Source: an uncultured Clostridia bacterium
GTDB lineage: Bacteria; Bacillota; Clostridia; Christensenellales; Pumilibacteraceae
Direction: 5' to 3'
Length of the DNA stretch: 64,000 nucleotides
Assembly (NCBI GenBank): GCA_947175335.1
Contig: CAMWMF010000007.1
Coordinates: forward strand, 23,853 to 87,852
The stretch's first letter is position 1, and each line of letters begins with the position of its first letter. The notes beneath the pieces were generated by a model. It had not been told where the DNA came from. It did no database searches and saw nothing but the letters and a program-made list of their open reading frames with translations. Shown one piece after another: positions 1-64,000 of this stretch. Made by a program: the position numbers and the translations under genes.

Positions 1-1674
1 AATCTTGCGCTGATAAAGCATTTGGAAATAGAGTTTAATAGTCAGCTTAATGTCTTTTCCGGCGAAACTGGTGCGGGCAAATCCATAATAGTAGATTCGC
101 TTATGCTGCTTGTAGGTGGGCGGTACGATAAATCGCTCCTTAAATTCGGTGAAGACAGCGGGTATGTTGAGGGAGTGTTCGACTTTAACGACAGTACTCC
201 GTTAGTGGATATGGGCATAGACTGTGAGGACGGGATATTTATCGTTACTCGCAAGTTCACCAAGGACGGCAAAAACGATATTCGCGTAAACGGCAAGCAA
301 ATGACCACCGCTATGCTGCGCGAACTTATGCAAAACTACGTGGATATTTACGGGCAAAACGAATATCAATCGTTGCTCAAAATATCCGAACAGAAAAAAA
401 TTCTCGATTACTTTGTGTTTAAGTCTGACGGTAAACCGCTGGAACGGCAAAAACAGCTTTACGACGAATACAAAAAGCTTTGCACAGAAATGGAATCGTT
501 GGGCGATGAAACGGCACGCGCACAGCGTATTGACGTACTCAACTATCAAATAGACGAGATAGTCAAAGCCGACGTAAAGCCCGACGAAGAACAGCAACTA
601 CTCGACCGCAGACATGTACTTATGGCGGCGGAACGCATAAAGAACGCGCTTGCCGAATGCTACGCTGCACTCGACGACGGCGATTGCAGCGTTACCGAAA
701 ACATGGACGGCGCCATGCGCGCAATGTCGGGCATAGCGTCGTTTGGTGAAAAATTTTCTGAGCTGGAAAGCCGTCTTAAATCGGTTTCGATAGAGCTTGA
801 CGACATTGCGGAATGTGTACGGGACGAGCTTAACGGCATGGACGGCAGTGAACAAGAGCTTGACGAAGTGTCGGCGCGGCTGGATAAAATCCGTGCGCTC
901 AAATCCAAGTACGGCGCATACGAGTCGATGCAAAAGTTTTTGACTGAAGCTAAGGCCGAGGCGGAACGTTTGTCGCGCGGCGCCGATTTGTACGACGAGC
1001 TGTGCAAAAAAGAATCTGTTGCCAAAAAGGCATTGTACGACAACAGCAAGCTGCTTTCCGATATGCGCCGAAAAGGTGCTGTCGACTTGCAAAAACGGAT
1101 TGTTTCCGAGTTGGGAGACTTGGGCATGGCAAAATCGTCGTTCGAGGTAGTGTTTTCCGAAATGCCTAATTACGATGAGTTTGCGACTCACGTAACGTCG
1201 AGTGGGTTTGACAGCTTGCAGTTTTATTTGAGTCCAAACGTCGGTCAGCCGCTTTTGCCGCTGATAAAAATAATATCGGGCGGCGAAATGTCGCGGTTTA
1301 TGCTTGCTATCAAGCTTGTAACGGGCGACCTTAGCAGTATAGGTACAATGATATTCGACGAGGTGGATACCGGCATAAGCGGCGCAATAGGATTGTGCGT
1401 TGCAAAAAAGCTGGCACAGCTTTCGCGCGGGCACCAAGTGCTTTGCGTCACGCACCTTGCGCAAATAGCGGCAATGGCGGACGGGCACTATTTTATAGAA
1501 AAATCCGAAAAGAACGGCGATACGCAAACGAGCGTTACGCCGCTTGACAGGTCGGGCATGATAGGGGAAATTTCGCGGCTTTCGGGAACAAAAGGAGTAT
1601 CGTCGTCGTCCGACAAAAGCGCGACCGAACTGAAAGATTTTTGCGACACGTTTAAATCGGGCACGTTTGATTAG
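1..1674 (+). CDS. recN: DNA repair ATPase RecN (5' end cut by window)
   Basis: RecN is an SMC-like ATPase acting early in double-strand break repair. The frame is open from base 1, reading N-L-A-L-I-K-H-L before the TTG that the ORF track uses as start. Those residues match the usual RecN N-terminus (xFALIxxLxIEF), so the true start lies roughly ten codons before the window. Visible motifs are Walker A GETGAGKS near the start, a long coiled-coil middle, the ABC signature ISGGEMSR, Walker B MIFDEVDTGISG and the H-loop CVTHLAQIA. The C-terminus is complete. spoIVB follows, the same recN-spoIVB order as in Bacillus and Clostridia. Confidence 0.97.
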   Translation, partial: NLALIKHLEIEFNSQLNVFSGETGAGKSIIVDSLMLLVGGRYDKSLLKFGEDSGYVEGVFDFNDSTPLVDMGIDCEDGIFIVTRKFTKDGKNDIRVNGKQMTTAMLRELMQNYVDIYGQNEYQSLLKISEQKKILDYFVFKSDGKPLERQKQLYDEYKKLCTEMESLGDETARAQRIDVLNYQIDEIVKADVKPDEEQQLLDRRHVLMAAERIKNALAECYAALDDGDCSVTENMDGAMRAMSGIASFGEKFSELESRLKSVSIELDDIAECVRDELNGMDGSEQELDEVSARLDKIRALKSKYGAYESMQKFLTEAKAEAERLSRGADLYDELCKKESVAKKALYDNSKLLSDMRRKGAVDLQKRIVSELGDLGMAKSSFEVVFSEMPNYDEFATHVTSSGFDSLQFYLSPNVGQPLLPLIKIISGGEMSRFMLAIKLVTGDLSSIGTMIFDEVDTGISGAIGLCVAKKLAQLSRGHQVLCVTHLAQIAAMADGHYFIEKSEKNGDTQTSVTPLDRSGMIGEISRLSGTKGVSSSSDKSATELKDFCDTFKSGTFD

Positions 1675-1731
1675 ACGGTTAATTTTCGATTAAGAAGTAT
1701 ATAATTCGACAAGCGACAAAAACTATACGTG

Positions 1732-2715
1732 ATGAAAAAGTTACGTAGAATTTTGTGCGCTTTTTTTGCGCTGTTTTTATGTGTTGCGATTTTGCCGATT
1801 GGGCAAGGGTATGTTTATGCCGAAACAGAACAAAGCGTTTATATCGGCGGATATCCGATAGGCATATCCATAGACATCGACGGATTACTGATAGAAAGCG
1901 TTACCGGGGTGGAAACGGAGTACGGAATTGCCGCTGTGGAAGGACTGAGAAAGGGCGATATAATAAAGAGAATCGACGGCAAAGTGGTTGACGACGTTGA
2001 CGACATATCGGAAATCATAACCACCGCCGATTCTGTTAAGATAGATTTATCGCGCAACGGTCAAGATATTTCGCTCGAAGTTAAGCCTATGATTGAAGCG
2101 TTCAGTCAAAAGCCGAGATTGGGTATAAAAATAAAAGACGTAATTTACGGCGTGGGCACTGTAACGTTTGTGCGTGAGGACGGTAGCTATACCGCGCTCG
2201 GACATGAAATATCGTACGACGGAGACAGTATACCTTTTGCCGGCGGGCATATCCACGCCTGCAAGGTTGTAGGCGTTAAAAAAGGCGGAAAAGGCGAGGC
2301 CGGAGCATTGCTTGCTTCCATTTCGCCAGACAAGGTGTACGGTTCGGTGTGTTGTAACAACAGCTTCGGCATAGCGGGGCAGTTTCAATCGGATTACGCA
2401 AAGGGTGAAAAGGTGCCGCTGGCTAAGCGCGGCGACGTGCATGCGGGCGCGGCAAAAATCAAAACCTCGGTAAACGGCGAGTCTCAGTATTACGATATAG
2501 AAATAATCAAGGCGTCGCACCAAAGCTCACGCAAGGAAAAGGGCATGGTTATTCGCATAACCGACAAACGCTTACTCGATTTGACAGGCGGGGTAGTGCG
2601 CGGCATGAGCGGCTCGCCTATAATTCAGGACGGCAAGCTTGTCGGTGCCGTTACTCATGTATTTTTAAATGACTTTACCAAGGGCTACGGCGTATATGCC
2701 GAATTCTTAAATTAA
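1732..2715 (+). CDS. spoIVB: SpoIVB-type sporulation serine peptidase (S55)
   Basis: In B. subtilis SpoIVB is secreted from the forespore into the intermembrane space and triggers activation of pro-sigma K processing. Here an N-terminal hydrophobic segment (about residues 8-30) is a signal or anchor. A PDZ-like region follows (about 45-115), with the RKGDIIKRIDGK pattern. The C-terminal half is an S55 peptidase domain with ALGHEIS, carrying the expected catalytic His, and GMSGSPIIQDGKLVGAVTH, carrying the catalytic Ser. At 328 residues it is shorter than the roughly 425 of B. subtilis, mostly at the N-terminus. A GTG at 1729 directly precedes this ATG. Neither has a clear Shine-Dalgarno. Position after recN is the standard one. 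Confidence 0.93.
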   Translation: MKKLRRILCAFFALFLCVAILPIGQGYVYAETEQSVYIGGYPIGISIDIDGLLIESVTGVETEYGIAAVEGLRKGDIIKRIDGKVVDDVDDISEIITTADSVKIDLSRNGQDISLEVKPMIEAFSQKPRLGIKIKDVIYGVGTVTFVREDGSYTALGHEISYDGDSIPFAGGHIHACKVVGVKKGGKGEAGALLASISPDKVYGSVCCNNSFGIAGQFQSDYAKGEKVPLAKRGDVHAGAAKIKTSVNGESQYYDIEIIKASHQSSRKEKGMVIRITDKRLLDLTGGVVRGMSGSPIIQDGKLVGAVTHVFLNDFTKGYGVYAEFLN

Positions 2716-2771
2716 ATATATTTGTTTATATTTGACGAATAATGTCGGACGTTGCGACATAGATTTAAAAT

Positions 2772-3392
2772 ATGAAACGCACGTATGTTATTTCCGATTG
2801 GTTTTATAGACTTTCGCACACGGTCAGGCGTAATAGATCTTGTGTGCTGCTGTATTCGCTGTTATGCCTGCTGTTCGTAGTCGTCGGCGTTGCAGTCGGC
2901 GCAAACATGTCCGACAAAACGGAATACGTTTTGCGTAACGGCGCACCGATATTCAAGTTTTTGCGCGGCGACAACGGTATTGTGGCGTTTTTCTTTATCG
3001 ACGTAATGCTGTCATGCATATACTGCGTGTTTGGCGCGTCGATGTTCTATTTCCGAGCTTTGACCTTTATATCGCTTGTGCCGTGCGCGTACCGCGCATA
3101 CGTACTGGGCGCCAATACTTGTATAATAATAGTCGTGTTTTCGGTTTCGGCATTGCCCATGCTGTTTGTGGCGTTCGTGCCGATTTGCATAATCGAAATT
3201 ACAATCATGTGCATGATATCTTTTAGATGCTTTTATTTTTCGTCGCTAAACCGTCGATGCACGCCGTCTATTGTGGATATTAAGCTGTATTACAAAGGCT
3301 TGCTGTCGTACTTGTTTGCGATTGCCGTTTTAACACTTATTAAGGCGATTACGCTTGTTCTTTTCGGCTCGGCATTAATAGGGGTATTATAG
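2772..3392 (+). CDS. Multi-pass membrane protein, SpoIIM-like (tentative)
   Basis: This 206-residue protein has about five hydrophobic segments. The first ends in VVVGVAVGANMS, and a later helix pair holds AFVPICIIEI. SpoIIM, part of the DMP engulfment machinery, has a similar length (about 215) and layout: a first helix ending in a G-x(3)-GA-x(3)-N pattern and a proline-containing later helix. The position beside spoIVB is compatible. Sequence identity is too low by eye to be sure, and it could be an unrelated membrane protein. No Shine-Dalgarno is visible; the sequence just upstream reads TTTAAAAT. A 6-bp inverted repeat (ATGTCG/CGACAT) lies at about 2742-2760. Confidence 0.45.
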   Translation: MKRTYVISDWFYRLSHTVRRNRSCVLLYSLLCLLFVVVGVAVGANMSDKTEYVLRNGAPIFKFLRGDNGIVAFFFIDVMLSCIYCVFGASMFYFRALTFISLVPCAYRAYVLGANTCIIIVVFSVSALPMLFVAFVPICIIEITIMCMISFRCFYFSSLNRRCTPSIVDIKLYYKGLLSYLFAIAVLTLIKAITLVLFGSALIGVL

Positions 3393-3460
3393 TAAATTAT
3401 TTTTGAATTATTTTCTTCGAGATAAACCAAACTATCCATATGAATTTTCTCGGAGGGAAT

Positions 3461-4627
3461 ATGAACAAAAAAATCTTATTGGGCATAGCCGGAATACTCA
3501 CGGCTATTATAGCATTTTCGCCGCTGTTCGGTGTAATGCACGCAGTGCACGCCGACACCGTGCCGCAAAATCTTGCTACCACTTGTAAGGCGGCGATGCT
3601 AATTGATGCAAACACCGGTACTGTTGTTTTGGAAAAGAACACAAAACAGCACCTTCAAATTGCTAGCATGGTAAAAATCATGACGCTCGGGTTAGCGTTT
3701 GACGAAATAGAAAAGCGTGAAATACCGCTTGACACCGTTGTGACCGCATCGGAAAACGCAGCGGCTATGGGCGGATCGCAAGCATTTTTGGATGCAAACG
3801 CCGAGTATCGCTTGGACGAATTACTAAAAAGCATCGTCGTTGCTTCGGCTAACGACTCGTGTGTTGCGGTTGCCGAACACCTGTACGGAAGCGTTGACGC
3901 TTTTGTCGCGGCTATGAACGAGCGTGCCGAGCAAATGGGACTTAAAGACACCAAGTTTGTCAACTGCACCGGTTTGCCGCATGAGGGGCAGTACAGCTGC
4001 GCCGCAGACGTTGCGGTAATGTTCAAACGCCTTATGTCGCATGACAAGTTTTACGAATATGCCAAGGTGTGGATGTACGACTTTGAACATCCAAGCGGCA
4101 GAGTGACCGGTCTTACCAATACAAATAAGCTGATTCGCTTCTATGACGGCTGCGACGGTGGCAAGACGGGCTATACCGACGAGGCGCGCTCGTGCATAAC
4201 GGTAACCGCCAAGCGCGGCGACACTCGACTTATTTGCGTGGCTATCGGTGCTGAAAATTCCAAAACACGTAACAAAGAGGTTTCGGAAATGCTTAACTAC
4301 GGGTTCGCCAATTACAAAACGGTGTGCGCACTGCAAAAGGGCGAGGTTCTTGGTGAGTACGGCGTTGACGGCGGCAAGACCGATAAAATTACCGTTGTTG
4401 CCGAAGATGAATGTACTGCGTTTACCAAGTGCGGTGAAAAGAGTGAAGTGACTTTGCGTATAGATATCGATACGCTTAGTGCGCCTATTGCCCAAGGCCA
4501 AAAGGTTGGCACTGTTACCGTGCTCATCAACGGCACGGAATACCGTACGCTTAACGCCGTAGCGCAAAACGGATGCCAAAAGAAAGGTTACAAAGATATT
4601 TTAGACGACTTTATTGCCGAGTGGTAA
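3461..4627 (+). CDS. D-alanyl-D-alanine carboxypeptidase (PBP5/DacF family)
   Basis: This secreted low-molecular-weight penicillin-binding protein trims the terminal D-Ala from peptidoglycan stem peptides. A signal peptide covers about residues 1-31, ending MHAVHA. The three serine-peptidase motifs are all present: SMVK (SxxK, about 69-72), SAND (SxN) and GGKTGYT (KTG). A beta-rich C-terminal domain of about 110 residues follows, as in PBP5/DacF. The track starts at 3440, but GGAGGG at 3452-3457 sits just before ATG 3461, which makes that the likelier start. A second, shorter paralogue lies at 19750. Sporulation genes upstream suggest a DacF-like cortex role, but a vegetative role is equally possible. 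Confidence 0.93.
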   Translation: MNKKILLGIAGILTAIIAFSPLFGVMHAVHADTVPQNLATTCKAAMLIDANTGTVVLEKNTKQHLQIASMVKIMTLGLAFDEIEKREIPLDTVVTASENAAAMGGSQAFLDANAEYRLDELLKSIVVASANDSCVAVAEHLYGSVDAFVAAMNERAEQMGLKDTKFVNCTGLPHEGQYSCAADVAVMFKRLMSHDKFYEYAKVWMYDFEHPSGRVTGLTNTNKLIRFYDGCDGGKTGYTDEARSCITVTAKRGDTRLICVAIGAENSKTRNKEVSEMLNYGFANYKTVCALQKGEVLGEYGVDGGKTDKITVVAEDECTAFTKCGEKSEVTLRIDIDTLSAPIAQGQKVGTVTVLINGTEYRTLNAVAQNGCQKKGYKDILDDFIAEW

Positions 4628-4643
4628 AATTTTTCGCAATATA

Positions 4644-4672
4644 TTGACGGAAAGGCGATAGTGTGGTAAAAT
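4644..4672 (+). promoter_or_regulatory. sigma-A-type promoter for rpe, abutting the start codon
   Basis: TTGACG (4644-4649), a 17-nt spacer and TAAAAT (4667-4672). A start site 7 nt downstream would fall on the ATG at 4679, so the transcript would have no leader. Confidence 0.7.
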
Positions 4673-4678
4673 ATGCCT

Positions 4679-5332
4679 ATGAGCAAAACCATTATCGCAC
4701 CGTCAATACTCAGCGCCAACTTTGCCGATATGGGCGGCGAAGTAAAAAACTTGTCCGCAATAGGCGCCGATTGGGTTCATTTGGACGTAATGGACGGCAT
4801 ATTCGTGCCAAACCTTACGTTCGGGTTCAAAATGATAAAGGATATCCGTCCGTTGTCAAAGCTGTTTTTCGACGCGCATCTGATGATAGCGCAGCCTAAA
4901 CGGTATGTAAAGCGGTTTGTGGAATCGGGCGCCGATCTTGTATCTTTCCATTACGAGGCGGAGGAGGATATAGACGGCACTCTGGATATTATTAAGAATG
5001 CCGGCTGTAAATGCGGACTGGCCATCAATCCTGACACCGACGTAAACGTGATTAAGCCGTATCTCGGCAAGCTCGATTTGATTTTGATTATGACCGTGTT
5101 CCCGGGGTTCGGCGGACAAAAGTTTATAGACGGCTCGTTGGAGCGGATAGCAACGGCAAAGGCGTTGCGGGACGAATACGCGCCGCAAGCGCTTGTGGAG
5201 ATTGACGGCGGCGTAAACGTCGCTAACGCTCAAAGTATCATCAAAGCCGGGGCGGACGTGTTGGTGGCGGGTAATGCGGTGTTTGGCGCCGCGGATAGGG
5301 CAGTTGCGGTAAAACAACTTCGCTGTGATTAA
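4679..5332 (+). CDS. rpe: Ribulose-phosphate 3-epimerase
   Basis: Interconverts ribulose-5-phosphate and xylulose-5-phosphate in the non-oxidative pentose phosphate pathway. This is a TIM barrel of normal length (about 217 residues). Visible motifs are APSILSANF, the metal-binding HLDVMDG and FDAHLM, the phosphate-loop PGFGGQKF, and the catalytic-Asp strand VEIDGG. The usual TVNPGFGGQ or TVEPGFGGQ reads TVFPGFGGQ here. Two in-frame ATGs exist, 4673 and 4679. The second gives the family-like N-terminus MSKTIIAPSIL and coincides with the predicted transcription start. No Shine-Dalgarno precedes either. As in Bacillus, spoVM and rpmB come next. Confidence 0.96.
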   Translation: MSKTIIAPSILSANFADMGGEVKNLSAIGADWVHLDVMDGIFVPNLTFGFKMIKDIRPLSKLFFDAHLMIAQPKRYVKRFVESGADLVSFHYEAEEDIDGTLDIIKNAGCKCGLAINPDTDVNVIKPYLGKLDLILIMTVFPGFGGQKFIDGSLERIATAKALRDEYAPQALVEIDGGVNVANAQSIIKAGADVLVAGNAVFGAADRAVAVKQLRCD

Positions 5333-5336
5333 AATT

Positions 5337-5366
5337 GTAACATTGACTTACCTTTACGCATAATAA
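5337..5366 (+). promoter_or_regulatory. Possible sigma-E-like promoter of spoVM
   Basis: GTAACATT (5337-5344), a 14-nt spacer and CATAATAA (5359-5366) resemble the remembered Bacillus sigma-E pattern (about GTCATATT, N13-14, CATACAAT). An alternative sigma-A reading is TTGACT (5343-5348), N17, AAGTAT. B. subtilis spoVM is sigma-E dependent, which favours the first reading. Confidence 0.4.
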
Positions 5367-5398
5367 AGTATGAAAGGTTAAAATCGTGGAGGTGTGTA

Positions 5399-5473
5399 GT
5401 GTCCAAAATCATATGTATAAAGTTACCTAAATGTTTGGGTAAATTCATACGGCTGTTCAAGCGCAATAAGTAA
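5399..5473 (+). CDS. spoVM: Stage V sporulation protein SpoVM (24 aa)
   Basis: This 24-codon gene is too short for the ORF track. It starts at GTG 5399 with a strong GGAGG (5388-5392), six bases upstream, and ends at TAA 5471-5473. The peptide contains KLPKCLGKFIR, matching the B. subtilis SpoVM core KLPKFLGGIVR. That includes the proline and glycine of the hinge and the conserved arginine, and it ends in a basic tail. SpoVM is an amphipathic helix that senses the convex forespore surface and anchors the SpoIVA coat basement layer. The location between rpe and rpmB is the same as in Bacillus. An intrinsic terminator follows directly. Confidence 0.92.
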   Translation: MSKIICIKLPKCLGKFIRLFKRNK

Positions 5474-5485
5474 AATAGTAAATAT

Positions 5486-5518
5486 AAAAGCCCGACGCGT
5501 TTTGCGTCGGGCTTTTTG
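5486..5518. terminator. Bidirectional intrinsic terminator (spoVM / rpmB)
   Basis: An 11-12 bp GC-rich stem, AAGCCCGACGC / GCGTCGGGCTT, with a 5-nt loop. A T-run follows on the plus strand, and a TTTTATATT tract follows on the minus strand. It lies between the convergent 3' ends of spoVM and rpmB. Confidence 0.9.
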
Positions 5519-5553
5519 CGTACTATATAATAATCATTAGCAGGGGATTAAAA

Positions 5554-5742
5554 TTAACCCTCTTGCTTTTTGGCGGTGCGCAAGCAGCGCGTGCAAACGT
5601 AGCCGTACTGTTCTTCGCCGTCAATCACCACCGTGCCCTTGTGTACGTTGGCGTTGAAAGTGCGCTTTGTCTTTTTGTGCGAGTGGCTTACATTGTTGCC
5701 TGCCACTTTGCCCTTGCCGCACATAATGCATACTTTGCTCAT
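5554..5742 (-). CDS. rpmB: 50S ribosomal protein L28
   Basis: A 62-residue L28 starting MSKVCIMCGKGK and containing NNVSHSHKKTKRTF and VCTRCLRTAKK. It keeps both CxxC pairs, so it should be the zinc-binding form. The track ORF begins 17 codons too early. ATG 5742 is preceded on the minus strand by AGGAGGTC at good spacing. L28 belongs to the large subunit near the exit site region. In Bacillus rpmB also lies between spoVM and the asp23-type gene and is divergent from the latter, as here. Confidence 0.97.
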   Translation of the reverse strand: MSKVCIMCGKGKVAGNNVSHSHKKTKRTFNANVHKGTVVIDGEEQYGYVCTRCLRTAKKQEG

Positions 5743-5783
5743 ATTTTTGACCTCCTGAGGCGGACTGAAAACTTTTCCTATAC

Positions 5784-5812
5784 AATATACCACTTTTTTG
5801 TCCCTTTTGCAA
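5784..5812 (-). promoter_or_regulatory. sigma-A-type promoter of rpmB
   Basis: On the minus strand TTGCAA (plus 5807-5812), a 17-nt spacer and TATATT (plus 5784-5789), followed by the Shine-Dalgarno and rpmB start. Confidence 0.65.
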
Positions 5813-5863
5813 CCGAAAATGAGTATATTTTTACTAAAATTTTAAAAAAATAAGTTAAAATCC

Positions 5864-5892
5864 TTGCAAAAATATTTTATATAGGTTAAAAT
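5864..5892 (+). promoter_or_regulatory. sigma-A-type promoter of the asp23-fakA operon
   Basis: TTGCAA (5864-5869), a 17-nt spacer and TAAAAT (5887-5892), about 40 bases before the GTG start at 5934. Confidence 0.65.
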
Positions 5893-5933
5893 ATTAGTGT
5901 GAAATACATATACTTAATTGTTTTGGAGCGATC

Positions 5934-6284
5934 GTGAGTGTCCACACTTCTAATGCCTACGGCAGAATAACGGTAACGGAGGACTCGATAGCACAAGTTG
6001 CTGCCGATACCGCTTTGGACTGCTATGGCATTGTCGATCTCGTTTCCAAAACATTTTCCGACAACCTGTCTGACTTGTTCAGGCGTAAGCGTTTGTCACG
6101 CGGAGTAAATGTTTTCACAAACGGCGACAGAATATTTATTGACCTTTACGTCATTATTAAATACGGTCTGTCCATCGAGGCTGTGGCACAGTCGCTCAAA
6201 AAGGCGGTCAAGTACCGCGTGGAGCGCTTTTCGGGCATGGTGGTTGATACGATTAACGTCCATGTCGTGGGAATTAAGGTGTAG
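5934..6284 (+). CDS. Asp23/Gls24 family envelope stress protein (YloU-like)
   Basis: A 116-residue Asp23/Gls24-fold protein with the family pattern YGRITVTEDSIAQVAADTA near the N-terminus and VDTINVHVVGI at the C-terminus. Members are small cytoplasmic or membrane-associated proteins linked to cell-envelope homeostasis. The biochemical role is not settled. The start is GTG with GGAG six bases upstream. It sits immediately before fakA, the conserved yloU-yloV pair of Firmicutes, and is likely co-transcribed with it. Confidence 0.9.
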   Translation: MSVHTSNAYGRITVTEDSIAQVAADTALDCYGIVDLVSKTFSDNLSDLFRRKRLSRGVNVFTNGDRIFIDLYVIIKYGLSIEAVAQSLKKAVKYRVERFSGMVVDTINVHVVGIKV

Positions 6285-6314
6285 CCGCTTCCTCGAAATT
6301 TCGGAGGATTAAAA

Positions 6315-7961
6315 ATGCAAAAATCAATCAACGGCGCGACCTTTCGCAAGATGATTGTGAACGGCGCGAAACTTCTCGACGCGCACAAAGCGCATGTAAA
6401 CGAACTTAACGTTTTCCCGGTTCCCGATGGCGATACCGGTACAAATATGTCAATGACCATGCTATCCGCTTCCCGCGAGGTAGCCAGCTGTTCCACCAAC
6501 AATATGCCTGAGCTGTGCGACGCAGTAAGCAAAGGCGCCCTTCGCGGCGCACGCGGCAACAGCGGCGTTATACTCAGTCAAATACTTAAAGGCATGACGT
6601 CCGTCCTTTCCGGAAGCACGGAGCTTACAGCCAAAACTTTTGCCAAAGCCTTTGCGGCGGGCACGGAAATAGCTTATAAAGCCGTTACCAAACCCAAAGA
6701 AGGCACAATACTTTCGGTCATCCGTGCGGTGTCCGAAGCTGCGGAAAAGGCAGCCAAAAAGAACGTAGAGCTTAAAGACTTCTTCACCACCGTAATAGCG
6801 GCCGGCGAGGAAATGCTCAAACAAACGCCAGAGATGCTTCCCGTACTCAAAAAGGCGGGCGTAGTAGACGCCGGCGGCAGGGGCTTACTGATATTGTTCC
6901 AAGGCTTCTTGAACGTGCTCCTTGGACAAGAGGAAGCTTACAACATAGAATTTGACGACGCTTACAAAGAGGGCGGCGCGTCCAGCCCGTACGACGAGCA
7001 GTCGCACTTTAATTATAACGACCTTGCCGAAATAGAATTCGCATACTGCACCGAGTTCTTTATTGTAAATCTTTACAAAAAGACGACGGAAGCGGATATC
7101 GACAAGTTCAGGGAAAAGCTTATGGAAATAGGCGATTGCGTATTGGTAATAGGCGATCTTTCCTTGGTCAAGGTGCACGTGCACTCCAACGTACCCGGTC
7201 AGGTGCTTACCTACGCGCTGGAACTCGGCGAGTTGGATCACCTTAAAATCGAAAACATGCTCCAACAAAACCGCGAGCTTAAAAACAAGCAGCAAGAGGA
7301 GCTTAAACCGTTCGGTCTTGTAGCTGTTTGTGCGGGCGACGGACTTACCGCCATATTCAAGGACTTGTTGGTAGACAATATTATAGAGGGCGGACAAACA
7401 ATGAACCCCTCGGCGGATGATATCGCCAAAGCTTGCGATGCAGTTGCCGCTAAGGACGTGTTTGTTTTCCCCAATAATAAGAACATTATTCTTGCTGCCA
7501 ATCAGGCAAAGGCGCTGTCCAAGCGCACTATCCATGTAATACCCACTACCAATATCCCGCAAGGACTTTCGGCAGTGTTGTCATTTAATCCCGAGGACAC
7601 TGTGGACGGCAACCTCAAAAACATGAACGACGCGCTCGGCGGAGTGCGTTCCGGCTCGGTTACTTATGCCGTTCGCTCCACTCAAATCGGCAACTTCGAC
7701 CTTAAAGAGGGCGATATCATCGGCATGGATGCCAAAGACATTGTTGCCAAAGGCGACAGCGTCAGCCAAGTGACCGAACAGCTTATCGATAGAATGATGG
7801 ACGACGACGTAAACTGCATCTCCTTATACTTCGGTAACGACGTCAAGGAAGAGGAAGCAAACGCTATCGCCGCCGACATTACCAAAAAGTACAGAATGTG
7901 CGACGTGGACGTGCATTACGGCGGTCAGCCTTTGTACTACTTTATAGTTTCTCTCGAATAA
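6315..7961 (+). CDS. fakA: Fatty acid kinase ATP-binding subunit FakA (YloV, DhaL/DAK type)
   Basis: FakA phosphorylates exogenous fatty acids presented by FakB (DegV) proteins, feeding them into phospholipid synthesis. At 548 residues it has normal length. An N-terminal DhaL-type kinase domain carries NVFPVPDGDTGTNM, the Mg-ATP binding aspartates, and GARGNSGVILSQ. A middle domain with the metal-ligand segment KVHVHSNVPGQ follows, then a C-terminal domain starting about residue 335. GGAGG stands seven bases before the ATG, and this Shine-Dalgarno lies in a small hairpin (TCCTCGAA/TTCGGAGGA). No FakB is encoded nearby. Confidence 0.95.
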   Translation: MQKSINGATFRKMIVNGAKLLDAHKAHVNELNVFPVPDGDTGTNMSMTMLSASREVASCSTNNMPELCDAVSKGALRGARGNSGVILSQILKGMTSVLSGSTELTAKTFAKAFAAGTEIAYKAVTKPKEGTILSVIRAVSEAAEKAAKKNVELKDFFTTVIAAGEEMLKQTPEMLPVLKKAGVVDAGGRGLLILFQGFLNVLLGQEEAYNIEFDDAYKEGGASSPYDEQSHFNYNDLAEIEFAYCTEFFIVNLYKKTTEADIDKFREKLMEIGDCVLVIGDLSLVKVHVHSNVPGQVLTYALELGELDHLKIENMLQQNRELKNKQQEELKPFGLVAVCAGDGLTAIFKDLLVDNIIEGGQTMNPSADDIAKACDAVAAKDVFVFPNNKNIILAANQAKALSKRTIHVIPTTNIPQGLSAVLSFNPEDTVDGNLKNMNDALGGVRSGSVTYAVRSTQIGNFDLKEGDIIGMDAKDIVAKGDSVSQVTEQLIDRMMDDDVNCISLYFGNDVKEEEANAIAADITKKYRMCDVDVHYGGQPLYYFIVSLE

Positions 7962-7967
7962 TATAAC

Positions 7968-8006
7968 GCCGTACCGGTGGACAATGTCCATTGGTACGGT
8001 TTTTAC
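7968..8006 (+). terminator. Intrinsic terminator after fakA
   Basis: A 13-bp stem (CCGTACCGGTGGA / TCCATTGGTACGG, with two G-T pairs), loop CAATG, then TTTTT. The 5' end of the recG reading frame overlaps it. Confidence 0.85.
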
Positions 8007-9985
8007 TTAATTTGGAACTGTCTGAAATCAAGGGAATAGGCGCTAAACGCTTAAAAGCGTTGAACGAGATGGGTATCTACACTCCGTCCGATTTGTTGTT
8101 GCGTTTTCCCGATAAATATATAGATGTAAACGCAAAAGTCGACAGAACGCTGAAAGACGGCGACAGCGTTTCCTTTTTGGGTGAAACGGTAGCACCGGCT
8201 AAGCGCGCGTATATTCGTCGCGGGCTAAATGTTGTTAATTGCAGTTTTATAAATAACGGAATATCGGTGCGCTGCTCGTGGTTTAACCAGCCTTTTGCTG
8301 CGCGTAATCTAAACGCAGGCGACAAAGTTTATGTTGTGGGCAAGGTTAAACGGTTCAAGTCCGCCGTACAGGTGGTAAACCCTACACTTTTGGCACCGCA
8401 ACCGACCGATGAGAGCATTGTTCCGGTATATAAAACGCCTATTCCGTCGCGCACATTCGAAGCGGCGGTAAAGACTGCGTTGGATAACGTTAGGGTAAAT
8501 AGCTTTATTCCCGAAAAATTGGCGGAAAAGTTCGGACTTATGCCGCTGCAAACGGCTTTGCGCCGTATACATTCGCCACGCGACCAAATGGAGCTTGCCG
8601 TTGCAAAACGCTCGGTCGCTGTTGAAAATTTGTGTTACGTAATAACGTCGTACCGTCTGTTAAAGGACGATAGGCGTGATTTTTCGTATTCCGTACCAAA
8701 AGATACGGTGAGCGAGTTTATAGACAGCTTGCCGTTTGCTTTGACGGATGAGCAAACCGCCGCAATCGACGGCATAATATCGGCATTGCGCTCGGACAAG
8801 CTGACCAATATGCTTGTGCAAGGCGAGGTGGGTTGCGGCAAGACAGTTGTAGCGCTTGCCGCTATGTTCTACGCAGCAAAATGCGGTTATCAATCGGCAA
8901 TAATGGCGCCGACAGAGGTTTTGGCGCGACAGCATTATGCTACAATGGTCAAATATTTAGAGCCGCTTGGCGTTAAGTCGCAGCTGCTTTGTGCGTCAAT
9001 GACGGCTAAACAAAAGGAAGCGGCGCTGTTCAACATTAAATTCGGTGCGGCTTCTTGCATAGTCGGCACGCAGTCGCTTATAGGCGAGGATGCGGTTTTT
9101 CGTGATTTAAGGCTTGTAATTGCTGACGAACAACAGCGTTTCGGTGTGAATCAGCGCGCTAAGTTGGAGAGTAAGGGCGGCAAAACCGACATGATTGTAA
9201 TGACTGCAACGCCCATTCCGCGTACGCTCGCACTGTCGTTATACGGCGAGCTACAACAGATAGACATACATGGACTTCCGTCCAATCGTCCGCAAATACA
9301 TACATCTATTGTGCCGCCCGCAAAAATCGAAAATATGTATAAATATATAATCAATAAGGCGGCGGTTGACGAGCGTACATATATAATTTGTCCGCGTATA
9401 GAGGGCGGTGACGACGACGTAACAAGCGTGGACGACGTGTATAATAGATTGAAAAGCGGGCCTTGTGCCGACATTGTAGGATGCATACACGGCAAAATGC
9501 GTGACGCGGAAAAGAACGCGATTATGGCCGATTTTAAGTCGGGTAAGATAAAAATTTTAGTATCTACCACCGTTGTCGAGGTGGGTATTGACGTTGCCGA
9601 GGCGACGACTGTTGTGGTATTCGACGCCGAGCGGTTCGGGCTGTCGCAGCTACACCAAATTCGCGGCCGAGTAGGACGTGGCACTAAGGAATCGTATTGC
9701 TTTTTGGTAAGCGAAAACGGTACGGAGGAAAGCGACGCGCGAATTAAGGATTTTTGTAAGCTGTCCGACGGTTTTGCTGTGTCCGAGCTTGATTTTAAAC
9801 TGCGCGGCGCGGGTGATTTTGTGGGGTTGAGGCAGCATGGCAACGGTAATATGGAGATAGATAGCAATATTATTGAGCGGGCGCGAGGATTGTCCGACGC
9901 GCTTATTGCCGACGGAAGTGCTTCCGAAAATATTATAGATTCGCTTAAAGCACCCGAATTTATCAAATCGGTAACTATGAATTGA
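7991..9985 (+). CDS. recG: ATP-dependent DNA helicase RecG
   Basis: RecG remodels stalled forks and Holliday junctions. Visible parts are the helix-hairpin-like start EIKGIGAKRLKAL, an OB-fold wedge domain (about residues 60-160), Walker A GEVGCGKT (about 277), motif II DEQQRFGV (about 378), motif III MTATPIPRTLALSL and motif VI QIRGRVGRG. Motif II is normally DEQHRFGV, so the His is replaced by Gln. The start is unclear. TTG 7991 lies inside the fakA terminator, and TTG 8012 gives the more family-like MELSEIKGIG but has no Shine-Dalgarno. No ATG occurs near the conserved N-terminus. comEC follows after one base. Confidence 0.95.
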   Translation: MVRFLLNLELSEIKGIGAKRLKALNEMGIYTPSDLLLRFPDKYIDVNAKVDRTLKDGDSVSFLGETVAPAKRAYIRRGLNVVNCSFINNGISVRCSWFNQPFAARNLNAGDKVYVVGKVKRFKSAVQVVNPTLLAPQPTDESIVPVYKTPIPSRTFEAAVKTALDNVRVNSFIPEKLAEKFGLMPLQTALRRIHSPRDQMELAVAKRSVAVENLCYVITSYRLLKDDRRDFSYSVPKDTVSEFIDSLPFALTDEQTAAIDGIISALRSDKLTNMLVQGEVGCGKTVVALAAMFYAAKCGYQSAIMAPTEVLARQHYATMVKYLEPLGVKSQLLCASMTAKQKEAALFNIKFGAASCIVGTQSLIGEDAVFRDLRLVIADEQQRFGVNQRAKLESKGGKTDMIVMTATPIPRTLALSLYGELQQIDIHGLPSNRPQIHTSIVPPAKIENMYKYIINKAAVDERTYIICPRIEGGDDDVTSVDDVYNRLKSGPCADIVGCIHGKMRDAEKNAIMADFKSGKIKILVSTTVVEVGIDVAEATTVVVFDAERFGLSQLHQIRGRVGRGTKESYCFLVSENGTEESDARIKDFCKLSDGFAVSELDFKLRGAGDFVGLRQHGNGNMEIDSNIIERARGLSDALIADGSASENIIDSLKAPEFIKSVTMN

Positions 9986-9986
9986 T

Positions 9987-11534
9987 ATGAGCTGTAAAGT
10001 ATTGAATTTTAGAGCTTTTTTAATAGTTGCGTTGTTCGTAACGGCTATTGTGCTGTGCGTTTATTGTTATGCTTACAACGCCGTTGCCGGTATTGTTTTG
10101 GGTGTGTTGTTAATAGTTGTGTGTTGTGCGCTGGCAACACTGTTTATTTTTAGGTTTATTTATAATAAGTCGAGGTTGGTCGTTGCGATTTCCTTTTCGC
10201 TTGCCACAGTACTGTGCATAATTGCGTTTGCGGTGGGTGCTACCGTTGCGGATAAATGGGCGAGCGGACAACAATTTAACCGATACTGCTCGGTAAGCGG
10301 CAGAGTGTGCGACGTAGATACGCAAACCGGGCAGTACAGACTGTTTTTGGATGATTTAGTGTTAAACGGACAGTCTGCTGACGGTATACTTCGCATAGAC
10401 GTAGCCGTAAGCGACCAAAACATTGCTGATATTGTTCATTGCGGCGACACGCTGCAATTCGGTGCAAAAATAAACGTTATCAGTCTTGCACGAAAAGACG
10501 GAAAGATATCGGGCAACGCATATAGAACGGACGTCAGATACACCGCATCGGTAAAATCGGACGACATTGTCGTGCAAAATGTCGGCAATCCGCGCCCACT
10601 CGAAAAATTTTCTCTCGATTTGCGCAGTCATCTTTCCGAAAATATGGGTGAAAAGTACGGAAATATAGCGTTTTCTATGCTTACAGGCGACAAACACGGG
10701 CTTGGAACGGGTATATTCGACTATTTTTCGGCGGCCGGACTGGGGCATATAATGGCTGTTTCCGGCTTACATATCGGATTTTTGGTGCTGCTTTTGAATT
10801 TTATTCTATGTAAGGTGCGCAAAAAGATACGTTTTCCTATAATTGCGGTTGTGCTGCTTTTGTATGCCGTGCTTGCCGATTTTTCACCGAGCGTGGTGCG
10901 TGCAGTGATAATGGCGTATATATCCGGCATAGGCGTTTTGATTGGCGGCAGACGCGATTTGCTGTCGTCATTGCTGTGCGCATATTCGTTTATACTCGCA
11001 ATAAAGCCGTTTTATCTGTTTGAAGCGGGATTTTTGTTGAGCTTTGGCGCGCTTTTCGGCATTGCCGTATTTTCGGGGACTATTCGGAGATTTACGGATA
11101 AGCATCGCGTGCCCAAAAGGATAGGCAACGCCGTAGGCGGTTCTCTGTCGGTATCGGTGGGTATATTGCCCATGCAGGTTTACTTTTTTCAAAAAGTACA
11201 GGTTTTGGCATGCTTTGTCAATATTATCGTGTTGCCGTACATATCGATAGTGTTTATTTCCATAATATGTTTATTGCCGATATCGGCAATTCCGCATTGC
11301 GGGTCGGTGCTGTTGGCAAGCAAATATTTGCTTATGCCGTTAGATTATATCGCTAAAGCAATAGCGCACTTGCCGTATACCGTTATAGGGCTTAAATCGT
11401 CGGCGGCGCTGTTTTTGTGCTATCCGTTAATGTTTATAGCGGGCGAGCACGTTATGCTGGATAAAAGCAAAACCGCCGTAAGCTGGTACTCATTGGCGGT
11501 TTGTTTAATGATTATTATAATTTGCGCATTGTAA
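9987..11534 (+). CDS. comEC: ComEC/Rec2-type DNA uptake channel protein, lacking the C-terminal nuclease domain
   Basis: A 515-residue integral membrane protein. After two or three N-terminal helices comes an extracytoplasmic DUF4131/OB-like segment (about 85-205). Then follows the Competence domain with FSMLTGDKHGLG and GLGHIMAVSGLHIGFL. About eight further helices complete it. ComEC normally continues with a metallo-beta-lactamase-like domain, but here the frame stops after the last helix. Clostridial ComEC proteins of this short form would need a separate nuclease. ATG 9987 lies one base after the recG stop and has no good Shine-Dalgarno, suggesting translational coupling. It ends head-on against the lipoprotein gene. 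Confidence 0.88.
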   Translation: MSCKVLNFRAFLIVALFVTAIVLCVYCYAYNAVAGIVLGVLLIVVCCALATLFIFRFIYNKSRLVVAISFSLATVLCIIAFAVGATVADKWASGQQFNRYCSVSGRVCDVDTQTGQYRLFLDDLVLNGQSADGILRIDVAVSDQNIADIVHCGDTLQFGAKINVISLARKDGKISGNAYRTDVRYTASVKSDDIVVQNVGNPRPLEKFSLDLRSHLSENMGEKYGNIAFSMLTGDKHGLGTGIFDYFSAAGLGHIMAVSGLHIGFLVLLLNFILCKVRKKIRFPIIAVVLLLYAVLADFSPSVVRAVIMAYISGIGVLIGGRRDLLSSLLCAYSFILAIKPFYLFEAGFLLSFGALFGIAVFSGTIRRFTDKHRVPKRIGNAVGGSLSVSVGILPMQVYFFQKVQVLACFVNIIVLPYISIVFISIICLLPISAIPHCGSVLLASKYLLMPLDYIAKAIAHLPYTVIGLKSSAALFLCYPLMFIAGEHVMLDKSKTAVSWYSLAVCLMIIIICAL

Positions 11535-12146
11535 TTATTTGTTTTCGGCTTCCTCTGCATTTTGCGACAATACTATGGTATAGCAGTTGTCATATATCAT
11601 AATTTTGCCTTTTGGCAAAAGATCGCCGAACATGCTGTCCGACACGTATACGTTGTGAGGCGGTTGCTCAATTTCTTCGTCGTAAAACAGCATTATTTCC
11701 TTGCGCCGCTCGTACCAGTGCCCGCTATGCTCGGCGGTAACTCCGTCCGACATGACGGTCATGGTAAACGTGTTGTCGTCGTTTAGCGTAAGCGTATAAT
11801 CGAGAGTTTCGTCCTTGTCTATTCCGTACGGTGTGTGGATATATTCTACCGTATAGGTACCGCTGCGATCGGGGATAAAGTGCCTGCGCACCCCGGGTAA
11901 TGCCGATTTTGTTCGTATTTGTCCCATAAAACCGTCTATTTTGTTGCCGTCTATTGTAATTTCTATTCTTTTGTTATCGGTGTTATTGTCGGTAACGTCC
12001 TGATTTTCTTGCTGTGTTTGAGTTTGCTGTGTATCGCGCGGCTCGGGCAAGCGCACTGCGGAAGCGTTTGTGGTGGACTTACTGCAACCGCATAACGCGG
12101 AAGCGGCGATTAAAGCTGTAACTGTGAACGTAAGAGCTTTTTTCAT
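11535..12146 (-). CDS. Hypothetical lipoprotein
   Basis: A 203-residue protein with a short basic N-terminus, a hydrophobic core and the lipobox-like LCGC around Cys21, so probably lipidated and surface-anchored. A Ser/Thr/Asn/Gln-rich linker (about 25-65) precedes a small beta-rich domain containing TLNDDNTFTMTV and HWYERRKEIMLFY. That pattern is seen in lipocalin-like or META-like lipoproteins of Clostridia. I do not recognise the family. The track start is 15 codons too early: ATG 12146 has GGAG seven bases upstream on the minus strand. Its stop directly abuts the comEC stop. Confidence 0.8.
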   Translation of the reverse strand: MKKALTFTVTALIAASALCGCSKSTTNASAVRLPEPRDTQQTQTQQENQDVTDNNTDNKRIEITIDGNKIDGFMGQIRTKSALPGVRRHFIPDRSGTYTVEYIHTPYGIDKDETLDYTLTLNDDNTFTMTVMSDGVTAEHSGHWYERRKEIMLFYDEEIEQPPHNVYVSDSMFGDLLPKGKIMIYDNCYTIVLSQNAEEAENK

Positions 12147-12267
12147 AATAATCTCCGTCGGGCTAAGATTTTCTTTTAGTCTTTGCCTCAAAGGATAATT
12201 TATTCATAAAACTTTTTATAATTCAGGTATTTTTATTGAAAGGCATATATTTTTTTAAGCAATATCT

Positions 12268-12325
12268 ATAAGCAAGGTTTTCTTGCTACTTCTTTCCAAA
12301 AAGAAGTAGAAAAAGTTTTTGAATT
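12268..12325. repeat. Tandem hairpins in the 5' intergenic gap
   Basis: Two adjacent inverted repeats: AGCAAG-gttt(t)-CTTGCT, then CTACTTCTTT-ccaa-AAAGAAGTAG followed by a T-rich stretch. They lie in the 353-base gap between the lipoprotein start (12146) and infC. The second stem could terminate transcription on either strand. Bases 12147-12267 hold no gene that I can see, only AT-rich sequence probably containing the lipoprotein promoter. Confidence 0.5.
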
Positions 12326-12339
12326 TGCTGTTAAATCGG

Positions 12340-12368
12340 TTGACAAAGCGGGGCGGATATTATACAAT
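12340..12368 (+). promoter_or_regulatory. sigma-A promoter of the infC operon
   Basis: TTGACA (12340-12345), a 17-nt spacer and TACAAT (12363-12368). The -35 is perfect and the -10 has one mismatch to consensus. Confidence 0.85.
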
Positions 12369-12374
12369 ATACAA

Positions 12375-12499
12375 GCTAAGTAGATTTTATCTCACCGTTC
12401 GGGTCTACTCGGAACGGTCAAACAATCAAAATAGTTGTTTTTGAGTGTGAGTTAATGTCTATTTAACTCGCAATTTTTATTTTTAGGAGGATACCGACT
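12375..12499 (+). promoter_or_regulatory. Structured infC leader with intrinsic terminator (L20-leader-like)
   Basis: The leader of about 125 nt holds hairpin 1, ACCGTTC/GAACGGT (12394-12400 / 12412-12418). Its loop contains TCTACT (12404-12409), complementary to AGTAGA (12379-12384), which allows a pseudoknot. A small AACAA/TTGTT hairpin follows. Then comes a 10-bp stem, TGTGAGTTAA/TTAACTCGCA (12446-12455 / 12463-12472), followed by ATTTTTATTTTT, an intrinsic terminator just before the AGGAGG Shine-Dalgarno. In Firmicutes infC-rpmI-rplT is controlled by L20 through leader attenuation, so this is a plausible L20 leader. I cannot align it to the Rfam model here. Confidence 0.7.
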
Positions 12500-13018
12500 A
12501 TTATTAAGGAGCTTGTTATCAACGAAGGGATTGAAGACAATCTCGAAGTTAGGGTCAAGGATGACGCGGGTGCTATGTTAGGGATTATGCCCGCCGCAAA
12601 AGCCAAGGTTTTGGCGGACGAACGTAGACTCGATCTTGTTATGATTACGCCCAACGCGCAACCGCCGGTTTGCCAAATTATGGACTACGGCAAATACCGT
12701 TTCGATATGGCAAAAAAGGCTAAGGACGCGCAAAAGAATCAAAAAAAGATGGACGTAAAAGAAATCCGTTTGTCCATAACTATTGACGTAGGTGACGTAA
12801 ACACCAAAACCAAGCAAGCAAGAAAATTCCTTGCGGAAGGTGCCAAAGTCAAGGTTTCCATCCGCATGCGCGGTCGTCAAATGGCGCGCCCGCAAATGGG
12901 AGTCGATATCATGAACTCGTTTTTCGAAACCGTTAAGGACGTTGCGATGATAGATCGCAAGCCGGCGGTGGACGGTAGAAGCATCATTATGATACTTGCA
13001 CCTATCAACAGTAAATAA
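12500..13018 (+). CDS. infC: Translation initiation factor IF-3 with ATT start
   Basis: IF-3 binds the 30S subunit and checks start-codon selection. The ORF track begins at ATG 12575, but the IF-3 N-domain clearly starts earlier. In the same frame, ATT 12500 opens a reading containing [18 protein letters not shown], the usual IF-3 N-terminal pattern (INExI...VRVI). AGGAGG (12485-12490) stands nine bases before it. AUU starts are a known autoregulatory feature of infC. A second ATT follows at 12503. Later motifs are [25 protein letters not shown] and the C-domain [13 protein letters not shown]. Length is 172 residues, normal. rpmI and rplT follow. Confidence 0.95.
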
Positions 13019-13040
13019 TTTAATTCGGAGGATATATATT

Positions 13041-13238
13041 ATGCCCAAAATGAAAAGTCACAGCGGCGCTAAAAAACGTTTTCGTGTAACCGCAAACGGC
13101 AGAGTTAAGCGCGCTCAGCAAGGTAAAAACCACATTCTCAACAAAAAGCCCAGAAAGCGCATTATGAGATTGCGTCAAGGCGCGTATCTCAAATCCGCCA
13201 AGCAGGAAAAGACCATTCGCAACATGGCGCAAAAGTAG
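13041..13238 (+). CDS. rpmI: 50S ribosomal protein L35
   Basis: A 65-residue basic protein starting [17 protein letters not shown], the standard L35 N-terminus, with [11 protein letters not shown] further on. The track ORF starts 15 codons early inside infC. ATG 13041 is preceded by GGAGG ten bases upstream. It is the middle gene of the infC-rpmI-rplT operon. Confidence 0.97.
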
Positions 13239-13248
13239 GAGGTGAATT

Positions 13249-13605
13249 ATGAGAATTAAAAGAGCAGTAAACGCAGTTAAAAAACGCAGAAAGATTTTTA
13301 AGCTTTCCAAAGGTTATTTCGGATCAAAATCCCGTTCGTACCGCATAGCGCGTCAAGCCGTTATGAAGTCGCAAATGTATGCCTATATCGGCAGACGCCT
13401 TAAAAAGCGCGACTTCCGTTCGCTTTGGATTACGCGTATCAACGCCGCCGCGCGCATAAACGGACTTTCTTACTCCAAGCTTATGCACGGTCTTAAAGTT
13501 TGCGGTATCAACCTTAACCGCAAAGTGCTTGCCGACATAGCTGTCAACGACGCAGAAGCGTTTAAGGCGCTTGCGCAAAAGGCAACCGTTGCACTTGGCA
13601 AATAA
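13249..13605 (+). CDS. rplT: 50S ribosomal protein L20
   Basis: A 118-residue L20 with [25 protein letters not shown] and the globular part [23 protein letters not shown]. It is needed for early 23S assembly, and in Firmicutes it represses this operon by binding the leader. Start ATG 13249 has AGGAGGT at good spacing, ten bases after the rpmI stop. A terminator follows. Confidence 0.97.
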
Positions 13606-13640
13606 AAATCAAAGCGTCGAATTTTTCGGCGCTTTTCTTT
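13604..13640 (+). terminator. Intrinsic terminator after rplT
   Basis: Stem AAAGCGTCG / CGGCGCTTT (one T-G pair), loop AATTTTT, then TTCTTTT. Confidence 0.75.
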
Positions 13641-13652
13641 TGGTAAATAGTT

Positions 13653-14396
13653 ATGGAAGTTATTAAATCGTCCGACAACCGCACGGTTAAACATATAAGC
13701 AAATTGAAGGACAAAAAGTACCGCGACGAGTACGGCGAATTCTTTGCCGAGGGGTATAAGAATGTACTCGATACGGTTACGGCCCGTCCCGAGCTTGTAA
13801 AAAGCGTCGTACTAAGCGAAAACGCATACTCCGAGTGCGGCGAAAAATTTTGCGATTTCAACACTGTTGTAATTGCAGACGGTGTTTTCGATAAGATTAC
13901 AGACACTAAAACATGTCAGGGTGTTCTTTGCATAATGCAAAAACCCAAGTCTATGCCGCCTAAGGCGGATTGCTGCATATTGCTGGATAGAGTGCGCGAC
14001 CCCGGCAATGTCGGCACTATTTTGCGTACCGCAGTCGCGTGCGGGTATGACGTAGTGGTAAATAATTGCGCGGACGTGTACTCGCCGAAGGTTATCCGAA
14101 GCGCAATGTCCGCCGCCGTTAAGTGCAATATCGGTATAGATATTGCGGTAGACGATATAAAAAATATGGGTTATACACTTATCGTTGCGGATATGCATGG
14201 CGACAACGTATTTAAAGCCGAGCATAGCGGCAAGTATTGCATAGTAGTGGGCAACGAAGCGGAGGGTGTGTCGGAGGATATAAAAACCAAAGCAGACAAG
14301 CTGCTGGCATTGCCGCAAAGCAATATGGAATCACTTAACGCCGCCGTCGCCGCCGCCGTCATGATGTTTGTTTTAAAATTCGGAATGCGGAATTAG
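13653..14396 (+). CDS. TrmH/SpoU family RNA 2'-O-methyltransferase
   Basis: A 247-residue SPOUT methyltransferase with an N-terminal substrate-binding domain (about 1-100, NRTVKHISKLKDKKYRDEYGEFFAEG). The three SPOUT motifs follow: DPGNVGTILRTA, VVGNEAEGVS and MESLNAAVAAAVMMF. It probably methylates an rRNA or tRNA ribose from S-adenosylmethionine; the target is unknown. In Bacillus the homologue (ysgA) is also near the infC/rplT or pheS region. The last residues (about FGMRN) are encoded by a small GGAATT-type repeat. No Shine-Dalgarno is evident before ATG 13653. Confidence 0.9.
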   Translation: MEVIKSSDNRTVKHISKLKDKKYRDEYGEFFAEGYKNVLDTVTARPELVKSVVLSENAYSECGEKFCDFNTVVIADGVFDKITDTKTCQGVLCIMQKPKSMPPKADCCILLDRVRDPGNVGTILRTAVACGYDVVVNNCADVYSPKVIRSAMSAAVKCNIGIDIAVDDIKNMGYTLIVADMHGDNVFKAEHSGKYCIVVGNEAEGVSEDIKTKADKLLALPQSNMESLNAAVAAAVMMFVLKFGMRN

Positions 14397-14412
14397 GAAT
14401 TCGGAATTCAAA
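14377..14412 (+). repeat. Short GGAATT-type imperfect repeat
   Basis: Four overlapping copies of a (T/G)(C/A)GGAAT(T/G) unit span the stop codon of the methyltransferase gene. Similar GGAATTAGGAATT strings are common as dispersed intergenic repeats in many bacteria, so this may be the remnant of one that invaded the 3' end of the gene. Confidence 0.55.
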
Positions 14413-14430
14413 ATAAGTTGATACTTCTAA

Positions 14431-14459
14431 TTGACAAATATCTATGCAAATAGTATAAT
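14431..14459 (+). promoter_or_regulatory. Perfect consensus sigma-A promoter of yebC operon
   Basis: TTGACA (14431-14436), 17-nt spacer, TATAAT (14454-14459). Both hexamers match consensus exactly. It drives yebC and probably the tightly packed genes after it. Confidence 0.92.
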
Positions 14460-14490
14460 TAAAATAGAAACTTACTAATGGAGATTTTTT

Positions 14491-15234
14491 ATGTCCGGAC
14501 ACAGCAAATGGGCAACTATTAAACGGCAAAAGGGCAAGACCGACGCCGCGCGCGCTAACGTATTTACCAAGATAGGCAGAGAGCTTGCGGTGGCAGTTCG
14601 CCAAGGCGGACCCGACCCAAACAACAACCCGCGCTTGCGCGACGTTATAGCCAAGGCTCGCGCCGCCAATATGCCTAACGATAATATAAACCGTTCTATC
14701 AAAAAGGCGAGCGGCGAGGACAGCAACGTAAACTACGATTCCATAATTTACGAGGGCTACGGCTCTGGCGGTGTCGCGGTTATAGTGGAAACGCTTACCG
14801 ACAACAAAAACCGTACGGCAGCTGCGGTGCGTCATATATTCGATAAATGCGGCGGCAGCTTAGGCACCACCAACTGCGTTTCGTATATGTTCGACAGCAA
14901 GGGCGTAGTTACCATTGCAAAGAACAATGACGACGACGAGGAAGAAGTGATGATGCTTGCGCTCGAGCTTGGTGCGGACGACTTTGACGGCGGGGAAGAA
15001 GAATACTATATTTCCACTTCGCCGAGCGCTATGGACGAAATCCGCGACGGTTTGGAAAAAGCGGGCAGGACAATTTTGTCCGCCGAGGTGCAGCAAATCC
15101 CGTCCGCTACGGTCGACGTAGACGCGGACACCGAAGCCAAGATTCGTCGCATGCTCGATATGTTCGACGATGACGACGACGTGCAAAACGTTTACCACAA
15201 CGCCAATTTGTCGGAAGACGATGAAGAAGAATAA
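14491..15234 (+). CDS. yebC: YebC/PmpR (TACO1) family protein
   Basis: A 247-residue protein with the hallmark SGHSKWATIKRQKGKTDAARA and GGPDPNNNPRLRDVI, then the middle-domain GYGSGGVAVIVETLTDNKNRT. The family was long described as a transcriptional regulator. Newer work on YebC/TACO1 proteins links it to translation of difficult motifs such as polyproline. An acidic C-terminal tail ends in EDDEEE. GGAG lies before ATG 14491. lysA starts inside its last codons. Confidence 0.95.
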   Translation: MSGHSKWATIKRQKGKTDAARANVFTKIGRELAVAVRQGGPDPNNNPRLRDVIAKARAANMPNDNINRSIKKASGEDSNVNYDSIIYEGYGSGGVAVIVETLTDNKNRTAAAVRHIFDKCGGSLGTTNCVSYMFDSKGVVTIAKNNDDDEEEVMMLALELGADDFDGGEEEYYISTSPSAMDEIRDGLEKAGRTILSAEVQQIPSATVDVDADTEAKIRRMLDMFDDDDDVQNVYHNANLSEDDEEE

Positions 15235-16558
15235 TACTGCGCCTACGGCTGTGCCGTGCTTTGGCGACACTAAAATAGAAAATCACCGCCTTATTATAGG
15301 CGGGTGCGACGCGGCGGAGCTGGCAAAAAAATACGGCACGCCGCTGTATGTGTTTGACGTAAATTACGCGGTTAAGACCGCCGCCGCATACGTAAACGTG
15401 CTTAAACGCGAGTATCCCGAATCGACTGTGTGCTATGCGTCCAAAGCGTTTTGCTGTACGGCTATTTATAAGCTGCTTGCGCCGCTTGGATTGGGTGCTG
15501 ATGTTGTATCCGGTGGAGAGCTATTTACCGCACTTAACGGCGGAATGGACCCGAAAAAGATTTACTTTCACGGCAACAATAAGTCGGAAGCGGAAGTCAA
15601 GTATGCCATTGAGTCCGGCGTCGGGTATTTCGTGGTGGATTCGCTTCACGAGCTGGAGCTTATCTCTAAGTACGCAAAAACGCCGCAAAACGTGTTGTTT
15701 CGCGTAAACCCCGGGGTGGAAGCGCATACGCACAGGTTTATCCAAACCACCACGCCCGACAGTAAGTTTGGCTTTTCCATAGCAGACGGCACGGCTGAAA
15801 GCGTTATTTTATCGGCGCAAAAGTACAAAAACGTTAATTTTGTCGGTATTGCATGCCATATCGGTTCGCAAATATTCGAGCCGCAGTCGTTTGAAATAGC
15901 TATCGACAAGATGGTTGATTTTATAGTAAGGCTCAATTCGCTCGGTATAACGGTGGAGCGCCTTGATTTAGGCGGTGGCTTCGGCGTGCATTACGTTTCC
16001 GAGGACAAGCCGCTTACGCCCGAGCAGTACATGGCCGGGTCGGCTAAATATCTTGCCGCCGCGGTACAAAATCGCGGCATTAAAAAGCCGCATTTGATTT
16101 TCGAACCCGGGCGGTCGATAGTCGGCGAAGCAGGTGTGACATTGTACACAGTCGGCGCTATCAAGACTATTAAGGATATAAAGACGTATGCCGCAGTTGA
16201 TGGCGGTATGTTTGAAAATCCGCGGCCGTCGCTGTACGACGCGCGGTATACTGCCGTTGTTGCCGACAAGGCAGACTGTGAGTGCGATACGCTGTATTCC
16301 ATAGCCGGTAAGTGCTGTGAAAGCGGGGATATCCTTATCGACGGAATAAAGCTACCCGAGCTTAAAAGCGGGGATATATTGGCGACATTCACCACGGGCG
16401 CGTACCACTATTCCATGGCGTCCAATTACAACAGAAACTTCGTCCCGCCCGTCGTTGCGGTTATGGACGGAAAATCGGCATATATGGTCAAGCCGCAGAC
16501 CTACGAGGATTTGATACGAAACGACGTAATTCCCGAATTTTCGGAGGACGGCAAATAA
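15221..16558 (+). CDS. lysA: Diaminopimelate decarboxylase
   Basis: Converts meso-diaminopimelate to L-lysine. It is a PLP fold-III enzyme of about 445 residues. Motifs are YASKAFCC with the PLP lysine, HGNNKS, the phosphate-binding GGGFGVHY, EPGRSIVG and the second-subunit active-site segment GKCCESGDI. The track extends it 17 codons upstream into yebC. ATG 15221 gives a normal N-terminus and overlaps yebC by 14 bases, so the two are coupled. The next gene's ATG overlaps this stop by one base. Confidence 0.96.
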   Translation: MKKNNTAPTAVPCFGDTKIENHRLIIGGCDAAELAKKYGTPLYVFDVNYAVKTAAAYVNVLKREYPESTVCYASKAFCCTAIYKLLAPLGLGADVVSGGELFTALNGGMDPKKIYFHGNNKSEAEVKYAIESGVGYFVVDSLHELELISKYAKTPQNVLFRVNPGVEAHTHRFIQTTTPDSKFGFSIADGTAESVILSAQKYKNVNFVGIACHIGSQIFEPQSFEIAIDKMVDFIVRLNSLGITVERLDLGGGFGVHYVSEDKPLTPEQYMAGSAKYLAAAVQNRGIKKPHLIFEPGRSIVGEAGVTLYTVGAIKTIKDIKTYAAVDGGMFENPRPSLYDARYTAVVADKADCECDTLYSIAGKCCESGDILIDGIKLPELKSGDILATFTTGAYHYSMASNYNRNFVPPVVAVMDGKSAYMVKPQTYEDLIRNDVIPEFSEDGK

Positions 16559-17316
16559 TGATTTTTGCGTTTAGGTATGGGGAAGATCCGCTCGACTATT
16601 TTATAATACTAGTTCTAACGCTGATAGCGGTAATGATATCGCTCGTTTTGCACGAATTGGCGCATGGGCTTGTTGCAAAATGGAACGGCGATTATACGGC
16701 TAAGTATGCGGGACGGCTTACGCTTAATCCGTTAAAGCATATAGATCCGATAGGCTTTTTAATGATGATGCTTGTAGGGTTTGGTTATGCAAAGCCCGTA
16801 CCTGTCAATCCCTCAAACTTTAAACATTATCGGCGTGGTATGATTACGGTCGCAATCGCGGGCGTTATTGTCAATCTTATAATAGCGTTTATTGGTGCAA
16901 TGGGTTATTGCTTGATGAACCTTGCTTTAAACCATGCAATATTCTCCGCGGCAGGTACTGCCGCAGTTAGAGTGTGCTGGTATTTGTTGCGGTTTTTCGG
17001 AATACTTGTTACGCTTAATCTTTGCCTTTTATTTTTCAATATTTTACCGATATTCCCGCTGGACGGCTTTCGTGTAATAGAAGCGTTTACACGCTACAAC
17101 AACAAGTTTTGCGCGTTTATGCGCGTAAACGGTAGGTATATTTTATACGGTTTGGTCGGACTCAGCTTTATTGTGTCCACCGCTATTGAAAATTTGGCAA
17201 ACATACCGAGCTGGTTCGGGTATTTGGATATTTTGGGAACGTACCTCGAATTTTTCAGCGGACATTTGGCTAGATGGTTCACCGAGTTTTGGTGGCTTAT
17301 GGTGCCGGTATACTAA
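16558..17316 (+). CDS. Site-2 protease family (M50) membrane metalloprotease
   Basis: A 252-residue membrane protein with about five or six helices. HELAHG provides the zinc-binding HExxH in the second segment. NILPIFPLDGFRVIEAF contains the distal aspartate motif (N/P-P-x-DG) of intramembrane proteases. There is no PDZ domain. This short YwhC-like form commonly sits just before scpA in Clostridia, and the substrate is unknown. SpoIVFB, which processes pro-sigma K, is also an M50 enzyme. Given the sporulation genes here that role cannot be excluded, but the position argues for the YwhC group. Confidence 0.88.
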   Translation: MIFAFRYGEDPLDYFIILVLTLIAVMISLVLHELAHGLVAKWNGDYTAKYAGRLTLNPLKHIDPIGFLMMMLVGFGYAKPVPVNPSNFKHYRRGMITVAIAGVIVNLIIAFIGAMGYCLMNLALNHAIFSAAGTAAVRVCWYLLRFFGILVTLNLCLLFFNILPIFPLDGFRVIEAFTRYNNKFCAFMRVNGRYILYGLVGLSFIVSTAIENLANIPSWFGYLDILGTYLEFFSGHLARWFTEFWWLMVPVY

Positions 17317-17333
17317 ACTAAAAAGGAGTGGTC

Positions 17334-18119
17334 ATGGGCAAAAAAGACGAAGTAGTGGAAATTGCCGAGGAAGAAGAGTCTTCCAAAAGCTTTCGCGTAG
17401 TGCTGTCCGATTTTGACGGACCGCTCGATTTGTTGTTGCATTACGTCAAGATAGAAAAAATCGATATCGAGGATATTTTCATTTCCGACATAACCGATCA
17501 GTATTTGAAGGCCATGGAGGGCATTGACGAGCTTGATATGGAGGAAGCCTCTGACTTTATAGTCGTTGCCGCAACGCTGTTGGAAATCAAGTCCAAAAGA
17601 CTGTTGCCTAAAATCGAGGAACCCGTTTTGCAGCAAGACGAGGAAGATCCCGAGCAAGAGCTTATTACGCGCTTAAAGGAATACAAGCTGTACAAGGAAG
17701 CGGCGGAAAAGATGCGCGAGCAGGAAATTTTGGACATGCATTTCCGTGCGCCCGACGATACGGTGGGCACGCCGCGCTTGATACTTAAAGACATGACTAC
17801 AAACGGGCTTATGAACGCGCTCAAAAAGCTGTTCGACAAGATAGGCGAGCGTCAACAGCTGCACAAAGTCAAAATGATAGAGCGTGACCCGTTTACCGTC
17901 GAGGAAAAAATCGAGTTTATACGCGAACGGTTTAAAATCGTCGAGCAATGCACGTTTGACGAGTTGTTTGACGAGGACTATACCGTCGGCGAGGTTGTAA
18001 CAACGTTTTCTGCGCTCCTCGACCTTGTTAAAGGTCAAGAGGTTGGCGTTCGTCAAGAGGACGTGTTTACGACAATTACGATAATAAAGAGGAGACCGGA
18101 AGATAATGCTGGAGATTGA
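17334..18119 (+). CDS. scpA: Segregation and condensation protein ScpA
   Basis: ScpA is the kleisin that bridges Smc heads in the bacterial condensin. The N-terminal FDGPLDLLLHYVKIEKIDIEDI and EASDFIVVAATLLEIKSKRLLP are typical. A charged linker and the C-terminal winged-helix portion (about 180-260) follow. The track begins at GTG 17328, but AAGGAG (17323-17328) serves ATG 17334 with five-base spacing, making that the start. It overlaps scpB by 14 bases. Confidence 0.95.
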   Translation: MGKKDEVVEIAEEEESSKSFRVVLSDFDGPLDLLLHYVKIEKIDIEDIFISDITDQYLKAMEGIDELDMEEASDFIVVAATLLEIKSKRLLPKIEEPVLQQDEEDPEQELITRLKEYKLYKEAAEKMREQEILDMHFRAPDDTVGTPRLILKDMTTNGLMNALKKLFDKIGERQQLHKVKMIERDPFTVEEKIEFIRERFKIVEQCTFDELFDEDYTVGEVVTTFSALLDLVKGQEVGVRQEDVFTTITIIKRRPEDNAGD

Positions 18120-18768
18120 AAAAGTAGATAACGTGCTGGAAGCGCTTTTGTTCGTGTCCGGCGACGGACTTAAAATATCCGATATTTGCGAACAGCTGGA
18201 ACTGCAAAAGAGCGAGGTTATGGCTGCCGTAAAAAAATTGCAAAAAAAGTACGACAAGGAGTCGGGCATACAGATTATAAGCTATAACGGTAAGTTGCAA
18301 CTTGCTTCCAATCCCGCTTACGCCGAAGTGCTGTCGGTGGTGCTTAATCCAATTAAGGAGAAGGCGCTGTCTAATCCTGCAATGGAAACGCTGTCTATTG
18401 TCGCATACCGTCAGCCCGTAACAAGGTTGGAAATAGAGAATATCCGCGGCGTCAACTGCGATTATGCAATACAAGCGTTGCTTAAAAACAACCTTATAGA
18501 AATTGTCGGGCGCAAGGACACGCTGGGCAAACCGTTGCTGTTTGGTACTACCGAAACGTTTTTGCGCAAGTTCGGCATAGAAGATATATACGATTTGCCC
18601 AACCGCGACGCTTTGCTCGATCAAATCAAGCAAATAGAGGAAGCTTCGCCCGAACCTACAGAGGAAGGCTTGTATAGGTTCGACGAGAAAGACGGTGGCG
18701 AAGAAACTCCCGAATTTTTACAAGGCGAGGACGTTGTTAAAATCGAAGTCGACGACGGCGACAACTAA
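18106..18768 (+). CDS. scpB: Segregation and condensation protein ScpB
   Basis: ScpB dimerises and binds ScpA in the Smc complex. The 220-residue protein has two winged-helix domains: VLEALLFVSGDGLKISDI near the N-terminus, and METLSIVAYRQPVTRLEIENIRGVN with GRKDTLGKPLLFGTTETFLRKFG later. An acidic tail of about 40 residues follows. The start overlaps the scpA end, indicating coupled translation. Confidence 0.95.
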   Translation: MLEIEKVDNVLEALLFVSGDGLKISDICEQLELQKSEVMAAVKKLQKKYDKESGIQIISYNGKLQLASNPAYAEVLSVVLNPIKEKALSNPAMETLSIVAYRQPVTRLEIENIRGVNCDYAIQALLKNNLIEIVGRKDTLGKPLLFGTTETFLRKFGIEDIYDLPNRDALLDQIKQIEEASPEPTEEGLYRFDEKDGGEETPEFLQGEDVVKIEVDDGDN

Positions 18769-18798
18769 TAATTTGCGTTTATAATATTTATTTAATGA

Positions 18799-19389
18799 GT
18801 GGCAAACACTAAGGGCATGGTATACTTAGTGCTTGCCATTATTATATTGCATATAATTTCGTTTAGACTTTCATTCGGCGTAAAGGCGTATATAAACACC
18901 GATAAAAACGTAGGCGTCATTTCCGTCAAGCTTTTTTTTATCCCTATTTTCAGAAAGAAAATTAATATCAAACGGTTATTACGTGGCAAGGAAGATATAA
19001 AACAAGATAATGATGATGAACAACAAGAAAAATCGGGTAAACCGAGTAGGTTTAAAAGCTTTTTAAAGGACTGCGCAATCGGAATATTAAAAGCCGTGTG
19101 CGTAATGACCGCAAATCTACAAGCAAAGATAGGCACGGGCGACGCGGCTACGGACGGTATGGCGGTTGGTATGCTACGCATTGCGTATAGCCAGTTTTGC
19201 GCATTTTTCGGTTTTGACGGCGACGGCGGAATAATCGAGCCCGATTATAATTCCGAAATCTTGTTTTTCGATTTTTTCGGCATATTTTCGATAAGTTTTG
19301 CAGATATTATCTTTGCCGTATGCTGCGTTATTTTCGAAAAGCTTGCGCATGTCGGCGGAAGGAGAAGCTATGCGAATGTTGCCGAGTGA
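18799..19389 (+). CDS. DUF2953-type protein (YtfI-like)
   Basis: A 196-residue protein with one N-terminal membrane helix (about 7-25). A charged linker rich in Lys, Asp and Gln follows, then an amphipathic C-terminal region and a second hydrophobic segment near the end. Sequence alone is weakly diagnostic. The position between scpB and a GerW/YtfJ gene is that of ytfI (DUF2953) in Bacillus and Clostridia, and the size and layout fit. The start is GTG 18799, with no good Shine-Dalgarno. TATAAT lies at 18780-18785. Its end overlaps the next gene by 20 bases. Confidence 0.65.
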   Translation: MANTKGMVYLVLAIIILHIISFRLSFGVKAYINTDKNVGVISVKLFFIPIFRKKINIKRLLRGKEDIKQDNDDEQQEKSGKPSRFKSFLKDCAIGILKAVCVMTANLQAKIGTGDAATDGMAVGMLRIAYSQFCAFFGFDGDGGIIEPDYNSEILFFDFFGIFSISFADIIFAVCCVIFEKLAHVGGRRSYANVAE

Positions 19390-19753
19390 ACATACCGAAC
19401 ATCCTATCGAGCGCATTATGGACAGTGCGTTCGGCAAAATGCGTACATTGACCGACGCCGATATAATAGTGGGTAATCCCATTGTCATGCCCGACGGAAC
19501 AACCGTAGTGCCTATCAGCAAAATAAGCATAGGCATTGTCACCGGTGGTGGTGAGTATTGCCAAAAACAGCAAAATGAATATCCGTTTGCCGGTGCAAGC
19601 GGCGCCGGTATGAGCGTGTCGCCGGTGTGCTTTTTGGTAAGCGACGGCAAGTCGGTAAAAATGCTAAACGTCGGAAGTAAAACTATTTTGGATAAGGTTG
19701 TGGAAACCGTACCGGACGTGGTCGGTTCACTGTTTGGGAAAAAGAAAAGATGA
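19370..19753 (+). CDS. ytfJ: GerW family sporulation protein (YtfJ)
   Basis: A 127-residue protein with the GerW/YtfJ signature: NPIVMPDGTTVVPISKISIGI, a Gly-rich stretch GASGAGMSVSPVCFLV and a C-terminal VPDVVGSLFGKKK. In B. subtilis the gene is forespore-expressed and needed for normal germination. The track start (19298) lies inside ytfI. ATG 19370 has GGAG five bases upstream and gives MRMLPSEHTEHPIERIM, the expected N-terminus. dacF follows with a four-base overlap. Confidence 0.9.
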   Translation: MRMLPSEHTEHPIERIMDSAFGKMRTLTDADIIVGNPIVMPDGTTVVPISKISIGIVTGGGEYCQKQQNEYPFAGASGAGMSVSPVCFLVSDGKSVKMLNVGSKTILDKVVETVPDVVGSLFGKKKR

Positions 19754-20598
19754 AAAGAACGTTGATTAAAAAAATTGTTATTATGGTTTGCTGCGCAATG
19801 TTTGCGGCAATGTGTTGTGCCGGAACTTATGTTCGCGCTGACGAGGTTGCTACCGTTGGCGGGACTGCCGTGGGTAGTTCTGCGGCCGCTATGGCGCTTG
19901 TGGACGGTGATACCGGCGAGCTTATATACTCCAAAAACTGTGACGCGCGTCGAGAACCCGCCAGCACCACCAAAATTTGTACGGCTATAACGGTTATAGA
20001 AAACCAAACTATTTTGGATATTCCTATGCCTATACCTGACGAAGCTGTGGGCGTGGAAGGCTCGTCGCTGTACTTGCAAAAAGGGGAAATGATGACAGTG
20101 CGCGACTTGCTGTACGGACTTATGCTTCAATCGGGCAACGACTGTGCGACGGCGCTTGCTATCATTGTAGGCGGAAGCGTGGAAGGGTTTATTCAAATGA
20201 TGAATGAAACAGCGCAAAAAGCCAGTGCTAAAAATACTCACTTTGCCAATCCGCACGGACTGCATCACAAGGATCATTATACAACTGCACGCGATCTTTG
20301 CGCCATATCGTATTACGCGATGCAAAACGAATTGTTTAGGGAAATCGTGTCCACCAAGCGGCATACAACGCCGTACTACGGTCATGACTTCAAACGCAAC
20401 TTTCCCAACAAAAACAAGATTTTGTTCAATTACGAAGGCGGCAACGGAATAAAAACCGGTTACACGCGGCATTCGGGCAGGTGTTTGGTGTCATCAGCCA
20501 CGCGTGACGGAAAGACGTATATATGCACAGTGCTTAACTGTGGGGATATGTTTGAGGAATGTATGCGACTTATGGACTGCGCGTTCGCTCGCAAGTAA
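19750..20598 (+). CDS. dacF: D-alanyl-D-alanine carboxypeptidase, DacF type, short form
   Basis: A secreted D,D-carboxypeptidase with a signal peptide of about 30 residues (ending AGTYVRA). The catalytic motifs are STTK (SxxK), SGND (SxN) and IKTGYT (KTG). At 282 residues it ends soon after the catalytic domain and lacks the beta-rich C-terminal domain of PBP5/DacF. The paralogue at 3461 keeps that domain. The ytfJ-dacF neighbourhood suggests a role in spore cortex cross-linking, as B. subtilis DacF has. Start overlaps the ytfJ stop. Confidence 0.9.
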   Translation: MKRTLIKKIVIMVCCAMFAAMCCAGTYVRADEVATVGGTAVGSSAAAMALVDGDTGELIYSKNCDARREPASTTKICTAITVIENQTILDIPMPIPDEAVGVEGSSLYLQKGEMMTVRDLLYGLMLQSGNDCATALAIIVGGSVEGFIQMMNETAQKASAKNTHFANPHGLHHKDHYTTARDLCAISYYAMQNELFREIVSTKRHTTPYYGHDFKRNFPNKNKILFNYEGGNGIKTGYTRHSGRCLVSSATRDGKTYICTVLNCGDMFEECMRLMDCAFARK

Positions 20599-20617
20599 TA
20601 CATTGTCGGCTAAACAC

Positions 20618-20646
20618 TTGATTTTTTGACTGAAAAGGTTTAAAAT
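20618..20646 (+). promoter_or_regulatory. sigma-A-type promoter of rluB inside an inverted repeat
   Basis: TTGATT (20618-20623), 17-nt spacer, TAAAAT (20641-20646); ATG begins six bases later. The elements lie in the arms of a perfect 9-bp inverted repeat, CTTGATTTT (20617-20625) / AAAATCAAG (20642-20650). Confidence 0.65.
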
Positions 20647-20652
20647 CAAGTT

Positions 20653-21357
20653 ATGCGTATCAACAAGTATCTTAGCGGCTGCGGATTAGACAGCCGCCGC
20701 AAATGCGAAAAACTGGTAACCGACGGCAGAGTTAAGGTAAACGGCAAGACGGTTACCGACCTTGCTACCGACGTCAAGGACGGCGATTACGTTGAGGTAG
20801 ACGGCAAAGCCGTCAATCTATCCGAGCGCAAGGTTTACATAATGCTAAATAAGCCCAAGGGCTGTGTGTGCACAGCCAGCGACGAAAAAGGTCGCAAAAC
20901 CGTTCTCGATTTTGTTAAAATCAAGGAGCGGGTTTTTCCCGTGGGCAGGCTGGACTACGACACAGAGGGACTACTTTTGCTCACTAACGATGGAGAATTG
21001 GCATATACGATAACACATCCCAAAAACATGGTGCAAAAGGTGTACAGCGTGCGTGTAGAGGGCGAGCCGTCTGATATGGAATTGAAGCGGTTGCGCAGTG
21101 GTGTCGAATACAACGGAGTTAAGTATGCGCCTGCGCGTGTAACTGTTGTGGAAAAGGACGAAAAGCAGACTAAGCTGGAAATTACTGTAATCGAAGGCAA
21201 AAATCACGAAATCAAAAACATGATTGAGTCGCTCGGACGGCGCGTGTTGTTTTTGAAGCGCACGGAAATTGCAGGCATACGCCTCGGCGGGCTGTCGCGC
21301 GGTGAGTGGCGGTATTTGAACTCGCGCGAGGAAGCACACTTAAAATCACTCAAATAG
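20653..21357 (+). CDS. rluB: Ribosomal large-subunit pseudouridine synthase (RluB/RsuA family)
   Basis: A 234-residue pseudouridine synthase. The N-terminal S4 domain (about 1-60) reads RINKYLSGCGLDSRRKCEKLV. The catalytic segment GRLDYDTEGLLLLTNDG carries the essential Asp. The usual EGKNRQIRRM motif is EGKNHEIKNM here, a mild variation. The probable target is 23S U2605, but RsuA/RluF-type specificity cannot be told from sequence. The scpB-ytfI-ytfJ-dacF-rluB order is a common Firmicutes one. No Shine-Dalgarno is visible; the promoter ends six bases before the ATG. Confidence 0.92.
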   Translation: MRINKYLSGCGLDSRRKCEKLVTDGRVKVNGKTVTDLATDVKDGDYVEVDGKAVNLSERKVYIMLNKPKGCVCTASDEKGRKTVLDFVKIKERVFPVGRLDYDTEGLLLLTNDGELAYTITHPKNMVQKVYSVRVEGEPSDMELKRLRSGVEYNGVKYAPARVTVVEKDEKQTKLEITVIEGKNHEIKNMIESLGRRVLFLKRTEIAGIRLGGLSRGEWRYLNSREEAHLKSLK

Positions 21358-21397
21358 AGTCATGAAAAATTAATTTTAAAAATTACGCGTGTATTCG

Positions 21398-21426
21398 TTG
21401 AGTTTTTTTATCGGTAATGATATAAT
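21398..21426 (+). promoter_or_regulatory. sigma-A-type promoter of the sodium-pump decarboxylase cluster
   Basis: TTGAGT (21398-21403), 17-nt spacer, TATAAT (21421-21426), with GGAGGG at the normal place before ATG 21453. Confidence 0.75.
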
Positions 21427-21452
21427 GTAAATGGTAGAATTTGGAGGGTTGA

Positions 21453-22802
21453 ATGGAAACATTAAAAAACGCCAAAACCGCGCTTGCCGCGGCAAACAAA
21501 AACTTAACCGATTTTTTAAACGCGCTCGTCGACGATAAGTCTTTCGTCGAAACGGACGCGTTTATTTGTTCTTTAAACGACGCTAACGTCGGCGACGGAG
21601 TTGTAAGCGGCTTTGCTACCGTAGACGATACGCCCGTTTGCATTTTTGCCGTAAACGGCAAGACAATGAAGGGCGCAATCGGGGAAGCCAATTCCAAAAA
21701 GATTGTGCGCACTATCAACAACGCCGTACGTATGGGTAAACCGTTGATTGCGGTGTGGGACACGATGGGCGCACGCTTTGCCGAGGGAATAGGCGCACTC
21801 GAAGGCTACGGCTCTATGCTGCGTGCTTACACCGTTGCTTACGGCGACGTTCCCGTAATTACGGTTATCAAGGGCAACAATCTCGGCATTTCGTCGTATG
21901 TGGCGGGCATAAGCGATTTTGTAATAGCTTATGAGGATAGTGTAATCGCTTCCGCTTCGCCGCTGGTGATAGCCGGTAAGGCCGGTGTGGACGCAAAGAC
22001 CGTCGGCACTGCTAAAGCTGCGGCGCAAAAGGGCATCGTTACGCAAACAGTAAAGACCGACAAAGAGCTTCGTCAGCAAGTAATAGCAAGCCTTGCGGTA
22101 TTTAAGGGCGAGAAACAAAGCGGTGACGACGTCAACCGCGTTTGCAAAGGGCTTAAAGCGGGCGTTGGTATTGACACGCTTATTAAAGAAGTATTTGATA
22201 AAAACAGCTTTTTGGAGCTGCGCGAGCAGTATGCGCCTGCTGTAAAGACGGGCTTTGCCACGCTTGCCGATATAACTGTCGGTGTTGTGGTTGCGGCTGC
22301 CGACGGGGAGCGCATAACGCACGACGCGTGCATAAAAATAAGCGAATTTTTGAACGTATGCGAAAACGCCGAACGTCCCGTTGTGTTTTTGGTAGATAGT
22401 GTAGGCACCGAGCAATCGGCTGCCGACGCCGCGCTTATTCGTGAAATGTCCAACCTCATATATCAAGTGAATTCGCTTAGCGTCGATATCTTTTCGGTGG
22501 TGTACGGAAAGGCTATCGGCGGCGCGTATACGGCGTTAGTTGCGCCTTCGGAATATAAAATCGCTTGGGATAGCGCGGAAATCGGCGCGCTGGAATCGGA
22601 AGCAGCGGCACGCTTGCTGTATGCCGATGAAATCAAGTCCGCTAAAGACAAGGACAAAACTGCCGAAAAGCTTGCCAAGTCTTACGGCGGGGAAAACTGC
22701 GCGGCGCTTGTAGTCGCAAAAGACGGATATTTGGACAACGTTATCGAGCCCAATCATACGCGCTCGTACTTGATAGCTGCGCTGCTTGCGCATGTGGAGT
22801 AA
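21453..22802 (+). CDS. Acyl-CoA carboxyltransferase subunit (methylmalonyl-CoA decarboxylase alpha-like), divergent
   Basis: A 449-residue crotonase-fold carboxyltransferase with two related halves. The first has DTMGARFAEGIGALEGYGSML and GNNLGISSYVAG. The second has DSVGTEQSAADAALIREM and GKAIGGAYTALVAPSEYKIAWDSAEIGALE. Relatives (MmdA, GcdA, PccB, the 12S transcarboxylase subunit) are about 500-520 residues, so this is short and lacks some lid segments. It would move CO2 between an acyl-CoA and the biotin carrier encoded two genes on. Substrate (methylmalonyl-, malonyl- or glutaconyl-CoA) cannot be read from sequence. First gene of the OadG-biotin-OadB-OadA cluster. Confidence 0.85.
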   Translation: METLKNAKTALAAANKNLTDFLNALVDDKSFVETDAFICSLNDANVGDGVVSGFATVDDTPVCIFAVNGKTMKGAIGEANSKKIVRTINNAVRMGKPLIAVWDTMGARFAEGIGALEGYGSMLRAYTVAYGDVPVITVIKGNNLGISSYVAGISDFVIAYEDSVIASASPLVIAGKAGVDAKTVGTAKAAAQKGIVTQTVKTDKELRQQVIASLAVFKGEKQSGDDVNRVCKGLKAGVGIDTLIKEVFDKNSFLELREQYAPAVKTGFATLADITVGVVVAAADGERITHDACIKISEFLNVCENAERPVVFLVDSVGTEQSAADAALIREMSNLIYQVNSLSVDIFSVVYGKAIGGAYTALVAPSEYKIAWDSAEIGALESEAAARLLYADEIKSAKDKDKTAEKLAKSYGGENCAALVVAKDGYLDNVIEPNHTRSYLIAALLAHVE

Positions 22803-22805
22803 ATA

Positions 22806-23129
22806 ATGAATACTCTTTTATTATCCGCGGAAAAGATAACGTTGGCGGAAGGCGCGCTGTATTCCGTTATTGGCTTTATAATAGTCTTGGTAGTGCTTGC
22901 GTTGCTTGTCGGTATATTCTATTTGTCGGGCTTTGTTTTTCAGTCAAAGGCTTTTAATAAGCAAAAACCGACAAAACCCGCCGCCACGCAGTCAAAAAGC
23001 AATGACGACGAAACAGACGAACAGCTTGTGGCCGCTATAACCGCCGCAATCACGTGCGTGTTGCAAGCGGAATCGGATGACGGCGAAGCGCCCGAATTTG
23101 TAATCAAGCGCATAACGCGCAAAAAGTAA
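22806..23129 (+). CDS. OadG-family small membrane subunit of sodium-pump decarboxylase
   Basis: A 107-residue protein with one N-terminal membrane helix (about 18-45), a Lys/Pro/Gln linker and a conserved-looking C-terminal piece (DEQLVAAITAAITCVLQAE). This is the layout of OadG/MmdD gamma/delta subunits, which hold the complex together at the membrane. It starts four bases after the carboxyltransferase stop. Function is assigned mainly from layout and context. Confidence 0.85.
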   Translation: MNTLLLSAEKITLAEGALYSVIGFIIVLVVLALLVGIFYLSGFVFQSKAFNKQKPTKPAATQSKSNDDETDEQLVAAITAAITCVLQAESDDGEAPEFVIKRITRKK

Positions 23130-23156
23130 TTTAGTAATCGTATTTTGGAGGAACAT

Positions 23157-23507
23157 ATGCGTAAATTCAACGTAACAGTAAATGGCAAAACCTATTCGGT
23201 AGACGTAGAGGAAGTAGGCGGAGACAGCAATTCGACTGTTGCTGTACCCGTAACTGCGGCAGCGCCTGCGCCCGCTGCAAAACCTGTAGTAGGTGACGGC
23301 ACCCCGCTCAAAGCGCCCATGCCCGGACTCATTTTGGGTTTGGCACATAAGGACGGCGACACCGTCAAAAAGAACGAAAAGGTTGTCGTTTTGGAAGCCA
23401 TGAAAATGGAAAACGACATAAACGCGCCCGCCGACGGCGTTATCACGTATGTTGTCAAAAAGGGCGACAACGTCGATACCGGCGCAATACTCGCTTATAT
23501 AAAGTAG
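23157..23507 (+). CDS. Biotin carboxyl carrier subunit
   Basis: A 116-residue carrier protein. The N-terminal RKFNVTVNGKTYSVDVEEV matches the start of sodium-pump gamma/biotin subunits. An Ala/Pro-rich hinge (about 28-45) follows, then a biotinyl domain with EAMKMEND, whose Lys is the biotin site. The track starts at TTG 23145, but GGAGG (23147-23151) serves ATG 23157. It shuttles carboxyl groups from the carboxyltransferase(s) to OadB. Confidence 0.95.
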   Translation: MRKFNVTVNGKTYSVDVEEVGGDSNSTVAVPVTAAAPAPAAKPVVGDGTPLKAPMPGLILGLAHKDGDTVKKNEKVVVLEAMKMENDINAPADGVITYVVKKGDNVDTGAILAYIK

Positions 23508-23516
23508 GGTGAGCAA

Positions 23517-24701
23517 ATGAACTTTGTCGGAATGCTCAAAAACCTATGGGAGAGTACGGGACTCAACCAATCGGTCTTAGGCGGACAATTTATGTGGCAA
23601 AACTACGTAATGCTTGCCGTTGCGTGTGTGTTGCTTTTTGTCGGCATAGGATTGAAAAAAGAGCCGTTACTGCTTGTCCCGATAGCGTTCGGTATGCTTT
23701 TGATTAATATTCCGGGCGCGTATGAGATATTGATGAAAAATCCCGTTGTCGACGCCGAAACAGGTCTTACTACAAGCGCCGGCGGGTTTTTCTATTACAT
23801 TACTCGCGGCGTAAAGTGGGTTATTTTCCCGCCCATAATCTTTTTGGGCATAGGTGCAATGACCGACTTCGGTCCGCTTATCGCAAATCCCAAAAGCTTT
23901 ATTTTGGGCGCGGCGGCGCAGCTCGGCATATTTATTACGCTATTCGGCGCAATGCTATTGGGCTTTGAGGGCTTTCAAGCGGCGGCAATAGCCATAATAG
24001 GTGGTGCCGACGGTCCTACGTCCATATACGTTGCTACCAAAATGGGGGTAAGTAGCGGCATGCTTTCCGCAATAACCGTTGCGGCGTATTCGTATATGGC
24101 TCTCATTCCTATTATTCAGCCGCCGATTATGAAGCTGCTCACAACCAAAAAGGAACGTTCCATACGCATGGAACAGCTTCGCCCTGTGTCTAAGCGCGAA
24201 AAAATAGTGTTCCCCATAGTGGTTACGCTGGTATGTGGACTTATTTTGCCCGATTCGTTGCCGCTACTCGGTATGCTCATGCTTGGTAATTTGTTGAAGG
24301 AATGTATGGTTACGGACAGATTGTCGCAAACGGCAAGCAACGGGCTTATGAACGGCATAACCATATTCCTCGGAATAAGCGTCGGGTCGATGGCTGTCGG
24401 CACGGAGTTTTTAGCGCTGGATACGCTGAAAATAGTCGTGCTCGGCTTGTTTGCGTTTGTTATGGGTACGGTAGGCGGTTTGCTTATGGGTAAGCTTATG
24501 TGCCTGTTGTCGCACGGAAAAATCAATCCGTTAATCGGAAGTGCGGGAGTTTCCGCTGTTCCTATGGCGGCGCGAGTGTCGCAAACCGTTGCGCAAAAGG
24601 ACGACCCCAACAACTATTTGCTTATGCATGCAATGGGGCCGAACGTTGCGGGCGTTATCGGTTCGGCGGTCGCTGCCGGCGTACTGCTTGCTGTTTTTTA
24701 A
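23517..24701 (+). CDS. oadB: Sodium ion-translocating decarboxylase beta subunit (OadB/MmdB/GcdB)
   Basis: A 394-residue integral membrane protein with about ten helices that decarboxylates carboxybiotin and pumps Na+ outward. Family signatures are [15 protein letters not shown], with the Na+-ligand Asp, [16 protein letters not shown], and [15 protein letters not shown] near the end. Start ATG 23517 is nine bases after the biotin-carrier stop, with GGGTGAG as a weak Shine-Dalgarno. It is the only pump subunit in the window, so both carboxyltransferases probably feed it. Confidence 0.95.
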
Positions 24702-24734
24702 AAATTTAAATCGATTTAGCAATCGGAGTATATT

Positions 24735-26132
24735 ATGAGCAAAGTTAAAATAATGGAGACTATTTTGCGCGATGCGCACCAATCCCAAGCCGCAACGCGC
24801 ATGCGCACTGACGAAATGTTGCCTGCCGCCAAAATGCTGGATGACGTAGGTTTTTACGCACTGGAAGCGTGGGGTGGCGCTACATTCGATTCGTGCTTGA
24901 GGTATTTGGACGAGGATCCGTGGGAGAGACTTCGCGCACTTAAAAAGGCGATACCCAACACTAAGCTGCAAATGCTGTTTCGCGGTCAAAACATTTTGGG
25001 CTACAAGCACTATGCCGACGACGTCGTTGACGAGTTTTGCCGTCTGTCGCTTAAAAACGGCATAGATATAATACGTATATTCGATGCGCTCAACGATATT
25101 CGCAACATGAAGCAGGCGATTGACAGCACCAAAAAGTACGGCGGCACGGTAGAGGCGGCGCTATGCTACACCACCAGCAAAGTGCATACAATCGACTACT
25201 TTGTCGATCTAGCCGTCAAGCTCGAACAAATGGGTGCCGATATAATCTGCATAAAGGATATGGCAAACCTTTTGTTGCCGTACACCGTTTATGAGCTTGT
25301 TTCGCGTATTAAGGAAAAGATTAAGATTCCGCTGCACTTGCACACGCATAACACTGCCGGTACTGGCGACATGGTTAACCTTAAAGCCATTGAAGCGGGC
25401 TGCGATATTGTCGACACCGCGCTGTCGCCGTTAGGCAACGGCACCAGCCAACCAGCAACCGAATCGCTAGTGGCGTCGCTTCAAGGCACGCAGTACGATA
25501 CGGGGTTGGATTTAGACAAGTTAAACAAATGTACGGTCTACTTCCGTAAAGTAGCCGAGCGGCTTACCGCAGACGGCATACTTAACCCCAAAGTACTGAA
25601 AGTTGACGTAAATGCGCTTATATACCAAGTGCCGGGCGGTATGCTCAGTAATCTAATCAGTCAGTTAAAACAGCAAAACGCATCGGATAGACTCACCGAA
25701 GTTTTGGAAGAAGTACCGAGAGTTCGCGCCGATATGGGTTATCCGCCGCTCGTTACTCCGTCCTCGCAAATAGTAGGTACTCAGGCGGTTCTTAACGTAC
25801 TTAGTGGCGAACGTTATAAAACTGTGACCAAGGAAACAAAGGGTGTCGTGGCCGGCGAGTACGGCAAACTGCCTGTGGAGCCGTCTAAGGAAATTATCAA
25901 AAAGATTATAGGCGACGCGCCGCGCATTACTTGCAGACCTGCGGACAACATCAAGCCTGAATTGGACGCGTACAAAAAGGAAATAGAGGAGTACGCAATA
26001 CAGGAAGAGGACGTGCTTACGTACGCGCTGTTCCCGCAGCTTGCTATTCCGTTCTTTAAAAAACGCGAAGCAAAATTGCATGGTATAGATAAAGCTATTT
26101 ACGACAAGGACAACAAAGTACAGCCCATATGA
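24735..26132 (+). CDS. oadA: Oxaloacetate decarboxylase alpha / pyruvate carboxylase-type carboxyltransferase
   Basis: A 465-residue carboxyltransferase of the OadA/5S family. TIM-barrel motifs are ILRDAHQSQAATRM, IFDALNDIRNM, the carbamylated-lysine region CIKDMANLLLPY and the metal ligands LHLHTHNTAG. The C-terminal conserved region includes VPGGMLSNLISQL. It lacks a biotin domain and so depends on the separate carrier. It would connect oxaloacetate/pyruvate to the biotin carrier. With the CoA carboxyltransferase present, the set could act as a pump or as a transcarboxylase. surE overlaps its stop by four bases. Confidence 0.94.
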   Translation: MSKVKIMETILRDAHQSQAATRMRTDEMLPAAKMLDDVGFYALEAWGGATFDSCLRYLDEDPWERLRALKKAIPNTKLQMLFRGQNILGYKHYADDVVDEFCRLSLKNGIDIIRIFDALNDIRNMKQAIDSTKKYGGTVEAALCYTTSKVHTIDYFVDLAVKLEQMGADIICIKDMANLLLPYTVYELVSRIKEKIKIPLHLHTHNTAGTGDMVNLKAIEAGCDIVDTALSPLGNGTSQPATESLVASLQGTQYDTGLDLDKLNKCTVYFRKVAERLTADGILNPKVLKVDVNALIYQVPGGMLSNLISQLKQQNASDRLTEVLEEVPRVRADMGYPPLVTPSSQIVGTQAVLNVLSGERYKTVTKETKGVVAGEYGKLPVEPSKEIIKKIIGDAPRITCRPADNIKPELDAYKKEIEEYAIQEEDVLTYALFPQLAIPFFKKREAKLHGIDKAIYDKDNKVQPI

Positions 26133-26872
26133 GAATTCTTTTTACAAACGACGACGGCTACGATTCGGTAGGATTGCATGCCGTCGCCGATTTATTTAAA
26201 AGCGAACACGATATAGCCGTGGTAGCCCCGGATATGCAAAAGTCCGCTGCATCGCACTCTATTACGTTGCGGCCGAATGTTTTGAAATGCCGAGAGGTGG
26301 AAGGGTACGACTACAAGGTTTATGCCGTAGGCGGTTCGCCTGTAGACTGCGTAAAGACTGCGGTTTCATTATTGTTTCCCAAGCCCGACCTAGTAATATC
26401 CGGCATAAATAACGGGCGCAATTTGGGTAGCGACGTTTGGTATTCGGGTACGGTATCCGCCGCGTCTGACGCGGCGCATTTGGGTTTTCGCGGCATTGCT
26501 TTGTCGCTCGATAATTACAATGCTACAATCGATGATTATAGGCCGTGTGCCGAGTTTATTAAGAAAAATATAGATTTGCTCACGTCTATACAGCTTCCGC
26601 CAAAAAGCTTACTTAATATTAACTTTCCCAAAGACAAGCCGATAGGCGTCAAAGTCGTCAAAATGAATACGCAGCTCACATTCTTAGACGAATATGTGTT
26701 GTTGGAAAACGGCGTTGTCAGTCCCGAGGGAAGGCGCGTCGAAACGACAATATTCGACGATAACGACGAGTATTGGTGTCCTCGCGGTTACATAACAATT
26801 ACGCCGCTGTTATTGGACAGAACTGATTACACCGCGCTGAAAACTATGAACGAGGACGGGTTTTTGTTGTGA
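26129..26872 (+). CDS. surE: 5'/3'-nucleotidase SurE
   Basis: A 247-residue metal-dependent survival nucleotidase with MRILFTNDDGYDSVGLHAV, the N-DD metal site, and ASHSITL. The usual VxGTPxDCV reads VGGSPVDCV. SGINNGRNLGSDVWYSGTVSAA is also present. It dephosphorylates nucleoside monophosphates. The ATG overlaps the oadA stop and its own stop overlaps the next GTG, so it lies in a tightly coupled run. Confidence 0.95.
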   Translation: MRILFTNDDGYDSVGLHAVADLFKSEHDIAVVAPDMQKSAASHSITLRPNVLKCREVEGYDYKVYAVGGSPVDCVKTAVSLLFPKPDLVISGINNGRNLGSDVWYSGTVSAASDAAHLGFRGIALSLDNYNATIDDYRPCAEFIKKNIDLLTSIQLPPKSLLNINFPKDKPIGVKVVKMNTQLTFLDEYVLLENGVVSPEGRRVETTIFDDNDEYWCPRGYITITPLLLDRTDYTALKTMNEDGFLL

Positions 26873-28077
26873 AAATCGCAGTTATCGGTGGGGGCGCGGC
26901 GGGTTTGACTGCCGCCGGCAGTGCAAAAGGGTGTTCCGTTACCGTATTCGACCATATGGAAAAGGTCGGGAAAAAGATATATATTACCGGTAAGGGTAGG
27001 TGTAATTTTACTAACGTATGCGATAACCAAACGTTTTTGCAAAACATTGTTACGAATTCGCCGTTTTTGCGTTCTGCCGTTTCCAGGTTTACTCCGTACG
27101 ACGCTATCGATTTGTTGGAAAACAACGGGTGCAAAACAAAGGTAGAACGCGGCAGGCGCGCTTTTCCGTTGTCGGACAAGGCGAGCGACGTTATAAAAGC
27201 GTTAAGCAGGTATGCCGAAAGCAACGGTGCGGTAATAAGATTGAACAGCAAGGTTAAAGACATTGTTCGCACCGACAACGGTTATACGGTGTGCACCACG
27301 GACGGCGAGGAGCATTTCGACCGCGTAATATTGTGTACAGGCGGGATGAGTTATTCGCAAACCGGTTCGGACGGCAGCGCCTATACGATTATCAAGCGTT
27401 TGGGGCATACTGTCGTTGCGCCTACGCCGTCGCTTGTAGCGTTACTGACTAAGGAGAATTTATCGGCTGCCGAAGGGCTTACGCTTAAAAATGTCAGCTT
27501 GCGCACCGAAAAAATCAAGCCGATATTCGGCGATTTAATGATTACTGCGGACGGGATATCCGGGCCTATTGCGCTAACGCTGTCCGCATACGCTTCGCGC
27601 GAACAATTTCCGTACAAGGCTTATATTGATTTTAAGCCGGCGCTTTCCGCAGACGAGCTTGACGCGCGGCTTTTGCGCGACTTCGGCGCACAGCTTAATA
27701 AACAATTTAAAAATGCACTCGATTTACTCTTGCCAAAATCTATAATTCCGTTTATAATAGAAATGTCGGGAGTGGACGGCGTATTGCCTGTAAATTCTGT
27801 TACCAAAAAACAGCGGGCGCGGATAGTCGAGCTTGTCAAGAATTTTGAGCTGAACGTTATAGGCAACGAAGGCTTTAACCGCGCGGTTGTAACTTGCGGC
27901 GGCGTGGACGTAAAGGAAGTATTCCCCAAAACAATGGAATCGCGAATATTACGCGGACTGTACTTCGCAGGGGAAACGCTCGACGTGGACGCGCTCACCG
28001 GCGGATATAATTTTCATATAGCGCTTGCAACCGGATACGTAGCGGGCTCAAGCGCGGCGGAAGGACATAATGGATAG
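26869..28077 (+). CDS. HI0933/YhiN-family flavoprotein (NAD(P)/FAD-dependent oxidoreductase)
   Basis: A 402-residue flavoprotein. The FAD dinucleotide fold AVIGGGAAGLTAA is at the N-terminus. The HI0933 hallmark GKGRCNFTN follows, and CTGGMSYSQTGSDGSAY and the C-terminal FAGETLDVDALTGGYNFHIALATGYVAG complete it. Relatives include BaiN, reported to act in bile-acid 7-dehydroxylation, but for most members the substrate is unknown and I infer none here. The start is GTG, overlapping the surE stop. Confidence 0.93.
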   Translation: MKIAVIGGGAAGLTAAGSAKGCSVTVFDHMEKVGKKIYITGKGRCNFTNVCDNQTFLQNIVTNSPFLRSAVSRFTPYDAIDLLENNGCKTKVERGRRAFPLSDKASDVIKALSRYAESNGAVIRLNSKVKDIVRTDNGYTVCTTDGEEHFDRVILCTGGMSYSQTGSDGSAYTIIKRLGHTVVAPTPSLVALLTKENLSAAEGLTLKNVSLRTEKIKPIFGDLMITADGISGPIALTLSAYASREQFPYKAYIDFKPALSADELDARLLRDFGAQLNKQFKNALDLLLPKSIIPFIIEMSGVDGVLPVNSVTKKQRARIVELVKNFELNVIGNEGFNRAVVTCGGVDVKEVFPKTMESRILRGLYFAGETLDVDALTGGYNFHIALATGYVAGSSAAEGHNG

Positions 28078-28750
28078 TTCAAAGATATATGCTATTGCTC
28101 TTGACGGACCGAGTGGTGCGGGCAAGAGTACGGTAGCAAAGCTTGTTGCCAAAACGCTTGGTATAACGTATCTCGACACGGGCGCGCTGTATCGTACGCT
28201 CGGATACGTTTGCCTTAAAAACGGCGTGGACGTAAACGACGGCAGCGCGGTAGAGCAGTGCATAAAGGACGTTGACGTAAATATTGCATACAACGGCGGC
28301 GTGCAATCGGTTATTGCCGACGGCGTAGACGTATCGTCGGAGATACGCACGCCAGAAGTGTCGATGGCGGCTTCGGCTGTTTCCGCTATACCGTATGTGC
28401 GGCAAAAGCTGCTCGGGCTTCAACGCGGTATAGCCGAAAAAAGCTCGATTATATTGGACGGGCGCGACATAGGCACCGTTGTTTTGCCGCAAGCCGAATT
28501 CAAATTCTTTTTGACGGCTTCCGCGGAGGAACGTGCGCGGCGTAGGTTTGACGAGCTTACAGCTAAGGGGCAAATTGTCACATACGAGGACGTGCTTAGC
28601 GACGTTGTAACGCGCGACCGCAACGACAGCACGCGGGCAATAGCGCCGTTAAAGCGGGCAGATGACGCAGTCGAAATCAATTCGGACAAGATGTCTGCGC
28701 AAGAAGTGGCGGATTATATTTGCTCTGCCGTCAACGGAGATTTGATATGA
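28070..28750 (+). CDS. cmk: Cytidylate kinase
   Basis: Phosphorylates CMP/dCMP. The 226-residue protein has P-loop GPSGAGKST, YLDTGALYRTL, LDGRDIGTVVLP and the lid segment RDRNDSTRAIAPLKRADDA. It overlaps the flavoprotein end by eight bases. The cmk-plsC-ispH/rpsA order that follows is a conserved Firmicutes set. Confidence 0.97.
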   Translation: MDSSKIYAIALDGPSGAGKSTVAKLVAKTLGITYLDTGALYRTLGYVCLKNGVDVNDGSAVEQCIKDVDVNIAYNGGVQSVIADGVDVSSEIRTPEVSMAASAVSAIPYVRQKLLGLQRGIAEKSSIILDGRDIGTVVLPQAEFKFFLTASAEERARRRFDELTAKGQIVTYEDVLSDVVTRDRNDSTRAIAPLKRADDAVEINSDKMSAQEVADYICSAVNGDLI

Positions 28751-29469
28751 GAGCTTGGTATTGGTTTTTGAAGATAATATTGTATCCGATAGCCGCGCTG
28801 CTTTGTCCGCGAAAAATAATGAACAAGCACAAGTACAAGAAGTATGCGCGCGGACAAATCGTTATATCCAATCACTTATCTTGGATGGATATTATCTACG
28901 TGTATTTCGGTTTGCCGGGCGGATTGAAGCGCGCACTGTCCAAAAAGGAAAATCAGGGCAACAAGGCGCAGAAAGCGTTTATGAAAACGATCGGCGTAAT
29001 ATTTGTGGATAGGGATAAGCCCGAATTGTCGTCTATGCGCACGTGTATTAATGCGTTAAATAACGGTGATACGCTTGCAATTTGTCCGGAAGGCACGCGC
29101 AACCGTGTAAACAGAGAACTGCAGCCTTTACATTCCGGTGCGGCGCTATTTGCGTTAAAGGGCAACGCGCAGGTAATTCCGTACGTTGTGCACCACAAGG
29201 GCAAGCTTTTTCGCCGCAACTATTTGGGTGTCGGCGACCCTGTGGATTTATCCGATTTATACGGCAAGCGCACCGACGAGGCTACTTTACATGAAGCTAC
29301 CGAACGTTTTCGCATAGCAATGCAAACCACTCTTGACGAACTGGACGTTTGGGTTGAGCAAAAGGGTTGGAAAAAGCGTAATGAGGAAGAAAAAACAGAG
29401 CAGCGCACGTTAAAGCGCGATTACAAGGCGGCAAGAAGGGCTTATGCTAAAAGTGCGCGTAGCAAGTAA
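28747..29469 (+). CDS. plsC: 1-acyl-sn-glycerol-3-phosphate acyltransferase
   Basis: Makes phosphatidic acid from lysophosphatidate at the membrane. The 240-residue protein has an N-terminal hydrophobic helix. Acyltransferase motifs are NHLSWMD (HX4D), FVDRDKP and CPEGTRNRVN (EGTR). The C-terminus is long and highly basic (about 205-240, many Lys/Arg). The track begins nine codons too early; ATG 28747 overlaps the cmk stop by four bases. ispH starts inside its 3' end. Confidence 0.92.
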   Translation: MRAWYWFLKIILYPIAALLCPRKIMNKHKYKKYARGQIVISNHLSWMDIIYVYFGLPGGLKRALSKKENQGNKAQKAFMKTIGVIFVDRDKPELSSMRTCINALNNGDTLAICPEGTRNRVNRELQPLHSGAALFALKGNAQVIPYVVHHKGKLFRRNYLGVGDPVDLSDLYGKRTDEATLHEATERFRIAMQTTLDELDVWVEQKGWKKRNEEEKTEQRTLKRDYKAARRAYAKSARSK

Positions 29470-31498
29470 TGCGGGGTTTTGCTTCGGCGTTCAACGCGCA
29501 GTGAACTCAGCTTTAAATAACGGATACAGCGACGAGCAATATATGCTCGGAGATATAACGCACAACAAGACGGTTATAGAAAAGCTTCGTGCGCGCGGAC
29601 TTAAAACGGTAGAGTCGGTGGACGAGCTGCCTATGAACGATGGCAGCGGTTGCGTCGTTATACGTTCGCATGGTGCCGACAAGGCTACATACAATCGAAT
29701 AGCGCAAAAGGGCTATAACATAATAGACGCCACATGTCCGTTTGTCGCCAAAATACACGATATAGTAAGTAAACATTACGAGGCGGGCTATCATATAGTG
29801 ATAATAGGCGAAGCGGCGCATCCGGAGGTAATTGCAACCGCCGGTTGGTGCAATAATACCGCTACGGTGATAGATCTTGACAGCGATTTGAGCGTGCTTC
29901 AATCGTACGACAAGCTGTGTGTTGTGTGTCAAACTACCTTTGACGGACAAAAATATAAAAAACTATGTGAAAAAATAAATAAAATCCATTTAAAAACAGT
30001 TGAAATTTTCGACACGATTTGCTATACTACATATGAACGTCAAAAGGAAGCGGTTATACTTGCAAAAAACTGCGACTTAGTTTTGGTCGTAGGGGATCGC
30101 GCCAGTTCGAACACCAACAAGCTTTTCGACCTGTGCGTGGCTGTAAATCCCGATACGCATTTCATCCAATCCGTTGGCGAACTCAAAAATATTAAATTTC
30201 CCCGCAGCGGCGTGATAGGTATCGTCGCCGGGGCATCGACTCCGACCGAGTCGATTATGGAGGTAAAGACTTACATGGGTCAAGAATTCGGTGAAGCGAG
30301 TAACGAAGAATTTCTCGAAGCCATCAACAAAGGAACCGTAGCTATCCGCGAAGGTAAAGCAATCACAGGTACCGTTCTTTCCGCTAATGCGGACGGTATT
30401 CGTGTCAACGTGGGCGTCAAAAACGACGGATTTATCGATAAGACCGAAGCCACCGACGACGGCGAGTACAATCCCGATGATTATCCCGTCGGAATGGAAA
30501 TTACGGCTATCGTTACCAAAAAGCGCGATGACGTAAGCGGTTGCGTGTTGCTTTCCAAGCGTCGTGCAGACTTAATGCGCAAGACCGACGAAGCCGTCGA
30601 TCAAATTCGCAACGGCGAAATGTTCGAAATGGTCGTCAAAAAGGATATTAAGGGCGGACTTATCGGCTCGCTCGGCACATATCGCGTATTTGTTCCCGCG
30701 TCGCAAATCAGGCTTAAATTCGTTCCCGACTTAAAGAAGTTTGTCGGCAAAACGCTTAGACTTCGCGCTCTCGATATAGACGATATCAATCGCAAGATTG
30801 TCGCTTCGCAACGCGTCATTCTCCAAGAGGAAAAGGATGAAAAGGACAAAAAAGCCGAAATCTTCTGGGAAAACGTAAAGCCCGACGTAGTTGTTGCAGG
30901 CGAGGTAAAGCGTATTAGTTCTTACGGTGCGTTTGTCAGTGTTGACGGCATAGACTGCTTGGCGCATATAGACCATTTGTCGTATTCGCACATAACTTCG
31001 CCCGACGAAGTGCTGGAAATCGGCAAGACTTACGACTTTTTGGTGCTTAAAGCCGATCGCGAAAAGCAACGCGTGTCGCTCGGTTACAGAGAGCTTCAAC
31101 CTCATCCGTTCGACAAGTGCATGGAAAAGCACCCCGTAGGCTCGATTATTCAGGGCAAGATAATAAGCGTGCTTCCTTACGGCGCGTTTGTGGAAATCGA
31201 ACCGGGCGTGGAAGGCTTGGTACACGTTTCCGAAGCCGCCGCCGCGTACGTAAAGGACATCAACGAAGTTCTTCACACCGGCGATCAAGTTACCGTTAAG
31301 GTGCTTGCTTATGACGAACAACACCGCAAGACAACGTTGAGTATTCGCGCTTGCCTCGACGAGGAAAAGCCTGCTGCACCCAAAGCGGCTAAGCCCGCCA
31401 AAAAGCAGGTCGAAGAAAGCGGCGTTTATACAGACAAAGCTGAAAACACCGTTTTGGCAGATTTGTTGCGTCAGGTCGGTGACGACAATAAAGATTAA
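29444..31498 (+). CDS. ispH: Fused HMBPP reductase (IspH) and S1 RNA-binding protein
   Basis: The N-terminal 285 residues or so are IspH, the last enzyme of the MEP isoprenoid pathway. The three 4Fe-4S cysteines are in GFCFGV (about 13), DATCPFV (about 97) and FDTICYTT (about 191), with SHGA and AAHPE histidines. After a linker come about four S1 OB-fold repeats from about residue 300. The clearest are GEVKRISSYGAFVSVDGIDCLAHI and GKIISVLPYGAFVEIEPGVEGLVHVSE. An Ala/Lys-rich tail follows. This IspH-S1 fusion is known from Clostridia and links isoprenoid synthesis to a ribosomal S1-like protein. It overlaps plsC by 26 bases. Confidence 0.96.
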   Translation: MLKVRVASNAGFCFGVQRAVNSALNNGYSDEQYMLGDITHNKTVIEKLRARGLKTVESVDELPMNDGSGCVVIRSHGADKATYNRIAQKGYNIIDATCPFVAKIHDIVSKHYEAGYHIVIIGEAAHPEVIATAGWCNNTATVIDLDSDLSVLQSYDKLCVVCQTTFDGQKYKKLCEKINKIHLKTVEIFDTICYTTYERQKEAVILAKNCDLVLVVGDRASSNTNKLFDLCVAVNPDTHFIQSVGELKNIKFPRSGVIGIVAGASTPTESIMEVKTYMGQEFGEASNEEFLEAINKGTVAIREGKAITGTVLSANADGIRVNVGVKNDGFIDKTEATDDGEYNPDDYPVGMEITAIVTKKRDDVSGCVLLSKRRADLMRKTDEAVDQIRNGEMFEMVVKKDIKGGLIGSLGTYRVFVPASQIRLKFVPDLKKFVGKTLRLRALDIDDINRKIVASQRVILQEEKDEKDKKAEIFWENVKPDVVVAGEVKRISSYGAFVSVDGIDCLAHIDHLSYSHITSPDEVLEIGKTYDFLVLKADREKQRVSLGYRELQPHPFDKCMEKHPVGSIIQGKIISVLPYGAFVEIEPGVEGLVHVSEAAAAYVKDINEVLHTGDQVTVKVLAYDEQHRKTTLSIRACLDEEKPAAPKAAKPAKKQVEESGVYTDKAENTVLADLLRQVGDDNKD

Positions 31499-31508
31499 GC
31501 TTTGAACA

Positions 31509-31548
31509 TAAATCGCGTGCCAATGTTAATATCGGCGCGCGATTTTTT
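31509..31548 (+). terminator. Intrinsic terminator after ispH-S1
   Basis: Stem AATCGCGTGCC / GGCGCGCGATT (one T-G pair), loop of about 12 nt, then TTTTTTT. Confidence 0.85.
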
Positions 31549-31567
31549 TAAATTATTACTTAACATA

Positions 31568-31596
31568 TTGCTCAAATTAGTATTAGTCGATATATA
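31568..31596 (+). promoter_or_regulatory. Candidate sigma-A promoter
   Basis: TTGCTC (31568-31573), 17-nt spacer, TATATA (31591-31596), just before the GGAGG of the zinc-ribbon gene. Confidence 0.5.
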
Positions 31597-31610
31597 TGGA
31601 GGTTAGTTTT

Positions 31611-33128
31611 ATGCCGTTATATGCTGTTTGTCCGGTTTGCTTAAAGACCATAGAAATCGAACGTTTGCCCAAGCTGGTATGTCCGGATTGCGGTAGCCGA
31701 TTCGGTTATGCGGAGTTGCAAGGCAAGCATTTTATTGTTGACGAGCGCGCCGAAAAAAAGGAGATTAACATTGCAAAGGATTACTTTTTGAACGGCGAGT
31801 TTACCAGCGCTTTGGAGCATTTTAACAGTGCTTTGGTTGCCAATGCAAATTCTCATGCCGCAAAATATTTTTCACTGCTTTGCGATATTTATTTGCACGA
31901 TAACGCCGGAGAAAACGCGTCCGACGACGTGTCGGGAAAACCGTACGATGTTATTGCCGCTATTGTCGATATGATACGGCAGTCGTTGTTGACGCTTTCG
32001 CGCGGTAATGCAACCGTTGCGGACAAGTTGGCATTTATAACAGCCATGCTTTCGGAAACAAAAGTGCTCATTATCGAAAGATTGAGCGCTCGCGACGAAA
32101 TGTTCAAGAATAATATCGATGAATACCGTAAGCAGTCGATATCCGACTTGACCAAGCTGTTGGAATTGTTCAAGATAGAGCGCGAGCAAATTATGTCGTT
32201 CGCACCCGAGGTGTCTAATGCGCTTGCGGCGCTTGTGGACTGCGCTATCAAAATTTGCTACAAGGCAGTGCAAACGGTCAAAGTGGGCGAGGATATTATT
32301 ACGCCTAATGACGACGATTACAAAAAGCTTTCTTCGCTGTGCAACGATTTGTGCTTTTTCGGACACTCATTCAACCCGTATTTCGATTCGTCGCCGTATT
32401 CGCCGAACTTTATTCAAAACTACGAATACAACAAAAAAGTACTTGCAAAGATAAAAGAGTTTGACGATAAGAATAAATCTGTAGCCAAAAAGAACGTAAT
32501 TGCCGATATAAAGGGTTACGATTCCTTGCTTGCAGAGTGCGAAAAGGCTCTTGAATTTACGTACCTCAGTTGTTACCGGTCAATGTGCAGTAGGCAAGTA
32601 GCACAGCACGCGCAGCTTTTCTATGACGGATTCGAATTGGTTTATAAACTGCTTTTGCCGCGTGTGGCTATGGTTGATAAAAAGCAAGTAGAGGTGCACA
32701 CCGTCAAGTATGCCGATATGGCCGAAAGGTGCGATATGCTTACGCGCTTCCTTGTGGACTCGTACGAGCTGGACGAATCAATCGGCGTAGGCCTTCACGA
32801 ATATTACGAAAAGCTGTACGATATCGTTGACACTTACTATATGCCCGAAATCGATAAGATGTCCAAGAGCAAGGATCGCAACAATTTGTTGTACTATCAA
32901 AAGCTATTGTACGAATGTGCATGCAGTTGCGCACCTGCGCTTAAACAATACGTGGACTTTTCGGCCGAAACGGACAAGGTGCGCGTAAAGCTCGTCAAGA
33001 TTTGCCGCGACTGCACCGAGGAATTCTTACTTCGCTCGGGTATGTCTATCGACGATATAGAGCAATCCAACTTCTATCGTCCGTTGCTGCAAATTTCCAA
33101 CGCGCTTGTCGACGAGGAAAACGCATAA
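31611..33128 (+). CDS. Orphan zinc-ribbon protein with helical repeat region
   Basis: I do not recognise this 505-residue protein. The first 35 residues form a zinc ribbon, CPVC and CPDCG about 17 residues apart. Next comes a segment resembling a single TPR (about 55-90, KDYFLNGEFTSALEHFNSAL). The rest appears almost entirely alpha-helical, with many charged and aromatic residues, and has no signal peptide or membrane helix. CDRNN-type catalytic motifs were not found. The start is ATG 31611, eight bases after GGAGG (31598-31602), not the track's 31596. It stands alone between a terminator and a dipeptidase gene. A scaffold or nucleic-acid-associated role is possible but unproven. Confidence 0.8.
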   Translation: MPLYAVCPVCLKTIEIERLPKLVCPDCGSRFGYAELQGKHFIVDERAEKKEINIAKDYFLNGEFTSALEHFNSALVANANSHAAKYFSLLCDIYLHDNAGENASDDVSGKPYDVIAAIVDMIRQSLLTLSRGNATVADKLAFITAMLSETKVLIIERLSARDEMFKNNIDEYRKQSISDLTKLLELFKIEREQIMSFAPEVSNALAALVDCAIKICYKAVQTVKVGEDIITPNDDDYKKLSSLCNDLCFFGHSFNPYFDSSPYSPNFIQNYEYNKKVLAKIKEFDDKNKSVAKKNVIADIKGYDSLLAECEKALEFTYLSCYRSMCSRQVAQHAQLFYDGFELVYKLLLPRVAMVDKKQVEVHTVKYADMAERCDMLTRFLVDSYELDESIGVGLHEYYEKLYDIVDTYYMPEIDKMSKSKDRNNLLYYQKLLYECACSCAPALKQYVDFSAETDKVRVKLVKICRDCTEEFLLRSGMSIDDIEQSNFYRPLLQISNALVDEENA

Positions 33129-33157
33129 ATAATTATTAACCGCGCATAAAATCAAGT

Positions 33158-33943
33158 ATGCTATTCGATTTGCATAATGATTTCCCTACGCGGTTTTTTA
33201 ATGCCGACTATTGTAGCTATATTCCTAAAAATAGCAATAAAGTTACTGCGGTAATTTGGACGTCGGAGTTTGCAGACGACGCAGTAAGCAAGGTAAACGG
33301 CATTACAGGGCGCTTATCGGCGATAAAAGATGTACCGATAGCCATAGAAGACATCGGATTTTTGGCAGACGGTGAAAAATTCAAGCTTTTCGATTTTTCT
33401 CGATACTTATACTGTTCGCTCACTTGGAATTATAATACGGCTTTTGCGGGCGGCGCCTTGGACGACGGGCGACTTACCGGGCTTGGCAAAAGTGCGATAC
33501 GCATTATCGAGGACAGGGGCTGCTATATAGACCTTGCGCACCTAAACAAAACAAGCTTTTACGACGTATTGGACTGTGCAAAAAACGTGTTGTGCTCGCA
33601 TACAGGCTTTAACGGGCATCCGCGTTCGCTGGACGGACAACAAATCAATGCGCTTGTGGCACGCAATGCGGTGATAGGACTGTGTACCGTTCGCGCGTTT
33701 ACCGACGCGCACTCCGCACAAGAGTTTGCAAACGTTATTGACGCGTTTGTGCAAAAGTACGGCTGCGATTGCTTGGCATTGGGTACGGATTTTAACGGCT
33801 CGGACGATATTCCCGACGATATAAACGATTATGACAAGTTGCTTAGTGTGCGCGATATCCTTTATCGACGCGGCTATGACCGTCAATCGGTTGACAAAAT
33901 ATTTTTCGACAATGCAAATATCCTTTACAAAAAGGAGAGATAA
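33158..33943 (+). CDS. Membrane dipeptidase family (M19) hydrolase
   Basis: A 261-residue cytoplasmic-looking protein of the renal dipeptidase family. DLHNDFP replaces the usual DGHND metal motif. AIEDIG carries a likely bridging Glu. LTWNYNTAFAGG, DLAHLN, SHTGFNGHPRSLDG and GTDFNGSDDIP follow the family order. It is shorter than typical (about 300-370) and diverged, but the metal ligands appear kept. The substrate is probably a dipeptide, perhaps D-amino-acid containing. TAAAAT lies five bases before ATG 33158, and no Shine-Dalgarno is seen. Its stop overlaps the purB ATG by one base. Confidence 0.82.
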   Translation: MLFDLHNDFPTRFFNADYCSYIPKNSNKVTAVIWTSEFADDAVSKVNGITGRLSAIKDVPIAIEDIGFLADGEKFKLFDFSRYLYCSLTWNYNTAFAGGALDDGRLTGLGKSAIRIIEDRGCYIDLAHLNKTSFYDVLDCAKNVLCSHTGFNGHPRSLDGQQINALVARNAVIGLCTVRAFTDAHSAQEFANVIDAFVQKYGCDCLALGTDFNGSDDIPDDINDYDKLLSVRDILYRRGYDRQSVDKIFFDNANILYKKER

Positions 33944-35370
33944 TGAAAGACGTTTACGAAAATCCGCTGATTACACGCTATGCGGATAGAAAAACAGCCG
34001 AAATATTTTCGGACGATAATAAGTTTAAGCTTTGGCGCAGGCTTTGGATTGCTCTTGCCGAGAGCGAAAAGGAGCTTGGGCTTGATATATCCGACGCGCA
34101 AATTGCGGAAATGAAAAAATACGCAAACGATATCAACTACGACTACGCCGAAAAGGAAGAAAAAATCGTGCGCCATGACGTTATGGCACACGTGCACGCA
34201 TTCGGCGAACAAGCAAAGTCGGCAAAGCCCATTATCCATTTGGGCGCTACAAGCTGTTACGTAACGGACAATGCCGAGCTTATACAAATTTACGACGCGC
34301 TGAACGTTGTTAAAAGCAAAATGCTTACCGTTATGGACAAGCTGCGTGCGTTTGCATTAAAGTACAAGGATTTACCCACGCTCGGCTATACGCATTTGCA
34401 ACCCGCACAACTTACAACATTAGGCAAGCGCACCACGTTGTGGCTGTACGATTTGTATTTGGACTACAACGACCTAACGCAGTTTATGCAGAATTACAAG
34501 CTTCGTGGCGTAAAAGGTACGACAGGCACGCAAGCCAGCTTTTTGTCGCTGTTCGACGGCGACGACCAAAAGGTTAAAGAACTGGAAAAAAAGGTCGTAA
34601 ATAAGCTTGGTTTTGATAATGTTTTTGCTGTCAGCGGTCAAACGTATACGCGAAAATTCGACTATTCGGTGATGTCGTTGCTGTCAAAAATCGCACAAAG
34701 CGCATATAAGTTTGCAAACGACGTGCGTATTATGCAGTCATTTAAGGAAGTGGAAGAACCGTTCGAAAAGACGCAAATCGGCTCGTCCGCTATGGCGTAT
34801 AAGCGCAATCCTATGCGCTGTGAGCGCATTTGCGCACTTGCACGGTTTGTAGAAAGCATGCCAATCAACGAGGCTGTTACAAGCTCTACGCAGTGGTTTG
34901 AGCGCACGCTGGACGACAGCGCAAACAAGCGGCTCACAATTCCGCAAGCGTTTTTAGCTATCGACGGCGTACTCAATCTGTATATTAATGTGACAGATAA
35001 CATGGTAGTTTATCCCAAGGTTATAGAGCGCAGGATAAACGACGAGCTTCCGTTTATGGCTACGGAGGAAATCTTGATGGAATGCGTGCTTGCCGGTGGG
35101 GACAGGCAGGAGCTGCACGAGGCGATTAGACAACATTCCATGGAAAGCGCAAAGGCGGTTAAAGAGCGCGGCGAAAACAACGATTTGATTGAGCGCATAA
35201 AAGGCGACTCGAAATTTGCAGCCGTTAAAGACAAAATAGACGGCATATTAAAGCCGTCCAACTTTGTAGGCATGGCGCCGCAGCAGGTAACCGACTTTAT
35301 ATCGGAGTATATCGACCCGTTGTTCGAATCCGAAAATTACGTACCATATAAGCCAAATATAAAAGTATAA
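33943..35370 (+). CDS. purB: Adenylosuccinate lyase
   Basis: Acts twice in purine synthesis, releasing fumarate from SAICAR and from adenylosuccinate. The 475-residue protein has RHDVMAHVHAFGE, HLGATSCYVTDNAE, the catalytic-His segment GYTHLQPAQLTTLGKR, GTTGTQASFLSLF and the flexible signature loop QIGSSAMAYKRNPMRCER. Start ATG 33943 has AAGGAGAG upstream. A terminator follows. Confidence 0.97.
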   Translation: MKDVYENPLITRYADRKTAEIFSDDNKFKLWRRLWIALAESEKELGLDISDAQIAEMKKYANDINYDYAEKEEKIVRHDVMAHVHAFGEQAKSAKPIIHLGATSCYVTDNAELIQIYDALNVVKSKMLTVMDKLRAFALKYKDLPTLGYTHLQPAQLTTLGKRTTLWLYDLYLDYNDLTQFMQNYKLRGVKGTTGTQASFLSLFDGDDQKVKELEKKVVNKLGFDNVFAVSGQTYTRKFDYSVMSLLSKIAQSAYKFANDVRIMQSFKEVEEPFEKTQIGSSAMAYKRNPMRCERICALARFVESMPINEAVTSSTQWFERTLDDSANKRLTIPQAFLAIDGVLNLYINVTDNMVVYPKVIERRINDELPFMATEEILMECVLAGGDRQELHEAIRQHSMESAKAVKERGENNDLIERIKGDSKFAAVKDKIDGILKPSNFVGMAPQQVTDFISEYIDPLFESENYVPYKPNIKV

Positions 35371-35375
35371 TATAA

Positions 35376-35404
35376 TAAAAGTAGGCTAAACGCCTGCTTT
35401 TTTG
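35376..35404 (+). terminator. Intrinsic terminator after purB
   Basis: Stem AAAAGTAGGC / GCCTGCTTTT (one T-G pair), loop TAAAC, then a T-run. It lies between the convergent purB and the minus-strand membrane-protein gene. Confidence 0.8.
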
Positions 35405-35405
35405 T

Positions 35406-35891
35406 TTACAGCAAATTTACAAATGCGTTAGAGAGGTGAATTATAAAGAATAATCCGGCAGTGCCGACAAGAAAATAGTTTTTGCGCCACAGTCCGATAA
35501 ACAAGTAGTACAGCGGGGGAAGTGCGAATATAAAGATTATCATAACTGCCACCGTTTGTATGCCGCAAAAGTACAGTATCCAACCGACAAAGTTAAGTGC
35601 GATTACGCCCGCCGCGACCGAAAAGAAAGCGATTTCACTTTTGGTTTTTATATTAAATAATTTATTATCGCCGTGAACGATTAAGATCATTACCGCAACG
35701 CACAGTATGCCGAATATTTTTTCGCATACGTCCAAGAATACCGAGTTTGTCGGCATGTTCATAATCGGGTTTAATTGCAAGGGAATCAACGGCATAATCA
35801 TATACGGTAGCTCTTGTATCGCAAACAAGACTAAACCAATCAGCCAAAGCCCCAAGTATTGATTTTTGATTATTTTAACCCACTTGAACAT
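35406..35891 (-). CDS. Hypothetical integral membrane protein
   Basis: A 161-residue protein with about five hydrophobic segments, a basic N-terminus (MFKWVKIIKNQYLG) and little outside the membrane. I do not recognise the family. Its promoter is a near-consensus TTGACT-N17-TATAAT, with the ATG only six bases after the -10 and no Shine-Dalgarno. It is therefore the clearest leaderless candidate in the window. It is convergent with purB and divergent from the lipoprotein gene. Confidence 0.75.
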   Translation of the reverse strand: MFKWVKIIKNQYLGLWLIGLVLFAIQELPYMIMPLIPLQLNPIMNMPTNSVFLDVCEKIFGILCVAVMILIVHGDNKLFNIKTKSEIAFFSVAAGVIALNFVGWILYFCGIQTVAVMIIFIFALPPLYYLFIGLWRKNYFLVGTAGLFFIIHLSNAFVNLL

Positions 35892-35897
35892 AGTAAA

Positions 35898-35926
35898 ATT
35901 ATATCACAAATTTATCTATAAGTCAA
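35898..35926 (-). promoter_or_regulatory. Near-consensus sigma-A promoter abutting a start codon
   Basis: Minus strand TTGACT (plus 35921-35926), 17-nt spacer, TATAAT (plus 35898-35903), then TTTACT and ATG at 35891. Confidence 0.85.
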
Positions 35927-35937
35927 CATTAACCGTT

Positions 35938-36016
35938 TTTATAGTGTATATGGCGTGCATTTAACATAATTATTTATAGTGTATAGCTTGTTTTTATCGC
36001 TTTTTAATGATATAAT
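35938..36016 (+). promoter_or_regulatory. Promoter of the repeat-bearing lipoprotein gene, with upstream direct repeats
   Basis: TTGTTT (35988-35993), 17-nt spacer, TATAAT (36011-36016). Just upstream lie two copies of TTTATAGTGTATA (35938-35950 and 35973-35985), 35 bases apart, a possible regulator-binding pair. Confidence 0.6.
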
Positions 36017-36037
36017 TATGTGTAAGGAGATGTCGAT

Positions 36038-37201
36038 ATGAAAAAGAAGTTTATCGCAATACCGATATTAGTGCTTTTGCTTGCTTTTCCTCTTTTTGCT
36101 TGCGATGTGAAAGGCGGTAATGCCTTCGATGGCGTGGACAATAATAAAAACCACGAAAGCATTTCTACCGAAATAAGTAACGACGTTACCTCCAATAACG
36201 ACAATCCTTCTAATAACGACAGTCCTTCTAATAACGACAGTCCTTCTAATAACGACAGTCCTTCTAATAATAACAATCAAACCAACGAAAATAATTTTAT
36301 TATAACCGATTGGGAGTCCAGTGGAATATTTGCCGCAAGTGCGCCTGAATACGAATTCGATTTTTCTTATAATGATGCCGACTTCTCATACGAAATCGGA
36401 AGTGACGAAAACGAAGAACTGTTTGCGCGCATTTTGAGCGGAGAGGAAAATTATAAAGACTATTTCACTTGGTTCGCTATATACCCCGATTATATCTATC
36501 GCTTTAACGAGGAACGTTATAAAGCGGCCGCCGAAATTATAAAAGCGGGTGCGTTTACTCAACAGTTGCGAGACAAGTATTTTGGATTGTTTACAACTAA
36601 TACTAACTATCCTTATTTTAGTGCTCTTGGAATAACAACTGAACATTATCAAATTTATTTTAATGACGATTGGAGCATTAAGTCTATATGGAAATCTATT
36701 CAATACAATATTCGGTGTGGTGCATTTGAAATGTGGCATTATAGTCTGATTGGTTATACTTTGGGTAGCGGCGCAGAAGCGGCGGAAGGCGAATTAAAGC
36801 AATATGACGAATTTATTTATCCTTGTTACGAAGGACAACGCCTCATAGGTTATCAGCTAACATTTTCATCGCTTCTTCTTTGCGTTGACATGGGGGACGG
36901 TAAAACGGCGGATTGTTCCGTTGATGTGACATACAAACCAAAACTTGTTACTGAAAACGTATGGAACGGACAAAGACAGGAGCATGAAGAAGTAACGTAT
37001 CTTTCCGTTTGTAGGGTAACGGCTGATTTCAATAATGTTTATTCCGGCGGTTACAATATGTTCGACGAAATTTTCATTTTTACAAAGCAAAATGGTGAAT
37101 GGAATTTGTTTAAGATTTGGGAGCAATATCGGAAAGAAGTCCTTACGCCATCTTTGAACCTATACGAAACCAGTGAACAGAAAGTATATCGGTTAGCTTA
37201 A
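36038..37201 (+). CDS. Hypothetical lipoprotein with low-complexity Asn/Ser repeat
   Basis: A 387-residue protein with a short basic start, a hydrophobic core and lipobox FPLFAC (Cys about 22), so probably lipid-anchored with Asp at +2. Residues of about 50-85 are a low-complexity spacer built from four copies of S-N-N-D-(S/N)-P, encoded by an 18-bp tandem repeat. The remaining roughly 300 residues form an unrecognised domain rich in Tyr, Phe, Trp and acidic residues. That composition suggests an extracytoplasmic binding domain. GGAG lies eight bases before the ATG. The codon mix is more AT-rich than in neighbouring housekeeping genes. Confidence 0.8.
   Translation: MKKKFIAIPILVLLLAFPLFACDVKGGNAFDGVDNNKNHESISTEISNDVTSNNDNPSNNDSPSNNDSPSNNDSPSNNNNQTNENNFIITDWESSGIFAASAPEYEFDFSYNDADFSYEIGSDENEELFARILSGEENYKDYFTWFAIYPDYIYRFNEERYKAAAEIIKAGAFTQQLRDKYFGLFTTNTNYPYFSALGITTEHYQIYFNDDWSIKSIWKSIQYNIRCGAFEMWHYSLIGYTLGSGAEAAEGELKQYDEFIYPCYEGQRLIGYQLTFSSLLLCVDMGDGKTADCSVDVTYKPKLVTENVWNGQRQEHEEVTYLSVCRVTADFNNVYSGGYNMFDEIFIFTKQNGEWNLFKIWEQYRKEVLTPSLNLYETSEQKVYRLA
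36212..36283 (+). repeat. 18-bp tandem repeat, four units, in-frame
   Basis: Units of about AGTCCTTCTAATAACGAC repeat four times with small changes in the first and last. The length is a multiple of three, so copy-number change would keep the frame. It encodes the linker just after the lipidation site. Confidence 0.9.
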
Positions 37202-37216
37202 CTTTATACATAAAAT

Positions 37217-37262
37217 AAAAGCTCGAAAGTTCTTTTAAACAAAGAAGTTCGAGCTTTTTTGT
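37217..37262. terminator. Bidirectional intrinsic terminator (lipoprotein / tRNA-Leu)
   Basis: A long stem, AAAAGCTCGAA...TTCGAGCTTTT, with extra inner pairs AGTTCTTT/AAAGAA. TTTTTT follows on the plus strand and TTTTATTTT on the minus. It abuts the CCA end of tRNA-Leu. Confidence 0.88.
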
Positions 37263-37349
37263 TGGTGCCGCTGACCGGACTTGAACCGGTACGGAGTTTC
37301 CTCCACGGGATTTTAAGTCCCGAGCGTCTGCCTATTCCACCACAGCGGC
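37263..37349 (-). tRNA. tRNA-Leu (TAA)
   Basis: On the minus strand it starts GCCGCTGTGGTGGAATAGGC, with acceptor GCCGCTG/CAGCGGC and discriminator A. The anticodon stem-loop is CGGGA-CTTAAAA-TCCCG (anticodon TAA, reading UUA). It has a class II long variable arm and the T-arm GGTTCAAGTCC. CCA is encoded (plus 37263-37265). A terminator separates it from the upstream tRNA-Cys. Confidence 0.96.
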
Positions 37350-37365
37350 AGGGTATACATTTAAC

Positions 37366-37398
37366 TAAAAACGCACAGACCGTAGTCCATGCGTTTTT
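37366..37398 (-). terminator. Intrinsic terminator between tRNA-Cys and tRNA-Leu
   Basis: Minus strand AAAAACGCA, an inner GAC/GTC pairing, TGCGTTTTT, then AGTT. It sits directly after the tRNA-Cys CCA end. Confidence 0.7.
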
Positions 37399-37471
37399 GG
37401 AGGCACCACCCGGACTTGAACCGGGGGTTAGGGCTTTGCAGGCCCCTGCCTTACCGCTTGGCTATGGTGCC
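37398..37471 (-). tRNA. tRNA-Cys (GCA)
   Basis: Minus strand GGCACCATAGCCAAGCGGTAA. The acceptor GGCACCA pairs with TGGTGCC, and discriminator T is the Cys identity base. The anticodon loop CTGCAAA gives GCA. The T-arm is GGTTCAAGTCC, and CCA is encoded. Length 74. Confidence 0.96.
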
Positions 37472-37490
37472 GTACTGTATTATATGCAAG

Positions 37491-37566
37491 TGGTGGGAAC
37501 AATAGGACTCGAACCTATGACCCTCTGCTTGTAAGGCAGATGCTCTCCCAACTGAGCTATGCTCCC
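37491..37566 (-). tRNA. tRNA-Val (TAC)
   Basis: Minus strand GGGAGCATAGCTCAGTTGGG. The acceptor GGGAGCA pairs with TGTTCCC (one G-T), discriminator A. The anticodon loop CTTACAA gives TAC. The T-arm is GGTTCGAGTCC, and CCA is encoded. First of the three tRNAs after the promoter. Confidence 0.96.
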
Positions 37567-37577
37567 AAAGCCTTATT

Positions 37578-37606
37578 ATAATATCAAATTAAAAAGGAAA
37601 AATCAA
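37578..37606 (-). promoter_or_regulatory. sigma-A-type promoter of the tRNA cluster
   Basis: Minus strand TTGATT (plus 37601-37606), 17-nt spacer, TATTAT (plus 37578-37583), about 11 bases before the tRNA-Val 5' end. Confidence 0.75.
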
Positions 37607-37699
37607 CCTTTTTAATGCAATTTATCAAAAAAATTTATACTTTTTTGGCGGCGACCTTTTACTAAATTCGTTTTGCGTGCGTAAAACGCGCCTCGGTTT

Positions 37700-37717
37700 C
37701 ATACAATACCTATTGTG
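37700..37717 (+). promoter_or_regulatory. CATACAAT element overlapping a palindrome upstream of the ytxC-like gene
   Basis: CATACAAT (37700-37707) equals the remembered Bacillus sigma-E -10 consensus, but I see no convincing -35. The same bases form the palindrome ACAATA-cc-TATTGT. Otherwise the 37567-37752 interval holds only the tRNA promoter and AT-rich sequence. Confidence 0.35.
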
Positions 37718-37752
37718 GATCGGCGGCGTTGCCGTCACGTCCAAGGAGAGGT

Positions 37753-38505
37753 ATGTATCAAATTACTATCAGCGTTGACGTAAATAGAGCGGATTGGTTG
37801 TATTCTGTTGATGACGTTATTAAGAATAAACTACAAAGCTGTTTTGCCGTGTCCGCTTTGCGTACCTCGGGTAGGCGCGTATATTGTTCGTTCGGTTGCG
37901 AAACGCAATCGCGCCCGCAAATGCTGCAAGCGATTAAGGAAGGCTTGGTGGAAACGTACGGCGTTGTAAGTAAGTTCGATTTTATCAAGCGCAATCTTTC
38001 GCTCGGACTGTCAAAGACAAATTACGATTTGCTGTTGCATACGCTGGTTGCTTTCGATAGAGAAAACGAACATAAGCTACTGGAAAAGGTTATTCGCGTA
38101 GAGGATAACATGACGCTCGACGGCATATTCAACTTTAAGCTGTGCGAGCTGAAAGAACGGTGGATAGAAATTTGCAATCTCACGCGCAACAACGGCGCGT
38201 ATCTTTACGACGACGAAACGTATATAGAACTTTTACGCTTTCTTATAAGCGCAGTGAATCCCAAAGTAAACAAGCTTACGGTCAAGGAAGTAAACGGGAG
38301 TTACAGCCTTTACGGCTCGCTCAAAAACTCGGTAATAAATATCGACGCGCAAACAGCGGCCGAGCTAATGTACTATTTAATCGATCTTGCGCCGCTTGAA
38401 CTTGTGATAGACGGGGGAATCTCCAATAGCGAACTGTCAAAAAGATTAGTGGGGATTTTTGACGCAAAGACGCTTAGTACGTTTAAAAATCAGACAAAAA
38501 AATAG
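37753..38505 (+). CDS. Probable YtxC-like sporulation protein
   Basis: A 250-residue soluble protein. The segment LDGIFNFKLCELKERWIEI, followed about 25 residues later by YIELLRFLISAVNPKVNKLTV, matches the remembered YtxC pattern (INFRLKEY...EYxEFIxLLRYFVxxQxPK). The rest is weakly conserved. YtxC is a sporulation-associated protein of unknown biochemical role. The track starts at TTG 37729, but AAGGAGAGG precedes ATG 37753, giving MYQITISVDV. It is monocistronic between the tRNAs and the yajC promoter. Confidence 0.6.
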   Translation: MYQITISVDVNRADWLYSVDDVIKNKLQSCFAVSALRTSGRRVYCSFGCETQSRPQMLQAIKEGLVETYGVVSKFDFIKRNLSLGLSKTNYDLLLHTLVAFDRENEHKLLEKVIRVEDNMTLDGIFNFKLCELKERWIEICNLTRNNGAYLYDDETYIELLRFLISAVNPKVNKLTVKEVNGSYSLYGSLKNSVINIDAQTAAELMYYLIDLAPLELVIDGGISNSELSKRLVGIFDAKTLSTFKNQTKK

Positions 38506-38535
38506 TAAAAAGTCTCAATATGACTTGATATTTAA

Positions 38536-38564
38536 TTGATTTATCTTTTGCGCTATGATATAAT
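38536..38564 (+). promoter_or_regulatory. sigma-A promoter of yajC
   Basis: TTGATT (38536-38541), 17-nt spacer, TATAAT (38559-38564), with AAGGAG before ATG 38595. Confidence 0.8.
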
Positions 38565-38594
38565 ACTAAGGTAATTATCAAGGAGAATTCAGTT

Positions 38595-39206
38595 ATGGTA
38601 TCGTTTTCTTTATTAAACGCCATTGACCCCACAACAATTATTTTTATCGTGTTGTTGGCATTGCTTATTGTCGCACTGCTTATCGTGCCTATGTTCACAA
38701 ACAAAAAGCGTGCACGCCAAACAGACGAGCTTCACCGCTCCCTTAAACCCGGTGACTTAATCAAGACGGTAGGCGGCGTTGTAGGCACTATCGTTGAAAT
38801 CCGTCAAATTTCGCCTGTCGATAAGGAAATGGTAATAGAAACGGGTGTAGAAGGTCGCAAAACCACTATGGTTTTCGATATTCAAGCGCTTTATCAAGTT
38901 ATGAGCCGTAGTAGCACAATTGTTCCCGCTAACGACGAAAAGGAAGCTGAGAACGAGGTAGCTAACGAAGATCAGACCGCTCCCGAAGCAGAGCAGCCCC
39001 AAAGAGTAGTTCCCGACATTCTTGCGGATAGAATTGCGCAAGCGGAAGCGACGGATGCACCCGCACAAGATACGGTTAGCGAGCAAGCCGAAGCTCCCGC
39101 TGTCGAGCCTAAAGCGGAGCAAGAGGAGAAGCCTGCCGAAAAGCCCGCTCAAAAGAAAGCTCCCGCAAAAAAGTCAGGCAGCGGCAACAAAAAGACAAAC
39201 AAATAA
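38595..39206 (+). CDS. yajC: Preprotein translocase accessory subunit YajC with long tail
   Basis: YajC associates with SecDF at the Sec translocon. A single N-terminal helix (about 13-35) is followed by the conserved LKPGDLIKTVGGVVGTIVEI domain. The conserved part ends near residue 105. The remaining 100 residues are a low-complexity tail rich in Glu, Ala, Pro and finally Lys, which ordinary YajC (about 90-110 residues) lacks. It heads the yajC-TIGR04086-scfA-scfB-secDF block typical of Clostridia. Confidence 0.93.
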   Translation: MVSFSLLNAIDPTTIIFIVLLALLIVALLIVPMFTNKKRARQTDELHRSLKPGDLIKTVGGVVGTIVEIRQISPVDKEMVIETGVEGRKTTMVFDIQALYQVMSRSSTIVPANDEKEAENEVANEDQTAPEAEQPQRVVPDILADRIAQAEATDAPAQDTVSEQAEAPAVEPKAEQEEKPAEKPAQKKAPAKKSGSGNKKTNK

Positions 39207-39230
39207 TTAAGTAAAAGTATATTACGCAAT

Positions 39231-39265
39231 GCCTCCGCATACTGTAAAGTGTACGGAGGTTTTTT
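39231..39265 (+). terminator. Terminator-like hairpin whose 3' arm is the next gene's Shine-Dalgarno
   Basis: CCTCCG (39232-39237) pairs with CGGAGG (39254-39259), extended by partial inner pairing, then TTTTTT. GGAGG of the 3' arm is six bases before ATG 39266, so folding would both favour termination and hide the ribosome site. Confidence 0.75.
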
Positions 39266-39667
39266 ATGCGCTCAAAAAAGAATGTCGCAAAAAGCGAACG
39301 CGGGTATGTATTTGAAGTTGTAAATGCCAATATTGTAGCATTGATTGTGGCGTTGATTGCCATATTGCTTTCGGCGCTTGCCGTTAAGCTGTTTAACGTA
39401 TCCGATGGTGCTATACCCATTATCAATCAAGCAATTAAAAGCGCGTCTATTTTTATCGGTTGCTTAGTTGCGCTCAAAAAGCCGCGTAACGGTTGGCTGC
39501 GCGGAGTTATATGCGGTTTGACGTTTGTGCTGCTGTCGTTCTTGGTATTTTCGGCACTGCAAAATAATTTTACATTCGGGTTGTCGTTGCTTAACGATTG
39601 TGCGCTCGGAATGGTGTCGGGTATGATTAGCGGCATAATAGCGGTAAACGTTCGCAACAGAGGATAG
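39266..39667 (+). CDS. TIGR04086-type four-helix membrane protein
   Basis: A 133-residue protein with four predicted membrane helices, a basic N-terminus and loop KKPRNGWLRG between helices 2 and 3. Size, topology and position between yajC and the SCIFF peptide gene match the TIGR04086 family, whose function is unknown. The Shine-Dalgarno is part of a terminator-like hairpin. Confidence 0.8.
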   Translation: MRSKKNVAKSERGYVFEVVNANIVALIVALIAILLSALAVKLFNVSDGAIPIINQAIKSASIFIGCLVALKKPRNGWLRGVICGLTFVLLSFLVFSALQNNFTFGLSLLNDCALGMVSGMISGIIAVNVRNRG

Positions 39668-39718
39668 ATTGCCTTAATAGCCGAAAACAAGAAATTTGTT
39701 TAATTGTTATATAATCAC

Positions 39719-39747
39719 TTGATTTTGGCCACAAAGTATTGTATAAT
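39719..39747 (+). promoter_or_regulatory. sigma-A promoter of scfA-scfB
   Basis: TTGATT (39719-39724), 17-nt spacer, TATAAT (39742-39747), then GGGAGG before scfA. Confidence 0.85.
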
Positions 39748-39774
39748 AGTACAAAAGAAAATGGGAGGCATAAT

Positions 39775-39951
39775 ATGGCTCATATCAAGGTTATCAGAAA
39801 GTCCACAAACGACAACGGGTGCGATACCGCTTGCGGCGAGTGCCAGACCAGCTGCCAATCGGCTTGCAAAACCAGCTGCACGGTAGGCAATCAGTCGTGC
39901 GAGCGCAAAACCGTTAAGGTGCTTAACTCTAACAAAAACCAAAACAACTAA
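39775..39951 (+). CDS. scfA: SCIFF ranthipeptide precursor (seven cysteines)
   Basis: A 58-residue precursor starting MAHIKVIRKSTNDNG, with the invariant core GECQTSCQSACKTSCTVGNQ followed by SCE. SCIFF means six cysteines in forty-five residues; here CDTAC gives an extra one, seven in all. The radical SAM enzyme next door forms thioether crosslinks from Cys to downstream residues. Function of the mature peptide is unknown, though it is nearly universal in Clostridia. A lysine/asparagine-rich tail of about 14 residues extends past the core. The track starts 12 codons early; GGGAGG (39763-39768) serves ATG 39775. Confidence 0.96.
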   Translation: MAHIKVIRKSTNDNGCDTACGECQTSCQSACKTSCTVGNQSCERKTVKVLNSNKNQNN

Positions 39952-41261
39952 TGGTACATACTTTCGGACTGCTCGGGCGGGTGTTTGCGCTCGATACCGA
40001 GAGCGGATCTTTTTTCGAGATCGATCCAATAGTAAAGGCACTTTTAGACGGCGACGATACGTCGCCGTTTTCGCCGTGTGAAATATCGGACGCGCAGGCG
40101 GAAATAGACGAGCTTAAAGCGCAGGGCATACTTTTTGCGCCCGAAATTAACGCTCAGCTTCCGCCGTATGCTTCTACGATTAAGGCTATGTGCCTTAATG
40201 TGTCGCACAATTGCAATCTTGCATGCAAGTATTGCTTTGCCGACGGCGGCACCTACAACGACACTCGGCGCAATATGTCGTTTGAAACGGCCAAAGCCGC
40301 TATCGACATGCTTGTTGAAATGAGCGGCACCAGGCGCAATTTGGAAATAGACTTTTTCGGCGGCGAGCCTATGCTCGACTTTGACGTCGTAAAGCAAACG
40401 GTATATTATGCGCGGTCGCTGGAAAAATCGCACAATAAGAATTTTCGGTTTACCATAACCACCAATGCGTATAAGCTGTCCGACGATGATATAGACTTTT
40501 TTAACGAGCAAATGTACAACGTCGTTATAAGCATCGACGGCAGGAAAGAGGTGCATGACCGCGTTCGCAAGACAGTAGGCGGCAAGGACAGCTTCGATAT
40601 TGTAATTAAAAACGCTTTGCGGTTTAAAGAAAAGCGAAAAGGGCAATATTATGTACGCGGCACATTTACACACTTCAATACCGATTTTTGCTCGGACGTG
40701 CTGTTTTTGAACGATTTGGGCTTCGATCAGCTCTCTATTGAGCCGGTTGTGCTCGATTCCAAAAGTCCTCTTGCGCTTACCGATGCCGATATGCCGACGG
40801 TGCTCAAAGAGTACGAAAAGCTTGCCGAAGCGTATATAGAGCGGAGAAAGACCGATAAGTGGTTCAACTTTTTCCACTTTATGATAGACCTCGACAACGC
40901 GCCGTGCGCGGTTAAGCGGCTTAAAGGCTGCGGCGCGGGCGGGGAGTACGTAGCGGTTGCGCCCGACGGCACGGTGTATCCTTGCCACCAGTTCGACGGC
41001 ATACAAGCTATGGCGCTCGGTAATGTGTTTGACAGAAAGCTTGACGACGCCAAGCGCAAAAGCTTTTATACTTGCTCGGTTCTATCCAAACCGGAGTGCT
41101 CGGCTTGCTGGGCAAAGTATTATTGCTCGGGTGGATGTATGGCCAATTCGTACAAGCACAACGGCGACGTAAACCTTCCTTACAAGCCTGCTTGCGAGCT
41201 TATGAAAAAACGCGTGGAGTGCAGTCTTGCAATAAAAGCAATAGAAGAAAGCTCGAATTAA
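39951..41261 (+). CDS. scfB: SCIFF peptide radical SAM maturase
   Basis: A 436-residue radical SAM/SPASM enzyme. The N-terminal 90 or so residues form a peptide-recognition region. The AdoMet 4Fe-4S motif is CNLACKYCF, followed by DFFGGEPMLDFD. The C-terminal SPASM cysteines include GCGAGGEYVAVAPDGTVYPCHQ, CSVLSKPECSACWAKYYCSGGC and CELMKKRVEC. It installs thioether bonds in ScfA. ATG overlaps the scfA stop by one base, so the two are translationally coupled. Confidence 0.96.
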   Translation: MVHTFGLLGRVFALDTESGSFFEIDPIVKALLDGDDTSPFSPCEISDAQAEIDELKAQGILFAPEINAQLPPYASTIKAMCLNVSHNCNLACKYCFADGGTYNDTRRNMSFETAKAAIDMLVEMSGTRRNLEIDFFGGEPMLDFDVVKQTVYYARSLEKSHNKNFRFTITTNAYKLSDDDIDFFNEQMYNVVISIDGRKEVHDRVRKTVGGKDSFDIVIKNALRFKEKRKGQYYVRGTFTHFNTDFCSDVLFLNDLGFDQLSIEPVVLDSKSPLALTDADMPTVLKEYEKLAEAYIERRKTDKWFNFFHFMIDLDNAPCAVKRLKGCGAGGEYVAVAPDGTVYPCHQFDGIQAMALGNVFDRKLDDAKRKSFYTCSVLSKPECSACWAKYYCSGGCMANSYKHNGDVNLPYKPACELMKKRVECSLAIKAIEESSN

Positions 41262-41313
41262 CAATTACACGCAAAAAAATTGAATTATTTTGTAATTAGT
41301 GTGTTTTAAATAT

Positions 41314-41342
41314 TTGACTTGTGTCACGCTATTTTATATAAT
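41314..41342 (+). promoter_or_regulatory. sigma-A promoter of secD-secF
   Basis: TTGACT (41314-41319), 17-nt spacer, TATAAT (41337-41342). The interval 41262-41412 holds nothing else. Confidence 0.85.
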
Positions 41343-41412
41343 ATTAGGGAAATATATCGGTAGAATGGGTAAACATATTCGGCGATAACAAGATCCCGCG
41401 GAGAAAATCTTT

Positions 41413-42912
41413 ATGGACGAAAAAAACTCCTTGACGGAAATAAACACGGTAAGCGCTTCGGAACGCAAAACTCCGATTACGCCGCCCGCGCATAAAGCCA
41501 TCAAGAAAAAATCTACAATCGTAAAGCTTGTGCTTATCGGCGTAGCAATGGTGATAGGCATAATTTTGGCGTTTGTTCCGATGCGTTTCGGACTTACGTT
41601 GTATCATCCTTTCTTATCAAAGGAATCTATCAGTTTGGGTCTCGACCTTCAAGGCGGCGTGTATGCGGTATATCAGGCAACTAATACCGATACGGACAAC
41701 TTCGACGCCAAAATGGAAGGCACAAAATCGTCGCTGGAAAGCTTGTTGTCCAGCAAGGGCTACACCGAGGCGACTATCGTGCGCGAGGGTACCGACCGTA
41801 TTCGTGTCGAGGTGCCCGACGTGGACGATCCCAGCGGAATATTGAAGGTTATAGGCGAGCCTACAACCGTTAGGTTTGTTCTTGACAGCACAAACGAGAC
41901 GATTATCACCGGTGACAACATTGTAAACGCCGATTCGGGCTATACCGAACAAAACGGCTATGTTGTAAGCCTTGAATTCGATTCGGAAGGTAGAAAGAAG
42001 TTTGCCGACGTTACAGCAAACAACCAGGGTAGCACGATAAGCATTTATTTGGGTGACTCTACAACGCCTATCCAAACCGCAAACATTAACGAGACCATAC
42101 CCAACGGTAGGGCGATAATTTCCGGTAACTTTACCGCGGAATCGTCGCGCGAGCTAGCGGGCCAAATAATGAGCGGCACGTTTGACGTAGCGCTTGAACT
42201 TAAAGAAAATCAAACGATTTCTCCCACGCTCGGCGAGAATGCAATGAAGTACGGTTTGATTGCAGGTGTTGTAGGCTTTGTCCTTGTTATAGCGTTCTTG
42301 TGCGTTATATACCGTATGATGGGCGTTGCGGCGTCGCTTGCGCTTGTTATCTATTTGATTATTTATTTGTTCTTCTTGGCAGTGTTGCCTTGGGTACAGC
42401 TCACGCTTCCCGGTATTGCCGGTATCCTGTTGAGTATAGGTATGGCTGTTGACGCAAACGTAATTATATTCGAGCGTATAAAAGACGAATACCGTGGCGG
42501 CAAGTCCATTATGGCTGCATATCATGCGGGTTTCAAAAAGGCGTTGTTCGCCATTCTCGACAGTAACGTTACCACGGTTATTGCGTGCGTTTTGTTGATG
42601 TTGCTCGGCACAGGTTCCATAAGCGGTTTTGCTCTCACGTTGCTTGTGGGTGTGCTTATATCGCTGTTTACCGCGCTTTTAGTTTCGCGTGCAATACTCA
42701 AATATTTTATCAACCTCAATTCCTACAATGCCAAGCTGTATCACCTTAAACGCGGCAAGCAGTTTGAGGGGCTTGACGCCGATTCCACCGACGCTAATGT
42801 TTTGGCGGATATGGAACGCGAACAAAAGGAAAAAGATGATAAACAACAAGAAAAAGAGCGTGCTAAGGCTGAGCGCCGTTCGCGTAAAAACAGAGGAGGC
42901 GAGACGGCATAA
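41413..42912 (+). CDS. secD: Protein translocase subunit SecD
   Basis: SecD with SecF uses the proton or sodium gradient to pull secreted proteins out of the Sec channel. At 499 residues it has a first helix near 38-58, then SLGLDLQGGVYAVYQ (the D1 motif). An extracytoplasmic P1 domain follows, then five C-terminal helices including GIAGILLSIGMAVDANVIIFERIKDE. An extra cytoplasmic N-terminal stretch of about 35 residues and a charged C-terminal tail (KEKDDKQQEKERAKAERRSRK) are unusual. secF overlaps by one base. Confidence 0.95.
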   Translation: MDEKNSLTEINTVSASERKTPITPPAHKAIKKKSTIVKLVLIGVAMVIGIILAFVPMRFGLTLYHPFLSKESISLGLDLQGGVYAVYQATNTDTDNFDAKMEGTKSSLESLLSSKGYTEATIVREGTDRIRVEVPDVDDPSGILKVIGEPTTVRFVLDSTNETIITGDNIVNADSGYTEQNGYVVSLEFDSEGRKKFADVTANNQGSTISIYLGDSTTPIQTANINETIPNGRAIISGNFTAESSRELAGQIMSGTFDVALELKENQTISPTLGENAMKYGLIAGVVGFVLVIAFLCVIYRMMGVAASLALVIYLIIYLFFLAVLPWVQLTLPGIAGILLSIGMAVDANVIIFERIKDEYRGGKSIMAAYHAGFKKALFAILDSNVTTVIACVLLMLLGTGSISGFALTLLVGVLISLFTALLVSRAILKYFINLNSYNAKLYHLKRGKQFEGLDADSTDANVLADMEREQKEKDDKQQEKERAKAERRSRKNRGGETA

Positions 42913-44276
42913 TGAAACTTAAAGAAAAGTTCAACAATTTAATGGATAAAGATTTCCGCATTGCGGAAAAACGCAAGCTTGTATTTATTATTCCGCTTGT
43001 AATTGTGGTTGTTGCGGCAATCATGATGATAGTGTTTAGGTTTACATTAGGCTCGGCGTTTAACTTGGGTACCGACTTTACCGGCGGCTATTCGGTAGAC
43101 GTCAAGCTCGGTAACAAATTGACCGAAAGTAATAAGCAAGTTTACTTCGATCAAATAGAGGAAGTATTTCAATCGGTCACCGGCGATAACGGCAAAACGT
43201 ATAAAATTGATATATCCGGCGCAATGCAGTTGCAGGGCTCGGGCGACACTGCTTCCATTCGTGTAAAGTATGCTCAAATAAACGGTGTCAGCGAAAACGA
43301 AATGAGTACCTATGTTAATCCTGCAATTGTTACCGCACTGGAAAACAAGGTTCTCAACAAAGTTCCTAACGTTGTTATAGACGGCAAAGTAATAACCGCC
43401 ACATATGATGAGGTTATAAATGCTGACGGTGACAACAGTCCGTTTGCCGACCTTTGTGCCGCACTTATCAAGGCTTTGCCCGGAATAAACGAAAGCACAA
43501 ATGCCGGAATTACTGCCACCGAAAGCTCGATTACTATCAATCCCGAAAACAAAAAGCAGGTAATAATTACAAGCTCTACGGATGTAACTAATTCGGCAAA
43601 TGTGAGTCGCGCAATAGTATCGGCTATGAACCTTCCCGATAAATACTCGGGATCGGTGTCGGGTGGCGATATGGTAGGTGCAACCGTTTCGACAGAGCTG
43701 TTGTTTACCGCTATACTTGCGGTATCGCTTGCGCTTATATTCATGCTTTGCTATATAGGCTTGCGCTTCCAGCTTTCCAGCGGATTGGCTTGCATTATAG
43801 CGCTGTTCCATGACTTGATTATTATGTTTGCTGCTATGGCCATATTCCATGTGGAAATCAACAGCACATTCATAGCCGCGCTCATTACCATACTCGGCTA
43901 CTCTATTAACAACTCGATTATCATATTTGACCGCGTACGTGAAAATATGCGTTCCATTTACGCAAAGAATATGACTCCCGAACAAGTTGCAAATAAGTCG
44001 ATAAAAGATACGTTGTTACGTTCGATAAACACAACTATTACAACGTTGATAATGATTGCGATGGTTGCTATAATCGGCGTAAGCGACATAAGAATTTTCG
44101 CTATTCCTATTATAATCGGCCTTTTGGCAGGTACGTACTCGTCTATCTGCATTGCGCCGTCGCTGTGGGCGTTGTTCCAGCGTGTTGGTAAAAATAGAGC
44201 CAACTTCAATCTTCCTCCGGTAGATAAAAACAAACAAAAGCAAAAGGGGCCTAAACAGTCCCAAGCAAGTGCATAA
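42912..44276 (+). CDS. secF: Protein translocase subunit SecF with enlarged extracytoplasmic loop
   Basis: SecF partner of SecD. NLGTDFTGGYSVDVKL is the D1 motif, and the C-terminal helices contain LGYSINNSIIIFDRVREN and IATT-like INTTITTLI. At 454 residues it is about 150 longer than common SecF (about 300). The extra sequence lies in the loop between helix 1 and helix 2 (about residues 60-250) and looks like a soluble, Ser/Asn/Thr-rich domain. A terminator follows. Confidence 0.93.
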   Translation: MKLKEKFNNLMDKDFRIAEKRKLVFIIPLVIVVVAAIMMIVFRFTLGSAFNLGTDFTGGYSVDVKLGNKLTESNKQVYFDQIEEVFQSVTGDNGKTYKIDISGAMQLQGSGDTASIRVKYAQINGVSENEMSTYVNPAIVTALENKVLNKVPNVVIDGKVITATYDEVINADGDNSPFADLCAALIKALPGINESTNAGITATESSITINPENKKQVIITSSTDVTNSANVSRAIVSAMNLPDKYSGSVSGGDMVGATVSTELLFTAILAVSLALIFMLCYIGLRFQLSSGLACIIALFHDLIIMFAAMAIFHVEINSTFIAALITILGYSINNSIIIFDRVRENMRSIYAKNMTPEQVANKSIKDTLLRSINTTITTLIMIAMVAIIGVSDIRIFAIPIIIGLLAGTYSSICIAPSLWALFQRVGKNRANFNLPPVDKNKQKQKGPKQSQASA

Positions 44277-44278
44277 TG

Positions 44279-44311
44279 ATAAAAAAGCCTTCCTTGTGTG
44301 AAGGCTTTTTG
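44279..44311 (+). terminator. Intrinsic terminator after secF
   Basis: Stem AAAAAGCCTTC / GAAGGCTTTTT with loop CTTGTGT and T-run. Confidence 0.9.
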
Positions 44312-44343
44312 CCATAGAAAATAATTTATTTAACGTGTGAGCA

Positions 44344-46686
44344 ATGAATTTAACTACGCAAAAAATTAACAACGTTACACCCGATATGAATGAGGTTGAA
44401 CGCATTAGTAAAAAACTCGGGCTTAATAAAAAGCTGGTAGAGTTGTTGTTTTTGCGCGGTTATGACAATGTTGACTCTATAGATGTTTTTTTACATCCAA
44501 GCGTAGATAATTTTTATCCGCCCGAAAGTATGCTGGGCATGAACGAGTGTTGCAATCGATTGCGGCAAGCGATAGAAAATAACGAACGTGTAGTCGTGTA
44601 CGGCGATTATGACGCCGACGGTATTTGTGCGTCGTCTATTTTGTCGTTATATCTTGCCGGGCAGGGTGCCGAGGTATATACGCACATTCCCGATAGACTG
44701 GGCGAGGGTTACGGACTTAACAGCGACAGTGTCGAACGCATTATAGAAAACACAATGCCTGATTTGATTTTGACTTGCGATTGCGGCATTTCGGCCGTGG
44801 AAGAAGTGGAGCTGGTCAAGGAATTGGGTGTGGACATAGTTGTTACCGATCACCACGAGGTGGGCAAGGTTGTACCCGATTGCATAGTGGTCAATCCGCA
44901 CCAATCGGCGTGCAAATATCCGTTTAAGGACTTGTGCGGCGCCGGAGTTGCGTTAAAGATAGTGCAGGCAATGGGCGGAGTACAAGCGTCAAGCGCATAT
45001 TACGATCTTGCTGCTATTGCTACCGTTGCCGACCTTGTCAGCCTTACCGACGAGAATAGATTGATTGTGCAGCTTGGGCTTATGAGCATGTCGCACAGCA
45101 AAAATTTTGGGGTTGCGGCACTTATCGATTCGCTCAAACTTAAAACAGTTACTTCGTCCGACATAGCTTTTCGCATAGCGCCTAGAATTAATGCGGCGGG
45201 GAGAATGGGCAGTGCGTACCGTGCGTTCGAGCTGTTTACTTCGTCCGATCCGGCAATAGTATCCGACAGACTGCAACAAATAATCAACGCCAACAACGAC
45301 CGAAAAACGTTGTGCGACGATTTATACGGTCAGGCGATAGAGTTGTTGAAAAATGAAGATCTTATTTCTCGTCGTGCCATAGTTATTGCCAGTGATAAGT
45401 GGGAAAAGGGAATTACCGGAATACTCGCCGCACGGCTTGTAGGCGACTTTAAACGCCCCGTGTTCATATTAGTTAAAAGCGGTGATGAATATAAGGGCAC
45501 TTGCCGAAGTGTGGAAGGCATAAATATTTATGACCTTTTGAGTAAACATTCCGATATACTGAAAGAATTCGGCGGACACAATCAGGCCGCAGGCTTTACC
45601 ATTTTGCCCGAATACGTCGAAGAATTTAAGTCACGCATTTGTTCGACATTGGATGGCGTGGATATCGACACATTCATCCCTTCGTTAAAATACGATATGG
45701 AGCTACTGGAAAGCGAGGCTAATGCCGATTTTGCTGCGTCATTGGAGCTTTTGGAGCCGACAGGAAACAACGGCAATCCCAAGCCTTTGTTTATGACAAA
45801 AACGACTGCGCTTACAGCAACGCCGCTCAAAACAAATATAAATCATACCATACTCAAATCGAGTGGCGGACTGCAATTTTTTGCATACAATTCTTACAAA
45901 CTGAATACCTACTATAACGGCGCCACCGAGCGCGAAATGGTGTACGAGCTTATAGATGGCGATTATTCGCCGCGACTGTATTTGCGCGGCTGTGCGCTTA
46001 ATAGGCTTGCCGTAAACGATACGCTTGCGCGTGCCGGGTATTTACGCATGCTCAACTATGCACCGCGCGACGATTATCAATACGCCACATACAATCCAAG
46101 CGAGCTTAATTCGCTTATTGACAGCAAATTCGGAATTTTGATTATAGCAGGCAGCAAGCGTGCTTATGATGAATGTGCCGAGCTTAATAACGGCAATATA
46201 GTAATGCATGAAATGCTGTCGGAAACAGCAATAAATGTGTATACGCGGTTGATAGTCGCGCCCGAACTTTCCAAATCGTTCATGCTGGAAAATTATAATC
46301 GTGTAATTTTCCTCGATTATCCGCCGTCAATGAATGTGATAGGGTACATCAACAGCAGGACAAATGCTACGGTTTATATTCCGGAGAATGACAACCGCGC
46401 CGAGCTTTTTTCGTGCGTTAAATCGGACAGAAAAATATTCGGGGAATACTATAACGCCATTAAAGGGCATTGTACTATCAAAGCGCCAAACGTCTATGCT
46501 TTCTTTAAAGCATTACATTCACGTATAAAAAACATCGAGCTTCCGCAGTTTATCGCGTGTTTGTCTGTATTTACTCAATTAAAACTGCTGTCTTTCCGTC
46601 CTGATAGCGGTATTGCAATATTCAACGCAAATAATGCGCTTGAAAATTCGGAGATCTATAGAACTATCGAGGCGTGGCAAGCATGA
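44344..46686 (+). CDS. recJ: Single-stranded-DNA exonuclease RecJ
   Basis: A 5'-3' ssDNA exonuclease of the DHH family. The 780-residue protein has VVYGDYDADGICAS, LTCDCGIS, VTDHHEV and DHHA1-type GGHNQAAGFT, with APRINAAGRMGS between. The C-terminal 200 or so residues are an extra domain seen in Firmicutes RecJ. The start ATG has no clear Shine-Dalgarno and stands 30 bases after the secF terminator. relA overlaps its stop by four bases, a frequent recJ-relA pairing. Confidence 0.95.
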   Translation: MNLTTQKINNVTPDMNEVERISKKLGLNKKLVELLFLRGYDNVDSIDVFLHPSVDNFYPPESMLGMNECCNRLRQAIENNERVVVYGDYDADGICASSILSLYLAGQGAEVYTHIPDRLGEGYGLNSDSVERIIENTMPDLILTCDCGISAVEEVELVKELGVDIVVTDHHEVGKVVPDCIVVNPHQSACKYPFKDLCGAGVALKIVQAMGGVQASSAYYDLAAIATVADLVSLTDENRLIVQLGLMSMSHSKNFGVAALIDSLKLKTVTSSDIAFRIAPRINAAGRMGSAYRAFELFTSSDPAIVSDRLQQIINANNDRKTLCDDLYGQAIELLKNEDLISRRAIVIASDKWEKGITGILAARLVGDFKRPVFILVKSGDEYKGTCRSVEGINIYDLLSKHSDILKEFGGHNQAAGFTILPEYVEEFKSRICSTLDGVDIDTFIPSLKYDMELLESEANADFAASLELLEPTGNNGNPKPLFMTKTTALTATPLKTNINHTILKSSGGLQFFAYNSYKLNTYYNGATEREMVYELIDGDYSPRLYLRGCALNRLAVNDTLARAGYLRMLNYAPRDDYQYATYNPSELNSLIDSKFGILIIAGSKRAYDECAELNNGNIVMHEMLSETAINVYTRLIVAPELSKSFMLENYNRVIFLDYPPSMNVIGYINSRTNATVYIPENDNRAELFSCVKSDRKIFGEYYNAIKGHCTIKAPNVYAFFKALHSRIKNIELPQFIACLSVFTQLKLLSFRPDSGIAIFNANNALENSEIYRTIEAWQA

Positions 46687-48869
46687 GCGACGGCATATCC
46701 AAAATCGAAGCGCAAAAGATTATTGACCGCGAAAGCGTTCATTTGCGTTCAAGATATGTTTTAATGTACACCGATAAGCAAACCGAAATGCTTGACAGTG
46801 TGTTGTCCTATGCCATTCGCATGCACGGCGATCAACGTCGTGTGTCGGGAGAGCCGTATATAATCCATCCAATAGCCGTCGCCAACATTTTGCTCGACAT
46901 TGGCATGGATAGTCCCACTGTTGCCGCGGCACTGTTGCATGACTGTATAGAGGATACGGATTCGACGTCTGAAGAAATAACTAATTTATTCGGCTCGGAA
47001 ATATGTACGCTTGTTTTGGCCGTGACAAAACTGGCTAAGATGGTGTTCAAGTCCAAGTTGGAGGAGCAAGCCGAAAATTTTCGGCGCATGTTCTTTGCCA
47101 TGGCAAAGGATATACGTGTAATTTTGATTAAGCTTGCCGACAGGCTTCACAATATGCGCACGGTTGACGTTCTTTCTCGGGATAGACAAATAGCCATGGC
47201 TACCGAAACCTTGGATATTTACGCGCCGCTCGCGTCAAGGCTGGGCTTGTCGTTCATTAAGTGCGAGCTGGACGACTTATGTTTAAAGACATTGCACCCG
47301 GAAGCGTATGACGAGCTGGTAAAGGCTGTGTCGTTAAAACGAGCCGAGCGCCAAGACCTTGTTGTGAATATTTGCGAAACATTGCGCAAAAAACTGAGCG
47401 AACTGAAAATTGACGGTCAGGTAAGCGGCAGACCTAAACATTTTTACAGTATTTACAAAAAAATGGTTGGGCAAAATAAAACGTTCGATCAAATTTACGA
47501 CCTTACCGCCGTGCGCGTTATAGTGGATAGTGTGCAAGATTGCTATACGGTTTTGGGCGCCATACACACCATATGGAAGCCTATGCCCGGGCGGTTTAAG
47601 GATTATATTGCCGCGCCCAAACCAAACAATTATCAATCGCTTCATACAACCGTTATTACAGATCACGGTGCCCCGTTCGAAATTCAAATCCGTACTTTTG
47701 AGATGCACAAGATTGCCGAATACGGCATAGCCGCGCACTGGAAGTATAAGGAAAACCGCGTCGCCGATTCCGACCTTGACGAAAAGCTTAAGTGGTTGCG
47801 TGGCGTTATGGAAACCGAAAAAGAGCAAACAGGCGATCCCGAGGAGTTTTACGAATCACTCAAATTGGATTTATACAGCGGTCAAGTGTTTGTGTTTACT
47901 CCGCGCGGGGATGTTATTGCAATGCCGGAGGGTGCGACACCGGTCGACTTTGCGTATACCGTTCACTCCGAAGTGGGAAACAAATGCGTCGGCGCTAAGG
48001 TTAACAACAAGATAGTCCCGCTTGAAACGAAGCTGCAAACAGGCGACTATGTTGATATTATTACATCCCAAAATTCAAAGGGCCCAAGTCGCGACTGGCT
48101 TAGGTTTATCAAAACCTCCGCCGCTAAGAGTAAGATACGCGCTTTCTTTAAGCATGCAATGAAGGAAGAGAATATCAAGCACGGCAAGGAAATTTTGGAG
48201 CGCGAGGCAAAAAACCGCGGGTATTCGCTTAGTGACTTGTTTGTTCAAAAATGGCTTGATACTATAATGCTGCGTTATTCTTTTTCGTCTATAAACGATA
48301 TGTATGCGTCGATTGGGTACGGCGCTTATACGCCCAATCAAATACTGTTAAAGCTAATCGATTTTTATAGGCGCGAACATCCTGTAGTACAGGAAAATAT
48401 AGTAAGCCAAACCGTAACCAAAGTAGACGGACAGGGCATTGTTGTCAACGGACACAACGATATGCTTGTACGTATGGCAAAATGTTGTTCTCCCGTACCC
48501 GGAGACGGTATTGTAGGGTATATTTCGCGCGGGCGCGGCGTTACGATACACCGCGATAACTGTCCTAATATCAAAAACGCGGAAGATTATCGACTTATAG
48601 AAGCGCACTGGAGCGGAAATAGAAGTGCGCCGTTTGTCGCGTCGCTCACCGTGGAATGTGAAGACGCAGGTGGAGTGCTGGCGCGTATTACCAAGGCTGT
48701 TTCCGATATGAAGGTATTTATCGAATCAATGTCCGCGCGTTCCGATAAGATTAGTCATGGCGTTATTTCGCTTAGCGTGCGCGTAACGTCGCCCGAACAG
48801 CTCGATATGGTTATAAAGAAAATCAAAGCGCTACGCAACGTTGATAAGGTTTATCGTTCTGTAAAATAG
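46683..48869 (+). CDS. relA: RelA/SpoT (p)ppGpp synthetase/hydrolase
   Basis: Long RSH enzyme of 728 residues controlling the stringent response. HD hydrolase domain: HGDQRRVSGEPYIIHPIAVA, LLHDCIEDT and ADRLHNMRT. Synthetase domain: GRPKHFYSIYKKM, YDLTAVRVIV and DYIAAPKPNNYQSLHT. TGS domain: VFTPRGDVIAMPEGATPVDFAYTVH. The C-terminus has a zinc-finger-like region (ARCCSPVPGD equivalent, MAKCCSPVPGDG) and an ACT domain. Both catalytic halves look intact, so it should be bifunctional. The track's GTG at 46674 is less likely than ATG 46683, which overlaps the recJ stop. Confidence 0.96.
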   Translation: MSDGISKIEAQKIIDRESVHLRSRYVLMYTDKQTEMLDSVLSYAIRMHGDQRRVSGEPYIIHPIAVANILLDIGMDSPTVAAALLHDCIEDTDSTSEEITNLFGSEICTLVLAVTKLAKMVFKSKLEEQAENFRRMFFAMAKDIRVILIKLADRLHNMRTVDVLSRDRQIAMATETLDIYAPLASRLGLSFIKCELDDLCLKTLHPEAYDELVKAVSLKRAERQDLVVNICETLRKKLSELKIDGQVSGRPKHFYSIYKKMVGQNKTFDQIYDLTAVRVIVDSVQDCYTVLGAIHTIWKPMPGRFKDYIAAPKPNNYQSLHTTVITDHGAPFEIQIRTFEMHKIAEYGIAAHWKYKENRVADSDLDEKLKWLRGVMETEKEQTGDPEEFYESLKLDLYSGQVFVFTPRGDVIAMPEGATPVDFAYTVHSEVGNKCVGAKVNNKIVPLETKLQTGDYVDIITSQNSKGPSRDWLRFIKTSAAKSKIRAFFKHAMKEENIKHGKEILEREAKNRGYSLSDLFVQKWLDTIMLRYSFSSINDMYASIGYGAYTPNQILLKLIDFYRREHPVVQENIVSQTVTKVDGQGIVVNGHNDMLVRMAKCCSPVPGDGIVGYISRGRGVTIHRDNCPNIKNAEDYRLIEAHWSGNRSAPFVASLTVECEDAGGVLARITKAVSDMKVFIESMSARSDKISHGVISLSVRVTSPEQLDMVIKKIKALRNVDKVYRSVK

Positions 48870-48878
48870 GTGGGCGCC

Positions 48879-49493
48879 GTGAACATAGAGTGCATTGAAA
48901 CCGGAATTTGCTATACCGACACCTATTTGATAGTCGAAGGGGATGAAGCAATAGTTATCGACCCGGGCGACGATTTCGAAACAATTTATGCGCGCTTGGC
49001 TAAGCTTGGCGCTACGGCAAAGTACGTTCTGATTACTCATGGACACTTCGACCATATCGGCGCTGTGGCTCGGTTTAAAGCAAGCGGCGCAAAGGTATAT
49101 ATATCCAAAACCGATTACGATATGTTTGTCAAACCAGCTGATAACGTAAACACTGAATTTTTCGGTAAACGCGTGGAACAGTTTGCCGCGGACGTTCTTG
49201 TGAGCGACGGCGATAAGTTTATGCTGTGCAATCATGATTTTACAGTCATATCAACTCCCGGGCATACACCGGGCGGCGTTTGTTACGTTATGGATGATAG
49301 TTGCATTTTCTCGGGTGACACGCTTTTTAGGCTTAGTATCGGGCGTACCGATTTTCCGCTTTGTTCGCATTCAGATTTAATAAAATCCATAAAAAGGCTT
49401 TTTGCATTAAACGGCGATTACACTGTTTATCCCGGGCATGGAAAAAGCACCACGCTCGACTTCGAGCGAAAGAACAATCCGTATGTTGGTTGA
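48879..49493 (+). CDS. MBL-fold metallohydrolase (glyoxalase II-like)
   Basis: A 204-residue metallo-beta-lactamase fold protein with TDTYLIVEGDEAIVIDPGD, the metal motif THGHFDHIGA (HxHxDH), STPGHTPGGVCY, FSGDTLFRLSIGRTDFP and a late His in YPGHG. These are glyoxalase II/YqgX-type features, but the substrate is not determinable. Starts are GTG 48870 or GTG 48879. The latter gives MNIECIETG and has AGGTGGG four bases upstream. The relA-MBL-hemZ order is common in Clostridia. hemZ begins within its last codons. Confidence 0.9.
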   Translation: MNIECIETGICYTDTYLIVEGDEAIVIDPGDDFETIYARLAKLGATAKYVLITHGHFDHIGAVARFKASGAKVYISKTDYDMFVKPADNVNTEFFGKRVEQFAADVLVSDGDKFMLCNHDFTVISTPGHTPGGVCYVMDDSCIFSGDTLFRLSIGRTDFPLCSHSDLIKSIKRLFALNGDYTVYPGHGKSTTLDFERKNNPYVG

Positions 49494-50853
49494 TATAAAA
49501 ACAAACACAGAGCTTTCGGACGTTGCCAAGCTTTTTTACTTCGGCGATTGTCCTGATATATCGCTGTCGGCAGACGGCGAGTCGTTTTCCGTTAATATCG
49601 ACGGAAAACTTACAACGCACGTATATGATGACGATTGTTATAACGTTATTCCGCTTTCGCATCGGATTCAACGTTTGTCAAAGATAGCTGTATATGACGC
49701 GCTGCGTGATTATACCGGGCGAAATATGCCGTGGGGCGCGCTTACGGGCGTTCGTCCGACCAAACTGTTTTACGAATGTTTGCGCGAGGGATTTAGTAAG
49801 CAAGACGCAACAACTTTGATGCAAAAGGTTTACCGCATAAGCGAAGCGCGCGCCGATGTTCTGAACAAAATCATTCAATCACAGCAAGGCAAAATATTCT
49901 TTTCGGACGATTACTACAATCTTTACGTTCATATTCCGTATTGTACCACGCGTTGCAGCTATTGTTCGTTTGTATCGTTACCAATTGCCAAGTGCATGCA
50001 ACAGTCTTACGAGTACGTAAAACTGTTGTGCGACGAGATCGAGCAGTCAATGGCTTTTCTTGCCGCGCGCGGGAAAAAGCTGTTGTCTGTTTATATAGGC
50101 GGTGGAACGCCTACGGCGCTCGACGAAAAATCGCTTGATGCATTGCTTTCGGCTATCAACGTTAGCGGCGTAGAATACACCTGCGAAGCGGGTAGGCCGG
50201 ACACCGTAACAAAAGAAAAATGTGACATTATGAAGTCGCATGGTGTTACGAGGGTGTGCGTTAATCCTCAAACATTGAATAACGAAACGCTTGTCAAAAT
50301 AGGGCGTAGTCACACTGTAAAGCAGTTTTACGACGCTTACGAGTGCGCCAAAAGCTGTGGATTCGATATTAACTGCGATCTTATAGCGGGCTTGGAGGAC
50401 GAAAAGCCCGATGATTTCATAAAATCGTACAACGGAATTATACAGCTTGCGCCGCATAATATTACCGTACACTCTCTGTCCAAAAAGAACGGCAGTGCAA
50501 TTAGGTACACCGACGGAGAAAACGTAGGCACAACTGAAATGCTGAATTACGTGCTTGCCAATATGGGCAATTACAATCCGTACTATTTGTACCGTCAAAA
50601 GCGGCAGGCGTGCAATTTGGAAAACATCGGTTTATCATTGCCCGATAAGGAGTGCATAAACAACATTACGACTATGGAAGAAACGGTTAGTGTTGTGGCT
50701 TGCGGTGCCGGTGCAATTTCAAAATTGGTACATGACAACAAGATAGTTCGTCATGCCAATGTGCGCGACGTTGGACTGTATATCAAGGAATACGACGATA
50801 GGTTGAAAGCTAAACACGATTGTTTTTCAAACGTGTTGGACAAGTGTGTATAA
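49483..50853 (+). CDS. hemZ: HemZ-type coproporphyrinogen dehydrogenase-like radical SAM protein
   Basis: A 456-residue radical SAM protein. After a non-catalytic N-terminal region of about 140 residues containing GALTGVRPTKL, the cluster motif is HIPYCTTRCSYCSF. IGGGTPTALDE and FDINCDLIAGLEDE follow, as in HemN/HemZ. HemZ members may act in anaerobic haem synthesis, but many Clostridia keep hemZ without a full pathway, so the role is uncertain. ATG 49483 lies inside the MBL gene's last codons; the track start 15 codons upstream is less likely. Confidence 0.9.
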   Translation: MLVDIKTNTELSDVAKLFYFGDCPDISLSADGESFSVNIDGKLTTHVYDDDCYNVIPLSHRIQRLSKIAVYDALRDYTGRNMPWGALTGVRPTKLFYECLREGFSKQDATTLMQKVYRISEARADVLNKIIQSQQGKIFFSDDYYNLYVHIPYCTTRCSYCSFVSLPIAKCMQQSYEYVKLLCDEIEQSMAFLAARGKKLLSVYIGGGTPTALDEKSLDALLSAINVSGVEYTCEAGRPDTVTKEKCDIMKSHGVTRVCVNPQTLNNETLVKIGRSHTVKQFYDAYECAKSCGFDINCDLIAGLEDEKPDDFIKSYNGIIQLAPHNITVHSLSKKNGSAIRYTDGENVGTTEMLNYVLANMGNYNPYYLYRQKRQACNLENIGLSLPDKECINNITTMEETVSVVACGAGAISKLVHDNKIVRHANVRDVGLYIKEYDDRLKAKHDCFSNVLDKCV

Positions 50854-50858
50854 ATTAC

Positions 50859-50887
50859 TGTACATTTTGTGCGGTTTAGTGTATAAT
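50859..50887 (+). promoter_or_regulatory. Candidate promoter of miaB abutting the start
   Basis: TGTACA (50859-50864, four of six), 17-nt spacer, TATAAT (50882-50887). ATGs at 50889 and 50895; the second is seven bases after the -10. Confidence 0.6.
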
Positions 50888-50894
50888 TATGTCG

Positions 50895-52187
50895 ATGAAT
50901 AATTATTTTATCTACACATACGGTTGTCAAATGAACGTCCATGAATCGGAAAAGCTCGCCGGCATATTGCAGTCGCGCGGGTATTTGCCGTGTCAAAGCG
51001 TTGAGGAAGCGGACGTAATAGTGCTTAACACGTGTTGCGTGCGCGAAACAGCCGAAACCAAGGTGTACGGACATTTAGGTAGGATTAAGAGCCAAAAGAA
51101 ACAGGGTGCTATTATAGCTGTTTGCGGATGTATGACGCAACAGCCAAATGCGGCGGAAAAGCTGGTCAAGCGTTGCCCGTTTGTAAATATAGTCATAGGC
51201 ACGTTCAACCAGCCTCGATTGGGCGATTACTTGGATAGATTTTTTAAAACAGGCACGCGCATTATAGAGGTATGGGCGTCCGAAAAGGACGGCGATTGTT
51301 CGGAAAGCAATATGCCTGTGCGCTCGTCGGGAATAAACGCATGGGTAAACATTATGTACGGTTGCAACAACTTTTGCACGTACTGCATTGTGCCATATGT
51401 GCGTGGCAGGGAGCGCTGCCGCCCGATAGACGATATCGTAGCCGACGTCGACCGTTTGTTGAGCGAAGGTTACAAGCAAATAACGCTGCTTGGCCAAAAT
51501 GTAAATTCTTACAGGTATGCAGATAAAACATTTACCGATTTGTTAAAGGAACTGGAAAGCGACAAAAAATACAGACTTAAATTCATGACGTCGCATCCCA
51601 AGGATATTTCGCCCGAGCTTGCTCAAATAATCAGTAATTCCAAGGTTCTCAGCCACAGCTTGCACTTGCCCGTGCAGGCAGGCAGCGACCGCATATTGCA
51701 GGCTATGAATAGGCATTATACGCGCGACGAGTATCTTTCCAAGATTTCGGCGTTTCGCTCGCTTATTCCCGATATAGGACTTAGCTCGGACGTTATGGTC
51801 GGATTCCCTACGGAAACGGAGGAAGACTTTTTGCAAACCTTGGATTTGGTGGAGCGCGTCAAGTACAACAATTTATTTATGTTCATTTATTCTCAGCGCA
51901 GCGGTACTCCCGCAGACACTATGCCTCAGCTCGATTACGCCACAAAACAAAAGCGAATAGACAGGCTTATAAAATTCCAGTTCGAAATATCAAAGCAGCT
52001 CGCATTAGATGCGGTGGGGCATACTGCGGAGGTACTAGTGTCCGATAAAGACGGCAACAAGTGCTACGGTAAGTCTGAAACCGATGCGGCAATCACGTTC
52101 CAAAGCGACAGCGCGCAAATAGGCGATTTTGTACGCGTAAAAATCACATCCGCAAAAAATGCCAATTTAACGGGCGAGGTGATCTAA
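50895..52187 (+). CDS. miaB: tRNA-2-methylthio-N6-dimethylallyladenosine synthase MiaB
   Basis: A methylthiotransferase of about 430 residues acting on A37 after MiaA. UPF0004 domain cysteines are in TYGCQMNVHES, LNTCCVRE and VCGCMTQ. The radical SAM motif is YGCNNFCTYCIVPYVRGRE. A TRAM domain ends the protein. ATG 50889 is two codons upstream, but it lies too close to the -10 to be on the transcript if the promoter is right. miaB, mutS, mutL and miaA form one tight run. Confidence 0.96.
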   Translation: MNNYFIYTYGCQMNVHESEKLAGILQSRGYLPCQSVEEADVIVLNTCCVRETAETKVYGHLGRIKSQKKQGAIIAVCGCMTQQPNAAEKLVKRCPFVNIVIGTFNQPRLGDYLDRFFKTGTRIIEVWASEKDGDCSESNMPVRSSGINAWVNIMYGCNNFCTYCIVPYVRGRERCRPIDDIVADVDRLLSEGYKQITLLGQNVNSYRYADKTFTDLLKELESDKKYRLKFMTSHPKDISPELAQIISNSKVLSHSLHLPVQAGSDRILQAMNRHYTRDEYLSKISAFRSLIPDIGLSSDVMVGFPTETEEDFLQTLDLVERVKYNNLFMFIYSQRSGTPADTMPQLDYATKQKRIDRLIKFQFEISKQLALDAVGHTAEVLVSDKDGNKCYGKSETDAAITFQSDSAQIGDFVRVKITSAKNANLTGEVI

Positions 52188-52188
52188 C

Positions 52189-54768
52189 ATGGGCTTATCA
52201 CCGATGATGAAGCAATATCAACAAATAAAGAACGATTATCCCGACACAATATTGATGTTTAGGCTGGGCGATTTTTACGAGATGTTTTTTGACGACGCGG
52301 TAACCGTATCCAAAGAGCTCGATTTAACGCTCACCGGGCGGGCTTGCGGAAACAATCAACGTGCGCCTATGTGCGGAGTGCCTTATCATGCAGTGCAAAC
52401 TTACATATCCAAGCTACTCAAAAAAGGATACAAAGTCGCTATATGCGAACAAAACGGCACCGAACCTATAGACGGCAATAAAATTGTCGAACGCAATGTT
52501 ACACGCATCATCACAGGCGGCACAATCACCGATACGGACAGTCTTAGCGACGACAAGAATAACTACCTAATGTCGCTGTATTTGGACGATAGCGGCGTAG
52601 GCGCCGTGTGGACGGATATAACTACCGCCGAAACGTACAATCACTTTATACCATGCCCTGTCAAGGTCAAGCTGAACGATTTGCTGCTTAGAATAAAGCC
52701 TGCCGAGATCATTGCCAACTCCAAAATGATGGAGGAGAGCGTTGAGCTATCCGCAGTTAAATACGGATCGGTATGTACATTGTCGCAGTACGATGACGCT
52801 ATGTATGACTATGATACGGCAAAAAACACATTAGTCGGCGTGTTGGACGAAAAGGAATTGAAAGCGCTTTGCAAGACTCCTGCGTGCGTTTGCGCCGAGG
52901 GTGCGTTAATAGCGTACGTAAGGCACAATCAATTCCGTAACGACGTAAATATCGGCTATAACGAAAACTATGAATCTGCGGCGTATATGGATATTGACGC
53001 CAATACTGCCAAAACGCTTGAACTAGTTGAATCGCAAAGCCGAAAACGAGGCACGACGCTGCGCGATATCATTAACAAAACTTGCACACCGATGGGGGAC
53101 AGACAACTCCAAAAGTGGATTTTACGCCCGCTGTGCAACAAGTCGGAAATAGACAGGCGGTTAGATTCGGTTGACGCGCTGTATGCCGACACGATATTAA
53201 GGGAACGTTTGCGTGCTGCTCTGTCTCAGGTTAAGGACATAGTGCGCATATCGGCCAACCTTGCTTTGGGTGAAATAAAGCCAAAGGACGTTACGGCGCT
53301 CAATATTTCTTTTCACGCTTTACCCGAAATAAAGGCTGCGCTCGAACAAACACGCTCCGCTATGCTTTGCGAAATTAACGGTCAATTAACGGCGCTTCCC
53401 GACTTGACCGATTTGATAGACAATGCTGTTGTTGTGCCTGTGGACGCAGACAAAAAAGAGGAAACGTACATTATCAAAACGGGTTACGACGCCACTCTCG
53501 ATGAATATCGTTCGCTTGTGAACAGTTCACGAAAATATATTGCTCAAATGGAAGCCGCCGAGCGCGAAAAAACGCAAATAAAAAACCTGCGTATTTCTTA
53601 CAACCGCTTGTTCGGGTACTTTATAGAAGTACCGCGTCAGTTCGATTCAATGGTGCCGTCCAACTATCAGCGCAGGCAAACGGTTGCCAATGCCGAGCGA
53701 TACATAACAGATGATTTAAAAGAGCTGGAATATAAAGTGCTTAACGCTTCCGATCTTGCGGAAAAACGGGAAAAGGAGTTGTATAGTCAGGTTCTTGCTA
53801 CGCTCAGGACAAAGTGTCCTATTATTAACAAGCTGGGCAAGGCGATAGCCGATTTGGACTGTTTGGTGTCGCTTGCCACGGTCGCAAAGCGAAACGGTTA
53901 TTGCCGTCCGCAAATAACTACGGATGGGGAAATAGTTATAGCCGAAGGTAGACATCCTGTTGCCGAGACGCTTCCGTCCGATGAGCTTTTTGTGCCGAAC
54001 AATACGGCCATGAACAAAACCGACGCAAGAACAATGCTTATTACAGGCCCTAACATGGCAGGTAAAAGCCTTTATATGCGCCAAGTTGCGCTTATTACAG
54101 TGCTTGCGCATATGGGCTCGTTTGTTCCGGCAAAGTCGGCAAATATCGGTCTTGTGGACAAGGTGTTTACCAGGGTTGGCGCCAGCGACGATTTATCCAC
54201 CGGCAGAAGCACCTTTATGGTGGAAATGACGGAAGTTGCATCCATTTTGGAAAACGCAACAGATAACAGCCTTATATTGTTCGATGAAATAGGTAGGGGT
54301 ACTTCCACATACGACGGGCTTAGCATTGCTTGGGCTGTTATCGAATACGTGTCGCAAAAGTATAATGCAAAAGTACTGTTTTCTACGCACTTCCACGAGC
54401 TCACCGAGCTTGAAGGAAGCATTGCCGGACTTAAAAATTACAAGTTCACCGCAAAGGAAACGGACGGCAATATCAAGTTTGTGCGAAAAATCATGCGTGG
54501 CAGCGCCAACAAGAGCTTCGGTATAGAAGTGTCGGCGCTTGCCGGGCTTCCTCAAACGGTTTTGGATAGGGCAAAGCAATTATTATCACAGCTTATTAAT
54601 GCCGATATAGCACACAAGGCGAACGACGTGCGCCAGCTGTCTCTGTTTGACAATGCTATGCAGTACGACGAGATTATCCGCATACTCAAAGATATTGACG
54701 TAAATAACATTACGCCACGTCACGCGCTCGATATACTTTGCGATTTAAAGGAAAAATTGGATAAATGA
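52189..54768 (+). CDS. mutS: DNA mismatch repair protein MutS
   Basis: The mismatch sensor, 859 residues. N-terminal QYQQIKNDYPDTILMFRLGDFYEMF carries the mismatch-wedging Phe-x-Glu within DFYEMF. The ATPase domain has ITGPNMAGKS (Walker A), STFMVEMTEVASIL, LFDEIGRGTSTYDGLSIAWA (Walker B) and FSTHFHELTEL. Start is one base after the miaB stop region; mutL overlaps its end by four bases. Confidence 0.97.
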   Translation: MGLSPMMKQYQQIKNDYPDTILMFRLGDFYEMFFDDAVTVSKELDLTLTGRACGNNQRAPMCGVPYHAVQTYISKLLKKGYKVAICEQNGTEPIDGNKIVERNVTRIITGGTITDTDSLSDDKNNYLMSLYLDDSGVGAVWTDITTAETYNHFIPCPVKVKLNDLLLRIKPAEIIANSKMMEESVELSAVKYGSVCTLSQYDDAMYDYDTAKNTLVGVLDEKELKALCKTPACVCAEGALIAYVRHNQFRNDVNIGYNENYESAAYMDIDANTAKTLELVESQSRKRGTTLRDIINKTCTPMGDRQLQKWILRPLCNKSEIDRRLDSVDALYADTILRERLRAALSQVKDIVRISANLALGEIKPKDVTALNISFHALPEIKAALEQTRSAMLCEINGQLTALPDLTDLIDNAVVVPVDADKKEETYIIKTGYDATLDEYRSLVNSSRKYIAQMEAAEREKTQIKNLRISYNRLFGYFIEVPRQFDSMVPSNYQRRQTVANAERYITDDLKELEYKVLNASDLAEKREKELYSQVLATLRTKCPIINKLGKAIADLDCLVSLATVAKRNGYCRPQITTDGEIVIAEGRHPVAETLPSDELFVPNNTAMNKTDARTMLITGPNMAGKSLYMRQVALITVLAHMGSFVPAKSANIGLVDKVFTRVGASDDLSTGRSTFMVEMTEVASILENATDNSLILFDEIGRGTSTYDGLSIAWAVIEYVSQKYNAKVLFSTHFHELTELEGSIAGLKNYKFTAKETDGNIKFVRKIMRGSANKSFGIEVSALAGLPQTVLDRAKQLLSQLINADIAHKANDVRQLSLFDNAMQYDEIIRILKDIDVNNITPRHALDILCDLKEKLDK

Positions 54769-56606
54769 AAATAAACAAACTTCCCAGCGAAATATTCAAA
54801 AGGATAGCGGCAGGCGAGGTGGTGGAAAGCCCGGCTTCTATTGTAAAGGAGCTTGTCGAAAACGCTATCGACGCAGGTGCGACCGAAATTTGCGTCACTG
54901 TCAAAGGCGGTGGTATTGATAAAATAACCATTACAGACAACGGCAGTGGCATAGATTTCGACGACATGCCTACCGCGTTCTTGCCACACGCAACCAGCAA
55001 GATAAAAAATCTCGACGACTTGGACACTATAAGTACGCTGGGATTTCGCGGTGAAGCTTTGCCGAGCATAGGCGCTGTTGCCGACGTTACAATGATTTCA
55101 CGTACTGCGGATAGCGAAATCGGCGGAAAAATAGTGTATAAGGGCGGAAGACTGATATCCCATGATGAATGCGGAACAAGCCTCGGAACGACGGTTACCG
55201 TGGAAAACCTGTTTGAACATATCCCTGCAAGAAAGAAGTTTTTGGCAAAGCCCTCGCGCGAGGAAACAAAGATATTTACATTAATCGAACACTTGGTTCT
55301 GTCCAATCCCGATATCGTATTCAAATTCGACAGTGAAACTAAGCATTTTTCTTCGCCGGGTGAAGGTCTGAAAAGCGCGGTTTACGCCGTTTACGGCGAT
55401 TCGGTGCTTAAAAATACCGTGGAAGTAAATTTGTCCGAAACTCCCATTACCGTAACAGGCTTTACATGCTTACCCACATATACTAAACCCTCGCGTAATT
55501 ATCAAAACATAATTATTAATGGCCGATATGTTGAAAGCGTCGATATTCAGTATGCTGTATTTTCGGTATATTCGGCATATCTTATGAAACGGCAGTACCC
55601 GCTGTTTGTATTGCATATTACAATGCCGTACGATATGGTAGACGTCAACGTACATCCGAGTAAAATGCAAGTTAAATTTGCCGATACGACCAAAATTAAG
55701 TCTATTGTGGCTCGTGCTGTTAAAAATGCGGTAATGCCGCGACTTACGGAACCTAAAAAGCTCGATTTGGTTGACGATGACTTTAAATCGGATAGTGCCG
55801 AGCAGTACGGCAAGCCTGTGCATAATTTGTTTAAATCATTTTTCGAGGCAGTTCCTGCAAAACCGACGCCGGCGCAAGCTATTGATTATAGCTCATTGGA
55901 GTCGACAGAACAAAAAAACGATAGTGAAATCGTTGATAATGATACTGCCGATACCGTTCAGCCTGCCGAGATATATTCGGATATATTTACATCGGCTGCG
56001 GATTTTACACAAAAGCAGCAGGTTTTTGCGCCCGTCGAATGTAAGTGCATAGGCAAGCTTTTCAATACATATTTGGTTTTGGAGCGTGGCGAGCAGTGCT
56101 ATTTTATAGACCAGCATGCCGCACATGAAAAGCTTCTATATGACAAGCTGTTAAAGAAGTATGAGGAAAAGCGGTTGCAAACGCAGCCGTTGATGATACC
56201 GTTTGTTTTTGACGTATCTGCTGCCGATGCCGAGCTTTTGAGTGAAAATACCGATTTGTTGGAGGATTGCGGTTTTGGTATTTCTCCGTTTGGGGAATAC
56301 ACATTTACGCTGTCGTATTTGCCGTACGAGTGCGTGGGTATCGATTTGCAGCTTTTTGTTTCCGATATGCTTACGCTTATCAACTCGCGCGAAAAAAGTC
56401 CTATGGTGTTAAAGGAGCGGTTAATGCAAGCGGCGTGCAAGGCGGCAGTCAAGGGTGAGATAGACGATTTGAGTCAATCGGAAATTGATGCGCTTCTCGC
56501 CGAAATGACTGCGCGCAACATCACACTGTTTTGTCCGCACGGCAGACCGATTGTAATAGGGTTCACCAAAAAGGAGATTGAAAAGTGGTTCAAGCGCATC
56601 GTATAA
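54765..56606 (+). CDS. mutL: DNA mismatch repair protein MutL
   Basis: A 613-residue GHKL ATPase. N-terminal motifs are LVENAIDAGAT, ITDNGSGI and TLGFRGEALPSI. A variable acidic linker (about 375-420) follows. The C-terminal dimerisation domain contains DQHAAHEKLLYD, ACKAAVKGEI and CPHGRP, the three metal-site motifs of endonuclease-type MutL. The final Glu of DQHA(x)2E(x)4E is Asp here, a conservative change. It should nick the nascent strand after MutS activation. Confidence 0.96.
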   Translation: MKINKLPSEIFKRIAAGEVVESPASIVKELVENAIDAGATEICVTVKGGGIDKITITDNGSGIDFDDMPTAFLPHATSKIKNLDDLDTISTLGFRGEALPSIGAVADVTMISRTADSEIGGKIVYKGGRLISHDECGTSLGTTVTVENLFEHIPARKKFLAKPSREETKIFTLIEHLVLSNPDIVFKFDSETKHFSSPGEGLKSAVYAVYGDSVLKNTVEVNLSETPITVTGFTCLPTYTKPSRNYQNIIINGRYVESVDIQYAVFSVYSAYLMKRQYPLFVLHITMPYDMVDVNVHPSKMQVKFADTTKIKSIVARAVKNAVMPRLTEPKKLDLVDDDFKSDSAEQYGKPVHNLFKSFFEAVPAKPTPAQAIDYSSLESTEQKNDSEIVDNDTADTVQPAEIYSDIFTSAADFTQKQQVFAPVECKCIGKLFNTYLVLERGEQCYFIDQHAAHEKLLYDKLLKKYEEKRLQTQPLMIPFVFDVSAADAELLSENTDLLEDCGFGISPFGEYTFTLSYLPYECVGIDLQLFVSDMLTLINSREKSPMVLKERLMQAACKAAVKGEIDDLSQSEIDALLAEMTARNITLFCPHGRPIVIGFTKKEIEKWFKRIV

Positions 56607-57493
56607 AAGCGCTTGCATTGGTCGGCTGCACCGCTGTCGGCAAGTCAGCTATGGCGCTGAAACTCGCAAAGCGATTTAACGGCGAAATAATCGGCGCCGA
56701 TTCCATGCAGATTTACAGGGGCTTCGATATCGGCACAGGCAAGCTGACCGAAGCGGAGTGTGACGGCGTTGTCCACAAAATGATTGATATTACGGACGGC
56801 GACGCCGATTTTTCGGTCGGTGAGTACGTCAAGATTGCTAAGGCGGAAATCGAGCGCACGTATAACAGCGGTAAGCTGCCTATTATTGTTGGGGGAACGG
56901 GATTGTACGTATATTCATTATTGTCAGGCTGTAATTTTGCCGATGCGCCAAAGGACGATAATATTAGGAATGCACTTAAACTTGTCGCGCACTTTTTCGG
57001 ACCCAATGTTTTGCACTGTATGCTTACGGGCATAGACGAGCAATCGGCGTCCAAAATTTCTGCTAACGATTGTAAGCGCGTGGTAAGAGCGCTGGAAATA
57101 TTTTGCTTGCGCGGTCAAACCAAGTCAGATACGATTACGCAAGAAAAACCTTACGATGATTTAACCGTTGTTCTTACGCTTCCGCGCGAAATGCTGTACG
57201 ACAAAATAAATAAACGCGTTCACAGTATGTTTGACGACGGACTTATAGAAGAAGTAAAATCCTTGCTACAATATAAAAATCACACTTCTATGCAGGCATT
57301 GGGTTACAAGCAAATAGCAGCAGACATCAATGCTCCGCGCGAAGTATTGGAGCAAATAACGGCGCAAAAAACGCGCAACTACGCAAAGCGCCAAATGACG
57401 TACTTTAACGGTATGAAGTTAAACAAAGTGTTTATCGACGCCAGGGATTACGATAGAGTTCAACAAGTCGTCGAAAACTTTTTGGAGAATTGA
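56585..57493 (+). CDS. miaA: tRNA dimethylallyltransferase MiaA
   Basis: Transfers dimethylallyl to A37 of tRNAs reading UNN codons, the step before MiaB. The 302-residue protein has P-loop VGCTAVGKSAMA, GADSMQIYRGFDIGTGK, VGGTGLYVYSLL and the C-terminal TRNYAKRQMTYF. The start is GTG 56585 with AGGAG upstream, overlapping mutL by 22 bases. An hfq gene, which often follows miaA in Firmicutes, is absent here. Confidence 0.95.
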   Translation: MVQAHRIKALALVGCTAVGKSAMALKLAKRFNGEIIGADSMQIYRGFDIGTGKLTEAECDGVVHKMIDITDGDADFSVGEYVKIAKAEIERTYNSGKLPIIVGGTGLYVYSLLSGCNFADAPKDDNIRNALKLVAHFFGPNVLHCMLTGIDEQSASKISANDCKRVVRALEIFCLRGQTKSDTITQEKPYDDLTVVLTLPREMLYDKINKRVHSMFDDGLIEEVKSLLQYKNHTSMQALGYKQIAADINAPREVLEQITAQKTRNYAKRQMTYFNGMKLNKVFIDARDYDRVQQVVENFLEN

Positions 57494-57496
57494 ATT

Positions 57497-58702
57497 ATGA
57501 ACAAGCTAATAGAACAGGCGATGACAAGTCTTGCGGATGTATTTAAGCGTGTAGACGGCATTGCGCTCGACAACCAAAAAAAGGTACTGGACGCGTTTAT
57601 CAAGAACAGGATAGCGCTCAGACATTTTGCACCCACGTCCGGTTACGGCTATGACGATGTGGGGCGCGATACGCTCAATAGACTTTTTGCCGATGTGTTC
57701 GGTACGGAGGACGCCATCGTTTCGCCGCTTATTGCTTCCGGTACTCATGCGTTAACGATTGCGCTGTTTGGATTGCTTCGTCCAAACCAAACTTTGCTGT
57801 GCGCTACGGGCAGACCGTACGACACGCTAAACGACGTGATTTTCGGCGACGGAATAGGGTCTTTAAAGGACTTTAACATTGGTTGCGAGATTGTGCCGCT
57901 CAGCAACGGATTGCCAGATTTAGAGGCAATTAAGGCCAAAATACAGCAAGTAAAGCCTAGCGTCGTGGCTTTGCAACGCTCGCGCGGCTACGATATGCGT
58001 CCCGCACTGTCCGTCAATCAAATACGTGAGATTACAGAACTGGCAAAGTCATACGGTTGTACCGTAATGGTTGATAACTGCTACGGAGAGTTTACCGAAA
58101 CGGCAGAGCCGTCGTTTGCAGACGTTCTTGTCGGCTCGCTCATAAAAAATCCAGGTGGTGGCATTGCACCTACCGGCGGATACATTTGCGGCACGGCAAA
58201 TGCTATCAAGCAAATCGAGGGGCGGTTTACTTCGCCGTCTATCGGCAAAGAAGTCGGCTCGTATGCGGGCGATTACCGCATGTTTTATCAAGGCTTGTTT
58301 TTGGCTCCGCACGTCACCGCGCAAAGTATAAAAACCGCACTGTTATTTTCCGAGGTGTTTTCTCGGCTCGGTTACCAAACATTGCCCAAGCCCACAGATT
58401 CGGTGGACGATATAATTTGTTCGGTCAACTTTAACGACGAGCAAAAGCTGATTGACTTTTGCAAAACAATACAGTCGGTTTCGCCGGTGGACAGCTTTGC
58501 TTCGCCTGAGCCGTGGGATATGCCGGGATATAACGACAAGGTAATTATGGCCGCCGGAGCATTTGTTCAAGGTTCTTCGATAGAGCTGTCATGTGACGCG
58601 CCCATCCGTCCACCGTATACTGCGTATTTTCAAGGCGGATTGACTTTTGAGCATGGCATTTTAGCTCTTGACGCGTCCCTGAAAGCGTTGGGTATAAATT
58701 AA
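57497..58702 (+). CDS. YnbB-like PLP enzyme (methionine gamma-lyase / aluminium resistance family)
   Basis: A 401-residue fold-I PLP protein. ASGTHALTIALFGLLRP and VMVDNCYGEFTE include the cofactor Asp. GSLIKNPGGGIAPTGGY carries the PLP lysine. The family is annotated as methionine gamma-lyase or aluminium resistance protein; real substrates are poorly known. It follows miaA, as ynbB does in Bacillus. Start ATG 57497 is four bases after the miaA stop, with GGAG upstream. A terminator follows. Confidence 0.92.
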   Translation: MNKLIEQAMTSLADVFKRVDGIALDNQKKVLDAFIKNRIALRHFAPTSGYGYDDVGRDTLNRLFADVFGTEDAIVSPLIASGTHALTIALFGLLRPNQTLLCATGRPYDTLNDVIFGDGIGSLKDFNIGCEIVPLSNGLPDLEAIKAKIQQVKPSVVALQRSRGYDMRPALSVNQIREITELAKSYGCTVMVDNCYGEFTETAEPSFADVLVGSLIKNPGGGIAPTGGYICGTANAIKQIEGRFTSPSIGKEVGSYAGDYRMFYQGLFLAPHVTAQSIKTALLFSEVFSRLGYQTLPKPTDSVDDIICSVNFNDEQKLIDFCKTIQSVSPVDSFASPEPWDMPGYNDKVIMAAGAFVQGSSIELSCDAPIRPPYTAYFQGGLTFEHGILALDASLKALGIN

Positions 58703-58729
58703 CCGAATATTGCAAAGTATATATTTGTT

Positions 58730-60062
<1,333 letters not shown>

Positions 60063-60066
60063 TGCC

Positions 60067-60098
60067 TACGGCAAGCACAAACATGCTTGCCGTTTTTT
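60067..60098 (+). terminator. Intrinsic terminator after eno
   Basis: Stem ACGGCAAGCA / TGCTTGCCGT, loop CAAACA, then TTTTTTT. Confidence 0.92.
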
Positions 60099-60132
60099 TG
60101 TGTCGAAAATGTAAAAGAGTTTTTTCATATTA

Positions 60133-60161
60133 TTGCATAATCCAAACTTGTGTGATATAAT
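60133..60161 (+). promoter_or_regulatory. sigma-A-type promoter of the HIT/Spo0A-C-like/two-component run
   Basis: TTGCAT (60133-60138), 17-nt spacer, TATAAT (60156-60161). A 60-nt leader and GAGAGG precede ATG 60222. Confidence 0.78.
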
Positions 60162-60221
60162 GTAATTGCCAATATTTATTTGGCGTGATTTGTTGTGTAA
60201 AAATTATATCGAGAGGTAAAC

Positions 60222-60569
60222 ATGGAGGACTGCATTTTTTGTAAAATCATCAAAGGCGACATTCCGTCGACAAAGTACTACGAGGACGACCTTATGATAG
60301 TCATTGCCGACATTGCGCCCAAAGCAAAAAAGCATTATTTGGCTATTCCCAAAAAGCATTATAAAAGCTTTACGGACATGACTGACGCCGATGCTGTAGA
60401 ATTGGGAAAATGCGTAAAGAAGGTGGGAGAAATAGCTCCTTCGCTCGGGCTTGAAAACGGATTCCGTTTTGTAATTAATCAGGGTGATGACGGAATGCAA
60501 ACTGTTCCGCACCTGCATATGCACCTTTTGGGCGGGCAAAAGCTGGACGAGCCGAATTATTGCAAGTAG
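60222..60569 (+). CDS. HIT family nucleotide hydrolase
   Basis: A 115-residue histidine-triad protein with DCIFCKIIKGDIPSTKYYED at the N-terminus and the HLHMHLLGG triad near the C-terminus. Such HinT-like proteins hydrolyse nucleoside phosphoramidates or AMP-lysine and are widespread. The two N-terminal cysteines and a distal His could bind zinc. It is first in a run with two Spo0A-C-like genes and a two-component system; the functional link is unknown. Confidence 0.95.
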   Translation: MEDCIFCKIIKGDIPSTKYYEDDLMIVIADIAPKAKKHYLAIPKKHYKSFTDMTDADAVELGKCVKKVGEIAPSLGLENGFRFVINQGDDGMQTVPHLHMHLLGGQKLDEPNYCK

Positions 60570-60571
60570 CG

Positions 60572-61042
60572 ATGGATGGTAAACAAAAAATTCCACAAGT
60601 TCCCTGTGACGAAGTGGACAACAGTGTTATATCCGCGTTCAGGCGGGAAAGCTCTGTAATTCTCGGCTTTGGAAGTCCGCTGTATTCGTTGTACGGTACT
60701 GTCAGGCAAGAGGCTGTAAAAACGTATATAATTAAGGTGCTGTTGTTTGTCGGCACTCCGCCGACGGGCAACGGGCTTGCCGTATTGGCGAGGCTTATCG
60801 AAATACTTTCGTTGCGTCCCGATCTTTCGTTGGATTACGTAATCGAGGACTTTGCCAAAATGCATGCTACAAATGTCGACAGCGTTATGCGCATTATAGA
60901 AAAGTATTTTAACATCTACAATAACTATTTTTGCGAAAGAGTTATGGCGCTTACCAATTCGCACCCTATGACGGCAAAAGACGTACTTTGCGATTTAAGT
61001 GTGTTTGTACGAGCAAAATATTTGTGTGATGCGGGGGTATAA
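60572..61042 (+). CDS. Spo0A C-terminal-domain-like protein, receiverless (copy A)
   Basis: A 156-residue protein. The segment [21 protein letters not shown] aligns with the Spo0A effector-domain start [42 protein letters not shown] aligns with the recognition-helix region [37 protein letters not shown] aligns with PTNSEFIAMVADKLR. The Spo0A receiver domain is absent, replaced by about 50 residues of unrecognised sequence. It may bind DNA or sequester Spo0A. The start is ATG 60572 (the track uses TTG 60560), with no clear Shine-Dalgarno. Assignment is by eye, at low identity. Confidence 0.5.
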   Translation: [156 protein letters not shown]

Positions 61043-61569
61043 TGCACGATATATCGGACAACGTCTACTTAATAAACAGGGTAAATCCGCTTGCAAGTTA
61101 CACTTTGGACAGGTATTTGCACAACGAAATTGCCATAGAACGCGCCATGACGTTAAACGACGTCAAGCTGGGCGTTTACAACATTTTGCTTTCGCATGGA
61201 TTTCATTTACAGCTGAACGGTTGCGAGTTCTTGGCGTCGTTAGCTTCGCGATACATAGTTAAAAGTGATTATAACGAGCAAAAGGCGATTTCGGATATAG
61301 CTGTATCGATGGGAATAAACGACGACTTTGTTATCGGTTGTATAAACGGAAGCATTGTACGCAACAAGGAATTCATTCCGATTGCAAGCAAAACATTGGG
61401 CGTAGCAATAGATCCCGGCAAAACGAGCATAACGGACGTAGTTACAATAGTAGGAGCGGTATTCAAGGTTTACTTCAATTATACGGTCGACACCGAACAT
61501 TTCGAGGAGGATGACCGACCGGCTATCAATTTCAGTAGGGCAATATTGGATCATGGAAAAAAACGATAA
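61042..61569 (+). CDS. Spo0A C-terminal-domain-like protein, receiverless (copy B)
   Basis: A 175-residue protein whose middle resembles copy A and the Spo0A effector domain. VYNILLSHGFHLQLNGCEFLASL matches the first helix-turn, AISDIAVSMGINDDFVIGCI matches the helix-turn-helix, and GVAIDPGKTSITDVVTIVGAVF matches the Spo0A tail G-x-x-V...PTNSEFIAMVAD. It too has no receiver domain. The ATG overlaps the copy A stop by one base, so the pair is translationally coupled, and its 3' end overlaps the response regulator gene. The two copies are clearly diverged from each other. Function unknown. Confidence 0.48.
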   Translation: MHDISDNVYLINRVNPLASYTLDRYLHNEIAIERAMTLNDVKLGVYNILLSHGFHLQLNGCEFLASLASRYIVKSDYNEQKAISDIAVSMGINDDFVIGCINGSIVRNKEFIPIASKTLGVAIDPGKTSITDVVTIVGAVFKVYFNYTVDTEHFEEDDRPAINFSRAILDHGKKR

Positions 61570-62242
61570 AATAATCAAAATACTTATAGTGGACGACGAT
61601 AAAAACATTTGTCAGTTGTTAGCGTTATATTTGGAACGCGACGGGTTTTCCGTGGAGTTTTGTCATGATGGCAACACAGCGCTAACCAAGCTTTCGTCAA
61701 ATGCGTATGACGGAGTGGTTTTAGACGTTATGATGCCCGGGCTCGACGGCTTTGAAGTACTTTCGGAACTTCGCAAATTCAGTGAGGTGCCTGTAATCAT
61801 GTTGTCGGCGCGCGGTGAATCTACAGATAGAATTTCCGGTCTTGACCGCGGTGCCGACGATTATATAACAAAACCGTTCGAGCCGCAAGAGCTTATTGCG
61901 CGTATTCGCGCAGTGTTGCGTAGATCAAAACCCGCCAAAGAAATTAAGAACGTAACGTTATTCAATCTTAACGTAAATCTAACCGAATTTACCGTGACGT
62001 TGAACGGTGAAAAGGTGGATATGCCGCCTAAGGAAATAGAATTATTGTACATGTTGGCAAAAACGCCTATGCATGTTTTTACCCGTGACGAATTGCTGAA
62101 TGCAATCTGGGGGCAAGGCTATTCGGGCGACTCGCGCACCGTTGATGTTCATATCAAACGCGTGCGCGAAAAACTGGGTGACAATCCGCACTGGCAGCTT
62201 ACTACCGTGTGGGGAGTCGGATACAAAATAGAAGTTAAATAG
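61553..62242 (+). CDS. OmpR/PhoB-family response regulator
   Basis: A 229-residue regulator. The receiver domain has LIVDDDKNI (acidic pocket), VVLDVMMPGLDG (phosphorylated Asp about 55), IMLSARGES and DDYITKPFEPQEL. The winged-helix output domain contains LNGEKVDMPPKEIELLYMLA and GYSGDSRTVDVHIKRVREKLG. ATG 61553 is preferred. The track's 61511 lies directly against its GAGGAGG with no spacing. It overlaps copy B by 17 bases and pairs with the kinase that follows. Confidence 0.93.
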   Translation: MEKNDKIIKILIVDDDKNICQLLALYLERDGFSVEFCHDGNTALTKLSSNAYDGVVLDVMMPGLDGFEVLSELRKFSEVPVIMLSARGESTDRISGLDRGADDYITKPFEPQELIARIRAVLRRSKPAKEIKNVTLFNLNVNLTEFTVTLNGEKVDMPPKEIELLYMLAKTPMHVFTRDELLNAIWGQGYSGDSRTVDVHIKRVREKLGDNPHWQLTTVWGVGYKIEVK

Positions 62243-62249
62243 GTGCGAT

Positions 62250-63350
62250 GTGGCTGACGGAAAATCGACCTTAAAAAGATTTTTCAAATCTCATATTTTC
62301 CGGATTACCGTAGCGTTTATCGTTATTTTCAGTACGGTATTTTTCCCTATGTACTTTGCGTATCCGCAAGCAGATAGCGAAAAGCGCAATATTATAATCG
62401 TGCTTACTGTGTTTGCATGTATATTGGAAGCAATCGCGTATTTGCTCATAACACATTATTTTGTTTATGCACAAATAGGTAAGGCAGCCAAGCAGTTAAA
62501 AAACATGACGCACGACGGCAATTTGACTAAGACCGATTTTGCCACTATTGACAACAGCGCCGACGACTTGCAGTCTGCGGTAAACGCTACCGCCGACGAG
62601 TATGCTCGGCTTGCGCAGGTGCGAAAGACATTTGTCGCCAATGCCTCGCATGAGCTGCGTTCGCCATTGACGTCCGTGCAAGGATTTTTGCAGGCCGTGT
62701 TGGACGGAACGGCAAGCGAGGAGGACAAGGATAAGTACTTAAAAATAGCGCTTAGCGAAACAAAAAGGTTAAACGCGCTTATCACGTCGATGCTCGATCT
62801 TTCGCGGCTCGATTCCGGTAAAAACCCGCTGGTGCGCACTAAATTCGACATTAACGATATTATCAACGAGGTGGCGGCTAAGTTCGAGCCTGCACTGATT
62901 AAAAAAGCACTTCAAGCCAATGTGGAATTTTCGCGTGACACTTGTTATGTTTTTGCCGACAAGGACAAAATCATACAGGTGCTGACCAATCTTTTAGATA
63001 ACGCCATCAAGTATTCGCCGGCGTATTCCAGAATTATCCTTACCACCAGTATTCACGAAAATAAGGTGTACGTAACAGTGCGCGACTTCGGATACGGAAT
63101 AAGCAAAAAGGATCAAATGTTAATTTGGGATACGTTCTATATGACCGATAAATCGCGTTCGCCGGTCAAAGCAAAGGGCTCGGGATTGGGTCTGTCGATT
63201 GTGAAAAAGATAATAGACGAGCACGGGGAAGTCGTTTGGGTGGAAAGCAGCCGCGGTGCCGGCGCGACGTTTATTTTTACGCTTACGCTGTTCGACGCAG
63301 CCAAACACAATACAGAAGTAGGAAAAATAATACAAGCGCCGGAGTCGTAG
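62250..63350 (+). CDS. Sensor histidine kinase
   Basis: A 366-residue membrane kinase with two N-terminal helices (about 17-36 and 48-70) and only about ten residues outside, so it probably senses a membrane or cytoplasmic signal. A HAMP-like linker leads to the DHp domain with NASHELRSPLTSVQGF (phospho-His about 136). The ATP domain has NLLDNAIKYSP (N box), VRDFGYGIS (G1) and KGSGLGLSIVKKI (G2). The start is GTG 62250, seven bases after the regulator stop, with AGGTG upstream. Confidence 0.92.
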   Translation: MADGKSTLKRFFKSHIFRITVAFIVIFSTVFFPMYFAYPQADSEKRNIIIVLTVFACILEAIAYLLITHYFVYAQIGKAAKQLKNMTHDGNLTKTDFATIDNSADDLQSAVNATADEYARLAQVRKTFVANASHELRSPLTSVQGFLQAVLDGTASEEDKDKYLKIALSETKRLNALITSMLDLSRLDSGKNPLVRTKFDINDIINEVAAKFEPALIKKALQANVEFSRDTCYVFADKDKIIQVLTNLLDNAIKYSPAYSRIILTTSIHENKVYVTVRDFGYGISKKDQMLIWDTFYMTDKSRSPVKAKGSGLGLSIVKKIIDEHGEVVWVESSRGAGATFIFTLTLFDAAKHNTEVGKIIQAPES

Positions 63351-63365
63351 GCGCACGGAGAAAAA

Positions 63366-64000
63366 ATGGAATTGTATTTTGAACAAAATGTCACCAATAA
63401 GAATGTCGATGAGCGCATGAAGCGCACTAAGGCGATTATCGTGGCAAAAACTATTTGCATGATTATCGGCGTATTTGCAGTTGTAAGCAGTGCAATGCTC
63501 GGCGACTACTTTTTCTATTATTTTTGGGTATTCTTGATTATTTCGGCGCCGTTTTTTATGGCAAACTTTATTTTAGGAAGAATAAACAAGCGTTTCAACA
63601 CCGAATACGACTACGTTATAGACGACGAGTTTATACGCGTAACCGAAATATATTTCCGCGAACGGCGCAAACAAAAGTATACTGTACGACTTAGATTAAT
63701 CGAATCGGTAGGTGTATTCGATTCGGAAGGCTACAAAAAGGTCGAGCGTAGCGCTAATAAAAAAATTCTTGCGTTGGTAAATTACGATGATGAGGATTCG
63801 ATTTTGTATATTTGCTACAAAACTGACAAGGGCGTACGTAACATACTGTTTTTGGAGCCTAATAAAGCGTTTATGATAGCGCTGCGACGTGCTCTTTCAT
63901 CGTCCGCTTTGACCGTGTTCGACAAGAGCGTAAGCGATTTGGAAAAACGTCTTGCCCAAAAAGAACAGGAGGAAGCCTTAGTGGCCGTCAACGGTTATAA
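63366..64000 (+). CDS. Two-helix membrane protein, 3' end cut by window (DUF6106-like?)
   Basis: The frame opens at ATG 63366 with GGAG upstream and has no stop before base 64000, so the ORF track omits it. The start MELYFEQNVTNKNV is followed by two adjacent helices (about 28-65). Then come NTEYDYVIDDEFIRVTEIYFRERRKQKYTVRLR and a soluble beta-rich part. This layout, an N-terminal stub, a helical hairpin and an (E)YEY-type stretch with basic residues, recalls small clostridial membrane proteins grouped as DUF6106. I hold that loosely. It is probably in the same operon as the kinase. Confidence 0.7.
   Translation, partial: MELYFEQNVTNKNVDERMKRTKAIIVAKTICMIIGVFAVVSSAMLGDYFFYYFWVFLIISAPFFMANFILGRINKRFNTEYDYVIDDEFIRVTEIYFRERRKQKYTVRLRLIESVGVFDSEGYKKVERSANKKILALVNYDDEDSILYICYKTDKGVRNILFLEPNKAFMIALRRALSSSALTVFDKSVSDLEKRLAQKEQEEALVAVNGY

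Follow-up and report, generated by a model that had tools for sequence, protein, structure and literature searches.

A predicted set of leaderless genes with housekeeping promoters six bases before the ATG in uncultured Clostridia

Can the A of a start codon also be the first nucleotide of the transcript? The question is raised by a locus in the 64,000-nucleotide stretch of DNA analysed here (the window), which comes from an uncultured Clostridia bacterium and whose minus strand, at 35926-35889, reads directly TTGACT-N17-TATAAT-TTTACT-ATG. If this -10 box occupies -12 to -7, as in sigma70 promoters, +1 is expected to fall on the A of the ATG. No Shine-Dalgarno (SD) core of the form AGGA, GGAG or GAGG is found in the 20 bases upstream of the ATG. 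A sequence-only reading had described this SD-less arrangement, and the letters are as it gave them. We put at about 0.88 the probability that true leaderless mRNAs are made here from a housekeeping promoter, and that the gene is one of a set, ~3% of genes, that includes rpe, rluB and miaB. The features concerned are collected in Table 1; throughout, the gap is the number of bases between the -10 box and the start codon.

Table 1. Promoter elements and predicted leaderless reading frames at four loci of the window
Feature	Position	Strand	Basis or remark
P0001 -35 element TTGACT	35921..35926	-	sequence; TTG-type -35 at N17 also in homologous loci L009, L010, L011 and L013
P0001 -10 element TATAAT	35898..35903	-	sequence; TATAAT, TATGCT or TATACT in homologs
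P0001 6-nt discriminator TTTACT	35892..35897	-	precedes the predicted +1 (A of the start codon, 35891)
P0001 start codon ATG	35891-35889	-	
P0001 ORF, predicted leaderless	35406..35891	-	161 codons (aa), several hydrophobic segments
rpe -35 element TTGACG	4644..4649	+	sequence, footprint
rpe -10 element TAAAAT	4667..4672	+	sequence, footprint
rpe (ribulose-phosphate 3-epimerase), predicted leaderless	4679..5332	+	Pfam PF00834
rluB -35 element TTGATT	20618..20623	+	sequence, footprint
rluB -10 element TAAAAT	20641..20646	+	sequence, footprint
rluB-like pseudouridine synthase, predicted leaderless	20653..21357	+	Pfam PF00849 and S4
miaB -35 element TGTACA	50859..50864	+	footprint
miaB -10 element TATAAT	50882..50887	+	TGTACA-N17-TATAAT (small variants allowed) in 18/19 loci of the genus
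miaB, predicted leader absent or 0-1 nt (gap 7)	50895..52187	+	NCBIfam TIGR01574

The reading frame behind this promoter, P0001, has no match in Pfam or NCBIfam, and its Met1 is conserved in the alignment of homologs. Among the nine homologous loci, five carry both a -35 and a -10 element at gap 6; the discriminator bases differ between them and end in CT, and the DNA further upstream of these promoters differs as well. No clear promoter at gap 6 was found in the distant homologs L012, L014 and L015, and a further homolog, L016, has an SD-like GAGGA. The hydrophobic 161-aa protein is present in 5/20 genomes of the genus, in upstream contexts that vary, and the promoter accompanies the gene in most of them. 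The divergent neighbour of P0001 (36038-37201, plus strand) encodes a protein of 387 aa that likewise lacks a Pfam or NCBIfam match, and is preceded by a clear SD (aaggag).

The same geometry had been claimed for rpe and rluB, and nearly the same for miaB. At rpe this holds once 4679 is taken as the start in place of 4673: the ATG at 4673 falls in the discriminator, and the locus then reads TTGACG-N17-TAAAAT-N6-ATG. The promoter, TTGAC(G/T/C)-N17/18-TA(A/C/G)AAT (once TAAACT), is found in almost every one of the genus's 20 genomes, with a gap of exactly 6 in 16 of the 20 species, 7 in two and 9 in one; the remaining one, G017, is a fragmented assembly and has no ATG at this position. The six discriminator bases are variable (ATGCCT, ATAGCC, GTAGCC, TATGAT, GCTTAT, GTTTTC and others), and since the gap stays constant while its bases change, it is the length that is kept and not the sequence. 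In other genera of the family, rpe is preceded by an SD in most cases. At rluB, which reads TTGATT-N17-TAAAAT-N6-ATG, the eight genomes closest to this one all have a gap of 6, and the gap is 16-29 in the remaining ten of the genus, the TTGATT -35 element being mostly kept; judged from these sequences, rluB is a switch between a predicted leaderless and a leadered state at one gene within a genus.

At miaB the arrangement is TGTACA-N17-TATAAT-N7-ATG, with the start taken as 50895 rather than 50889. An in-frame ATG mostly lies 5-8 bases past the -10 box in the loci of the genus, the one concerned in this genome and in those closest to it being the second ATG, at gap 7. In miaB genes across the order, few bases often separate the -10 box from the start, and a minimal SD is sometimes found between the two. 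At all four loci, P0001, rpe, rluB and miaB, the N17 spacing between -35 and -10 lies in the sigmaA/sigma70-type range (16-18). The in-frame ATGs at rpe 4673 and miaB 50889 appear as decoys, each inside the discriminator and six bases ahead of the probable start codon. Upstream of miaB in other genera (L138, L140, L141, L144, L148 and L151), TATAAT is followed closely by GGAGG and ATG; to judge by their sequence, such leaders, just long enough for an SD, are perhaps intermediate between the leaderless and leadered states. In two further relatives, L153 and L159 of genus g7, miaB apparently starts at a GTG that follows TATAAT at gap 7; such a GTG start may be leaderless.

The abundance of this spacing was assessed across the assembly (1.96 Mb, 52 contigs). 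Pattern counts covered the whole assembly, while gap histograms and gene-based tests used a sample of 40 stretches of 20 kb plus the window (864 kb, ~44%); other spacings served as the control, so that composition and promoter content were held constant. Within the window, TATAAT-N6-ATG occurs without mismatch only at P0001. The genome-wide count of this pattern, suggested by the sequence-only reading, revealed a clear excess (54 vs 30 per other gap), and the fuller pattern TTG-N19-21-TATAAT-N5-TATG, with TTG at -35 and T at -1, occurred 29 times vs 2.7 per gap. In the 864 kb, TTG-N19-21-TATAAT promoters had an ATG at gap 6 in 15 cases; the mean over gaps 1-5 and 9-25 was 3.3 per gap (p=2e-6). 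The histogram has another, wider rise at gaps 27-35, which corresponds to the ordinary leadered class.

These counts also bear on what else the arrangement could be. It is quite unlikely that the promoters are real and are followed by an ultra-short SD-less leader of 1-5 nt, or by several starts around the ATG. Gaps of 7-9 in some miaB orthologs would agree with this, as would the usual variability of transcription start choice, which commonly shifts by 1-2 nt; the peak at 6, however, is narrow, with counts at 5 and 7 close to background, and a T at -1 (14/15 gap-6 promoters vs 28/72 at control gaps) together with A at +1 fits initiation on the A itself. Far less probable is that an ATG at +1 reflects only the preference of the polymerase for a TATG initiator, with the real start codon downstream. 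Transcription starts do generally favour T at -1 and A at +1, but an ORF of at least 60 codons is opened by the ATG in 11/15 cases at gap 6 vs 23/72 at control gaps, the proteins align with their homologs from Met1, and no SD-preceded internal start was seen inside P0001; given the ORF excess and the Met1 alignment, we rejected an initiator-only origin. Chance, by which T/A-rich intergenic DNA would place TATAAT before ATG at any distance and striking cases be picked out, was rejected as practically negligible on the spacing control and the footprints, since the excess is confined genome-wide to one spacing and gap 6 is conserved between species, even though in the window alone TATAAT-N6-ATG with at most one mismatch occurs 26 times vs 23.8 expected, a scale at which the pattern test has no power.

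The leaderless reading was further examined on 670 genes called in the sample by a simple caller, using a codon model blind to upstream signals. Of the ATG genes lacking an SD core, nine had TATAAT at gap 6 and 0-3 had it at any other gap, whereas among SD genes it stood at gap 6 zero times. With nearby in-frame ATGs allowed as gene starts and a promoter score of at least 10 as the cut-off, 20 genes had their promoter at gap 6, while gaps 10-26 averaged 2.35 (p=1e-12); AGGA, GGAG and GAGG were absent from all 24 listed gap-6 promoter genes. The leaderless share, an estimate from the excess over control, is thus ~20/670, or ~3% of genes, which would amount to roughly 45 genome-wide if the sample is representative. 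The set of leaderless genes predicted by the sequence-only reading hence draws support from the spacing excess, the T at -1, the missing SD and the cross-species conservation of gap 6. Its contrast with most other genes, said to have strong SD sites, stands only roughly: a 4-base SD core precedes 28/61 called genes in the window and 314/551 ATG genes in the sample. GTG or TTG at gap 6 occurred 4 times vs ~1 at other gaps, too few for a claim of non-ATG leaderless starts.

A non-ATG start of another kind was observed in infC (translation initiation factor IF3; window 12487-13018, plus strand), whose N-terminus lacks ATG, GTG and TTG. A strong AGGAGG is followed there by in-frame ATT ATT AAG GAG, which is consistent with a start at ATT. 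An ATT start is known for infC of other bacteria.

By their Pfam matches the gap-6 genes form a mixed housekeeping list with no single pathway. Among the ~24 are miaB, rluB, a D-Tyr-tRNA deacylase, an NFACT/RqcH-like protein and a Glu-tRNA-synthetase-like protein. It may be asked whether, in some families of the order, leaderless genes are kept as a regulatory class and do not simply result from where promoters happen to lie, with a weighting, in this small sample, to genes of RNA modification and translation quality, which could then be switched jointly by the state of the ribosome or of initiation factors; we regard this as doubtful.

These genes would be expressed from housekeeping promoters of the sigmaA/sigma70 type, with six bases separating the -10 box from the ATG. 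As predicted from the sequence, the first base transcribed by RNA polymerase would be the A of this ATG, giving a leaderless mRNA, the exact +1 and the sigma factor being those expected from established knowledge. The 70S ribosome (or the 30S subunit with fMet-tRNA and IF2) would then bind the 5'-terminal AUG directly, without SD pairing, as inferred from other bacteria. Direct recognition of the 5'-terminal AUG of leaderless mRNA by the 70S ribosome has been described (review PMC9031893).

The phyletic breadth of the signal was measured as the count of TTG-N19-21-TATAAT-N5-TATG relative to the same pattern at gaps 10-19. Seven well-sampled families of the order (f1, f4, f97, f89, f104, f7 and f2) reached 5-9 times the control, while families f6, f94, f103 and f3 of the same order gave 0.8-1.5 times and a set of 69 genomes from the rest of the class 1.26 times. 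The gap-6 signal is therefore pronounced in some families of this order, and in other members of the class it stays close to background.

Leaderless genes as such are well known. In the Firmicutes, TA-led genes have been reported in 56/209 genomes, at a mean of 4.2% and chiefly in Lactobacillales and Mycoplasma (Zheng et al. 2011, PMC3160421). According to the accessible part of that survey, TA-led genes resemble those described here in lacking an SD, in their TANNNT box ~10-12 bases before the start and in their share (4.2% vs ~3% here); that part names no Clostridia, to which the present genes belong, and, unlike the TA-led genes it describes, the present ones join a clear TTGACA-type -35 at N17 to the -10 box. 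The -10 motif adjacent to ORFs in Deinococcus-Thermus (PMC12340547) shares with our genes the strict short spacing, the leaderless mRNA (predicted here) and the wrong start annotations, but it concerns about a third of genes and can act without a -35, compared with ~3% and a usual -35 here.

Transcription starts have also been mapped within the class. Fifteen possible leaderless genes were listed in C. difficile (PMC7438776), 2-3% were leaderless in solventogenic clostridia (PMC9045289), and in C. phytofermentans 4% of transcription start sites (TSSs) were leaderless, with the ribosome binding site (RBS) retained and most such genes having an upstream TSS too (PMC5171806). Like the genes considered here, these mapped cases (PMC7438776, PMC5171806, PMC9045289) lie in the Clostridia, and some of their TSSs coincide with the start codon, as is predicted here; the genes considered here differ in lacking an RBS and in a spacing conserved between species. 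Because leaderless TSSs in C. phytofermentans fall mostly in genes with an upstream TSS and an RBS (PMC5171806), we keep a similar arrangement in view: P0001-type genes may have a further promoter upstream that gives a leadered transcript as well. We found no description of leaderless genes in this clade in the open-access literature, and their systematic use there appears to be undescribed. The type of gene is familiar and its setting new, a group in which leaderless genes were thought rare.

These results have a direct bearing on annotation, for start codons are misplaced if the position of the -10 box is ignored, as the decoy ATGs of rpe and miaB in the window illustrate. Switches between leaderless and leadered states among close species, within the genus for rluB and between genera for rpe, provide material for studies of leader gain and loss. 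On the predicted leaderless reading, a group of uncultured gut Clostridia would be added to the bacteria in which a minority of genes is regularly expressed from leaderless mRNAs, alongside SD initiation.
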